Virus record (IMG/VR): IMGVR_UViG_3300036859_000110
Location: 1-35,972 of that record
DNA length: 35,972 nucleotides
Source: a virus
Direction: 5' to 3' (one strand)
The notes beneath the pieces were generated by a model. It was not told where the DNA came from, ran no database searches, and saw only the letters and a list, made by a program, of their open reading frames with translations. Below are positions 1 through 35,972 of the stretch, in pieces; position 1 is the first letter of the stretch; each line of letters starts with the position of its first letter. The position numbers were made by a program, and so were the translations under genes.

Positions 1-45
1 GATCCTCAGAATCTCATCGACCATGGCCCGGGCCTCCTTCATCAT
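1..45 (-). CDS. partial gene, alternative occupant of the YopX slot
   Basis: Fifteen codons (MMKEARAMVDEILRI) run off the left edge of the window from an ATGATG start. The first ATG overlaps the TGA stop of the small membrane gene upstream, exactly as the YopX-like gene does at the other end of the window. The two downstream genes share only the start region and then differ completely. I do not recognise the product from 15 residues; it looks helical and charged. It probably represents a second gene version at this locus in a mixed population, or a second genomic copy of the upstream cassette. Confidence 0.5.
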   Translation of the reverse strand, partial: MMKEARAMVDEILRI

Positions 46-164
46 TCCTCCACCACTTGGGGTTTCCATTCGAGGGTTTTCATGGGGCTGATATACGGCA
101 CCATGCCGGACTCGACGTGGTTCTTGTAGTCGCCGCCCACCATAGCAACGCCCACGACTATTCC
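39..164. repeat. 126-bp repeat, left copy (end overlap)
   Basis: Bases 39-164 are identical to 35847-35972. The right copy sits at the very end of the window, while the left copy is 38 bases inside it, so this is not a simple overlap at both extremes. It covers the last 40 codons of the small membrane gene plus the next start codons. The simplest reading is a circular map closed at this repeat, with the first 38 bases coming from a variant. Confidence 0.95.
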
Positions 165-224
165 AATACCCAGACAAACGCCAATACCAATAGCCGCCAT
201 AGCAGCTTCAAATGAACCCATCAT
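42..224 (-). CDS. small membrane protein, 60 aa
   Basis: Start is the ATG that overlaps the upstream TGA; a second ATG follows at once and is better spaced from the GGAGG motif, so the protein may begin one codon later. Residues about 8-30 form a Gly/Ala/Val/Ile-rich membrane segment with small-residue spacing, followed by a short polar tail ending VVEE. The family is not recognised. It is the last gene before the map closes and is flanked on both sides by the same 16-bp stop/RBS/start junction. A structural role in the host membrane is possible, but no function can be assigned. Confidence 0.75.
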   Translation of the reverse strand: MMGSFEAAMAAIGIGVCLGIGIVVGVAMVGGDYKNHVESGMVPYISPMKTLEWKPQVVEE

Positions 225-646
225 TCCTCCACCAGCACGCACCCAACCTCGGCGGCCATCTGCTCTACCGCTTCGATCAAGTATCGCGCCTCTTCAACGC
301 TGGCGTCGGCCTCACTCTTGGCCACACGAAACTCGTGCATAACGCCGTCAATGTCTTCCTCGACCGTGATAAAGGGCCAACCCCGACCGATAGCCTTCTG
401 CTTGCAGCGGATCTTGACCGTCTCGAAATCGTCCCCAGTGTGCGCCGCGATCTGTGCGACGAACCCGTTGATTCTCGCCGACTGGCTCCCCTTCCCCGTG
501 CTACGAGGCCGGAACGGCGCTTGGAACGTCACTTGCAGGTAGGGTGCCTTCTGCCTGTCGAGAAGGTATCGCACCTGGAGTTTCTGCGCGTCGGTGAGCA
601 TAAGGCGGTCGTCGCGGACCTCGACGGCGGGGAAGTGAACTTTCAC
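221..646 (-). CDS. recombination-associated protein, Orf/NinB-like (tentative)
   Basis: Product of 141 aa. The GTG start overlaps the TGA of the upstream nuclease gene (GTGA), which I prefer to the longer upstream-extended frame because that extension lies wholly inside the neighbour. A segment around residues 35-75 with PRSTGKGSQ, INGFVAQIA and a Lys/Arg-rich stretch, plus a helical C-terminus (SVEEARYLIEAVEQMAAE), resembles phage proteins grouped with lambda Orf/NinB, which bind single-stranded DNA and help load recombinases. The assignment rests on this pattern and on position after a RecA-like ATPase and a RecB-like nuclease. The resemblance is weak. Confidence 0.55.
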   Translation of the reverse strand: MKVHFPAVEVRDDRLMLTDAQKLQVRYLLDRQKAPYLQVTFQAPFRPRSTGKGSQSARINGFVAQIAAHTGDDFETVKIRCKQKAIGRGWPFITVEEDIDGVMHEFRVAKSEADASVEEARYLIEAVEQMAAEVGCVLVEE

Positions 647-1236
647 TCGTAGGCTCTCCACTTCTGATCGAACGTCTCCCAAGCCTCGGGCCACCGCTTG
701 ATGCCACCGATGAACTCGCGGACAAGTTGGGCAGCAGGCGGGCATTCCAGGGCGGTATACTGCTCCAGGTAGACCCGCCGTCCGTCGCTGATGATGTACC
801 GAAACTCCGGCACCGTTCCAAGGCACTCCAGGTAAACGGGGTGCTGGGCGGTATCCTTGTACTTCGGGAACTCGTAGTGCTCCGTGAACTTGATGTCCGT
901 ACCGACCGGCCCCGCCAGGTGGTCAACCTTCCCGTAGAGAAGGTATCGCACCCCATCGACCAGGATTTCCTTTTTCACGACGAGCTGACGGATTCCCCCC
1001 GGCACCATCGCGGCCACCTCCTCGACACACTCCCAGTATTCGTCCTTGAGTCCAGGCCGGTAACCGTCCACGAATTGAAACACGTCATTCTCAAACTTAA
1101 TCCCCTTCTCCATAGCGGGCGTCGAGTCCCTCCGGTCCTTTCGGATCTTGGCGAGGATCTCGGCTGGGTTTGGCTCATCGCAACTCATGAAGTAAATCCA
1201 GTCGTTGAGCAAGGTGGGCGTGATGAGGTAGCGCAT
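643..1236 (-). CDS. PD-(D/E)XK exonuclease, RecB-like (Cas4/RecB nuclease fold)
   Basis: Product of 197 aa. The nuclease signature can be followed in order: Glu49 in GIKFEN, Asp105 in GKVDHL, Asp114-Ile-Lys116 in GTDIKF, and Gln131 in AQHPVYLE. This matches the single-domain RecB/Cas4-type layout in which the acidic residues bind metal and the Lys and Gln complete the site. Such phage enzymes resect double-stranded ends for recombination. The start ATG overlaps the stop of the ATPase gene by TGATG, so the two are translationally coupled and probably work together. No Cys cluster of the Cas4 iron-sulfur type is visible. Confidence 0.85.
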   Translation of the reverse strand: MRYLITPTLLNDWIYFMSCDEPNPAEILAKIRKDRRDSTPAMEKGIKFENDVFQFVDGYRPGLKDEYWECVEEVAAMVPGGIRQLVVKKEILVDGVRYLLYGKVDHLAGPVGTDIKFTEHYEFPKYKDTAQHPVYLECLGTVPEFRYIISDGRRVYLEQYTALECPPAAQLVREFIGGIKRWPEAWETFDQKWRAYE

Positions 1237-2156
1237 CAGGAGAACCGCTTCGCCACGCTGTCGAACTTGAGGCCCTTGGAAACCGTCTTAGCCGTCAGCT
1301 TGGCCCATGACTCGTCCTTGGACGCGAAGACGTGGGGCAGTGCCTTGATGGACTCCAGGGCCGCGTTAGCCGTCTCGGCGTCGTCCACGTTGGCGACGAT
1401 GTCAGAAACCCGCGCCATGACGGCGTGGTAGGCTTCCAATTCGCTCGCGTTGTCCACCTCGGCAGAATCCAACCTCGCGAAGAGACTCGACAGGAAGTCG
1501 TTGGCGCGGCCCTTGGCAAGCTCGGGCACGTCGTAGACCTCGTTCACGTTCCGGTTCCCCTTGGCAAGGTACCGCTCGTCCATGGCGAAGAACGAGATAG
1601 TCCGCTTGTTCGCGCGGGCTTCCATGAACCCCCCCAGGTCCACGGGCTTCCAGACTTCGTTCTTGGTCGAGCCGGGCACGTCAGGACGCCACTTCGCGGT
1701 ATCGTTGTCCTTGTCCTCGCGGGCATGGAACGTGATGACCAGATGCTTCCCCAGAACTCGGGACACGTACTCGGTCAGGCGCTTGAACTCTGCCGCGACT
1801 TCCCCGAACCCCTGGAGGGATAGAGCGCCGTTGGACTTCCCGGCCTTCGGGTTGCGACGGATGATCCAGTCGGACATGAAGTCGAAAAGAGCGCCGCCCG
1901 TGTCCAGCACGATGGTCTCGAAACTGGACAGGTCCGGGTTCTCGGGTTTCAGATCGTCGAGAATCTCCTGATAGCTGGCCGGTTGGATGTACGGTACGCG
2001 GTGTACCGGGTCCACGCGGTCAATTCCACGGTCGGTGTCAACCCAAAGTGGCTTGGGAGCGCTCAGGGCGAGCGTAGACTTTCCCAGTCCGGGAATGCCG
2101 TACACCAGCACCCGGTAACGTTTCGAGGGCATAGCCTCGGTAGGTTTGCGGATCAT
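1236..2156 (-). CDS. RecA-like AAA ATPase (Sak4-type recombinase)
   Basis: Product of 306 aa. Walker A is GIPGLGKST at residues 20-28, and a Walker B-like strand TIVLDT ends at Asp85. A later strand LVITFHARED fits the sensor region. Short RecA-core ATPases of this kind (AAA_24, including Sak4) promote single-strand annealing or strand exchange in phage recombination. The C-terminal 80 residues are helical and lack recognisable motifs. It is followed directly by the RecB-like nuclease, a common exonuclease/recombinase pairing. The ATG start overlaps the TGA of the small gene upstream. Confidence 0.88.
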   Translation of the reverse strand: MIRKPTEAMPSKRYRVLVYGIPGLGKSTLALSAPKPLWVDTDRGIDRVDPVHRVPYIQPASYQEILDDLKPENPDLSSFETIVLDTGGALFDFMSDWIIRRNPKAGKSNGALSLQGFGEVAAEFKRLTEYVSRVLGKHLVITFHAREDKDNDTAKWRPDVPGSTKNEVWKPVDLGGFMEARANKRTISFFAMDERYLAKGNRNVNEVYDVPELAKGRANDFLSSLFARLDSAEVDNASELEAYHAVMARVSDIVANVDDAETANAALESIKALPHVFASKDESWAKLTAKTVSKGLKFDSVAKRFS

Positions 2157-2299
2157 TCGTCGCCCCCGTCTTCACATTGCGAAATGGCGTCAATGAAGTC
2201 GTCGTAGTCCATGCCGCAGAGTTCAGCGGCATACGCCAGGGTAGCCCCGTCACCCATGCCGCACTGTTCTGCAATCTCAAGCGCTTCACAAGGATTCAT
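2153..2299 (-). CDS. small acidic protein, 48 aa
   Basis: The ATG overlaps the stop of the ribbon-helix-helix gene, and the TGA overlaps the ATG of the ATPase gene, so it is coupled on both sides. The product is acidic, with four Cys spread along it, two of them in Cys-Gly-Met repeats, and a C-terminus of DGGDE. The family is not recognised. Coupling between regulator and recombinase suggests an early role. The coding call rests on the 4-base overlaps at both ends and the upstream GAGGGGAAG ribosome-binding region. Confidence 0.75.
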   Translation of the reverse strand: MNPCEALEIAEQCGMGDGATLAYAAELCGMDYDDFIDAISQCEDGGDE

Positions 2300-2448
2300 C
2301 GCTTCCCCTCCGATTTCTCCGATTCCCGCCCCTTGCGAATCCAGCGGCGCAGGATGTCCGACATGGTCAGCCCCTCGCGGGCTGCCTTCTCTCTCGCCTC
2401 GACCAGTTCGTCAGGTTCAAGGCGTACGTCTGTTCGTTCTTTTGCCAT
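2296..2448 (-). CDS. ribbon-helix-helix (Arc/CopG-type) regulator, 50 aa
   Basis: The product begins MAKERTDVRLEPDELVEA, giving a short beta strand (TDVRLEP) and then two helices around EAREKAAREG and TMSDILRRWIRKG, the standard ribbon-helix-helix layout. Such proteins dimerise and place the strand in the major groove of short repeated operators. It is the first leftward gene of the divergent control region. There is no ribosome-binding site: the start codon falls where transcription from the promoter at 2455-2483 should begin, so the message is probably leaderless. Likely represses or activates one or both divergent promoters (inference). Confidence 0.85.
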   Translation of the reverse strand: MAKERTDVRLEPDELVEAREKAAREGLTMSDILRRWIRKGRESEKSEGKR

Positions 2449-2450
2449 GT

Positions 2451-2476
2451 GCACACACTAGCCCACAAATGCACAC
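2451..2476 (-). promoter_or_regulatory. GTGTGC repeats, candidate operator (leftward promoter)
   Basis: Minus-strand GTGTGC occurs at 2471-2476 and again at 2451-2456, 20 bp apart, inside and just after the leftward promoter. The palindrome TGTGCACA at 2448-2455 covers the second copy and the start site. Ribbon-helix-helix proteins usually bind short repeats spaced by helical turns. Binding by the adjacent regulator is inferred. Confidence 0.45.
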
Positions 2477-2483
2477 GGGTCAA
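2455..2483 (-). promoter_or_regulatory. leftward promoter of the regulator/recombination unit
   Basis: Minus-strand TTGACC (2478-2483), a 17-bp spacer, and TAGTGT (2455-2460) resemble a sigma-70 promoter with a weak -10. The predicted first transcribed base is about 2448, the A of the regulator's ATG, so the transcript would be leaderless. Confidence 0.6.
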
Positions 2484-2503
2484 CCGGAGAGGGTGAGAGT
2501 TTA

Positions 2504-2518
2504 CAAAGTAGCACTTTG
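2504..2518. promoter_or_regulatory. perfect inverted repeat CAAAGT-AGC-ACTTTG
   Basis: A 6-bp perfect inverted repeat with a 3-bp centre overlaps the left half of the two-part element at 2509-2554. Its CAAAGT half recurs at 2536. It has the look of a protein-binding site between the divergent promoters. No protein can be named. Confidence 0.5.
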
Positions 2519-2554
2519 CTCCCGTGCGAATGTCACAAAGTCCAGAATTGTAAA
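2509..2554 (+). promoter_or_regulatory. two-part 46-bp element, copy 1
   Basis: TAGCACTTT at 2509-2517, 18 unrelated bases, then CAAAGTCCAGAATTGTAAA at 2536-2554. The same two blocks with the same 18-base gap occur on the opposite strand at 11138-11183. Here the element ends 27 bases before the -35 of the rightward promoter, the position of an upstream activator site. The remaining part of the 2449-2650 intergenic region holds the two promoters and no other gene. Confidence 0.75.
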
Positions 2555-2581
2555 ATGATGAGCGGATGGGTGCGAATCCCG

Positions 2582-2609
2582 TTGACCGTGTGCCGATGTG
2601 TGCTATACT
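2582..2609 (+). promoter_or_regulatory. rightward sigma-70-type promoter
   Basis: TTGACC (2582-2587), 16-bp spacer, TATACT (2604-2609) preceded by TGC, giving an extended -10. Transcription should start near 2616, about 35 bases before the first plus-strand gene. It mirrors the leftward promoter, which also begins GTTGACC followed by GTGTGC. Confidence 0.8.
2588..2603 (+). promoter_or_regulatory. GTGTGC repeats, candidate operator (rightward promoter)
   Basis: GTGTGC at 2588-2593 and 2598-2603, exactly 10 bp apart, fill the spacer between -35 and -10. The same hexamer directly follows the -35 of the leftward promoter. Candidate binding site for the ribbon-helix-helix regulator; inferred. Confidence 0.45.
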
Positions 2610-2650
2610 GATTACATGGTGAGCGTGAGAGTCACCGAGGAGAGTTTGAG

Positions 2651-2884
2651 ATGGCCACGAAGACGCAGAAGGAAATTGTTGGACGCCTCGAGACTCTGAC
2701 CGGCCTGAAGTTGGAGGTTACTTTCATTGGTCGGCGCTTCATCATCATCGAGGTGCCCGATACCAACGATCTGTTCTGCTCAACCTTCTACGCGGCCATC
2801 GAACGAACCTGCCGTCAGTATGGGCTTGCTGAGAGCGTTGGCTCTGGTGGGTATCGCAAGATGGCGCTGACGCTTACCAAGTAA
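2651..2884 (+). CDS. hypothetical protein, 77 aa
   Basis: First gene of the rightward unit, with GAGGAGAG ahead of the ATG. The product reads as alternating strands and helices (KLEVTFIGRRFIIIEVPD, then a Cys-containing helix) ending in a basic TLTK tail. It is soluble and of unknown family. Being first behind the strong rightward promoter suggests early expression, perhaps in host takeover, but nothing in the sequence shows a specific role. Confidence 0.75.
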   Translation: MATKTQKEIVGRLETLTGLKLEVTFIGRRFIIIEVPDTNDLFCSTFYAAIERTCRQYGLAESVGSGGYRKMALTLTK

Positions 2885-2887
2885 CCG

Positions 2888-2958
2888 AGCCGCCCCCTAA
2901 CCGGGGCACTCCTCCGGGCCTGCGTGGGCTCGCTGATGATGGCTCAAAAGAGCCGAAA
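2888..2958 (+). promoter_or_regulatory. intercistronic hairpins
   Basis: Between the first two rightward genes, GCCCC/GGGGC forms a hairpin that can sit inside a larger GAGCC/GGGCTC stem. It is followed at 2941-2954 by GGCTC-AAAA-GAGCC directly before the ribosome-binding site GAAAGGAG. No T-run follows, so these look like mRNA stability or translation elements rather than terminators. Confidence 0.45.
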
Positions 2959-2967
2959 GGAGTTGAG

Positions 2968-3162
2968 ATGAACAAGATTTTGCTCGACCGGATTTGCAGA
3001 AAGTTCACGGCTTTCCCGACTTTTTCGGACCTCCTTGCCGCGAAAGGCAACTATCGTCCCAGTCTCAACGTCTCGGATTCTTGCCTTCGTAGACTGGCCG
3101 ATGACTACGACAAGGCCCAAGAGTTCTTGGGAGATCCAAGAAGGGCGTTCAGGTTCTCGTGA
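2968..3162 (+). CDS. hypothetical protein, 64 aa
   Basis: ATG follows AAGGAGTTGAG. The product is a small, mixed-charge soluble protein (MNKILLDRICRKF at the N-terminus and a helical stretch LRRLADDYDKAQEFLG). The family is not recognised. Its TGA overlaps the GTG of the next gene (GTGA), so the two are coupled. No membrane segment or metal-binding cluster is visible. Confidence 0.7.
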   Translation: MNKILLDRICRKFTAFPTFSDLLAAKGNYRPSLNVSDSCLRRLADDYDKAQEFLGDPRRAFRFS

Positions 3163-3353
3163 ACCGGGGAAAACCGTGCAGACGCATTGTGGCGAAAATC
3201 GGAACTGGTCCAAGCAGATCAATTCTGATTCGCCCAATGCGCGGGTGGAAAGTCGGCGATAGGGTTGAGTTCGCAGATGATGAGCATGGGTCGCAGTTTG
3301 AGACCGGCATCGTCTGGAACCTCCACCCCATCGTCTGCATTGAAAGACACTAA
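3159..3353 (+). CDS. hypothetical small basic protein, 64 aa
   Basis: GTG start within a GTGA overlap with the gene before it. The middle of the product (GWKVGDRVEFADDEHG, then ETGIVWNLHPIVCIERH) looks like a small beta-barrel of the kind often seen in nucleic-acid or SH3-type modules, with a basic N-terminal third. No family is assigned. The GTG start is favoured because an ATG further in would cut off the basic segment and lose the coupling. Confidence 0.65.
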   Translation: MNRGKPCRRIVAKIGTGPSRSILIRPMRGWKVGDRVEFADDEHGSQFETGIVWNLHPIVCIERH

Positions 3354-3355
3354 CG

Positions 3356-3371
3356 CCCCCACTCGGGGGCC
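3356..3371 (+). promoter_or_regulatory. GCCCCC-ACTC-GGGGGC hairpin
   Basis: A perfect 6-bp GC stem with a 4-base loop lies right after the stop codon. GCTCTCG downstream can pair with CGAGAGC near 3405-3411, making a second, larger stem before the GGAGGA ribosome-binding site of the next gene. It resembles the hairpin set at 2888-2958. Confidence 0.45.
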
Positions 3372-3425
3372 GCTCTCGGGCTTCACTACGGTGAGGCACG
3401 ATGGCGAGAGCCAAGGAGGATTTGG

Positions 3426-3971
3426 ATGGCAACGAGAACTAAGAAAGCGCCCGTGTCTACGCGGGATGTGACAATCAAGGCTTTCGCGGAGAAGCATTCC
3501 GCGTGCGGTTCGGGTGTTACCTGGGCGAAGAAGAACTGCCTGACCGGCATGATGAGCGAGGCGTACGAAAAGCTACTCGACGCCGCAACGCCCGGAAATG
3601 AAGCCGAGGGATATTTCTGGTGGGTGTTCGGTCACGCCTTCGACGACAAGACCCTGCGTCTGTTCGCTGTTCGGGTGGTGCGTGAAACTCCGCTTGCGGA
3701 TGGTCGCCATGTCGTCGACCTCCTGACGGATCAGCGGAGCCTTGACGCGCTGACGGCGGCAGAACGGTTTGCCAACGGGGAAATCAGTGAACAGGAGTTG
3801 GCCGCCGCCAGGGACGCCGCCTGGGCCGCCGCCTGGGCCGCCGCCTGGGCCGCCGCCTGGGCCGCCGCCAGGGACGCCGCCAGGGACGCCGCCTGGGCCG
3901 CCGCCTGGGCCGCCGCCTGGGCCGCGCAACTCATCATCATTCGTACGTTGGGGAACCCGTTCAAGGACTAA
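3426..3971 (+). CDS. Ala/Trp tetrapeptide-repeat protein, 181 aa
   Basis: Start ATG behind AAGGAGGATTTGG. Residues 1-125 form a globular part (SACGSGVTWAKKNCL, then a strand-rich segment and VVDLLTDQRSLDALTAAERFA). Residues about 126-167 are a run of tetrapeptides, AAWA or AARD, in the order RD, four WA, two RD, three WA. Phage proteins with this kind of C-terminal Ala/Trp helix exist but their role is not established. The repeat would make one long helix with Trp and Arg/Asp at fixed spacing. The C-terminus QLIIIRTLGNPFKD follows. Confidence 0.8.
   Translation: MATRTKKAPVSTRDVTIKAFAEKHSACGSGVTWAKKNCLTGMMSEAYEKLLDAATPGNEAEGYFWWVFGHAFDDKTLRLFAVRVVRETPLADGRHVVDLLTDQRSLDALTAAERFANGEISEQELAAARDAAWAAAWAAAWAAAWAAARDAARDAAWAAAWAAAWAAQLIIIRTLGNPFKD
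3803..3925 (+). repeat. 12-bp tandem repeat inside the Ala/Trp gene
   Basis: About ten copies of a 12-bp unit, GCCGCCTGGGCC or the variant GCCGCCAGGGAC, encode AAWA or AARD. The copies are nearly identical at the DNA level, so the tract should gain or lose units in steps of four residues without changing frame. The GC-rich tract also keeps the other reading frames open. Confidence 0.9.
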
Positions 3972-4032
3972 GACAGCTTTAGGGTGGGGTCTACGGACTC
4001 CATTCTTGACCTGTTTGAGAGAGGAGGAAGGG

Positions 4033-4209
4033 ATGGAACGAATCATGTGCGCGACTTGTAAGCATCGTGGCGTCGGGCCTGCTAGTCGCGACGGATCAGG
4101 AATACAGCACTGTTCGCTGCTGTCGCTCGCGGACGAGTTAAAGTGCATCGCCAGAAATCACCAGAAGTGGGAACCCGAGGATATGGCGCAAGCCAAGGGA
4201 GAGAAGTGA
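4033..4209 (+). CDS. small Cys-rich protein, 58 aa
   Basis: ATG behind GAGGAGGAAGGG. The N-terminus MERIMCATCKHRG contains a CxxC pair, and two more Cys follow in HCSLLSLADELKC, giving a plausible single zinc site. The family is not named. It is coupled to the next gene, whose ATG overlaps its TGA. The start inside the longer frame was chosen for the strong ribosome-binding site and because the upstream part is a shadow of the repeat tract. Confidence 0.75.
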   Translation: MERIMCATCKHRGVGPASRDGSGIQHCSLLSLADELKCIARNHQKWEPEDMAQAKGEK

Positions 4210-4454
4210 TGACCGAAGACATGGAAGTTGTAGTGAAGGACGTGCTGGCTCGGATTCTCGAGCAGGGGTGCGTCAATACGCGGTTAGCGGATCTTCACCG
4301 AGGAATCGGCACCAGGACACCGAGTCGCGTCTGGCTCGATGCCGAGAAGTTGCTAGAACACCTGAGGGATCAAGACCGTAGGCCGTCAATCGCAGACTAC
4401 GATTTCGAGGATCTGGCCGACAACCCCAAGCGTCAAGGAGGCGCAAGAGGATGA
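4209..4454 (+). CDS. hypothetical protein, 81 aa
   Basis: ATG overlaps the preceding TGA by one base (TGATG). The product starts MTEDMEVVVKDVLARILEQG and is mostly helical, with many acidic and Arg residues and no Cys cluster (one Cys only). No motif is recognised. Its stop overlaps the next ATG (ATGA), so it is locked between coupled genes of the rightward unit. Confidence 0.7.
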   Translation: MTEDMEVVVKDVLARILEQGCVNTRLADLHRGIGTRTPSRVWLDAEKLLEHLRDQDRRPSIADYDFEDLADNPKRQGGARG

Positions 4455-4840
4455 CAACGATTAGGATTCACGGCGTGAATAGCGCGACCATCACGGACCG
4501 CGTAGGGAACACGGACAGCGGCAACTATCGAGGAACGCAAATCGTGATTGGGGGAATAGGTGGCACAACCGAGTTGACGCTGTTCTCCGCCGAGACCGGC
4601 GACCCGCTGCCCATCGAAGACCTTCGTCGGTTTGAGGACCGCGTCGAGGCCATGGCGGAGACCACGCCGAAGGTGGACTATGCGCTGTTCGCGGAGTTGG
4701 TCAGCACAATCAGCGAGTTACTAGAAATGGCGAACAGGCATGGCTGCGGCGAGTGTGGTGGGTTCCTGTCAAGTGAGCTTGACTTCGTCACCGTGGCAGA
4801 GACGGCGCTTAGCAAAGCCAAGGCCGCGCTCGGTCAGTGA
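4451..4840 (+). CDS. hypothetical protein with N-terminal beta region, 129 aa
   Basis: Last gene of the rightward unit; its ATG overlaps the previous stop by ATGA. Residues 1-55 alternate short strands (TTIRIHGVNSATITDR, ELTLFSAETGDPLP), while residues 60-129 are helical with a CGECGG motif near 96-101. Unrecognised. It ends 20 bases before the terminator at 4861-4885. Confidence 0.7.
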   Translation: MTTIRIHGVNSATITDRVGNTDSGNYRGTQIVIGGIGGTTELTLFSAETGDPLPIEDLRRFEDRVEAMAETTPKVDYALFAELVSTISELLEMANRHGCGECGGFLSSELDFVTVAETALSKAKAALGQ

Positions 4841-4860
4841 CTCGCGGTAGGGCGAAGCGA

Positions 4861-4885
4861 AGGCCCCAGTGAAGGGGCCTTTTTT
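4861..4885 (+). terminator. intrinsic terminator of the rightward unit
   Basis: AGGCCCC (4861-4867), loop AGTGAA, GGGGCCT (4874-4880), then a T-run to 4885. It separates the rightward genes from the convergent leftward unit, whose last stop codon begins at 4885. Confidence 0.93.
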
Positions 4886-5064
4886 CATGTCCTAGGCGTC
4901 ACCCGCAAATCCTCCGGCACCGAGAACCCGCGCCACTCGGGGTCATCCTCGATCACCGGAGTTCTGCTACCGTAGTCGTTGTGTCCCGGGTCGCCCTTGG
5001 GTCCGTGGGTACGGTCCTGGATGATCTTGTGTCCGGCTAGTGGTTGGGTGAGGGAGTAGGTCAC
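4885..5064 (-). CDS. hypothetical protein, 59 aa
   Basis: GTG start in a GTGA overlap with the membrane gene upstream. The same frame stays open further upstream, but that part is a shadow of the membrane gene. The product is hydrophilic, with Pro/Gly/Asp-rich stretches (RTHGPKGDPGHNDYG) and a RVTPRT end, and has no recognisable fold. It is the last gene of the long leftward small-gene unit, ending against the rightward terminator. Confidence 0.6.
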   Translation of the reverse strand: MTYSLTQPLAGHKIIQDRTHGPKGDPGHNDYGSRTPVIEDDPEWRGFSVPEDLRVTPRT

Positions 5065-5198
5065 TCGGAGGTGCCCCAGATGGCTATTCCAATCCACATC
5101 GAAGCCACCAACCACCCTCCGATTGCCATGAGATTGACAGTGAATATCGATATTGCCAGATTGCAGACGGCTAGCCAGAAAGCAACATGTTTGGTCAT
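5061..5198 (-). CDS. small membrane protein, two TM segments, 45 aa
   Basis: ATG overlaps the upstream TGA (ATGA), and its own TGA overlaps the next GTG. The product starts MTKHVAFWLAVCNLAISIF and contains two hydrophobic stretches, about residues 5-25 and 26-43, with little loop between them. Its size and closeness to the endolysin (215 bp downstream of that gene's stop) make it a candidate holin or antiholin. That is inference from position and hydrophobicity only. Confidence 0.65.
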   Translation of the reverse strand: MTKHVAFWLAVCNLAISIFTVNLMAIGGWLVASMWIGIAIWGTSE

Positions 5199-5416
5199 TC
5201 TGGTTTAACCATGACATCACAGCCATCGGGACCCCTGTCGAGCGCCCAAACCGATCTTACCGGACTCGACAAGCCGTCTCCGGTTTCCATCCATATCTGG
5301 AATGACCCTCCCTCCGCGTTGCTCTCCGGCAACCTAGCCAGAAGTTCCTTAAACTCTCGGATGGTGAGTGCGCTGCCATCAGAGCAACTATATGGGCCGT
5401 ATTGAATATCCTTCAT
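5195..5416 (-). CDS. hypothetical protein, 73 aa
   Basis: Directly follows the endolysin with an ATGA overlap. The product is soluble and acidic, with a helix LTIREFKELLARLPESN and then strand-forming segments (GSFQIWMETGD, RSVWALDRGPDGCDVMV). No family recognised. Coupled expression with the endolysin and the two-TM protein downstream could mean a role in lysis, but nothing in the sequence shows it. Confidence 0.7.
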   Translation of the reverse strand: MKDIQYGPYSCSDGSALTIREFKELLARLPESNAEGGSFQIWMETGDGLSSPVRSVWALDRGPDGCDVMVKPE

Positions 5417-5937
5417 CCTAGCACCTTCTTAAGGTAATTTTGTGTCTCGCCCGGCAACTGTCGGCCTTTCCAAAGTTCCATGTACCGGCCCCGGCCCGCA
5501 TTGTACGAGGCTACGGCACCCCACGTCCCGAACCGCTTCACATAAGCCGCCAACATAGCGCACCCCAGCTTTGCCGAGTGCACCGGGTTCCGCCAGTCGA
5601 ACGCGCTAGGGTGCCACCCCAGGAACTCGCGCACCAGCTCGTCTTGGTACTGCACGCTGATCTGCATGAGCCCCCGGGCGATCACGACGCGCTGCACCTT
5701 GCCGTCGACCACGCGGTCGCGGCGACTCCTGGCCCAGGGCTTGAGCGTCGATTCAGCCCATGCCACGGAGAACGCGAGACCGGGGTCAACGCCGTACTGT
5801 CGGGAGGCGTCTAGCAGGGCCTTGAGCACCGTCATCAGTTCGGGTGGCGCTTCGTAGACGTGCTTCGGCGGTGGCGTCGGTGCGGCTGCGGGAGCGTGAA
5901 CTAGGAGGAGCGCGAGGAGGACGGCGGGGCGGGTCAG
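5413..5937 (-). CDS. lytic transglycosylase endolysin with export signal
   Basis: The enzyme core begins at Met35 (position 5835) and shows the SLT fold signatures: catalytic Glu62 in AWAESTLKP, then GLMQIS, and SYNAG near residues 144-148. It cleaves peptidoglycan glycan strands. In the same frame, upstream of that Met, lies a classic signal sequence, LTRPAVLLALLLVHAPAAA, with an A-x-A cleavage site, but no ATG, GTG or TTG precedes it. The only start-like codon is a CTG at 5937 overlapping the upstream stop as CTGA, matching the 4-base overlap of most neighbours. I therefore call 174 aa from CTG; a 140-aa cytoplasmic form from 5835 is the alternative. Confidence 0.8.
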   Translation of the reverse strand: MTRPAVLLALLLVHAPAAAPTPPPKHVYEAPPELMTVLKALLDASRQYGVDPGLAFSVAWAESTLKPWARSRRDRVVDGKVQRVVIARGLMQISVQYQDELVREFLGWHPSAFDWRNPVHSAKLGCAMLAAYVKRFGTWGAVASYNAGRGRYMELWKGRQLPGETQNYLKKVLG

Positions 5938-6209
5938 TGTTCGGCTCCGGGATGGGGAACGATGCGCAGAATGGTCTCGACGAGTTTCGGTTCCTCACCG
6001 CGCTTGAATGATCCGTGGAAACTGTCTCGACTGTCTTTCCCCATGAGGCATCCGAAGGCATAGAGATCGGTGCCAACGGATACACTGAACGCCTTATCTT
6101 TGCCCCAGTACCAGCTAACGCAGTAGCCACCATCGCCCTCTAGTAGCACCTCGGGATCGGGCAGTTCTTTGGGTAGGAGCGTCAGGAACTCGACTAGGCG
6201 CAGTCTCAT
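5934..6209 (-). CDS. hypothetical phage protein, 91 aa
   Basis: ATG at 6209 overlaps the upstream stop (ATGA). The product starts MRLRLVEFLTLLPKELPDPE and continues with a strand-rich centre (YCVSWYWGKDKAFSVSVG) and a DSFHG segment. Small proteins of this type recur in phage accessory regions, but no function is known to me. Its TGA overlaps the CTG proposed as the endolysin start, so the endolysin would be translated by coupling from it. Confidence 0.75.
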   Translation of the reverse strand: MRLRLVEFLTLLPKELPDPEVLLEGDGGYCVSWYWGKDKAFSVSVGTDLYAFGCLMGKDSRDSFHGSFKRGEEPKLVETILRIVPHPGAEH

Positions 6210-6487
6210 GCTCCCCCTCCCTTCCCGGTGTCTTTCGGGGGTGGCGGGAGTAAGCCCTTGAGTAACTGGATGGCTACCCACAGTTCATTCCTAGTATCGG
6301 TCGATGAAACCTTTGTCCGCTCCATAGTGACAACGGCGACTTGAATTGCACTCACCCATCCGGCCGCCGCCTCCGTCAGCGATTCCGCAAAGCGGCGTTT
6401 CAGGTCGGCGATGTCGTCGAAATCGATGTCCCCTTCCTCGACTGCCTTCAGCCACTCGTCCACGATCTTGTCAGCCTGGGGGGTCAT
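6206..6487 (-). CDS. hypothetical helical protein, 93 aa
   Basis: Flanked by ATGA overlaps on both sides. The product is mainly helical (ADKIVDEWLKAVEEGD, LKRRFAESLTEAAAG, ELWVAIQLLKGLLP) and ends in a flexible PPPPKDTGKGGGA tail. No membrane segment or catalytic motif is visible. It belongs to the tightly coupled small-gene run between the tRNAs and the endolysin. Confidence 0.72.
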   Translation of the reverse strand: MTPQADKIVDEWLKAVEEGDIDFDDIADLKRRFAESLTEAAAGWVSAIQVAVVTMERTKVSSTDTRNELWVAIQLLKGLLPPPPKDTGKGGGA

Positions 6488-6708
6488 GAGAAAAGCTCCT
6501 CTCTGAATCTGTCGACTATCACCTTCTCGCGTTTAGCCATCTCCTCAACGAAAAAGAAGCAGTCGGCGCGGTAAGTCTCGGCCTCGACTTTTGTGGGGAA
6601 TGAGAAGTTGTATCCCTGGTCATCCTCGACCCGAAAACCAACAGCGCCGTTTGACTCCCATCGCACAATGGGCCACGTTCCAAGCGTCCTGTTCTTGGGC
6701 TGACTCAC
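6484..6708 (-). CDS. hypothetical protein, 74 aa
   Basis: ATGA overlaps at both ends support the frame and start. Residues 1-45 form probable beta strands (GTWPIVRWESNGAVGFRVEDD, then YNFSFPT), followed by a helix with FFFVEEMAKREK. The overall look is a small alpha/beta protein that could be a host-protein mimic or inhibitor, but this is speculation and no family is recognised. Confidence 0.7.
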   Translation of the reverse strand: MSQPKNRTLGTWPIVRWESNGAVGFRVEDDQGYNFSFPTKVEAETYRADCFFFVEEMAKREKVIVDRFREELFS

Positions 6709-7076
6709 CTTCCACTCTCCTTTGCGGTGTCTGCCGCGAGTTCCTTGATGTGAGAAAGATGCGTTATAGCAACAAAGGCGTCTTGTTCTTCCCCATGCCT
6801 TGCTAGATTATCCAACGCGCTCACAGCTATCTCAAGTTGGGCGCGTAGTGATACGATTTCTTCGGCCTGACTGAGGTTGACCAGAAGGATACGCGCGTTG
6901 ACGGCTTCCAGCTCCGCGATACGCTGGCGGGCGGCGGTGAGGTCGGAAGATCCCGACATCGGCGTCTGTACAGACCGGAGAGCAAGAATAGCCGCCACAT
7001 TCTCGGGCCACTTTCCATCCTTCTCGCGGACTCGGGGCTCGCTCTTGTCTCCCGTTGCGGGGGTGTCGGGGGTCAT
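6705..7076 (-). CDS. coiled-coil protein, 123 aa
   Basis: Residues about 45-90 show heptad-like spacing (LTAARQRIAELEAVNARIL, then AEEIVSLRAQLEIAVSALD), predicting a coiled coil. The N-terminal 40 residues are polar and probably disordered. It is coupled by ATGA to genes on both sides. It may oligomerise or act as an adaptor; no function is assigned. Confidence 0.72.
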   Translation of the reverse strand: MTPDTPATGDKSEPRVREKDGKWPENVAAILALRSVQTPMSGSSDLTAARQRIAELEAVNARILLVNLSQAEEIVSLRAQLEIAVSALDNLARHGEEQDAFVAITHLSHIKELAADTAKESGR

Positions 7077-7279
7077 GACGGTCTCCGCATATCAGCCAGG
7101 GCGCGCGTAAGGTCCATGCTGGCACGCCGGACGGCACCACGGTGCCTAGGTGAATCGTAGGAGTAGATGTGCCCATCGATCTCTCGGTAGTTACCTTTCT
7201 CAGCAGACCGCAAAAGGTCTACTCGTTCCATGAACTTTCTCGCCAGCTCGTAGGCGTCGTCAATTGCTACCTTGTTCAC
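7073..7279 (-). CDS. hypothetical protein, 68 aa
   Basis: GTG start behind GGGAAGGTAGAAG, only 3 bases after the previous stop, one of the few junctions in this run without an overlap. The product is basic and helical (DDAYELARKFMERVDLLRSAEKG) with a His/Tyr-rich centre GHIYSYDSPRHRG. Unrecognised. Its stop overlaps the ATG of the coiled-coil gene. Confidence 0.7.
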   Translation of the reverse strand: MNKVAIDDAYELARKFMERVDLLRSAEKGNYREIDGHIYSYDSPRHRGAVRRASMDLTRALADMRRPS

Positions 7280-7282
7280 CTT

Positions 7283-7477
7283 CTACCTTCCCTTTCCGCC
7301 GGTTGGGGCGGCTGCTTGCTGGTCCGTGTCTAGCACCACGGCTTCGATATGCGCCATGAGCGCCAGGAACTCCCGGCTACCTTCCTTGACGCCTCGGCTG
7401 CTCATCCAATCGTTGGCTTGTTTCGCCGCCGCGATCTTGAGTCCGTCCCAGGCGCGGGCCTTCTGGTTGTCAGTCAT
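7283..7477 (-). CDS. hypothetical protein, 64 aa
   Basis: ATG at 7477 overlaps the upstream TGA; the longer upstream frame is a shadow. The product reads MTDNQKARAWDGLKIAAAKQ, then helical segments with SREFLALMAHIEAVVLDTD and a Gly/Lys-rich tail. No motif recognised; a small soluble helical protein of the accessory run. Confidence 0.7.
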   Translation of the reverse strand: MTDNQKARAWDGLKIAAAKQANDWMSSRGVKEGSREFLALMAHIEAVVLDTDQQAAAPTGGKGR

Positions 7478-7851
7478 TCCCCACCTCCCGCTGCATCCGT
7501 GGGCGAGTCGGCGAGGGCTTCGCGGGCAAGGTCGGCGGCTATGAAGATAGAATGGACAGCGGGAAACTGTATCCCGGATAGCGCCACACCGAATGCCTCG
7601 ATGACCGTCCGCCACTTCGCCAGCTTTTCGTTAGCCGCTTCCAATTCCCCGTTGAGCCGTTCGCTGATCTGCGATTGCTCTAGGTAGTTCTCGTTCGCGC
7701 GTTCGAGGTCGAGGCGAGCTTCCAAGAGCAGGTGCATGAAGTCGAATGCTCGGTCCAGTGGGTTCCGGTGGAAGTAGTAGTTCATATCGAAGGCGGTGAA
7801 CGCTTCGGGGCAAAGCCTCTCGATCTCCTCTCTCGTCCAGTCGGTTTTCAT
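7474..7851 (-). CDS. coiled-coil accessory protein, 125 aa
   Basis: Coupled by ATGA on both sides. The N-terminus MKTDWTREEIERLCPEAF is followed by an aromatic-rich helix (DMNYYFHRNPLDRAFDFMHLL) and a coiled coil at about residues 48-80 (LDLERANENYLEQSQISER, then LNGELEAANEKLAKW). The C-terminal third is helical. It resembles other filler proteins of phage accessory regions and has no recognisable active site. Confidence 0.72.
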   Translation of the reverse strand: MKTDWTREEIERLCPEAFTAFDMNYYFHRNPLDRAFDFMHLLLEARLDLERANENYLEQSQISERLNGELEAANEKLAKWRTVIEAFGVALSGIQFPAVHSIFIAADLAREALADSPTDAAGGGE

Positions 7852-8084
7852 GACGGCTCCTTTGCAGACTCGATGCGGGTCACCAGAACTCGGGCGGCAT
7901 CTACGACAGGCAATATGGGGTCATCGGCATCGAACACCCTGTTAGCCAACACTGGTCCGAAAGCCTTCAACGCCGCCAGCAGCTCGTCGCGGTCTTTCTG
8001 GCCTTCCGAGTATCCAGCGTTGTACATATCGCGATCTCGTCTCGTCGGCCCCTTAGGCAACTTCCAGTCTTTCAACTCGCTCAT
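7848..8084 (-). CDS. hypothetical protein, 78 aa
   Basis: ATGA overlaps at both ends. The product begins MSELKDWKLPKGPTRRDRDM and continues with YNAGYSEGQKDRDELLAAL, a pattern common in short phage proteins of unknown role, then a helical C-terminus. Soluble and mixed in charge. No domain assigned. Confidence 0.72.
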   Translation of the reverse strand: MSELKDWKLPKGPTRRDRDMYNAGYSEGQKDRDELLAALKAFGPVLANRVFDADDPILPVVDAARVLVTRIESAKEPS

Positions 8085-8260
8085 TTCGGTTCCTCCACCT
8101 TCACAGGCCAGCGCGCGGCCTTTCTTGCAAGCTTTCTCTCCACCCTGCGGCGCTTAATTTCCTTATTGGCGTGAAATGTGCACATGGGCTTGGGATCGGT
8201 ATCGATGTCGAACTCGATTCGATATTCCCTAGAACACTTGATGCATTTCTTCGTATTCAT
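8081..8260 (-). CDS. small zinc-ribbon-like protein, 59 aa
   Basis: The ATG start is followed by NTKKCIKCSREYRIEFD with a CxxC pair, and by MCTFHANKEIKRRR, giving a third Cys and a His. Together they could bind one zinc ion. The C-terminal half is strongly basic (RRRVERKLARKAARWP), consistent with nucleic-acid binding. The stop overlaps the next ATG. It follows the HNH-AP2 gene after a 33-bp gap, the largest gap in this run, which may mark the edge of that gene's insertion. Confidence 0.72.
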   Translation of the reverse strand: MNTKKCIKCSREYRIEFDIDTDPKPMCTFHANKEIKRRRVERKLARKAARWPVKVEEPK

Positions 8261-8293
8261 GGGTGTTGCACCTTCACCAGCCGCGAAAACCGC

Positions 8294-8869
8294 TTATCCA
8301 TAGCAGGCAAACTCCCCAAAGAGTCTGTCCGCAGCTTCACAATATGCCATGTGCGCCTCCTCGGCGGTAGCGAAACATCCCAGGAAGGTTCTCTTGCCTG
8401 AGACCTTTATTGAAGCCGCGAATGGCTTAGTCACGCCGCCCTTGTATCGATATACACCCTTAAGTCCGACTTTATTTCTTGAGCTTAGTCTCTGATTGGC
8501 GATATTCTGTTGACGTGTTGCCAGCCTAAGATTACAGCGCCTGTTGTCTAGTCTATTGCCATTGATGTGGTCAACATCCATGCCACTGGGTGCGTTAGTG
8601 ATAACCCTGTGCAGACTCCACCAGAATGACCTCTTATCTCTACGCGTTCCTATCTGTACATATCCACCAGTGTCTATGTGTAGTCTCATCTTGCCTCGGA
8701 ACAGAGCCCAGTCCTTTTGATCCAACAGGACGTCTCTTCCACTGACCAAGATCATTACAGCACCATCCCCGATACTAGTCTCAGCGGGTATTGCCGGACT
8801 ACGAGACCCATGAGCGCGGAACGCATCGGGCCTCGATAGCATCTGCTGCAAGTCTTCTAGTGTGTTCAT
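8294..8869 (-). CDS. HNH homing-type endonuclease with AP2 DNA-binding domain
   Basis: Product of 191 aa; ATG overlaps the upstream stop. An HNH_3-type motif lies around residues 80-120 (MDVDHINGNRLDNRR, then CNLRLATRQQNIANQR), where the His and Asn residues form the metal-dependent nuclease site. An AP2-type domain follows (GVYRYKGGVTKPFAAS and FLGCFATAEEAHMAY). HNH-AP2 proteins are free-standing homing endonucleases that cut DNA lacking their insertion. The gene is clearly poorer in GC than its neighbours, supporting separate acquisition. The first residues (MNTLEDLQQML) may derive from the gene that stood here before. Confidence 0.9.
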   Translation of the reverse strand: MNTLEDLQQMLSRPDAFRAHGSRSPAIPAETSIGDGAVMILVSGRDVLLDQKDWALFRGKMRLHIDTGGYVQIGTRRDKRSFWWSLHRVITNAPSGMDVDHINGNRLDNRRCNLRLATRQQNIANQRLSSRNKVGLKGVYRYKGGVTKPFAASIKVSGKRTFLGCFATAEEAHMAYCEAADRLFGEFACYG

Positions 8870-9156
8870 CCTTCTACCACCCTTGTCTTCACGACGTACT
8901 CGGGGTACTTCTCTTCCAGCTTGAGGATGTCGGTGCCGTGGAGGGGGGGGAAGCGGGTAGCCTTGAACATCGTGGAACGTGTATCCAGACGAACCAACCA
9001 GCCGTTCCCCTTCACACCGGGGCACCTGTCCACGATGTTCCAAGGATACTTCCTGATGCACTCCGAGACGGGGTAGATATAGCCTTCTACCAGTCCAGGA
9101 GCGCCCGCCGCTATCACGCACACCACCGGCTGACCCGGGACAAACGGCGGGGTCAT
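8866..9156 (-). CDS. hypothetical protein, 96 aa
   Basis: ATG at 9156 overlaps the upstream stop; its own stop overlaps the HNH gene's ATG. The product opens MTPPFVPGQPVVCVIAAGA, with YIYPVSECIRKYPW in the middle and a lysine/glutamate-rich C-terminus. The opening strand pattern FxPGQxVVC is typical of small beta-barrel phage proteins. Function unknown. Confidence 0.72.
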   Translation of the reverse strand: MTPPFVPGQPVVCVIAAGAPGLVEGYIYPVSECIRKYPWNIVDRCPGVKGNGWLVRLDTRSTMFKATRFPPLHGTDILKLEEKYPEYVVKTRVVEG

Positions 9157-9488
9157 GGGGTCACCTCCTGCCAATCGAGCTTTGACAAAGCAATGCGCAT
9201 AACGGGATCAGCTGACTCCGGGAAATCCTCGTGATTCATAAGCTTGATACCGCGCCTGAAGCTGGGCCAGGTGGTATCGGGAATCATGGAGGTAAACCGC
9301 ACGTAATTTTCATACGCTCCCACAACGCCAACATGGGCAACATTGGACCACCATTCAACACAGTACTGCACTTCACCAACCGAGAACTGAATGTTCCGAC
9401 TGAATCCGTACTTATCAAACTGGACCATTTTTGGCGAACAGTCTTCTTTTTCGAGAATGCTGAACATCTCTTCAATGCTCTGAATCAT
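9153..9488 (-). CDS. hypothetical protein, 111 aa
   Basis: Coupled by ATGA on both sides. The product starts MIQSIEEMFSILEKEDCSPK and contains a strand-rich centre with aromatic residues (VQYCVEWWSNVAHVGVVG), then a helical end. The base composition is less GC-rich than the average of the run. No family recognised; soluble. Confidence 0.7.
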   Translation of the reverse strand: MIQSIEEMFSILEKEDCSPKMVQFDKYGFSRNIQFSVGEVQYCVEWWSNVAHVGVVGAYENYVRFTSMIPDTTWPSFRRGIKLMNHEDFPESADPVMRIALSKLDWQEVTP

Positions 9489-9760
9489 CTCCTCACCTCC
9501 CTAACGCTCACCACCCGTCCCCCGACATGCTCAGACTTCCGCAGAGCCGACGCGGAATCGGGGAACCGCTTCGCAAAGTCGAGGTCAGCAGTCCATCCCG
9601 ACTCGTCCGCGAACCGATGGCCAAGCTCGACCACGTAGGGGCCACCGGACAGCGTGTCAACGCGCTCCTTGCGGTCAGCGTCCACGAGACCGGAGAGAAG
9701 CACCACGATAGTGAGGCCGAGGGCGGCAAAGATGTAGTAGAGAGTGGGGTGAGCTTTCAC
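9485..9760 (-). CDS. single-pass membrane protein, 91 aa
   Basis: GTG start in a GTGA overlap. After a short N-terminus (KAHPTL), residues about 7-27 form one membrane helix (YYIFAALGLTIVVLLSGLV). A hydrophilic domain of about 60 residues follows and carries no coiled coil. The positive-inside rule would put the C-terminal domain outside the cytoplasm only if the short N-terminus stays inside. It could be a lysis or superinfection-control protein, but there is no direct evidence. Confidence 0.7.
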   Translation of the reverse strand: MKAHPTLYYIFAALGLTIVVLLSGLVDADRKERVDTLSGGPYVVELGHRFADESGWTADLDFAKRFPDSASALRKSEHVGGRVVSVREVRR

Positions 9761-9960
9761 GGCAGCACCTTCATGTCTCTTTTCCCGAAGCACACTGTGC
9801 AAAGGTTCTCACCGTCCATCTCGATCCACGTCTGCATGCATTCGTTGGTGCAGAAATGAACAAGAACTCCACACTGCGAGCACTCGACGTTCTGATTTGA
9901 TAGATAGTGCTCCTCCGGCAGTTCGTCGGTAATGTGGCTATGAATCAGTGGCTCGTTCAC
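9757..9960 (-). CDS. small zinc-finger protein, 67 aa
   Basis: GTG start in a GTGA overlap; the longer upstream frame is a shadow. The Cys pairs CSQC and CTVC, with HFCTNEC between them, give enough ligands for one or two zinc ions. The remainder is hydrophilic. One of several tiny metal-binding proteins in this genome, possibly binding nucleic acid or host proteins. Confidence 0.72.
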   Translation of the reverse strand: MNEPLIHSHITDELPEEHYLSNQNVECSQCGVLVHFCTNECMQTWIEMDGENLCTVCFGKRDMKVLP

Positions 9961-10196
9961 GTCGTCACCTCGGGCTTGCGGTCGCACTTGACGAAATGCC
10001 ATTCTGTGGTGCGATTGAACATGCAACTAGAACACGCACAAGACCCGACATGGGCACCGTCAAACCTGCGGTCGGGCCATTTCTTAGGGTTCTCGCTAGC
10101 TTGGATAGATCCGCCGTGTGGGCACGGCGTCTTAGAGCGGTCTCCATCGCGTGTGTATTCGATGCGCCGGGCAAAGAGCATGTGCTTGGGCTTCAC
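9957..10196 (-). CDS. Cys-rich protein, 79 aa
   Basis: GTG start in GTGA overlap with the upstream stop. The C-terminal half holds CACSSC followed by MFNRTTEWHFVKCDRK, and the N-terminal half has TPCPHGG, so a zinc-binding fold is likely. Strongly basic overall. No family recognised, but the arrangement suits a nucleic-acid binding protein. Confidence 0.68.
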   Translation of the reverse strand: MKPKHMLFARRIEYTRDGDRSKTPCPHGGSIQASENPKKWPDRRFDGAHVGSCACSSCMFNRTTEWHFVKCDRKPEVTT

Positions 10197-10399
10197 GACG
10201 TCACCTTCGGCACGTACCCGCAGGGCAACTTGAGCCCCGTCTGCGTCAACTCGCGGTCCATCGCCTTGACGAGCGTCACGCCCGCGTAGTGGCCACGGCT
10301 TCCCTTGCGACCCGTGAGGTAGAGAAACTCCATGAAGGCGTCGGCCTCTTCCTCGCCCATGATCGCGTCACACCTGATCACCGTTGTTTTCTCAGACAT
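10193..10399 (-). CDS. hypothetical protein, 68 aa
   Basis: ATG start 12 bases after the preceding gene's stop. The product begins MSEKTTVIRCDAIMGEEEADAF and continues with a helix and a Gly-rich loop (TGRKGSRGHYAG). The family is unknown to me. Its stop starts the chain of 4-base overlaps that runs down to 4885. Confidence 0.7.
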   Translation of the reverse strand: MSEKTTVIRCDAIMGEEEADAFMEFLYLTGRKGSRGHYAGVTLVKAMDRELTQTGLKLPCGYVPKVTS

Positions 10400-10411
10400 T
10401 TTCTACCCCTG

Positions 10412-10720
10412 TCACGCCTTGAGATACGTTTGCTGACCAATGATTACCAGGTGCTCGGATCCGTCATACTCGGTGATCTCGAATGCCTCACCCTCGGGAA
10501 CCCAATACACGGCCAATCCATCAGCGCCCCCGAAATAACCATCCGGGCAGAGTTCGTTCGCCCTCGAAATGAGCGCGGCATAGTCGTCCTTTTCCACGGC
10601 CTCAACCAACTGCCGGTCAAATACCATATCCTCACATGAGCTATTCCAGGTATACCACCCAGCCCCAAAGCCGGGACTTACCAAGACGGCCACCTTACCA
10701 TCGCGGATAACCTTGTCCAT
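10412..10720 (-). CDS. hypothetical protein (GWYTWN motif), 102 aa
   Basis: ATG at 10720 behind GGAGGTGAAA; the longer frame upstream would run into the tRNA and is rejected. The product has strands VAVLVSPGFGAGWYTWN, a helix with LVEAVEKDDYAALISRANE, then PDGYFGGADGLAVYWVPEG and FEITEYDGSEHLVI. Proteins with this motif order occur in phages and some bacteria without a known role. It is the first protein gene after the tRNAs. Confidence 0.75.
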   Translation of the reverse strand: MDKVIRDGKVAVLVSPGFGAGWYTWNSSCEDMVFDRQLVEAVEKDDYAALISRANELCPDGYFGGADGLAVYWVPEGEAFEITEYDGSEHLVIIGQQTYLKA

Positions 10721-10767
10721 TTTCACCTCCAGCGGTTGTTTTTCCGACCTATACAACCAACGTGCCA

Positions 10768-10849
10768 CGGAATGACGAGAGTCCGACTCTCATGCTTTCG
10801 CACCATCGGTTTAGCAAACCGCGCCCGATCCCCTCGGGTTGTCCATTCC
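10768..10849 (-). tRNA. tRNA-Ser (GCT anticodon), divergent
   Basis: Acceptor strands GGAATGG (from 10849) and TCATTCC pair over 7 bp with one G-T pair, and the discriminator base is G, as in serine tRNAs. Loop TTGCTAA between CGGT and ACCG gives anticodon GCT for AGC/AGT codons. A variable arm with a GCGAAAGC core makes it class II. The T stem abuts the acceptor, but the loop reads GTCGGAC rather than TTCGANT, and position 8 is A rather than T. CCA is not encoded. It is probably real, but its function is less certain. Confidence 0.68.
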
Positions 10850-10854
10850 AAAAA

Positions 10855-10938
10855 CGGAGTGCAGAGGTGTCGATCCCCCGCGCTTTCGCGTGCATCCCGG
10901 TTTTCAAGACCGGTTGGCGAGCCGTCGCCGTACACTCC
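10855..10938 (-). tRNA. tRNA-Ser (TGA anticodon), divergent
   Basis: Acceptor strands GGAGTGT and GCACTCC pair over 7 bp with discriminator G. Anticodon stem CCGGT/ACCGG with loop CTTGAAA gives TGA, reading TCN codons, and matches the usual serine anticodon arm. The long variable arm has a CGC-GAAA-GCG hairpin. The T loop is ATCGACA instead of TTCGANT, and position 8 is A. It lies 5 bases upstream of the second tRNA, so both are surely cut from one transcript. CCA is not encoded. Confidence 0.75.
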
Positions 10939-10984
10939 ATGCCCGCGTTTCACGCATCGCGGCGTTGCGAGTTCCCCTCCCTAG

Positions 10985-11074
10985 TTACGACGCGAATCCG
11001 ATGAGCAGAAGCCACGCCAGCGCCATCATCAGGAATGCGGCCACGATGCTCACCACATATTCGAGCTTTTTCAT
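10985..11074 (-). CDS. 29-residue single-TM peptide
   Basis: ATG preceded by GGAGGGTTG. The product is MKKLEYVVSIV followed by an uninterrupted hydrophobic stretch rich in Ala, Leu and Met, ending GFAS. This is one membrane helix with a basic N-terminus. It is the first gene after the promoter at 11094-11121 and sits just before the tRNAs. Such short peptides can be holin-like or act on membrane proteins; no assignment is possible. Confidence 0.65.
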   Translation of the reverse strand: MKKLEYVVSIVAAFLMMALAWLLLIGFAS

Positions 11075-11093
11075 CAACCCTCCGTCACATATC

Positions 11094-11121
11094 AGTTTAA
11101 CGGAGTCTGACGAAATGTCTA
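11094..11121 (-). promoter_or_regulatory. leftward promoter of the tRNA/small-gene unit
   Basis: Minus-strand TAGACA (11116-11121), 16-bp spacer, TAAACT (11094-11099). Transcription would start near 11087 and read the 29-residue peptide, the two tRNAs and the coupled small genes. Copy 2 of the two-part element ends 16 bases upstream of its -35. Confidence 0.55.
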
Positions 11122-11137
11122 GGGGATCCTGAGCGAG

Positions 11138-11183
11138 TTTACAATTCTGGACTTTGCGGATGGGTGGTGGTAGGAAAGTGCTA
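11138..11183 (-). promoter_or_regulatory. two-part 46-bp element, copy 2
   Basis: On the minus strand, TAGCACTTT (11175-11183), 18 unrelated bases, then CAAAGTCCAGAATTGTAAA (11138-11156). Block sequences and gap length are identical to copy 1 at 2509-2554. The rest of the 11075-11378 gap contains the promoter, a decayed gene and a weak terminator. Confidence 0.75.
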
Positions 11184-11184
11184 G

Positions 11185-11357
11185 TTAAGTCCTAGAGAAC
11201 CGACCATGATACATCAAAGACGCTTCTTCATATGCCGAGGCGGCGACGTCTTTTGGCGGGATGGGGTACTCCCGCCGAGCCTTGCAAAGCTCCCGACTAT
11301 CTTCATTATCTCATAGGACCCAAAAATTAGATAGCCCACCGTGGGGACAGTGGGCAT
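11185..11357 (-). pseudogene. frameshifted remnant of a small gene
   Basis: An ATG at 11357 opens a protein-like frame (MPTVPTVGYLIFGSYEIMKIV) that becomes implausible after about 21 codons. In the next frame, from about 11290 to a TAA at 11185, the sequence is again protein-like (RELCKARREYPIPPKDV, ASAYEEASLMYHGRFSRT) but has no start codon of its own. One missing base near 11290-11295 would join the two into a protein of about 57 residues. It may be a decayed gene, a sequencing error or a frameshift. There is no good ribosome-binding site, which favours decay. Confidence 0.45.
11322..11355 (-). terminator. weak intrinsic terminator after the fibre/membrane genes
   Basis: Minus-strand GCCCAC and GTGGGC pair around a 10-base loop (11334-11355), followed after a few bases by a run of five T (11322-11326). 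It lies just beyond the last gene of the structural unit. The T-run is not directly adjacent, so efficiency is doubtful. Confidence 0.45.
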
Positions 11358-11378
11358 GTAGTCAGACGGCGAAGGGGA

Positions 11379-11690
11379 TCAGACGACCTTCACGCCATCC
11401 CGGTCCGCCAGAACAGCCAGCTGATTCCCCGCCATCTTGAGTTCGTCTGCGTGCTTAGACAACACCCCCTCGTGCCTCTCTAGGGTGTTGTCGATTTCTC
11501 GGAGCTTCCCACCCTGCTCGTCGAGCTTGCTCTTGTGCTCGTCTGACCGTGTCCACTGCTTGTCAACCTTGGTGTCCAGACGGCCTACCGCGACCGTAAC
11601 CCGGTCAATCGAGATCGCCAGTTTCCAGATGATGCCGCCAAGGGCAATAGCGAAGCTAGCCAGCCCAACCCACGTTCCGATCATTTCCAT
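11379..11690 (-). CDS. membrane-anchored coiled-coil protein (holin- or spanin-like)
   Basis: Product of 103 aa; ATG at 11690 follows AGGAGTCTGT. Residues about 4-24 form one membrane helix (GTWVGLASFAIALGGIIWKL). The rest is a long charged coiled coil (VGRLDTKVDKQWTRSDEHK, then helical to about residue 90). Small proteins of this layout after tail fibre genes are often holin or inner-membrane spanin components. The endolysin is 5.5 kb away, so the lysis assignment is inference. It is the last gene of the structural unit. Confidence 0.65.
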   Translation of the reverse strand: MEMIGTWVGLASFAIALGGIIWKLAISIDRVTVAVGRLDTKVDKQWTRSDEHKSKLDEQGGKLREIDNTLERHEGVLSKHADELKMAGNQLAVLADRDGVKVV

Positions 11691-11718
11691 ACAGACTCCT
11701 TTTGGTTCCTCTTGTTGC

Positions 11719-12222
11719 TCATTCCCAAGGTCCCCACGCTTGCCAATAGACCGGGTAGACTGCGGCATTGTCAGACATCCACACATTGACAGCAAACCCA
11801 GTGGCGCTAACTGGGTTAGATCCTGATCGATTCGATAAAAAGGCTGAACCGACAGTCAGGTTTTTAGGGCCTACGCTTATTGTCACAGACAGTGGAGCGC
11901 TGGCGAATGGCGTGGGAAACGTCACTACAGTGTCAGTGCTGGAATAGTAGTTCGGCGAAAACAGAGTATTTGTTGTCACGGTAGTCGAGCCGCATTGCAT
12001 CATCAAACCGCCTGGGAACTTTATGTATCTACCGGTCGCGGTGGAACCCTCGACGGGATAGGCCCCATCGGCGGCGGATCGAGCCTCATCAGCAGAAGTT
12101 TGTGCATTGCTGGCGGCGGTGGAAACAAGATTGGCCTTGGCTAGGAGATCCAGTGCGACCTTATTGATCTCAGTGAGGGAGTTATCGGCGGCTAGAAGCG
12201 TCCCTGTGAATCGGTCGCCCAT
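11719..12222 (-). CDS. short tail fibre / receptor-binding protein, 167 aa
   Basis: An N-terminal helical stalk (LTEINKVALDLLAKANLV, then ASNAQTSADEARSAADGA) is followed by a strand-rich tip beginning YIKFPGGLMMQCG and ending PVYWQAWGPWE. The tip motif is typical of phage fibre C-terminal domains of the gp53-like type, which bind host surface sugars or proteins. The ATG overlaps the upstream TGA. At 167 residues it is short and must attach through its stalk to the tail hub. It is the clearest host-range determinant in the window. Confidence 0.8.
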   Translation of the reverse strand: MGDRFTGTLLAADNSLTEINKVALDLLAKANLVSTAASNAQTSADEARSAADGAYPVEGSTATGRYIKFPGGLMMQCGSTTVTTNTLFSPNYYSSTDTVVTFPTPFASAPLSVTISVGPKNLTVGSAFLSNRSGSNPVSATGFAVNVWMSDNAAVYPVYWQAWGPWE

Positions 12223-12533
12223 CAGACTTGACCCCAGCCCTTGGCATTCTCGTTCAGGGCTCCGACCACTCCTGTACCGCTCATGTCAGGCGGGGGCGCT
12301 GTAGGGCCGCCTAGAGGGGCTATGGGTTGATTCCCTGGAGGTGGGCCATCTTTCCACACCATTGACTGTACCGAGGCCATCACGGCGGGCGTGAACTGAG
12401 GGCCAGACTTGGGCTTTTCCTGCGTCGGCATGGGCGCGGGAGGCGGTTCCATGGGAGCATCTGGCGCTCTCTGTTCGGGGGACGGCTGAAGCCCGAAGGT
12501 CTTGGTCAGGAGTCCCTTGATATCTCTGGCCAT
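12222..12533 (-). CDS. Pro-rich small virion-associated protein, 103 aa
   Basis: The N-terminus MARDIKGLLTKTFGLQPSP is followed by a Pro/Met-rich, probably unstructured segment (residues 20-95) and a GALNENAKGWGQV end. It overlaps the ejection-type gene upstream by one base and the fibre gene downstream by one base. Its place between the internal proteins and the fibre suggests a tail or linker protein. No family recognised. Confidence 0.65.
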   Translation of the reverse strand: MARDIKGLLTKTFGLQPSPEQRAPDAPMEPPPAPMPTQEKPKSGPQFTPAVMASVQSMVWKDGPPPGNQPIAPLGGPTAPPPDMSGTGVVGALNENAKGWGQV

Positions 12534-14731
12534 TAGACCACCCCCACATCTTTCAGATCTTGGAAGTTTAGCCCATACTTCGGGGACGTCAAGAGCGTGT
12601 CCAGAAGCGCCGGGTTTTCACGGACCAGCTTCAAGTCCCGGTCAACGTCCTTGGTCGCGGAGGCGACTTTGTTCACGTCGTGCTCGGCGGCGTTGTCAAT
12701 CATGATTCTCCGAAGCGCCTTGAACTGGTCACCAGCTATGAACGGCAGTCCGAAACCCGATTCCGTGATGGCCTTCCCGGGTTTCCCATCCTGGCTGAGT
12801 TCCAGTTGCCCCACCGCGATCTTGTCATTGTACCTACGGATGTACTTCCTCTGAGCTTCGGGGTCGCCGATGTACAGGAGTTTCGCCGTTGCTTCGGGGT
12901 TCGTGAAGTTGTTGGTTTTCTCAAGGACTGTCTGCAAGAACGCCTGAGGGTCGCGATCATAGTAGTACCGGGTGTAGATGTTCTGGAGGTGGGCCATCAT
13001 CTGAGGCTTGATTTCCGTGGCCATCTCCTGACGCGCGGATTCAATGTCCTCGGGGAGCGCGGTCTTTTCGAGGTCGGCGGTGATCTTGCGCTCACCCTGG
13101 ACGCTCTCGGGTTCCTTGTCCATGGCCTTGACCGTAGACGCGGCAACCTTGCCAGCCAGAGGCGCGGCCTTCTCGGCGGCAATCTCCGTACCCTTCGCGC
13201 CCAGTTGGACGGCCTTGCTCATGATGCCTTCGTTCGTGAGGACTTTCGAGCCCTCACGTCCCAGCCTCGACAGCAGAGCGTTGGCCCCACCGGCAAAAGC
13301 CTTCGGAGCCAGAGACCCGGCTAGTGAAGCCATGACGAGGTTGCCGACGTTGATGTCCTGGCCCTGGGAAAGATCCGAGGTAGCCGAAGTACCCGCACCG
13401 ATAGCGGCCCCTGGGAGGCTCTGAGAAGAGAGCTTGGTGAGAATGTCGTTGATCTCACCCTTCTCGAACGTCGGCGAACCGCCCGTGAAAATCTTGTTCA
13501 GGCTGGTGGCATCCTTGGCTTCCTGCTGAATCCAGGGCTGGAGAACTTTCCACTTGTGCTTTGCCGCAGTCAGGACTTCAGGAGGGAGTCCGGAGTTGTC
13601 GGCAATGAAGTCGTCGACCTTGCTCTTGATGGCGGTTGCCACGCGCGCCATGGCCCTGTCGTCCACGTTCTGACTCACCATGCGGTCGCGGGCGAACTTG
13701 CCCAGACGGTTGCGGATGGCCCCAGGGTTTGAGGTGGTGGCGATTTCCTTGACGGCCTTTGTGAAGTAGTCCTCGGCGGCGGGGACTCCCATCTCCGTTA
13801 CCTCGGTCAGGAGTTCGCTGTCATCGTCCAGAGTCTTAGCAAGGGCCTGATTCCACCCAGCTGGCGCGTTCTTGCGGAAACCTGCCTCGACGTTTTCAAA
13901 GTCGTCCTGGGCTTCCTTGAGCAGCGCAGAAAACCCGCGCTTCCCGGTGATCCCGCGATCACGGACCATCTGAGCGACGTCGCCGATATATTCCTCGGCG
14001 TTGTTCGTCTTGCTCAAGGCGGTTTTCAAGCCGGACTGCTGAATCGCACGACGGAGAGACCGGGTATCAACGCCGACACTCGAAAGCACCGCCTTATTCG
14101 CCAGCTCACGGAGTTCGTTTCCAGCGTATTCCGCGCCACCCTCACCCGTCCCACCCTTCAGGGCTCCCTCGGGGAGGAGTTTCGACGCAATGCCCTTGAT
14201 TGCCCCACCGGCCACGCCACCAAGCGCGATACTGCCCGGAAGATCCTCGATTTCCTCGTTCCCGGTGGCGACCCTCACGAGACCTTGTTCGGCAGCGGTA
14301 CCAGCACCCTGCAAAGCGCCCTGGCCGACAGCCTTCAGACCTTGTGCACCCTTCTCACCACCCGCTAGCACCTTGGCCGCGTCCAAAAGGGCGTTGCCGG
14401 TCTTGACCGCACCAGCTCCACGAGCCGCAGTGCCCAATCCCTTGACGACAGCACCGCCAGGAATGAACGCGGAGCCCACGAGCCCCGCCCCTTTACCGAT
14501 GTCCGATGCCAACTTGTGTTCTGCCCGGAGTTGTTTGAGCTGGTTGTACGCGCTGTTAGGGTCAGTCTCGCCAGCGAACGTCTTGACGAGGAAATCGGGA
14601 AGGCCGAGAAGACCCTCGTTGGCCGCAGAGTACGAACCGGCTCCCAGGTTGCCCCAGAAGTCGGTTTTCTGAGGAACAGCGGGCTCCTCGGGCAGAGGTG
14701 TGGGAGAATCAGGAATCAGTATCTTGGCCAT
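12533..14731 (-). CDS. large internal/ejection-type virion protein, 732 aa
   Basis: The first 35 residues are Pro-rich. Residues about 85-190 are Gly/Ala-rich hydrophobic stretches (GLVGSAFIPGGAVVKGLG, LPGSIALGGVAGGAIKG), as in podovirus proteins that enter the host envelope during DNA ejection. The remainder is helical, with Lys/Glu-rich segments, a middle hydrophobic Gly/Ala patch (PGAAIGAGTSATSDLSQG) and a helical C-terminus. No lytic transglycosylase motif is visible. It is the largest of three consecutive proteins of this type after the tail hub gene, which matches P22-like gene order. Confidence 0.75.
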   Translation of the reverse strand: MAKILIPDSPTPLPEEPAVPQKTDFWGNLGAGSYSAANEGLLGLPDFLVKTFAGETDPNSAYNQLKQLRAEHKLASDIGKGAGLVGSAFIPGGAVVKGLGTAARGAGAVKTGNALLDAAKVLAGGEKGAQGLKAVGQGALQGAGTAAEQGLVRVATGNEEIEDLPGSIALGGVAGGAIKGIASKLLPEGALKGGTGEGGAEYAGNELRELANKAVLSSVGVDTRSLRRAIQQSGLKTALSKTNNAEEYIGDVAQMVRDRGITGKRGFSALLKEAQDDFENVEAGFRKNAPAGWNQALAKTLDDDSELLTEVTEMGVPAAEDYFTKAVKEIATTSNPGAIRNRLGKFARDRMVSQNVDDRAMARVATAIKSKVDDFIADNSGLPPEVLTAAKHKWKVLQPWIQQEAKDATSLNKIFTGGSPTFEKGEINDILTKLSSQSLPGAAIGAGTSATSDLSQGQDINVGNLVMASLAGSLAPKAFAGGANALLSRLGREGSKVLTNEGIMSKAVQLGAKGTEIAAEKAAPLAGKVAASTVKAMDKEPESVQGERKITADLEKTALPEDIESARQEMATEIKPQMMAHLQNIYTRYYYDRDPQAFLQTVLEKTNNFTNPEATAKLLYIGDPEAQRKYIRRYNDKIAVGQLELSQDGKPGKAITESGFGLPFIAGDQFKALRRIMIDNAAEHDVNKVASATKDVDRDLKLVRENPALLDTLLTSPKYGLNFQDLKDVGVV

Positions 14732-14733
14732 GG

Positions 14734-15693
14734 CTACCTCTTAGCGGGGATCGACCCAAGCCCCACGGGGTCCCCAGTTGGTACGAGTCCACCACCTCGG
14801 CCAGCACCGATGAGCGCGATCTGCAAGGCATTGTCTCGGGATGCCTTGTTCTCTGCGGACTGTTTCTGATACAAGAGCGTGGCCGCTTCCTTCTCGGCTT
14901 CCGTCGCGGCCCGCGCCAGGGCGTCGGCGTGCTGGCGGTCCAGTTCGGCCTGGGCACTCTGGAATCCCTGCTGGGCGTCGAGGTAAGCAATCTTCCGTTG
15001 AAAGTCCGATACCTCGTCCTCTTTCTGCTGCCCCCGGGCCTTCTCGCGACCTGGTGCGGTGTCTTTCATATAGTCGAAAGCCCTGCCCTGTGCGGCGGCA
15101 TTGTAGCCCCCCAAGGCCGAGGAGATGAGGCCAGCGATTCCCTTCCCGGTGTCCTTACCAAGAGACAAAACCTTGTCCCAGAAGCCGGGTTCAATCTTGG
15201 TCCCGGGGTCGTTAGGGTCTCCGTCTCCGGTGTACTGAGGAACGGGAGGTTCCCCGGCCATGTCGGGGATAGCGGCGGGAGCGATTTCGACTGGAGCGGG
15301 GGCGGATGGCTTGGCGACCTGAGGCGGAGCCATGGGGGTAACCTCCGGCACTGTGGGTGCAGGGGCAACCGTAGCGGGCGCGGTGAGATTCTTGCGAGCG
15401 CCCGCATACTCTAGAGCGGTCCCGGGGGACATGCGCTTTCCAGTCCTGGCGATCCACTCGTCATAGGTTTCGATTTCGTCTTGAGGGGCAGCGGCAGGCT
15501 TCCCACCGATGAGACCCCCGGAGAGAGAATAGGGCGACGAGACAGGCAGGGACTTCAGGAGTTCCGGGCGCGGCTTGGCTTCGGGAGTTCCGGGGACTGC
15601 GGAGCCTGCCCGGTACTGGGCATAGTCAGCCCTCGACTTGGCGCTATTCGTGAGCCCCTTGGTCTTCAGCCAATCATCGTAGTTCTCGGCCAT
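14734..15693 (-). CDS. internal/ejection-type virion protein, 319 aa
   Basis: I start at the ATG at 15693, overlapping the upstream TGA; a GTG one codon earlier is the alternative. Residues 1-100 contain two copies of a Tyr-Asp-x-Trp motif (YDDWLKTKG and YDEWIARTG), each followed by a short helix. Residues 100-165 are Pro/Ala-rich and disordered, and residues 195-300 are a Gln/Ala/Glu-rich helix. Helical, low-complexity composition and position between two similar proteins suggest an ejected internal protein. No enzyme motif. Confidence 0.7.
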   Translation of the reverse strand: MAENYDDWLKTKGLTNSAKSRADYAQYRAGSAVPGTPEAKPRPELLKSLPVSSPYSLSGGLIGGKPAAAPQDEIETYDEWIARTGKRMSPGTALEYAGARKNLTAPATVAPAPTVPEVTPMAPPQVAKPSAPAPVEIAPAAIPDMAGEPPVPQYTGDGDPNDPGTKIEPGFWDKVLSLGKDTGKGIAGLISSALGGYNAAAQGRAFDYMKDTAPGREKARGQQKEDEVSDFQRKIAYLDAQQGFQSAQAELDRQHADALARAATEAEKEAATLLYQKQSAENKASRDNALQIALIGAGRGGGLVPTGDPVGLGSIPAKR

Positions 15694-16646
15694 CACGATC
15701 CGCCTTTGAGCTGCTGCTCAAGCTCAACCACACGTTGGGCGAGCTGCACCAGAAGGTTGGTGTTGCTCATGGTCTGCTGTTTTGTGTCGACCATCTTACC
15801 CGCAGGCGTGTCGACCACGTTGTCCTTCATATCAGTCTTTTCCAGGTCTTGCGCCAGGACACCTTCCCACTTCTTGCTCGGGTCTTCCCCAGACTCAGCC
15901 TTATAGTTGAACGAAACGGGCCGGACCTTCTTCACGAGGTCGTCGATGCTGTTCTTCTTCGCCCCCTTGTCGATGAGTTCCTTCAGACGCTCGTCGGAGA
16001 AAAGGTAACTCGATACGCCCTGAAGCAACCCGCCGCCCTGTTGGGCTGACTGCGCTCCCTGGTTGGCCAAGCTTTGGCCGCCCGACAACCGTGCGTTGAT
16101 TCCCGTGGCAGTCTGTGAGGTTCCGAGCCCTCCGATGCCCTGGTAGGCATTCTGCGCCAGTTGCTGTTGCTGGGCACCCTGGCCCGCGAACTCTGCGGTA
16201 GCCCGACCGTACCGATCACGCGCAGTATTGAGCGCGTCCCGCAAGGAGCCAGAATAGACGTCTCCGGCCTGCTGACCAGCGGCTAGAGCGGCGGCACCAC
16301 GGTTCACCCCTCCGGTCCTGATCGTTCCCAACGCTCGCCGTGCGGCTTGGGTAGCGCTTTCCTGGGCTTCCTGACCCGCCTGACCCTGTGCGGCGGCGTT
16401 CGCCTTGGCCATGTAGTCGGCGGCGTTCGCCCCCATGGACTCCCGAGCACCTCGGTTGTAATACCCTCCGAGGTCGGCAGCCTCTCGGCCCTGGTCGGTC
16501 AGCCCTGTGATCGCGGTTCCGGTAGCGGCGAGACCCTGATCCGCAGCCGCTTTACCCTGCTTCATGGCCTCTTTCTGCTGTTTCTCGGCAGAGTTCTGTT
16601 TGCTCCCGGTGAAAAACTCGGCTATGTCTCCAAAAAGTCCAGCCAT
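15693..16646 (-). CDS. virion protein with C-terminal S74 chaperone domain, 317 aa
   Basis: Residues 1-210 are Ala/Gln/Gly-rich and helical, as in internal or ejection proteins. The C-terminal 110 residues form an intramolecular chaperone (peptidase S74) domain: SDERLKELI carries the catalytic Ser and Lys, followed by KKVRPVSFNYK, WEGVLAQDLE and a final coiled coil (LVQLAQRVVELEQQLKGG). These domains trimerise spikes and then cut themselves off. Finding one behind a helical internal-type protein rather than a beta-helix spike is unusual. It begins directly after the tail hub stop codon. Confidence 0.82.
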   Translation of the reverse strand: MAGLFGDIAEFFTGSKQNSAEKQQKEAMKQGKAAADQGLAATGTAITGLTDQGREAADLGGYYNRGARESMGANAADYMAKANAAAQGQAGQEAQESATQAARRALGTIRTGGVNRGAAALAAGQQAGDVYSGSLRDALNTARDRYGRATAEFAGQGAQQQQLAQNAYQGIGGLGTSQTATGINARLSGGQSLANQGAQSAQQGGGLLQGVSSYLFSDERLKELIDKGAKKNSIDDLVKKVRPVSFNYKAESGEDPSKKWEGVLAQDLEKTDMKDNVVDTPAGKMVDTKQQTMSNTNLLVQLAQRVVELEQQLKGGS

Positions 16647-19600
16647 TTACTTACTCATTCCTTTGCGGATGACCGCTTCGGTTTCCTCGTCGAACAGTAT
16701 AGTTAGAGAAAGGAGCAAGACCTTGTTTTGACAGCTAATACTAATAGCATTCGCTAGGCCCCGCTGGTACTTCGGCTGGAACCTGACCCGTGCGTACCCG
16801 TTTTCGTTGTAGTCGTCGGCGTTCACCTGCTGGAACTCGGTCTGCGTGTATTCCTGGTCCTGGTCAAAGCTGTCGTGAGTCCATTCGATCATCAGCGGCT
16901 CTTTGACGACGCTGTGGATGGCGAGAACCATGGACCGGATAATTGACCGCTTCGTGTCCGAAACCCCGTAGTAGCTGGTCTGGTAGACCAATGGCACAAC
17001 GGTGCTCGTCCCGTCGAGGGCCGCATAGGTGTACTGCCACTGGCCTGCGTTGTTCCCGATGACAATTCCATCCACGGTATCGTAGAGCCGCAAGGTTGCC
17101 TGATCCGCCGCTTTGTCGTTCTGGGAAATCACGCCATCCCTGATCCAAATGACGGTGGTTTCAGTCTCAAGAACCAAGGCGTTGTCCCGAACGGAGAATA
17201 GCCCCTGAATGATGTCCGGCGTCTCGGTGAACCGCTTGTACTTCGCCATGGCCCGTCCGCCGTCGAAGGTGTAGATCGAGTTGTCAAACCGGGAAAGGAA
17301 GTACACCGCGGTTGGGGCACCCGCTACCAGCTCCATACCGTCAGCCGCAGCGACCTTGTCGAGGGTCTGGATTGCTAGAGTTGCTTGGTCTAAGGTCAGG
17401 AGGTAGACGAACTTGCCGTCAAAGAGGTACTGATTCCCGAACAGCAGGAACCCCTTGTAGCTTCCGGTGATCTGGTTTCCGATCTGGTAGCCGTCGTAGT
17501 CGGGCTCGAGGATGATCGTGGTCCCGGTGATGTTGAGGACTGCCAGGTTGTACTCTCCACCGATGGCCGATGGGATGACGATACTTGAAACGTAGACGGT
17601 GTTCGCCTTGTCGGGAACCGTGACTTCCTGGCCTGTTCCGGTCGTAGAGAACGAGTAGATCCCATCAAGGTAGGTGTCAATCAGGTACGTCGGGTTGATG
17701 GACAGTTGCGACGGCAACCGGTTCCCGATGATTTGGATGTTCACTGAGGTCGGGGTGGGAATGGAAATCAGCTTCTCGCCCGTGTCGATGCCGTTGGAGT
17801 ACTTGCCCTGAAGGATAGAAACAACCCGGGTAGCCGTCAGACTGGGCGCGGCAGTCGAATTGAACAGCATTCGGCTATTGTAGTCGGCGCTTCCGAGTTC
17901 CATTGTGCGGGTGCGGGTGTCGTATAGGTTCAGCGGGGAAATCGTGTTCAGCTTGTAGAGGTTGTTCGACAGCTTCTGAATCAGGGTAGCAGGGGTCTGA
18001 GAGATCACCACAATGAACCATTTACCGCCGAACTGGTAGAGAACCGTGGAGTCGCCTTGGATCAGCGGGGCATAGGTGTCGTCAAACTCTCCCACGTTCG
18101 TCAGGAGCGTGCCCACGGCATCGGACGCCACGCCGTCTAGAGCAGCGACAGAAAGCGTGCCTTGGATGCCCGAGGTCTGATTAGTCCCCGTCCAGAGCGT
18201 GCGAATCTCGAAAGGCACGGTAGGTGCGAGGCCGTAGGCGTTGGTCAGCTTCCCGTACGCGAAGATGTTGGTTTCGGTGTTCGGCTGCCCGATGGTGATT
18301 TGCGCGGTCGGGTTAGCGTGATCCACTTGGGGAGCGTAGAACCCGAAGACGTCGGTAGCGGATGAGGCTTTCGTGAACAGCGCGTCCACGTAGTTGTATC
18401 CGAGGTTATACGGGTCAAGGACGTCGTCTACCCCCGTCAGAGTCGTCGGGTACTGCTGAGTGCTGGTGAAGGTCACGAAGTCCGTGTAACCCACTAGTGA
18501 CACTCCATAGACCCCGCTAGCGTCGAACCTGGGGGTTTCAGTGATGATATGCCGGGTAACCCCTCCCGAGACCTGGGGGACGGGGAAGCGAGCGTGCAGG
18601 CTGACCACCGCTAGAGTGGCGTTGTTGAGAATCCAACCTTGGTTGAGGTTGTTGTTGATGCTGACGACGAGGTATAGGCCGTTCTCGTATCGGTAGACAT
18701 AGACATACCCTAGCGTCGATTGACCTGTCAGGAGATTGGAAACCACGCTACCGCCCGAGGTGTAGAACGGAGTAAACACGCCTGCCGAGGTCATGGAGTT
18801 TTCAGCACCGCCAGCGGAGCCAATCCACAGGAGCGAGTTGAGGACGCCGAGCGCTGTGATGTCCACAGCCCCCACTACGGTCTGATTGTTGTAGACCCCG
18901 GTACCCGTGCCCGTGCCGTCGTAGTTTTTCCAGTTGGTTCCGTCCCAAGACGCGAGCAAGCCCGTTGCCGCGCCGAAGACGTAGGTCGTCCCGAACTTGG
19001 CAATGGCGTTGATCTGGTTTGCGCCCACGGCTGCCGCGTTGTTGGAAAACCCCGAGCCCGAGTTGTAGTTGTTCCAGGCGGTACCGTTGTAACTGGCGAT
19101 CTTACCGAGGGCCGAGGCGATGACGATGAGGCTTGTATCGGTTAGGATGGCCGTGATGCTGTCGGTACTGACGGCTGTGGCGTTGTTGGAGATCGGGACC
19201 GGGTTGGCTGGCAGGGACTGCATGGCGCTGTATGGAGCTGTTCCGTTGCTCATGGTGATAAATCTGCCCCTGCCACTCCCGCCGCCCCTAACACAAGCCC
19301 ATCCACCAGCCGGTACGCTCGGGGTAGTTCTCTGAGTCCATGTAATCCCGTCGGGGCTCGTGGTGATAGCCGTTGTAGTACTGTTGGTATTAGTGACTAG
19401 AACAAAGAGCCCATTGTAGGCCGCGATGTCGGTCCATGTACTGCCGCTCGGGCTTGATGCCGGGACCGTTCGGCTAACCCAAGTAGCCCCGTTGTTTGTG
19501 CTTGTGTAGGCCGTTCCAGCCGCCCCGGTGGCCGTACCATTAGCAGCCGCAAAGGTACCGTTGGAGAACGCTAGCCCTCTGCCATTCGGACCGGTTCCGG

Positions 19601-21377
19601 TATGGGTCGTCCACGTGATCCCATCTATGCTCGTCAGCCACGTGCCGCCACCGATTACCACGAGCGTCCCATTGCCCCAGGCTATCCCAGTCGCTGTTAT
19701 GGAAGCCGTAGTTCTCTGAGTCCATGTGATCCCGTCGGGGCTAGTCCAGATAACATTTGTCCCCGCGTTTCCGTTAACAAGGACGTAGAGCCCTAGCGTG
19801 TCGGCGTAAACGCCCTCTCGGAACGTGGCCGAGCTAGCGCCGATGCTCCTCGCGGTCCAAGTGATACCGTCAGGGGAGGTCATGACCGTTGAAATACTCG
19901 TCCCTGACTGAGCGGCAACGAACTGCCCGCCCCCATAGAATATTCCGGCCCAGGAGGCAGAAGCGGACGATGCCGGAGTGGTTCTGACGGTCCAAGTGAT
20001 GCCATCGGGAGATGTCTCTATGCCGGAAGTCTGAGACGATCCATTTATGGTAACAGCCCATAATCCGTTCCCGTAGGCCATTCTAACTTGGGTGTTTGAG
20101 GGCGCAGTTGAGTTTGACACCCATGTCGATGCATCAGTGGTCGGTGAGTTTATGCCAGCACTGCTGGTCCATCCCCAGTCCCATGACCCCAGGAGTCCGG
20201 CAGCCCCAGCGACCAGAATAACTTGCTCAGACCCCGAGACATAGATGCTCATGGCCCGGATGTCTCCTGATCCGATCAGTGTAGCGTTGGACGTGGGGGC
20301 CGGGTAGTCTCGCCCCGTTATGACAGTCGTCTGACTTCTGGTGTAAAGATATTTCGTGGAGCCATCAATAGAACCCATTCGACCACCAGCACCACCCACG
20401 ACAAGAAAAGTCTGCCAGACCACCATAGCGTTGATTTGGTTGGAGCCGATCAGGGTAGCGTTGTCGCTAGGACCTGAGCCGGAGCCAGAAGCATCGTAAT
20501 TCTTCCACGAGGTTCCGTCGAATGACCCAAGGCGTCCGCCTTCACCTCCGACCGCAAACCCGTTTCCGAAGGCCGCGATGGCGAAGATGTCATTGGTCCC
20601 CATCACGGTGCCATCGTTGAAAGGCCCGAGACCGCTCCCTGACCCGTCGTAGTTGCGCCACGCCGAACCATCGAACGAACCCACGCGCCCGTTGTCGCCA
20701 GCCACGATCAGGATGCCACTGAGGACCAGGCAACACCGGATAGCGTTGCCGGTGCCGAGAACCGTGGTAGAAGCGAGGGAGGTAACGATGGTCTGGCTCG
20801 GGGTCGACTCCTTGAGGATCACCAGCTGGTCGCCAAGGCGGAGGGCGAACTCCTGGTCGTCGACATAGTGGACCGGCTGGTACCGGACGAAGTTGAAACT
20901 CGAAAACAAGGGGATGTAGTCCACGAGGTTCACAAAGACGACGGTCCGGGAGTGCAACAGAAGGTTGTCAAAATCGTACTCGCTGATGGTCACGGTGTCG
21001 CCCACGAGCTTGCAGGTGATGTAGGTCCCGTCAGCGGTGAGCATGACGTCGTCGAAGCCCGCGACAGACACCTGGCGTTCGATGCCCCACGACGACAGGA
21101 GCCCGACTTGCGACCCGTCCGAGCTCAAGGAGTTGAGGTCAGCGTCGGAAGTGGTCTGGACCAGAAGGGTCTGACCGTCCTCCGTGACAAAGGCGTACTC
21201 GTTCGCGGGGTTCAAGACTTCAGTTTCGTAGAGGTTTTCGATACCGCCCTGACGTTCGATCCCCGTATTCCGAAGGGCGGGAGCGTCTGACCCGTACTCC
21301 CAAATGTCTTGATTGACCGAGTCGGTATTGATGGACGTTCGGAGACCGATAGCCCCCGGGATGCCGACGTTGGCCAT
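16647..21377 (-). CDS. P22 gp10-like tail hub protein with large repeat insertion, 1576 aa
   Basis: Residues 1-195 (GIPGAIGLRTSINTDSVNQ and a strand-rich barrel) and residues about 900-1576 resemble podovirus tail accessory or stabilisation proteins of the gp10 type, which join neck and spikes. The usual length is about 470-700 residues. The extra 700 or so form a beta-propeller-like block: three repeats with GSFDGSxWxNYDGSGSG, about five BNR-type repeats with SPDGITWT, then two or three more of the first kind. Each repeat ends in an Asp-box-like Ser-x-Asp-Gly. The insert probably projects outward and binds host surface glycans (inference). The ATG overlaps the adaptor stop. Confidence 0.8.
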   Translation of the reverse strand: MANVGIPGAIGLRTSINTDSVNQDIWEYGSDAPALRNTGIERQGGIENLYETEVLNPANEYAFVTEDGQTLLVQTTSDADLNSLSSDGSQVGLLSSWGIERQVSVAGFDDVMLTADGTYITCKLVGDTVTISEYDFDNLLLHSRTVVFVNLVDYIPLFSSFNFVRYQPVHYVDDQEFALRLGDQLVILKESTPSQTIVTSLASTTVLGTGNAIRCCLVLSGILIVAGDNGRVGSFDGSAWRNYDGSGSGLGPFNDGTVMGTNDIFAIAAFGNGFAVGGEGGRLGSFDGTSWKNYDASGSGSGPSDNATLIGSNQINAMVVWQTFLVVGGAGGRMGSIDGSTKYLYTRSQTTVITGRDYPAPTSNATLIGSGDIRAMSIYVSGSEQVILVAGAAGLLGSWDWGWTSSAGINSPTTDASTWVSNSTAPSNTQVRMAYGNGLWAVTINGSSQTSGIETSPDGITWTVRTTPASSASASWAGIFYGGGQFVAAQSGTSISTVMTSPDGITWTARSIGASSATFREGVYADTLGLYVLVNGNAGTNVIWTSPDGITWTQRTTASITATGIAWGNGTLVVIGGGTWLTSIDGITWTTHTGTGPNGRGLAFSNGTFAAANGTATGAAGTAYTSTNNGATWVSRTVPASSPSGSTWTDIAAYNGLFVLVTNTNSTTTAITTSPDGITWTQRTTPSVPAGGWACVRGGGSGRGRFITMSNGTAPYSAMQSLPANPVPISNNATAVSTDSITAILTDTSLIVIASALGKIASYNGTAWNNYNSGSGFSNNAAAVGANQINAIAKFGTTYVFGAATGLLASWDGTNWKNYDGTGTGTGVYNNQTVVGAVDITALGVLNSLLWIGSAGGAENSMTSAGVFTPFYTSGGSVVSNLLTGQSTLGYVYVYRYENGLYLVVSINNNLNQGWILNNATLAVVSLHARFPVPQVSGGVTRHIITETPRFDASGVYGVSLVGYTDFVTFTSTQQYPTTLTGVDDVLDPYNLGYNYVDALFTKASSATDVFGFYAPQVDHANPTAQITIGQPNTETNIFAYGKLTNAYGLAPTVPFEIRTLWTGTNQTSGIQGTLSVAALDGVASDAVGTLLTNVGEFDDTYAPLIQGDSTVLYQFGGKWFIVVISQTPATLIQKLSNNLYKLNTISPLNLYDTRTRTMELGSADYNSRMLFNSTAAPSLTATRVVSILQGKYSNGIDTGEKLISIPTPTSVNIQIIGNRLPSQLSINPTYLIDTYLDGIYSFSTTGTGQEVTVPDKANTVYVSSIVIPSAIGGEYNLAVLNITGTTIILEPDYDGYQIGNQITGSYKGFLLFGNQYLFDGKFVYLLTLDQATLAIQTLDKVAAADGMELVAGAPTAVYFLSRFDNSIYTFDGGRAMAKYKRFTETPDIIQGLFSVRDNALVLETETTVIWIRDGVISQNDKAADQATLRLYDTVDGIVIGNNAGQWQYTYAALDGTSTVVPLVYQTSYYGVSDTKRSIIRSMVLAIHSVVKEPLMIEWTHDSFDQDQEYTQTEFQQVNADDYNENGYARVRFQPKYQRGLANAISISCQNKVLLLSLTILFDEETEAVIRKGMSK
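19320..20040 (-). repeat. coding repeats (BNR-type) in the tail hub gene
   Basis: Repeats of about 110-140 bp share a core that reads TCCATGTAATCCCGTCGGGG on the plus strand near 19336, with close relatives near 19612, 19722, 19859 and 19994. In protein they give SPDGITWT. The copies have diverged by point changes, so this is a domain array rather than a recent tandem duplication. Confidence 0.8.
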
Positions 21378-22741
21378 CAGTACCAGTACCCGAGGCTGTC
21401 GCCGTAGTAGTTGTTGATCCGCGAAAACTCGTACTCGTCCTGCTTGTTCACGCTCGCGAACCGCTTCCAGAGAGTGGCGATGGTCGGATCGATCACGCCC
21501 ATCCTATCTTTGTCCGAGGACTTGCGCGCGAATGCGTAGGCGGTAGTGTAAATCATGATTTCGTTGACTTCGTTGGTGGGGTAGCTGAAGGCATAGTCCA
21601 AGATGAGGCTGAGGGCTTCGATGGTCTCGCTCGTCCTCGTAGGAAGGTAACCTGAGTCGTTCACCTGGCCCGCATACAGCACGTCGGTGTAGATCACGTC
21701 TCCCACGGTCAAGGCAAAGGCGTCATCAAAGGAAACCGCCATCAGCGTGTTGGAAACCTGAATGTAGACCGCCCCGTCAAACTGCCTGATGGCAGTGGCC
21801 GCCTGCGTAGATACGACAAGGTTGTACGCCACGAATCCGGAACCGGTGATGTAGAGAGAAAGACCGTTGAACAGTTGAAAATCCGTGGAAGCCACAGGCA
21901 GAGGGCTGATGCTGCCGCTTCCGTCAGGGTTGACTCGGAAGGTCTGCGTAGCGGTCGAGTAGTACACGAACCCGTCCTGAATACCGAAGTTCACCACGCC
22001 GGTACCGACAATCGCGGCGGGAACCAAGGTCGCGGTGAAGTTGGTAGGCGCACGGTTCAAGGCCCCGGTGACGGTGTCAATCCAGAAGAGATACCCCCCG
22101 TAGTACCGGAGGCTCGTGATGGCGTTGGTCGAGGTGTACAGGAGAGTATCGACCCCCGACTTCTGGTTCGTGGCACGGATGGTCTTGGCCGTGGTTAGGA
22201 TGTACGCGAGGACGCCTTCAGACTCAACATAGGCCCCCGGCTGGTAGTCGGGCAGGGAGTAGGCAGGAACCGACGTTAGGAACTCCAGAGGGTCTTGCGG
22301 GAGTGTGATGGTGGGGGGAGGAGTGTAGTAGTCCACCTTGATCTCCGGGACCATCCCCAGCGGGCAGACAATCCAGAGCTTGGTGTTCTTCATGCGGTAC
22401 ATGGGAACGGCGGGTTGCCAGTCCCGTTGGGCAATCGCAAACTTGTCCATGGGACGCCAAAGGTTTCCGGTGTTCCAGCTCACCGTGCGGAGCTTGTAGA
22501 AGTCGTCAGGGAGAGGCACGAGGTAGGCGTTCTGGGAGTTGGGGTCTTGGTAGCTCGACAGAAGGGGAATCACCGTCTCAGTGATCCAGTAATCCGAATC
22601 GCTTTCGGTGTACCGGGAATACAGTTCCCGCCACGACTCATTGAGAAGGTCGACCTCGTCCTGATAGCTGATGTTCTTGGTCTCCTGGAGGTCGGCCACG
22701 CTCCTGGCCTGACGGATGATCGAACTTGCCGTGAAATCCAT
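21377..22741 (-). CDS. SU10-type head-tail adaptor with propeller-like insertion, 454 aa
   Basis: ATG at 22741 behind GAGGGGAACC; an upstream TTG is rejected. The N-terminal 170 residues fit the podovirus adaptor family (LLNESWRELYSRYTESDSDYW region, then DFYKLRTVSW), which forms the ring beneath the portal. The last 90 residues return to adaptor-type helices (IEALSLILDYAFSYPTNEV) ending DSLGYWY. Between them, about residues 175-350 form YWTD/propeller-like repeats (YLFWIDTVTGALNRA, FVYYSTATQTFRVNPDGSG, LSLYITGSGFVAYNL). The insertion is unlike a standard adaptor of about 200-250 residues. It follows the capsid gene after a terminator. Confidence 0.78.
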   Translation of the reverse strand: MDFTASSIIRQARSVADLQETKNISYQDEVDLLNESWRELYSRYTESDSDYWITETVIPLLSSYQDPNSQNAYLVPLPDDFYKLRTVSWNTGNLWRPMDKFAIAQRDWQPAVPMYRMKNTKLWIVCPLGMVPEIKVDYYTPPPTITLPQDPLEFLTSVPAYSLPDYQPGAYVESEGVLAYILTTAKTIRATNQKSGVDTLLYTSTNAITSLRYYGGYLFWIDTVTGALNRAPTNFTATLVPAAIVGTGVVNFGIQDGFVYYSTATQTFRVNPDGSGSISPLPVASTDFQLFNGLSLYITGSGFVAYNLVVSTQAATAIRQFDGAVYIQVSNTLMAVSFDDAFALTVGDVIYTDVLYAGQVNDSGYLPTRTSETIEALSLILDYAFSYPTNEVNEIMIYTTAYAFARKSSDKDRMGVIDPTIATLWKRFASVNKQDEYEFSRINNYYGDSLGYWY

Positions 22742-22800
22742 GGTTCCCCTCACTGACAATAGTTACTCGGTGCCCAGAGCTACCGCAGAAGTATTAGGGC

Positions 22801-22830
22801 AAAAAAATCCCCTAGCGGGATTGCTAGGGG
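22801..22830 (-). terminator. intrinsic terminator after the major capsid gene
   Basis: Minus-strand CCCCTAGC (22823-22830), a 6-base loop, GCTAGGGG (22809-22816), then A and seven T (22801-22807). A textbook terminator inside the structural unit. The 22742-22852 gap otherwise holds only the adaptor's ribosome-binding site and no clear promoter. Confidence 0.92.
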
Positions 22831-22852
22831 AAGTAGAGGAGGTTTCAGCCTT

Positions 22853-24235
22853 TCAGCTGACGAAGTTGATGACGCAGCACTTCGAGGGGTTGTGGACAAC
22901 CCACTGGCCGTAGAGCTGGATGATGACCTGCAAGGCCGGACCGGTCGTGGTGTTCGCGCCCGGCTGAATGGTCAGGTAGTCGTCGATCAGCCAGTTGTAG
23001 TTCAGCTCGGGAGCCTTGACGCTGTCCAGAGCTTCCTTGCCGGGCTGGTTCTCGGGGATACCGTCCTGAATCGGGGTCTCCGAGTTCGTCAGACACGCCA
23101 TCTCCAGCGTGTCCTTTTCCAGGATGTAGCCGAGGAACGTGGGGCAGAAGGGATCGTCCCAGACCTGGTCAACCCACGAAGTACTGAAAGCGTACTTCAT
23201 CTGGCTGATGCCCTTGGCAACCTCGTTCTTGTTGATCGAGCCGCCCGCGTTGATCGACTGCCAGAGGGTAGTCTGCGCGTTCAGCTCCTGGATGATGGAG
23301 TTGTACAGCGAGGAGTTGATGACCAGCATGTCGGGGAGCCCGCCAGCGTTGCGAACCGCTTCCACGCCGCGCACGATGGCATCCGCGTACTTCTCGGAAC
23401 CGCCGACGTTGCGGAGGATGAACTGTCCGGCAGCGCCTTCGACGTTTACCGAGCGGTCGACACCGAAGAACACGGTAGCGATGTAGGTATCCCAGGTACC
23501 GCCAGTACGGTTGCCGATGGTCGGGAGCCACGCGGTCAAGCCGACAGGCAAGAGCGGAGTCGAGCCTGAGCGGCAGCCGTCCAGCTCCACCCAGTCGGTG
23601 GCCGCGACAGCGCCGATAGCGGTGTCAGAGGTGAACGTGACCGAAAGGCCGTTGAGCTTCGTGACGGTACAGATGCCGGTACGGAGCGTCGAGGAAGGAA
23701 GGGCGCCGTTGGTGATGCTGAACCGCGAGCCGTAGGACAGTTTCCGAACCAAGGTCTTGTCGGTGAAGGTGACGGTGTTTGCGCCCGAGGCAATCGTCGG
23801 GGTACCGCCCACCTGGCCGATCTCACCGAAGCCCGAGCCGTACAGCGAGGTAGCGGCGAGCTTGCGGAACGAATCGAGGCCCTGCGCCATGCGGTTGACC
23901 GCAACGGGCATATAGGCACCACGGACGTTCATGGAAGCCTGGACTTCCTGGTTGGTGACGAAGAAGGTGGAGAACAGGTAGCCGTTGGTGATGGCGAACT
24001 CCACGTTGGGAGCCGAACCAATGGCGGTCGAGTTGGTCGTCGAAACGATCAAGTTGCCCGAGGCGTTGCCGCCGTTTCCAAGCAACAGCGGTACGTTGTA
24101 CTGCTTGCCGCCGATGCGGGTCTTCGGGATCATCTTGACCACGGGCGAGTTTCGGAAGAACACGTCTTCCGGGGATTTGTCGGTATACCAAACCTTGTAG
24201 ATACCGAGCAGGTTGCTGTCAGCAGTGACGGCCAT
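22853..24235 (-). CDS. major capsid protein, 460 aa
   Basis: Position between scaffold and adaptor, length and sequence support this call. The N-terminus MAVTADSNLLGIYKVWYTDK is followed by a P-domain-like segment (KMIPKTRIGGKQYNVPLLLG) and a long strand and A-domain region with DMLVINSSLYNSIIQEL near residue 305. The pattern fits the HK97 fold. A strong AAGGAGTAGCAC ribosome-binding site precedes the ATG, and a terminator follows, so expression should be the highest of the unit. No protease gene is nearby; assembly is probably scaffold-driven. No cleavage site is evident. Confidence 0.85.
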   Translation of the reverse strand: MAVTADSNLLGIYKVWYTDKSPEDVFFRNSPVVKMIPKTRIGGKQYNVPLLLGNGGNASGNLIVSTTNSTAIGSAPNVEFAITNGYLFSTFFVTNQEVQASMNVRGAYMPVAVNRMAQGLDSFRKLAATSLYGSGFGEIGQVGGTPTIASGANTVTFTDKTLVRKLSYGSRFSITNGALPSSTLRTGICTVTKLNGLSVTFTSDTAIGAVAATDWVELDGCRSGSTPLLPVGLTAWLPTIGNRTGGTWDTYIATVFFGVDRSVNVEGAAGQFILRNVGGSEKYADAIVRGVEAVRNAGGLPDMLVINSSLYNSIIQELNAQTTLWQSINAGGSINKNEVAKGISQMKYAFSTSWVDQVWDDPFCPTFLGYILEKDTLEMACLTNSETPIQDGIPENQPGKEALDSVKAPELNYNWLIDDYLTIQPGANTTTGPALQVIIQLYGQWVVHNPSKCCVINFVS

Positions 24236-24245
24236 GTGCTACTCC

Positions 24246-24899
24246 TTAGTACGGGCTGCTCTTGCCCGAGGCTTTGTTCTTGGCCTGCATTCCCCTGATC
24301 TTCTTCATCAGGTTCTCGTCAGGCGCATTGTCGTCACTCTCCACAGTGACCGTGCTAGTCTCAACCGAAGCCGCCTCGGGCGCTTCTTCCACAGCGGGTT
24401 CCTCGGGCTTGGCTCCCTCGGGAATCGACCCACGGAGCTTCATCAGCTTTTCCCCGATGCTGGTAGCGGCTCCGGTGATGCTGGCAAGCTCCTTCTCGTC
24501 GTTCCACTCCGGGTCGCCGCCCCGCGCCTCTTCAATCAAGTCATAGAGCGACCCGAACAAATCGGAGTCCGGCTCCAGCTCCTTGATCGCGCCCATGTGC
24601 GGCTCGAAAAGATGCCCGTACTTGTCCTGGATTCCCTTGACTCCAGTGGTGCGAAGGTTGCCCTTGTAGAGCTTCTCCACACCGCCGATCAGGTCGTCCA
24701 TGACCACGCACTCCAGCTTCTGGAGCCGGTCTTCCAGCTCCTCAACCTTGCCGATCAGCAGCTCGATACACTTGAGTACCGGGTCCATCTGCTCGGCGTC
24801 CTGCTCCGCGTCGGGATGTCCTTCTCCGCCTTGATACTTGGCGATCAGTTGCATCAGAAGCTCATCCTTTTCCTGCGGGTTCAATCCTGAAAGATCCAT
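24246..24899 (-). CDS. scaffolding protein, 217 aa
   Basis: The product is acidic and helical, lies between portal and capsid, and starts behind AGGAGTAGAGC. Residues about 40-70 form a coiled coil (CIELLIGKVEELEDRLQKLE). Residues 165-190 are Pro/Glu/Ala-rich and flexible, and the last 25 residues are basic (NLMKKIRGMQAKNKASGK), as is usual for the capsid-binding end of podovirus scaffolds. No sequence family match is claimed; the assignment rests on layout and gene order. Confidence 0.78.
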   Translation of the reverse strand: MDLSGLNPQEKDELLMQLIAKYQGGEGHPDAEQDAEQMDPVLKCIELLIGKVEELEDRLQKLECVVMDDLIGGVEKLYKGNLRTTGVKGIQDKYGHLFEPHMGAIKELEPDSDLFGSLYDLIEEARGGDPEWNDEKELASITGAATSIGEKLMKLRGSIPEGAKPEEPAVEEAPEAASVETSTVTVESDDNAPDENLMKKIRGMQAKNKASGKSSPY

Positions 24900-24908
24900 G
24901 CTCTACTC

Positions 24909-26840
24909 CTATAGTTCAGCCGGAACGAGAGCTGGTGCTACGGGTTCGGCGGGTTGGGGCTCGGGGGGCACAATGCCCACCATCTGGTCAATCAAAGCGG
25001 GGTCGGTGTTGGGGAATCCGGCGAGGATCATGGCCTTAGCCGACTCTGGCGACAGTTCGCCCATGCGGACCTTCACGACGGTATCGGCCAGAGCGGTAAC
25101 CTGGGCTCCATTCATGGCGGCATCCTGAACAGGAGCCGTGTCGACCGGAGGAGGCAGCGGGGGCTGCTGGATTTGGTTCTTCTTCCCGATCTGCTCCATG
25201 ACCGCGTCGAGGAGTTCCTGGAGCCGCTTAAGAATCGCCGGATCCTCGTCCACGCTGTCGAGCTGAAGAAAGGTATTGACCACTTCAGTCAGGAGCATTT
25301 GCAGGTTCACGATGGGCGCGAAGTCGGTTTTCCCGTCATCAATCGCCCGCTCGATCACCTTCCGGCAGTTGTCGTAGCTGGCGGTGGCGACGTTGTACGC
25401 GCCTTCAAGGTCGGGGAGCTGGAGAAGTTGCGCCGCCATCGCGGGGTTGATGATGCCCTGCGCCTGAAGCTTTTCGATCTGCGCCATCTTCGTTTCAGGG
25501 TCTTTCGACAGCACCGAGGCGAGGGACGACGTCAGGGAGAAACTGTCGAACTCCTTGACGATTTCGGACCACTTCACTTTGGCGCGGTTGACGCGGCTGG
25601 GCAGAATCTCGTGCCCCTTGGGGAAGCACCGGATCATCTTCACGTAGATGGTCTTCTGGAGGAGAATGACGTTGTCGAGAACCGCCTGGAACCGCTCGGA
25701 CTCGACATCCTGCACCGAGTCGAGCATGACGCCGGACTGCACATTGCGCGGGATTTTGGACTGCGCGGAAATCTGGCTGATCCCTTCCTGCTCGAACGCC
25801 TCGTCTTTGAAGAACCGGATCATGTCCACGTACTGCTGATCGATGGCCGGGGGCGTGGAAACCACCACCTGGCCGTCTGTCATGTCCATCTGGACCACGT
25901 TCCCCACCCGGTTGGAGATCATCTTCGACAGGGCTTGGTTCGGGTTCTGGGCGTTCGGGTTTGTCGAACTCACCAGGCCCGGAACGAAAATGGTGTTCGC
26001 GGGCGAGAGTTCCAGCGCGTCATGGACCCGGCGAAGCGTGGAGTCAATCTGGCGCTGATTCGGGTAGCAGTTGTCCATGACCGAGTTCGAGTACAGACCT
26101 TTGATGGGGTCCGAGTAGTAGAACAGCGCGAAGGGGATTTCCTCATAGTCGATGTCCTGGACCTCGGCGGTATACGGTCCGATGAACAGGTACTTCTTCT
26201 TTCCGAGTATGTCCCAGTAATGACGAACCGCCGCCTTCCGCGACGGGTTGGTCTCGAACTCCTTGGTAATGTCCCACTCGGGTTTCAGCTTGTCCTTGAT
26301 GAGCCCAACCGGGTATTCGTCGAAACGAAGCATAGCCCGCTTGGGCTCGCCGTAGTTCAATTCCGCCGGGTCGACATAGAACTCCCATGGCCTGACGCGC
26401 TTGGTACTCTGGGTGTCGGGGTCGATCCATACGACGCCCATGTCAAACACCAGGGCATCAAGAATGACCTTCTTGACCTTGTCCATGGTGTCGTCGCGGT
26501 CAATGAAGGCATCGAAGTAGACTTGTGCGTTGCGACAGACCTTGATGGTTTTCCAGAGCCCGTTGACCGGAGTGAAGAAAATGCGCCCCTTGGTCTGGGC
26601 AAGCTTGGATTGCAGGGTAAGCGCCATCGATCTACCAACATTGATTGCGGGAAGAATCCCTGTGTCGGTGTCGACAATGGAGTTGAAGAACGCGGTCGGG
26701 CTGACGTAGATGTCCCGGATACTCTCCCGGCGCTGCCCGTTGGACAGGAAGCGGTTGAGGTTCCTGAGATACTTCTGGTCCCTGGCGGCAAGTTTGCCCT
26801 CCAGGAACTTAACGTCAGCCCTGACCTGTTCCTCGGTCAC
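24909..26840 (-). CDS. portal protein (podovirus head-tail connector), 643 aa
   Basis: GTG start in a GTGA overlap with the upstream gene. The length and order (terminase, two small genes, portal, scaffold, capsid) are typical. Segments fit podovirus portals: an N-terminal helical part with YVSPTAFFNSIVDTDTG, a wing with MGVVWIDPDTQSTKRVRPWEFY, the clip/stem region with YSNSVMDNCYPNQRQIDSTLRR, and a C-terminal helical barrel. The end is Pro-rich. It forms the dodecameric ring through which DNA is packaged and ejected. Confidence 0.87.
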   Translation of the reverse strand: MTEEQVRADVKFLEGKLAARDQKYLRNLNRFLSNGQRRESIRDIYVSPTAFFNSIVDTDTGILPAINVGRSMALTLQSKLAQTKGRIFFTPVNGLWKTIKVCRNAQVYFDAFIDRDDTMDKVKKVILDALVFDMGVVWIDPDTQSTKRVRPWEFYVDPAELNYGEPKRAMLRFDEYPVGLIKDKLKPEWDITKEFETNPSRKAAVRHYWDILGKKKYLFIGPYTAEVQDIDYEEIPFALFYYSDPIKGLYSNSVMDNCYPNQRQIDSTLRRVHDALELSPANTIFVPGLVSSTNPNAQNPNQALSKMISNRVGNVVQMDMTDGQVVVSTPPAIDQQYVDMIRFFKDEAFEQEGISQISAQSKIPRNVQSGVMLDSVQDVESERFQAVLDNVILLQKTIYVKMIRCFPKGHEILPSRVNRAKVKWSEIVKEFDSFSLTSSLASVLSKDPETKMAQIEKLQAQGIINPAMAAQLLQLPDLEGAYNVATASYDNCRKVIERAIDDGKTDFAPIVNLQMLLTEVVNTFLQLDSVDEDPAILKRLQELLDAVMEQIGKKNQIQQPPLPPPVDTAPVQDAAMNGAQVTALADTVVKVRMGELSPESAKAMILAGFPNTDPALIDQMVGIVPPEPQPAEPVAPALVPAEL

Positions 26841-27103
26841 AAGCTAACCCCGTATGCCGTGTCGGCACCCTGCGCGGTGTCCGTCAGGGCTGAGTCGGTC
26901 GTGGCGACAGTGGTCGTAGCCCTGAGCGTGTACTGCCCGGTCTGAGTCGCCCGAAAGGCGGTCAGTACAGCGGCATAGGCGTCGGCCTCGACAGCCTCGG
27001 TGGACTGTCCCGTGTAGACCTTGACGCCGGGCCACGGGAGCCCAGCAGCCGAAGACGGGCCATTGGTGTAGACAAAGGTAACAGCAAACGTAGACGCGGC
27101 CAT
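26837..27103 (-). CDS. hypothetical protein, 88 aa
   Basis: ATG at 27103 follows AAGGAGGAACAT; the 13 extra residues of the longer frame are rejected. The product is Ala/Thr-rich with strands (TFAVTFVYTNGPSSAAG, TGQYTLRATTTVATTD), like a small beta domain. Its stop overlaps the portal GTG. Position suggests a virion or decoration protein, but this is not shown. Confidence 0.68.
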   Translation of the reverse strand: MAASTFAVTFVYTNGPSSAAGLPWPGVKVYTGQSTEAVEADAYAAVLTAFRATQTGQYTLRATTTVATTDSALTDTAQGADTAYGVSL

Positions 27104-27113
27104 ATGTTCCTCC

Positions 27114-27410
27114 TTAGAACGTGTCCATGCCTGCCGCGCCACGGTCCAGAGCCGCCCGGGCTGAGGCTACGCCGTCAATGATGTTGACCTGCGTACCGTC
27201 AGCAAACCGTATTTCGACCTTGCCCGTGAATTGCGCGGCTTTGATGAGATCCGAAATGATGTCGTAGTTCAGATTCCCCGAGGTGAGCCGCTGGTATTTG
27301 GCTTCCTTCTCGTAGGCTTCCAGAGCGATAGTGGTCGCCTTGGCCATGATTTCCTTGCGGATTTTCTTCTGTGCCGAGGTTTCCAGCGTCCAAAACAAAA
27401 ACTTCCTCAT
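27114..27410 (-). CDS. hypothetical protein, 98 aa
   Basis: Lies between large terminase and the small beta protein. The N-terminal half is basic and helical (SAQKKIRKEIMAKATTIALE), and the C-terminal half has strands (KVEIRFADGTQVNIIDG) and an Ala-rich helix. No motif recognised. A 39-base gap separates it from the terminase stop. An internal ATG (MAKATT) is possible. Confidence 0.65.
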   Translation of the reverse strand: MRKFLFWTLETSAQKKIRKEIMAKATTIALEAYEKEAKYQRLTSGNLNYDIISDLIKAAQFTGKVEIRFADGTQVNIIDGVASARAALDRGAAGMDTF

Positions 27411-27449
27411 ACCTACATAGTTCAGGCAGAGGGGTCACATTTGGCGTTT

Positions 27450-29159
27450 TTAGAAAAGATTCTGGTCGCGCTGTTCGATTCGTGCCGCTTGGGCTTCCCA
27501 GTACGCCCCATTGGGGTTGTTCTGCACGAGCTGCGGAGTTGGCACGTAGTGATCGACCTTGTGTGTCAGCCAGTACGCGCGGAGGCTGTAGAGAATGGCG
27601 TCCATGGCGTCAGGGTGAAACACGTCGTCGTCAATCTCCCGCGTCAAGACATCCTGCTCGGTGCGCTTGAAGATGATCCTCAAGGCTTCCTGGTCGAATA
27701 TCCCGCCCCGCCTAACCTTGAACGTGCCGCGCCTAACTTCCTCTTGCAGCATCATGACCGCGAAGTCCTTGTCCTGCTTCAAGGCGTTCGTCACGGGGAA
27801 CCCATAGCGTCTGCGAAGCTCCTGGCCGATCTTCTGGTCTGAGGTATCCCCGAAGATTTTCAACTCACGGTTGTGGATGGGGAAGAACATCGGGGTGTTC
27901 TGCACGTAAGCCAGCCCGTCGCCGATTGCTTGGGCGAGTGTGGTGACATCGGTGTTCGCGGCCTTGTACTCCCACACAAGGAACTTCTCGTTCTTGGTCT
28001 CCGAGTAGAGCACGATGCTGAAGGCGTCGGAGTCCGTGAACCCGTAGTCAAGTCCAGCGCTGAACCGCAAGTCCTCGGGCGCTTGGTTGGCAATCCAGTT
28101 GATCATCTCGTCGTCGGTGAAGTAGTTCGCGTCCGACAGCCGGAACACCAGCGCATCGTCGTCGTAGGCGATCTGCCCCAGGTACTCGCGGAGGTAGATC
28201 GGGTCTGTCTCGCTGTATCCATGCTCCTCCCTCACGCGGGCAAGGACGTTCTCATGGTCGGGAATGAACGGGTTATCTCCCATGTTGGCGTTCGAGCGGT
28301 AGGCCTTGAACCTTCCCGCGTCCGACAGCAACGTTTCCCAGAACGTGCCGCGCACCTTCGGGCCGGTGCCACAGAGGATCAGCGTGCCGTTCTTGTCGAT
28401 GAGCGACGGCCCAAGGATTTCCAGCACCAGCTCATCAAGCCCTTTGATGTTCTGACACTCGTCGACGATAGCAAGGTCCCACTTCTTACCGCGCCACTTG
28501 TTACGGTCGGGAGACGTGGCCGCGCCGGAAATATAGATCACCCCACCACCGTGCAGATGGACTTCCCCATTGGCCCGGTCGATCTTGTCGACGGTCTCTC
28601 CCTCGTCTCGTAGCAATCCCTCCAACGGGTTGAAGAACAAGTCGATGGCGCGCTGGAACGTGAGCCCGAAGTAGATGATCTGCGCATCAGGTTTGATGAC
28701 GCCATCGTGAGCGGCTTGCGTGGTCACGTAGTCAGTCTTGCCCGTGCGCCGTCCCCAGTTCAGCACCTTCATGCGCATCTTGGAAAGGAACACGTGCTGC
28801 TGTACGTCGTGAAGCCTGCGGAAGAACCGGAACGACTGGAACGCTTCGTCTGACCTGCGGGCGCGATTCAGGTGCGCGTCGAGCTGGTCGAGCGTGTTGG
28901 CACCGATGAGGCGGTCAGCGAGGAACAGAGCACTACGGCTCCCGGGCTTCTTCGCATCGTCCATGAACCCTGAGAGAAAGCTCTCAAGATAGGTCTTGCC
29001 TCCAGGTTGCCCCGTCTCCGATCTCTCCAGCGCATCGATGAACGCGGTCTGTACCCTGGTCTTGTGCGAGGACTGCGGGGGTCTGCCCTTGGGATTGGGG
29101 GATGGCCCCCCCTTCTTCCATAGGTGCGCGTTGACCTTCTTAGGCTTGGGGTCCGACAT
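27450..29159 (-). CDS. terminase large subunit with DUF5681-like N-terminus, 569 aa
   Basis: ATPase motifs: Walker A GRRTGKT at residues 136-142, Walker B LAIVDE at 229-234 with catalytic Glu, and coupling motif LILCGTG at about 260-266. Nuclease motifs: Asp371 in AGLDYGFTD, Asp438 in IFGDTSDQ, and Asp517/Asp520 in FHPDAMDAILY. Together they drive DNA translocation and cut the concatemer. The first 45 residues (GGPSPNPKGRPPQSSHK then a helix) look like a DUF5681-type basic module, normally a separate small protein. That may explain why no classical small terminase stands out. It overlaps the upstream gene by 20 bases. Confidence 0.95.
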   Translation of the reverse strand: MSDPKPKKVNAHLWKKGGPSPNPKGRPPQSSHKTRVQTAFIDALERSETGQPGGKTYLESFLSGFMDDAKKPGSRSALFLADRLIGANTLDQLDAHLNRARRSDEAFQSFRFFRRLHDVQQHVFLSKMRMKVLNWGRRTGKTDYVTTQAAHDGVIKPDAQIIYFGLTFQRAIDLFFNPLEGLLRDEGETVDKIDRANGEVHLHGGGVIYISGAATSPDRNKWRGKKWDLAIVDECQNIKGLDELVLEILGPSLIDKNGTLILCGTGPKVRGTFWETLLSDAGRFKAYRSNANMGDNPFIPDHENVLARVREEHGYSETDPIYLREYLGQIAYDDDALVFRLSDANYFTDDEMINWIANQAPEDLRFSAGLDYGFTDSDAFSIVLYSETKNEKFLVWEYKAANTDVTTLAQAIGDGLAYVQNTPMFFPIHNRELKIFGDTSDQKIGQELRRRYGFPVTNALKQDKDFAVMMLQEEVRRGTFKVRRGGIFDQEALRIIFKRTEQDVLTREIDDDVFHPDAMDAILYSLRAYWLTHKVDHYVPTPQLVQNNPNGAYWEAQAARIEQRDQNLF

Positions 29160-29418
29160 CCAGCCCCCGCTTACTCGCTTCCTCGAAACAGATGGACATG
29201 CACTCGTACTGCAAGAGGAGGGCCGCGTTGCCCATAGCCTTCGCTTTCTTCTTGCCCAGCTTCCGGCGCAACTCGTCGGGATAGAGGTTGAGACTCACGA
29301 TCTTCACCACCTCATCAAACTGGCGCATGAACCCCATCAGCTCCTCATTCGAGGAATGCTTGACCGCATCCCTGAACTTCTGAGTATCAAAGTGTTTCCC
29401 GGCTGTTTCTACACTCAT
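29140..29418 (-). CDS. hypothetical protein upstream of terminase, 92 aa
   Basis: Helical product: FDTQKFRDAVKHSSNEELM, DEVVKIVSLNLYPDELRRK, then a basic KKKAKAMGN stretch and a C-terminal helix. It lies directly ahead of, and overlaps, the large terminase, the usual place of a small terminase subunit. No HTH can be clearly drawn. A packaging role is possible. Confidence 0.65.
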   Translation of the reverse strand: MSVETAGKHFDTQKFRDAVKHSSNEELMGFMRQFDEVVKIVSLNLYPDELRRKLGKKKAKAMGNAALLLQYECMSICFEEASKRGLDVGPQA

Positions 29419-29427
29419 AGCTTTTCC

Positions 29428-29616
29428 CTATGCCTTAGGCTGATTCGATAGCTTTTGTCTATCCATCAGCTCGACGAAGTACTCAAGGAGTGACTGGACA
29501 ACCGGCGAGTGCTTACCAAGATCGTGCTCTTGGCAGACCCGTGCGAACTCGGCGAATGAGTCGTCAGCGATCCAGAACGAATGACCGCGACCTTTGTGCG
29601 TGGCTTTCTTTCCCAT
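29428..29616 (-). CDS. hypothetical protein, 62 aa
   Basis: ATG behind AGGAGAAC. The product is MGKKATHKGRGHSFWIADDS followed by helices (FAEFARVCQEHDLG, then VVQSLLEYFVELMDRQK). A basic N-terminus plus two helices could be a small DNA-binding protein. The whole first 151 bases overlap the end of the upstream gene in another frame, which is unusual for this compact but normally 4-base-overlapping genome. Confidence 0.6.
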   Translation of the reverse strand: MGKKATHKGRGHSFWIADDSFAEFARVCQEHDLGKHSPVVQSLLEYFVELMDRQKLSNQPKA

Positions 29617-30164
29617 GTTCTCCTCGTGTGTTCAAAGATGGTGTGAAAATGCACTGCGTATTCTACGATCAGGGCGACAGAGGTATAAACACCGATGCGC
29701 TTTATGGCTTGGCTGTAGTATTTGCGACTGAACAGGTGGTAGATGATCCGGCGCCCATCAAGCCGTGTATCGGCAAGGATGGCTTGGATGTACTCAAATG
29801 GGTTTCTATCGGGCGCGTTGAGTTCTTGATGCTGGTCGTCATCGATCAGAAGCTCGCGGTCGGATTTAACTGCCGATGGGCCGTGAAGCTGATAGAGAAC
29901 TTCGTTCTTCAGGCGCTTGGCGACGCGAATGACCTTCCGGTTTTCGGGATGGCGAAGAAGAAAATCTACATACCGATTGGCAGCGTCGGTACTGATCTCT
30001 AGGATTCGGAATGGGGTGAGCATCACGCCGAGTTTTCTGGTGCGAGCTCGGGTGATGGTCCGGCAGGCTCTGGTCATGGCCTGCCATAAGGGCACCAGGT
30101 CTTCATTGCTCCGTGTCGCTTGGTAGGTGACGAACAGGGCTTGAAGCTCGGCGTTGTCAAACAT
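29466..30164 (-). CDS. helical regulatory-type protein, 232 aa
   Basis: I start at ATG 30164, overlapping the previous gene by 8 bases. The product is rich in Arg and Leu and is helical. Its first half (LVPLWQAMTRACRTITRART, then TPFRILEISTDAANRYVDFLL) has the feel of sigma-factor-like or packaging regulators, but I cannot match a family. After residue about 190 the sequence becomes Ser/Thr-rich and repetitive (SSHGSAKSTILVSTRR), which may be only a read-through of the overlapping 62-residue gene. A functional protein of about 180-200 residues is likely. Confidence 0.65.
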   Translation of the reverse strand: MFDNAELQALFVTYQATRSNEDLVPLWQAMTRACRTITRARTRKLGVMLTPFRILEISTDAANRYVDFLLRHPENRKVIRVAKRLKNEVLYQLHGPSAVKSDRELLIDDDQHQELNAPDRNPFEYIQAILADTRLDGRRIIYHLFSRKYYSQAIKRIGVYTSVALIVEYAVHFHTIFEHTRRTWERKPRTKVAVIRSGSLTTHSPSSHGSAKSTILVSTRRLSSHSLSTSSS

Positions 30165-30435
30165 CGTCGCCCATCGTTGGCGCGTCTCCGGGTATGGAAG
30201 TATCAAGGCAATGGTAAGCCAGGAACTTCACCTGCTGCTGGATGCGTGCCCCGTGGAACCGGATGAACGCTAGGCGCTCGTGCATCTTCTTCCGGGTCTC
30301 TTCGGCCTCTGCCCGTGACTCTTCGGTTTCGGCCAACTTGGCAAGTTCCCCAAGGCGCTGCATGGCTTTGTAGATGCGCTGCTCGCCTTGGATCACCTGA
30401 GTCTCTAGGGCTTCATAGACTTTCAAGAATGCCAC
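30157..30435 (-). CDS. helical protein, first gene of the packaging unit, 92 aa
   Basis: GTG at 30435 follows GGAGAGGGGGACTA. The ATG further upstream is rejected because it lies upstream of the -10 region at 30457-30462. The product is a long helix or coiled coil (FLKVYEALETQVIQGEQRI, ELAKLAETEESRAEAEETRK, MHERLAFIRFHGAR). It could be a small terminase or scaffold-like protein given its position, but there is no direct evidence. Confidence 0.68.
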   Translation of the reverse strand: MAFLKVYEALETQVIQGEQRIYKAMQRLGELAKLAETEESRAEAEETRKKMHERLAFIRFHGARIQQQVKFLAYHCLDTSIPGDAPTMGDDV

Positions 30436-30456
30436 TAGTCCCCCTCTCCGGTTAGA

Positions 30457-30465
30457 ATAATAGCA
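30457..30465 (-). promoter_or_regulatory. extended -10 promoter of the structural unit
   Basis: Minus-strand TGCTATTAT is an extended -10. Only a poor -35 match is seen 17 bases upstream. The start would be near 30450, giving a leader of about 15 bases with GGAGAGGGGG before the GTG at 30435. TGC before the -10 is shared with the rightward promoter at 2582-2609. Confidence 0.55.
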
Positions 30466-30486
30466 CATTCTGGAGAGGTTGGGAAG

Positions 30487-30645
30487 CTAGAGGCCTTTAT
30501 GTCCGATATGCCACCAATGGCAGTATTCGCATTGGTATGCGTGCATCCTGTCGCGCTGCCTCATCGTGTTCAATGCACGCTGAGCCTGTTGTTTACTGGT
30601 GAATCGAGCCTTTCTTCCACACATGTCCCGTTCCCGGTAGGTCAC
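30487..30645 (-). CDS. small Cys/His zinc-finger protein, 52 aa
   Basis: GTG start in a GTGA overlap (an ATG seven codons in, MCGRKARF, is the alternative). The product has a CEYCHWWHIGH cluster near the C-terminus and a basic helix with FTSKQQAQRALNTMRQRD before it. Proteins with this YxCxYCxxWHxGH ending are widespread in phages and probably bind zinc. Last gene of the replication unit, about 20 bases before the next promoter. Confidence 0.78.
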   Translation of the reverse strand: MTYRERDMCGRKARFTSKQQAQRALNTMRQRDRMHAYQCEYCHWWHIGHKGL

Positions 30646-30884
30646 TCTACCCCCTCCAGCAGCTTAGCGAGTTGGCAGTTCTCATTATGCTTGTCTGGCA
30701 TTCCACACTCTGGACACCAGAAGTGCTCTACGCACCACTCATGCTTCTTCAACATCGCCTCAAGGTCCCGAGTCCGTTCGCCCTGAATCTCCGCGATGGC
30801 CTCCGCCAACCCCGCAATCTCCCACTTCATGAGCCGGGGCACCTTGGACTTGATGGCTTCGATGAGCTTGTCTTTGGTGGTCAT
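30642..30884 (-). CDS. small zinc-binding protein, 80 aa
   Basis: ATGA overlap upstream and GTGA overlap downstream. The N-terminal 45 residues are helical (DKLIEAIKSKVPRLMKWEI, then AGLAEAIAEIQGERTRDLE). The C-terminal part holds WCVEHFWCPECGMPDKH, an array of Cys and His suited to one zinc ion. Function unknown. Confidence 0.72.
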   Translation of the reverse strand: MTTKDKLIEAIKSKVPRLMKWEIAGLAEAIAEIQGERTRDLEAMLKKHEWCVEHFWCPECGMPDKHNENCQLAKLLEGVE

Positions 30885-31432
30885 CCTTCGACCTCGGTGG
30901 GGATACCCAGGAGTTCCATTATTTTCTCCATGTCATCATCGGACAGTTGCGCCATGTACCCGGTCTTCTTGGGGTTTAGGTGGTCTTGGATAGCCACCCA
31001 CCGCTCTATCCGCGTGAGCGCCCGCTTCTTGGCGGGGCGGCGGATGGGATGGTCAAGCTCCTTCCGCCACAAGAACCCTGAGCCTACTACGCCCACAATG
31101 ACACCCGGGGTCCATTCTCCGTCAGTGCCTCTTACCTGGATTTCCTCTCCTAGGCCGTAGCGATCCCTCATCACCTCCGCCCGCGTCTCCTCGCGGATGG
31201 CTTCGCGGTCGGCTTCGATGCGGCCCCAGAAGTAGTCAGTGGCTTGATACAGCGCTTCCGAACCTCCACCATTGCCATGCTTGAATGTCTCAAGATCCCA
31301 CTTGGTCAGCTTCTCCATCTTCCTATCCTTTGGCGTGTAGCTTGTTGATCTGTTGGGGCATATCACCTTTGTGCCTCCCCAGTGGCACCCAACAGGGCAG
31401 CCGCAGTTCTCGCACGTTGTCTCGTCGCTCAT
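30881..31432 (-). CDS. zinc-ribbon protein with charged C-terminus, 183 aa
   Basis: ATG at 31432 in an ATGA overlap. Residues 6-26 hold CENCGCPVGCHWGG and VICPN, a zinc-ribbon cluster. An internal ATG (MEKLTKWDLE) could yield the C-terminal part alone, but its ribosome-binding site is weak. The C-terminal 130 residues contain a helix with EADREAIREETRAEVM, a small strand region (EIQVRGTDGEWTPGVIVG) and a final helix. No family assigned. Confidence 0.7.
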   Translation of the reverse strand: MSDETTCENCGCPVGCHWGGTKVICPNRSTSYTPKDRKMEKLTKWDLETFKHGNGGGSEALYQATDYFWGRIEADREAIREETRAEVMRDRYGLGEEIQVRGTDGEWTPGVIVGVVGSGFLWRKELDHPIRRPAKKRALTRIERWVAIQDHLNPKKTGYMAQLSDDDMEKIMELLGIPTEVEG

Positions 31433-31647
31433 ACCAATTGCCCCCGTTGGGTGCCGCACGTGTGAGGCCTGATGTTCCGAGCCCCCGTGACCTGGGAATC
31501 AACACACCCTGGACAATCTCGCTTCTCTCTCCGCCTGAATCCAGCCCCAATGAGACGGTCGGCGAGACTTGGGATCAGTGACTGACCCATGCCGTCTTTA
31601 CTTGACCATTCCTCGATCACCTCAATCATCAGTTCTCTGTCGCTCAT
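31429..31647 (-). CDS. hypothetical small Cys-containing protein, 72 aa
   Basis: ATG at 31647 follows GGGAGGAGTG. The helix REQ-like start (MSDRELMIEVIEEWSSKD) is followed by SLADRLIGAGFRRREK and DCPGCVDSQ, a CxxC pair, with a further Cys near the end (HTCGTQ). Probably a single zinc site. Its TGA overlaps the next ATG. Confidence 0.68.
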   Translation of the reverse strand: MSDRELMIEVIEEWSSKDGMGQSLIPSLADRLIGAGFRRREKRDCPGCVDSQVTGARNIRPHTCGTQRGQLV

Positions 31648-31662
31648 CACTCCTCCCTCAGG

Positions 31663-31872
31663 TTAAAAATAACTTCCAACCACGCGGCACCCGTTGGTGT
31701 AAATGGTCCGCTCCACTCGCTTCCTGTTGGACTTGGACGGTCCAACCCTAAGTTCAACGATCATCCTCTTCCCACACTTCGGGCAGTCAACATGGAACGG
31801 ATAGCCGCTGTCATGGTAGGACTCCCAGCCGCAGTTACCGCATTCCAGAATGACGTTGTCGGTGAAGGCCAT
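31663..31872 (-). CDS. zinc-ribbon protein, 69 aa
   Basis: A clear zinc ribbon: CGNCGWESYHDSG and CPKCGKRM, with two CxxC pairs spaced 18 residues apart. The C-terminal half is basic (SKSNRKRVERTIY). The ATG lies one base after the previous stop. It may bind nucleic acid or a host RNA polymerase part (inference from the fold alone). Confidence 0.8.
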   Translation of the reverse strand: MAFTDNVILECGNCGWESYHDSGYPFHVDCPKCGKRMIVELRVGPSKSNRKRVERTIYTNGCRVVGSYF

Positions 31873-32031
31873 TCACTCCTCCCTCTTCGTCCCATGTAGA
31901 GGGCACGCATCGTTGATCCAAAACAGCGGGTCGCCAGCAGGCCCGAAACTCCCGCACCCCTTACCGTGGGCGTTGTCCAGAACCGGGCACAGACACCCGG
32001 CGTCAATTGCTTCGTCGCTTCCTGGGTTCAT
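31873..32031 (-). CDS. small Cys-rich phage protein, 52 aa
   Basis: ATG behind GGGGGAGAGG. The product has CLCPVLDNAHGKGCG followed by FWINDACPLHG, a Cys/His pattern found in many small phage proteins. It probably binds a metal ion. The stop is adjacent to the next ATG. No function known. Confidence 0.78.
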   Translation of the reverse strand: MNPGSDEAIDAGCLCPVLDNAHGKGCGSFGPAGDPLFWINDACPLHGTKREE

Positions 32032-32055
32032 CCTCTCCCCCTAGTCGTTGTACGG

Positions 32056-32307
32056 CTACATACAGGCCCTAACGAGCCTCTTGATGTCCGGCTTCATTTT
32101 CTTGATCTTGGCCTTTTCCGCGATAGCCTTCTCACCATCCAGCCATTGCGAAATGTCCTTGTCGGTAAACGTGGGATTCTTGGGTGTAAACAGCGGCACG
32201 TGATCCTTGCCATTCATCGAAGTTGCGTGAACCCCCTCGCTTTCCATGAGCGAAGCTGCTTGGGTGGTGATGTACATCGGAACACCCTGAAAAATATACC
32301 AGTTCAT
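32056..32307 (-). CDS. hypothetical protein, 83 aa
   Basis: ATG behind AAGGAGGTCAAAG, a strong ribosome-binding site. The product begins MNWYIFQGVPMYITTQAASL and continues with a Lys-rich helical second half (KAIAEKAKIKKMKPDIKRL). The sequence is basic and soluble. No motif recognised; the position inside the replication unit hints at a DNA-related role. Confidence 0.68.
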   Translation of the reverse strand: MNWYIFQGVPMYITTQAASLMESEGVHATSMNGKDHVPLFTPKNPTFTDKDISQWLDGEKAIAEKAKIKKMKPDIKRLVRACM

Positions 32308-32325
32308 CTTTGACCTCCTTGGTCT

Positions 32326-32877
32326 TCAATCTCTGTACGGTTCCCGTCTCTCAACGGGCTTCCCGATTTCCTCTAGCATGGTCTGTATTCGCGCCTTCCG
32401 TGCGCCCGGCTTCGAGGCCTGGAGTCTCCGGTACTCTATCGCCTCTGGTGTGTTGCTGTACCACGGTGACGGACCTTGAGGGAACTTATCAATGATCTCT
32501 TGACCCCTCTCTCGGCTCACGGAGATACCCACCGGGCCAATGGCCGTCCAGTACCTCGCGCCATTCCCGCACCGTGGGCACTTCATGGTTTCGACCGGGA
32601 AGTGGTAAGCCTCACCCCGAGACGCGCAAAGGTAACAAATCCCTATGTACTTCTGCGCCCTCTCAGCCGGGTAGATTCCCGCCTTCTCAGCGGCGTTGAT
32701 GACGTGACCCTTTCGAGGTGGTGAGACCAGAAGGTAGTTGACCTCGAAATAGTCCCACAGTTTTCCGATGTTCGCCTCACCCAGCGAGACAACGTAGCTG
32801 CCGATGTCAGCGACGGTGTGGGCTTCCATGCCCTTGAAGGTCTGCGTCAGCTTGGCCAGAAACTCGCTCTTGGTCAT
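32326..32877 (-). CDS. replication-unit protein with zinc finger, 183 aa
   Basis: ATGA overlap with the initiator-like gene. Residues 1-70 are helical (SEFLAKLTQTFKGMEAHTV, then GKLWDYFEVNYLLVSPP). Residues 77-103 hold CYLCASRGEAYHF and CPRCGNG, a two-CxxC zinc finger. The C-terminus is helical and basic. Genes coupled right behind a phage initiator often encode helicase loaders, but there is no ATPase motif here, so that role is only a possibility. Confidence 0.7.
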   Translation of the reverse strand: MTKSEFLAKLTQTFKGMEAHTVADIGSYVVSLGEANIGKLWDYFEVNYLLVSPPRKGHVINAAEKAGIYPAERAQKYIGICYLCASRGEAYHFPVETMKCPRCGNGARYWTAIGPVGISVSRERGQEIIDKFPQGPSPWYSNTPEAIEYRRLQASKPGARKARIQTMLEEIGKPVERREPYRD

Positions 32878-33524
32878 GCGCGAACCATCCCGCGCTCAAT
32901 CTCCTCGGCCCGTCTGAGTACGTCGGCCACGCGCTCATCCTCAGTCATCCCGTGGTTCTTCTCCCGGTCACGCTTGGCCCAGTTGCGAATGGTCAGGTTG
33001 TGGTTCTTGTACTTCGCGCCCTTCATTTCGATGTACTCGTCGAGTCTGGTGATTCGGTCTTGCCAGTCTAGCGGGAAGTCTGCCTTTAGCTTGTCGAGTT
33101 CGGAGGTAGTGAGGAGAACGTGTTGGTATTCACCGTGTTTGTGTTTGATGGGCTTGCGCGTGGTCTCTATAGATGTTTCTTTAGAAGTCTGTAAAGACAA
33201 GAGAATACTATGTTCATCATTTTGATTAGGGGGGGTCTCATCATTTTGATTAGGGGGTCTCATCATTTTGATTACCCTATCACCACCGTTTTCAACGTCC
33301 ACCTCGATGAGGTTCCTCTGCGCGAGCTTCTTGATTGCCCTCGTGACAGTGGGAACAGAACACCCGAGGAACTTGGAGAAGTGCGCGTTGGAGGCGTAGC
33401 AATGCCTCAGGGTGGAGTCTAGGGAATCAATCTCGACGAGAATACATTTTTCGATCATGGAAAACGACTTGTCCAGCCACAGTTCAGCCGGGATGAAAAC
33501 GCCTGTAAATCTACGTTCGCTCAT
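32874..33524 (-). CDS. winged-helix replication initiator-like protein, 216 aa
   Basis: ATG at 33524 overlaps the upstream TGA; a GTG three codons earlier is less well placed for the GGAG motif. The N-terminal 95 residues fit the winged-helix domain of phage replication proteins (FSMIEKCILVEIDSLDS, then NAHFSKFLGCSVPTVTRAIK with the recognition helix). A short Asn/Pro/Asp linker repeat (PPNQNDE twice) follows, then a C-terminal helical part with a motif TIRNWAKRDREKN. In related systems such proteins bind an origin within their own gene. The linker codes for near-identical 15-bp repeats near 33225-33262. Confidence 0.75.
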   Translation of the reverse strand: MSERRFTGVFIPAELWLDKSFSMIEKCILVEIDSLDSTLRHCYASNAHFSKFLGCSVPTVTRAIKKLAQRNLIEVDVENGGDRVIKMMRPPNQNDETPPNQNDEHSILLSLQTSKETSIETTRKPIKHKHGEYQHVLLTTSELDKLKADFPLDWQDRITRLDEYIEMKGAKYKNHNLTIRNWAKRDREKNHGMTEDERVADVLRRAEEIERGMVRA

Positions 33525-34036
33525 TTCGACCACTCCAAAGCCACGGCCTCAAGGGTCTCTATCAGCCCCTCAGATTCCAGGTAGTCCAGAACGCCCATGC
33601 CCCGGTTCTTTGCGGCCACCTTGGGCGACGAATTGGTACGGTACCCGAACTCCCGGTAGAGGTCCCCCCAGGCGGTGGAGAAGTCGATACCGGCACGATG
33701 CGCGTACTCCCGGACGATCTGGTTTACATGGTCGCGGGGCTTGACCTGAGGAGCTTGTATGGACAGCTTAGGGGTAGACTGATTTTGCGCGGTCAAAGCA
33801 AGAACAGCGCCTAGTAACTTCTCGACCATGGTTTCAAGGCGGTCGATGCGATCAACCTGACCCATTTGGGTTACGTTGTTCCTCTTGGGCATGGCGTCCA
33901 TGACCCGGTGAGCCTCTTCCCACGTGAATCTCGTCACCTTGCCCTTCTCCATTTTTGTAGGCATGTTTTCGGAAACCCACCTCTTGACAGTGTTAGTTCC
34001 ACACCCAGCCGTTTCAGCAATTTCTCTGATAGTCAT
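33521..34036 (-). CDS. HTH antirepressor-like regulator, 171 aa
   Basis: ATG behind CCGGAGGCTCT. Residues 1-45 form an HTH of the excisionase/MerR type (TIREIAETAGCGTNTVKRWV). A helical linker follows (VDRIDRLETMVEKLLGAVL). Residues about 105-150 (VREYAHRAGIDFSTAWGDLY, then REFGYRTN) resemble the ORF6C/antirepressor C-terminal domain. Such proteins control phage gene switches. It is the first gene of the unit behind the structured leader, so its own level may be set by that leader. Confidence 0.75.
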   Translation of the reverse strand: MTIREIAETAGCGTNTVKRWVSENMPTKMEKGKVTRFTWEEAHRVMDAMPKRNNVTQMGQVDRIDRLETMVEKLLGAVLALTAQNQSTPKLSIQAPQVKPRDHVNQIVREYAHRAGIDFSTAWGDLYREFGYRTNSSPKVAAKNRGMGVLDYLESEGLIETLEAVALEWSK

Positions 34037-34056
34037 AGAGCCTCCGGAAATGAAAA

Positions 34057-34130
34057 GGCCGCTTAGGAAAGAAGCCCGTTGACGGCGGCACGGGCTCCAG
34101 AGTAAAGCCCTACTTCTTTCCCAAGCGACC
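34057..34130 (-). promoter_or_regulatory. long stem-loop in the 5' leader (attenuator-like)
   Basis: Arms 34113-34130 and 34057-34074 pair over 18 bp (16 Watson-Crick, 2 wobble), followed on the minus strand by four T (34053-34056) as in a terminator. Inside the 38-base loop, AGCCCGT can pair either with the GGGCT before it or with ACGGGCT, which straddles the loop end and the 3' arm. The two inner hairpins exclude each other. With the leader ORF at 34140-34163 this suggests attenuation. Confidence 0.65.
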
Positions 34131-34139
34131 CTTGAATGA

Positions 34140-34163
34140 TCACTTGATTTCTCTGATGTCCAT
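34140..34163 (-). CDS. seven-codon leader ORF (MDIREIK)
   Basis: Begins about 25 bases after the predicted transcription start and ends 9 bases before the long stem. It shares ATCAGAGAAAT with the start of the downstream gene (MTIREI), so it may be a leader peptide or a relic of a duplication of the start region. No strong ribosome-binding site is visible. Confidence 0.35.
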   Translation of the reverse strand: MDIREIK

Positions 34164-34193
34164 GGTCAGGCCCCGTCAAGGTCCGACTCAAGA

Positions 34194-34222
34194 ATACTAC
34201 CACGTCCCCGACAGGGCGTCAA
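34194..34222 (-). promoter_or_regulatory. promoter of the replication unit
   Basis: Minus-strand TTGACG (34217-34222), 17-bp spacer, TAGTAT (34194-34199) with TGG before it. Start near 34187, giving a leader of about 150 bases before the first gene. The 34037-34241 gap is fully used by promoter, leader ORF and stem-loop. Confidence 0.75.
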
Positions 34223-34241
34223 CCGCGAAGACGTGGCACAT

Positions 34242-34406
34242 TCATTCCTTGGGCAGCTCTCTGTAAACAGGCTCCCTGCCGTCCATGATCGCCACTGCCA
34301 ACTCAAGGCCATTGTACATGCCTAGCATGTAGGTGTCGTGGTTCCAGTTCCCATCTTGACCCTGGATCTTCAAGAGGTCTCGAACCTTCTCTAGCGATTC
34401 TTCCAT
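34242..34406 (-). CDS. small phage protein (WNHDTYMLGMYNGLE), 54 aa
   Basis: ATG behind AAGGAGGGAATT; the longer upstream frame is a shadow. The motif GNWNHDTYMLGMYNGLELAV with a C-terminal GREPVYRELP is shared by many short phage proteins of unknown function. It is the last gene of the recombination unit before the replication promoter. Confidence 0.78.
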   Translation of the reverse strand: MEESLEKVRDLLKIQGQDGNWNHDTYMLGMYNGLELAVAIMDGREPVYRELPKE

Positions 34407-34425
34407 AATTCCCTCCTTGGGATTT

Positions 34426-34695
34426 TCAATACGGCGGCTCATGTCCTGTCCTCCTCGCCTCGCGGCTGATGCGCTCCTCGGTGTGGGCGTCGGCTTCCCG
34501 TTGTGCGGCGTAGCGGGCGCGGTTTTCGAGTTCGGTTTCGAACGGGTGCCAGTCAGTGCAGACACGTAAGGGCTTAAGGGGCGACGCTAGTTGCGAGTTG
34601 CACCACGGACACCACCCCATCGGCTTGTCCGCCAGCCAGTCTGGCTCCTCGTCGAACTCTCGGCTGCTCACGTTGTCGGGTAGGTCGCGGCTCAT
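34426..34695 (-). CDS. zinc-binding protein, 89 aa
   Basis: ATG at 34695 in an ATGA overlap. The central CPWCNSQLASPLKPLRVC gives three Cys with WH following, fitting one zinc ion. The C-terminal third is a very charged helix (ELENRARYAAQREADAHTE). Function unknown. Confidence 0.72.
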   Translation of the reverse strand: MSRDLPDNVSSREFDEEPDWLADKPMGWCPWCNSQLASPLKPLRVCTDWHPFETELENRARYAAQREADAHTEERISREARRTGHEPPY

Positions 34696-34952
34696 GGGGT
34701 GTCCTTTGTCAGCTTCCAAGCTGCATACCCACATCCGAAAGACGATCCAGCCATGGCTAGGCACCCCACCCATCGAAGAAACCCTGATATTGAGTTGTCG
34801 AGTTTCATGACATAATCCTTCCCGTTCCAGACTGGATGAGTCCACTGCCCCCAGGTAGCCGGATCAAAGTTCCAGGCCAGGAAGCACATCAGAAGATAGC
34901 CGAGAGCAGCGCCAACGATGCCAGAAAATGCAATGATGACATAGCGTTTCAT
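34692..34952 (-). CDS. two-TM membrane protein, 86 aa
   Basis: Two hydrophobic segments: residues about 4-28 (YVIIAFSGIVGAALGYLLM) and about 58-78 (FLRWVGCLAMAGSSFGCGYA), joined by a Trp-rich loop. The ATG overlaps the NinG-like stop. Unknown role; candidates are superinfection exclusion or lysis control. Confidence 0.7.
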   Translation of the reverse strand: MKRYVIIAFSGIVGAALGYLLMCFLAWNFDPATWGQWTHPVWNGKDYVMKLDNSISGFLRWVGCLAMAGSSFGCGYAAWKLTKDTP

Positions 34953-35368
34953 GTTGTCTCCTTAAACTCATTCTTCGCGAGCAAGTCTTCCAGCTCGGCC
35001 TTCAACTCAGCCTCAAGGTCAAGCAGGTCGGGACGCGTAAACGCCTTGGTTCGGAACGACGCGCCCTCCAGCTCCGAAACCACGTGCTTGCCGTACTGGC
35101 CGACCATGTAGAGGCGGTACGGCTTTTCGTTCCCGTCGTGGTACTGATTGCACCCCGAGCACTGACAGTTGCAGTTAGACAGGTGCCAGCGTACCGCCTG
35201 ATGACCTCTGCGTACGAAGTGCGAGCACGTCAGGGTGATCGGCAACCCGTCGCCGTTGAAGAGGACCGGCTGATGGCACGTCACGCAGTAGCGGTCCCGG
35301 ACGCGGACTATCTGACTCACGATGGCGTCAAGGCGCTTGTGGATGGCGGGGAGGGGTTCGCGGGTCAT
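34949..35368 (-). CDS. NinG/Rap-like recombination nuclease
   Basis: Product of 139 aa. Metal-binding residues occur in the NinG order: RYCVTC, then CSHFVRRGHQAVRWH, then NCNCQCSGCNQYHDGN and YRLYMVGQYG. Lambda Rap (NinG) cuts branched recombination intermediates, and the HNH-like core is recognisable. The usual length is about 200 residues; the shorter N-terminus is simply absent. It belongs with the RecA-like, RecB-like and Orf-like genes across the end overlap. The ATG overlaps the upstream stop. Confidence 0.85.
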   Translation of the reverse strand: MTREPLPAIHKRLDAIVSQIVRVRDRYCVTCHQPVLFNGDGLPITLTCSHFVRRGHQAVRWHLSNCNCQCSGCNQYHDGNEKPYRLYMVGQYGKHVVSELEGASFRTKAFTRPDLLDLEAELKAELEDLLAKNEFKETT

Positions 35369-35853
35369 TTGAGTAGCTCCGGGTTCTCGTGGATGTTGCC
35401 GACGACTTCAATGTCACCTGTTTTGTCTGATCGCTTCCATCTCTGTTGGCTCATGTGGTTCTCTCCCCATGTATCAGGAGAAACCAAGGTTACAGCTCCA
35501 CCATCAAACCAAAGGTCAAGAGTCCTGTATCTCTCACAGAGAGTGGTGTCGATGGGGAATTGGTTGTTCTCATCGCCATTTTCAACAATGGATTCAAATA
35601 CTAATTCCAACCCGCAAAGCTGACCAAATTGCACACGGTAAATAGCCTCGCTGTTATGCTCTCCATTGTTAAGAGTTCTCTTAACTTTCAGCAGATCGTT
35701 TTGAAAAATCTCGACACCGTTCTTGTCCTTGAGTCCGGTATACTGCTCGATAGGGTATGACACCGAGGGGAATCCCAGGTGCTCGCCCATTGTGAAGAAA
35801 GCGTAGTGAAACCGCCCTCCAATGAATTGCCTGAACTTAAAGTCTCTCATCAT
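35365..35853 (-). CDS. YopX-like protein, 162 aa
   Basis: Start ATGATG overlaps the TGA of the small membrane gene. The N-terminus MMRDFKFRQFIGGRFHYAFF and the segment YTGLKDKNGVEIFQNDLLKV are the typical YopX signatures (a barrel with the conserved TGLKDKNGxEIFxxD). YopX proteins are common in phages and of unknown role. The gene is less GC-rich than its surroundings, which suggests recent acquisition. At the other end of the window a different gene follows the same junction. Confidence 0.88.
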   Translation of the reverse strand: MMRDFKFRQFIGGRFHYAFFTMGEHLGFPSVSYPIEQYTGLKDKNGVEIFQNDLLKVKRTLNNGEHNSEAIYRVQFGQLCGLELVFESIVENGDENNQFPIDTTLCERYRTLDLWFDGGAVTLVSPDTWGENHMSQQRWKRSDKTGDIEVVGNIHENPELLK

Positions 35854-35972
35854 TCCTCCACCACTTGGGGTTTCCATTCGAGGGTTTTCATGGGGCTGAT
35901 ATACGGCACCATGCCGGACTCGACGTGGTTCTTGTAGTCGCCGCCCACCATAGCAACGCCCACGACTATTCC
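35847..35972. repeat. 126-bp repeat, right copy (end overlap)
   Basis: Identical to 39-164. The map closes here: position 35972 corresponds to 164, and the sequence continues at 165. Confidence 0.95.
35850..35972 (-). CDS. partial second copy of the small membrane gene
   Basis: The C-terminal 40 residues of the protein at 42-224, cut off by the window's right edge. It ends KPQVVEE with a TGA overlapping the YopX start. If the map is circular this is the same gene seen twice; if not, it is a paralogue. Confidence 0.75.
   Translation of the reverse strand, partial: GIVVGVAMVGGDYKNHVESGMVPYISPMKTLEWKPQVVEE

What the first reader, a model, noticed from the sequence alone, without database searches (positions are those of the whole stretch)
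2509..2554. A 46-bp two-part element occurs once on each strand, upstream of two promoters
TAGCACTTT, a gap of exactly 18 bases, and CAAAGTCCAGAATTGTAAA are found at 2509-2554 (plus) and 11138-11183 (minus). Both blocks and the gap length are kept while the gap sequence differs, which is the mark of a two-contact binding site. Each copy points at, and lies 27 or 16 bases upstream of, a sigma-70-like promoter. One phage factor could coordinate the early rightward unit and the tRNA/small-gene unit. A role in replication initiation is the alternative.
Basis: partly seen in the sequence, partly recalled or inferred. Interest (0 to 1): 0.78.

Follow-up and report, generated by a model that had tools for sequence, protein, structure and literature searches.

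The report
Two-block promoter-upstream element in phages
Two matching short DNA signs in this virus are copies of a control site that also sits, in the same orientation, just upstream of likely promoters in at least five related uncultured bacterial viruses, so it is probably where an unidentified protein docks to control several virus operons together.

Summary
I found 10 more copies in five other IMG/VR phage contigs (12 in all, 1-3 per contig) that share early or late modules with the window. In all 12 the right block points at a sigma-70-like promoter (combined p 3e-14 against non-coding positions), with the -35 box at 19 (3x), 29 (4x), 22, 25, 34, 45 or 54 bp. No conserved RNA hairpin; only chance-level hits in about 85,000 bacterial genomes; no match in cultivated phages. 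The adjacent RHH protein is an unlikely binder: its probable operators are separate GTGTGC repeats inside the promoters, and end-repeat-complete phage G5 has the element without a detected homologue. Replication is disfavoured: likely iterons lie in the initiator gene at 33.2 kb. Best reading: an upstream activator-type site, working like phi29 p4 sites or mycobacteriophage ESAS but a member of neither. The binding protein is unknown (host factor or a small zinc protein).

The parts
2509..2517 (+). left block of copy 1, TAGCACTTT (conservation continues weakly as NCTMCC to 2523)
   Evidence: alignment of 12 copies
2536..2548 (+). right block of copy 1, CAAAGTCCAGAAT; the following TGTAAA (2549-2554) is shared only by the two window copies
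2582..2609 (+). rightward promoter TTGACC-16-TATACT downstream of copy 1, with GTGTGC-N4-GTGTGC between the hexamers
2455..2483 (-). divergent leftward promoter TTGACC-17-TAGTGT ahead of the RHH/Sak4 operon, also with GTGTGC-type repeats
2296..2454 (-). 52-aa ribbon-helix-helix-like protein (weak NikA-like hit); probable repressor of both promoters, not the probable binder of the element
11175..11183 (-). left block of copy 2, TAGCACTTT
11144..11156 (-). right block of copy 2, CAAAGTCCAGAAT (then TGTAAA to 11138)
11094..11121 (-). promoter TAGACA-16-TAAACT downstream of copy 2, ahead of a 29-aa membrane peptide ORF (11074-10985) and two serine-tRNA-like genes

Best explanation
The element is a directional cis-regulatory site shared by a group of mosaic phages. 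Two partly inverted contacts (TAGCAYTTT and AAAGTCCAGA; shared inverted core ACTTT/AAAGT) about 24-26 bp apart centre to centre bind a dimeric or bivalent protein 19-54 bp upstream of the -35 box of sigma-70-type promoters, most likely to activate them, so that one factor switches several phage transcription units together. Shown: conservation of both blocks, order, orientation and promoter linkage in 12 copies. Inferred: that it is a DNA-binding site, that the effect is activation, and that one factor serves all copies. The binder is either a host factor or a small phage protein; among proteins that the two end-repeat-complete phages W and G5 share, two small Cys-rich families (window 30642-30884 and 34426-34845) are the only unassigned candidates I saw.
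For: Two exact copies, 0 in shuffles. Further copies in G1 (3), G3 (1), G4 (3), G5 (2), G6 (1), found by pattern scans and then shown to lie in contigs whose genes are homologous to the window's or to each other's. Shuffled genomes give essentially no hits at 3 or fewer mismatches. Best sigma-70-like promoter downstream of the right block: p<=0.08 in each of 12, combined 6.5e-14 against random positions, 3.4e-14 against non-coding positions; the other side is far weaker, 2.6e-4. -35 at exactly 19 bp in 3 and 29 bp in 4 copies. The one short-gap copy is 8-10 bp shorter than the others, about one helical turn. Syntenic copies in W, G1 and G4 persist although their RHH proteins are only about 45-59% identical.
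Against: No binding, transcription or mutant data. The promoter matrix is a generic E. coli-type one and the host is unknown. Distances to the -35 box vary; the phase test is weak and post hoc (Rayleigh p 0.015-0.04 from the left block, not significant from the right block). Some copies are homologous, so the 12 are not independent. Whether the site activates or represses cannot be told from sequence. No regulator common to all six was found; G1, G3, G4 and G6 may be incomplete.
Confidence: 0.62

Rival explanations
1. Same site, opposite effect: an operator for a repressor (lysogeny or early-shut-off type), perhaps acting by looping between copies on opposite strands.
For: Phage operators are often repeated and conserved; copy 1 lies centrally between divergent promoters.
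Against: The site lies 19-54 bp upstream of the -35 box and does not overlap the hexamers, an activator-like position; the promoters at copy 1 already carry separate probable RHH operators between -35 and -10. No integrase or immunity repressor was noticed in the window, though the whole proteome was not annotated.
Confidence: 0.2
2. RNA element: a stem-loop ACTTT/AAAGT with variable loop (leader, nut-like or terminator).
For: The 5-bp core is self-complementary; G3c1 has an 11-bp perfect stem and G1c3 and G5b longer ones.
Against: Window copies fold no better than gap shuffles (p 0.48 and 1.0); combined p 0.036 driven by G3c1; core changes in G4a and G4b break a pair and no compensating double change is seen; the site lies upstream of, not inside, the transcripts of the flanking promoters; no Rfam match at copy 1.
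Confidence: 0.06
3. Replication, partition or packaging site.
For: Few copies per genome, on opposite strands.
Against: Likely iterons (three copies, 22-24 bp apart) lie inside the replication initiator gene in the window (33214-33274) and at the same place in G1; copies number 1-3, differ in position and orientation between phages, and follow promoters.
Confidence: 0.07
4. Remnant of site-specific recombination or of a duplicated gene.
For: The two copies are inverted; early and late modules have opposite relative orientation in W and G1.
Against: Gap sequences differ completely, gap length varies, some contigs have three copies, no coding remnant, and all copies adjoin promoters.
Confidence: 0.03

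Closest known systems
phi29 protein p4 binding sites, 5'-CTTTTT-15 bp-AAAATG-3' (PMC3100819)
   Same: Imperfect inverted half-sites with T/A tracts, upstream of a phage promoter in a region with several early and late promoters; the C and G of the half-sites are 26 bp apart in p4 sites and also in both window copies (own count from the sequences).
   Different: Different half-sites with long asymmetric flanks (TAGC / CCAGA); spacing 27-28 or 18 in other copies; many loci per phage group; no p4 homologue (PF05464) in any of the six contigs.
Extended start-associated sequences (ESAS) of cluster K mycobacteriophages (PMC3203893)
   Same: Phage-specific, repeated, imperfect inverted repeats with variable spacer upstream of genes of unrelated families; the companion SAS is essentially absent from host genomes; binder unknown.
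   Different: ESAS arms are 17 bp with spacer 4-13 and about half of SAS-bearing genes have one, next to the SAS; here no SAS in the window, and no copy in the Pixie stretch tested.
P2 Ogr / P4 Delta-type zinc activators with upstream dyad sites (recalled, not tested beyond the family search)
   Same: Small phage zinc protein acting upstream of -35 on several late promoters.
   Different: Different site; no Ogr_Delta (PF04606) match in the six contigs.

Membership tests
phi29 p4 site | inverted CTTTTT / AAAATG half-sites 15 bp apart | tested here: not met
   12 copies carry ACTTT (variants ATTTT, ACGTT) and AAAGT (AAAAT once) with 19-21 or 11 bp between
phi29 p4 site | a p4-family protein encoded by the phage | tested here: not met
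   PF05464: 0 of 6 contigs at E<=1
phi29 p4 site | protein binding bends DNA and switches flanking promoters | not testable with these tools
   needs binding and transcription assays
Cluster K ESAS | 17-bp imperfect inverted repeats with a spacer mostly 4-13 bp | tested here: not met
   conserved blocks of 9 and 10 bp with only a 5-bp shared inverted core; gap 19-21 in 11 of 12
Cluster K ESAS | adjacent SAS GGGATAGGAGCCC near the start codon | tested here: not met
   0 SAS at <=2 mismatches in the window; 18 in the Pixie control stretch
P2 Ogr/Delta activator system | Ogr/Delta family zinc protein | tested here: not met
   PF04606: 0 of 6 contigs at E<=1
RHH-repressor operator | site travels with the RHH gene | tested here: not met
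   W-type RHH homologue found in W, G1 and G4 but not in G5, G3 or G6, which carry the element
bacterial host regulon site | sites present in bacterial genomes above chance | tested here: inconclusive
   4 hits to the strict pattern in 84,980 species genomes, in unrelated phyla and near the number I estimate for chance; the host may not be held and host sites may be weaker

The most novel reading that the evidence does not exclude
A previously undescribed activator, host-encoded or a tiny zinc protein, recognised by an unusually long and near-invariant two-part site that unrelated phage modules have all kept, so that mosaic phages can exchange promoters as plug-in parts of one shared regulon.
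Probability: 0.25. Interest if true: 0.6.

Novelty: new member of a known kind. Interest (0 to 1): 0.42.

Why it matters
It turns a two-copy curiosity into a conserved regulatory signal of a poorly known phage group with no close cultivated member found. Because the site is nearly invariant while the phage proteins around it are not, it points to a conserved, perhaps host-encoded, factor and marks the promoters of genes that should be expressed together. It also gives a sequence handle to find more such phages and, eventually, their host.

Tried and rejected
(1) Perfect 19-bp inverted-repeat reading (TTTACAAAGTAGCACTTTG / CAAAGTCCAGAATTGTAAA): true only of copy 1; the outer TTTACA arm is not kept in copy 2 or relatives. 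(2) Exact 19-mer in L001 and two-block hit in L008: judged chance (unrelated contigs, inside ORFs; about 0.4 and 0.8 expected by my estimate). (3) Other low-GC viral hits share no genes with the group: chance. (4) RNA hairpin and nut-site readings. (5) Replication origin. (6) p4, Ogr and RHH as binder. (7) AlphaFold of the 80-aa zinc protein: pLDDT 58.8, uninformative. (8) The motif in the literature: 260 papers hold one of the two strings; of the 15 listed none concerns phages. (9) Helical phasing of distances: suggestive only. Two viral scans were wasted on mis-specified patterns of mine (half-site spacer one base too long, gap range too short); their zero results mean nothing. In one search the mechanical ORF set covers true intergenic DNA, so its coding fractions at the sites should be ignored.

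Full report
OBSERVATION. The two-block pattern occurs exactly twice in the window, 2509-2554 (+) and 11138-11183 (-), and never in shuffles; it has no third copy in the record. The window is an IMG/VR virus record of 35,972 bp and 57.8% GC whose ends overlap by 113 bp, so it is probably a complete, circularly mapping genome. It encodes a Sak4-like annealing protein, an initiator-like protein, a NinG-like nuclease, TerL and portal.

RELATIVES. Searching with the Sak4 protein gave IMGVR_UViG_3300033076_000503 (G1, 34,174 bp; Sak4 85% identical). G1 shares the early module with the window but not the late one. Pattern scans of the viral collection then gave G3 (IMGVR_UViG_3300025924_000082), G4 (IMGVR_UViG_3300025924_000076), G5 (IMGVR_UViG_3300010397_000033) and G6 (IMGVR_UViG_3300032893_001244). 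These contigs share genes with the window or with each other, which separates them from chance hits. G2 (IMGVR_UViG_3300012984_000007), which shares only the late module with the window, lacks the element.

ANATOMY. The 12 copies give TAGCAYTTT, usually followed by NCTMCC, then a variable stretch, then AAAGTCCAGA. Between TTT and AAAGT there are 19, 19, 11, 21, 20, 21, 19, 20, 21, 20, 21, 21 bp. One copy (G5b) is weak in the right block. The two blocks share an inverted core ACTTT/AAAGT but have different, conserved flanks (TAGC and CCAGA), so the site is directional.

PROMOTERS. An objective scan for the best sigma-70-like promoter within 90 bp of the right block gives p<=0.08 for each of 12 copies and a combined p of 6.5e-14; the opposite side gives 2.6e-4, due to truly divergent pairs. 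Against non-coding control positions the downstream result is 3.4e-14. Distances from AAAGT to the -35 box are 45 and 34 in the window and 29, 19, 29, 19, 54, 29, 19, 22, 25, 29 elsewhere. The repeated 19 and 29, ten bases apart, and the single short-gap copy about one turn shorter, fit binding on one face of the helix, but the formal phase test is weak. The copies are partly homologous (G1c2/G3c1/G5b precede one gene family; G1c3/G4b look homologous by sequence), so these p values overstate independence.

WHAT IT CONTROLS. Copy 1 lies between the RHH-Sak4 operon and the rightward small-gene operon. Copy 2 follows the gene at 11379-11795 at the end of the late region and precedes a 29-aa membrane peptide ORF and two serine-tRNA-like genes; G1c3 has a similar setting, after a coiled-coil/membrane gene at the end of the late region. 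G1c2, G3c1 and G5b precede a 137-141 aa protein family that also has a distant homologue in Tetrasphaera phage TJE1.

WHO BINDS. Not, it seems, the RHH protein: GTGTGC-type tandem repeats sit between the -35 and -10 boxes of the promoters around copy 1 in W, G1 and G4 and nowhere else in those genomes, which is where an autorepressor would act, and G5 has the element without a detected homologue of this RHH (G5 does encode another RHH-like ORF at 4937-5134). No protein is common to all six contigs. W and G5, both with overlapping ends, share only a few families: a NinB-like protein, an HNH enzyme, a lysozyme, a tail protein and two small Cys-rich proteins. So either one of these small proteins or a host factor is implied. 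The bacterial-genome scan found only about as many strict matches as I expect by chance, which weakens but does not exclude a host factor, since the host is unknown. The near-invariance of the site beside diverging phage proteins is my main reason to keep the host option open; that is inference.

ALTERNATIVES. RNA structure: not conserved. Replication: three probable iterons lie in the initiator gene at 33214-33274, at the same place in G1. Known systems: phi29 p4 sites (PMC3100819) are the closest in geometry, with the same 26-bp separation of the key C and G as both window copies, and ESAS of cluster K mycobacteriophages (PMC3203893) the closest in genomic habit. Tested defining features of both fail, as does Ogr/Delta. 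It works like them; it is not shown to be one of them.

VERDICT. A real, conserved phage cis-regulatory element, most likely an upstream activator site with an unidentified binder.

Noticed in passing
window 2455-2483 (-) and 2582-2609 (+); G1 4876 (-), 4963 (+); G4 29741 (-): GTGTGC-type direct repeats of period 10-11 lie between the -35 and -10 boxes of the promoters flanking copy 1 and nowhere else in these genomes: probable operators of the 52-aa RHH protein.
   Followed up: partly
window 33214-33274: Three 22-24 bp iterons inside the replication initiator gene (32874-33533), at the same place in G1: probable origin, lambda O-like arrangement.
   Followed up: partly
window 10855-10939 (-) and 10767-10850 (-): Two serine-tRNA-like genes (anticodons UGA, GCU) missed at default ARAGORN settings; the first matches Rfam tRNA-Sec at E 1.3e-6 but below the gathering score.
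   Followed up: partly
window 2903-2962: 60 bp between two small genes are 88% identical to Tetrasphaera phage TJE1 12325-12384 (opposite strand), though hardly anything else is shared; absent from the other relatives.
   Followed up: partly
window 3800-3925: 12-bp tandem repeat, 10.5 copies, inside ORF 3426-3971 encodes an Ala/Trp repeat (AAWAAAWAA...).
   Followed up: no
G1 4929-4990 and 33848-33912; G4 24481-24540: Predicted -10 boxes end about 6 bases before the start codon, suggesting leaderless mRNAs.
   Followed up: no
window 39-151 and 35847-35959: 113-bp direct end repeat, the sign of a circularly closed or terminally redundant assembly.
   Followed up: no
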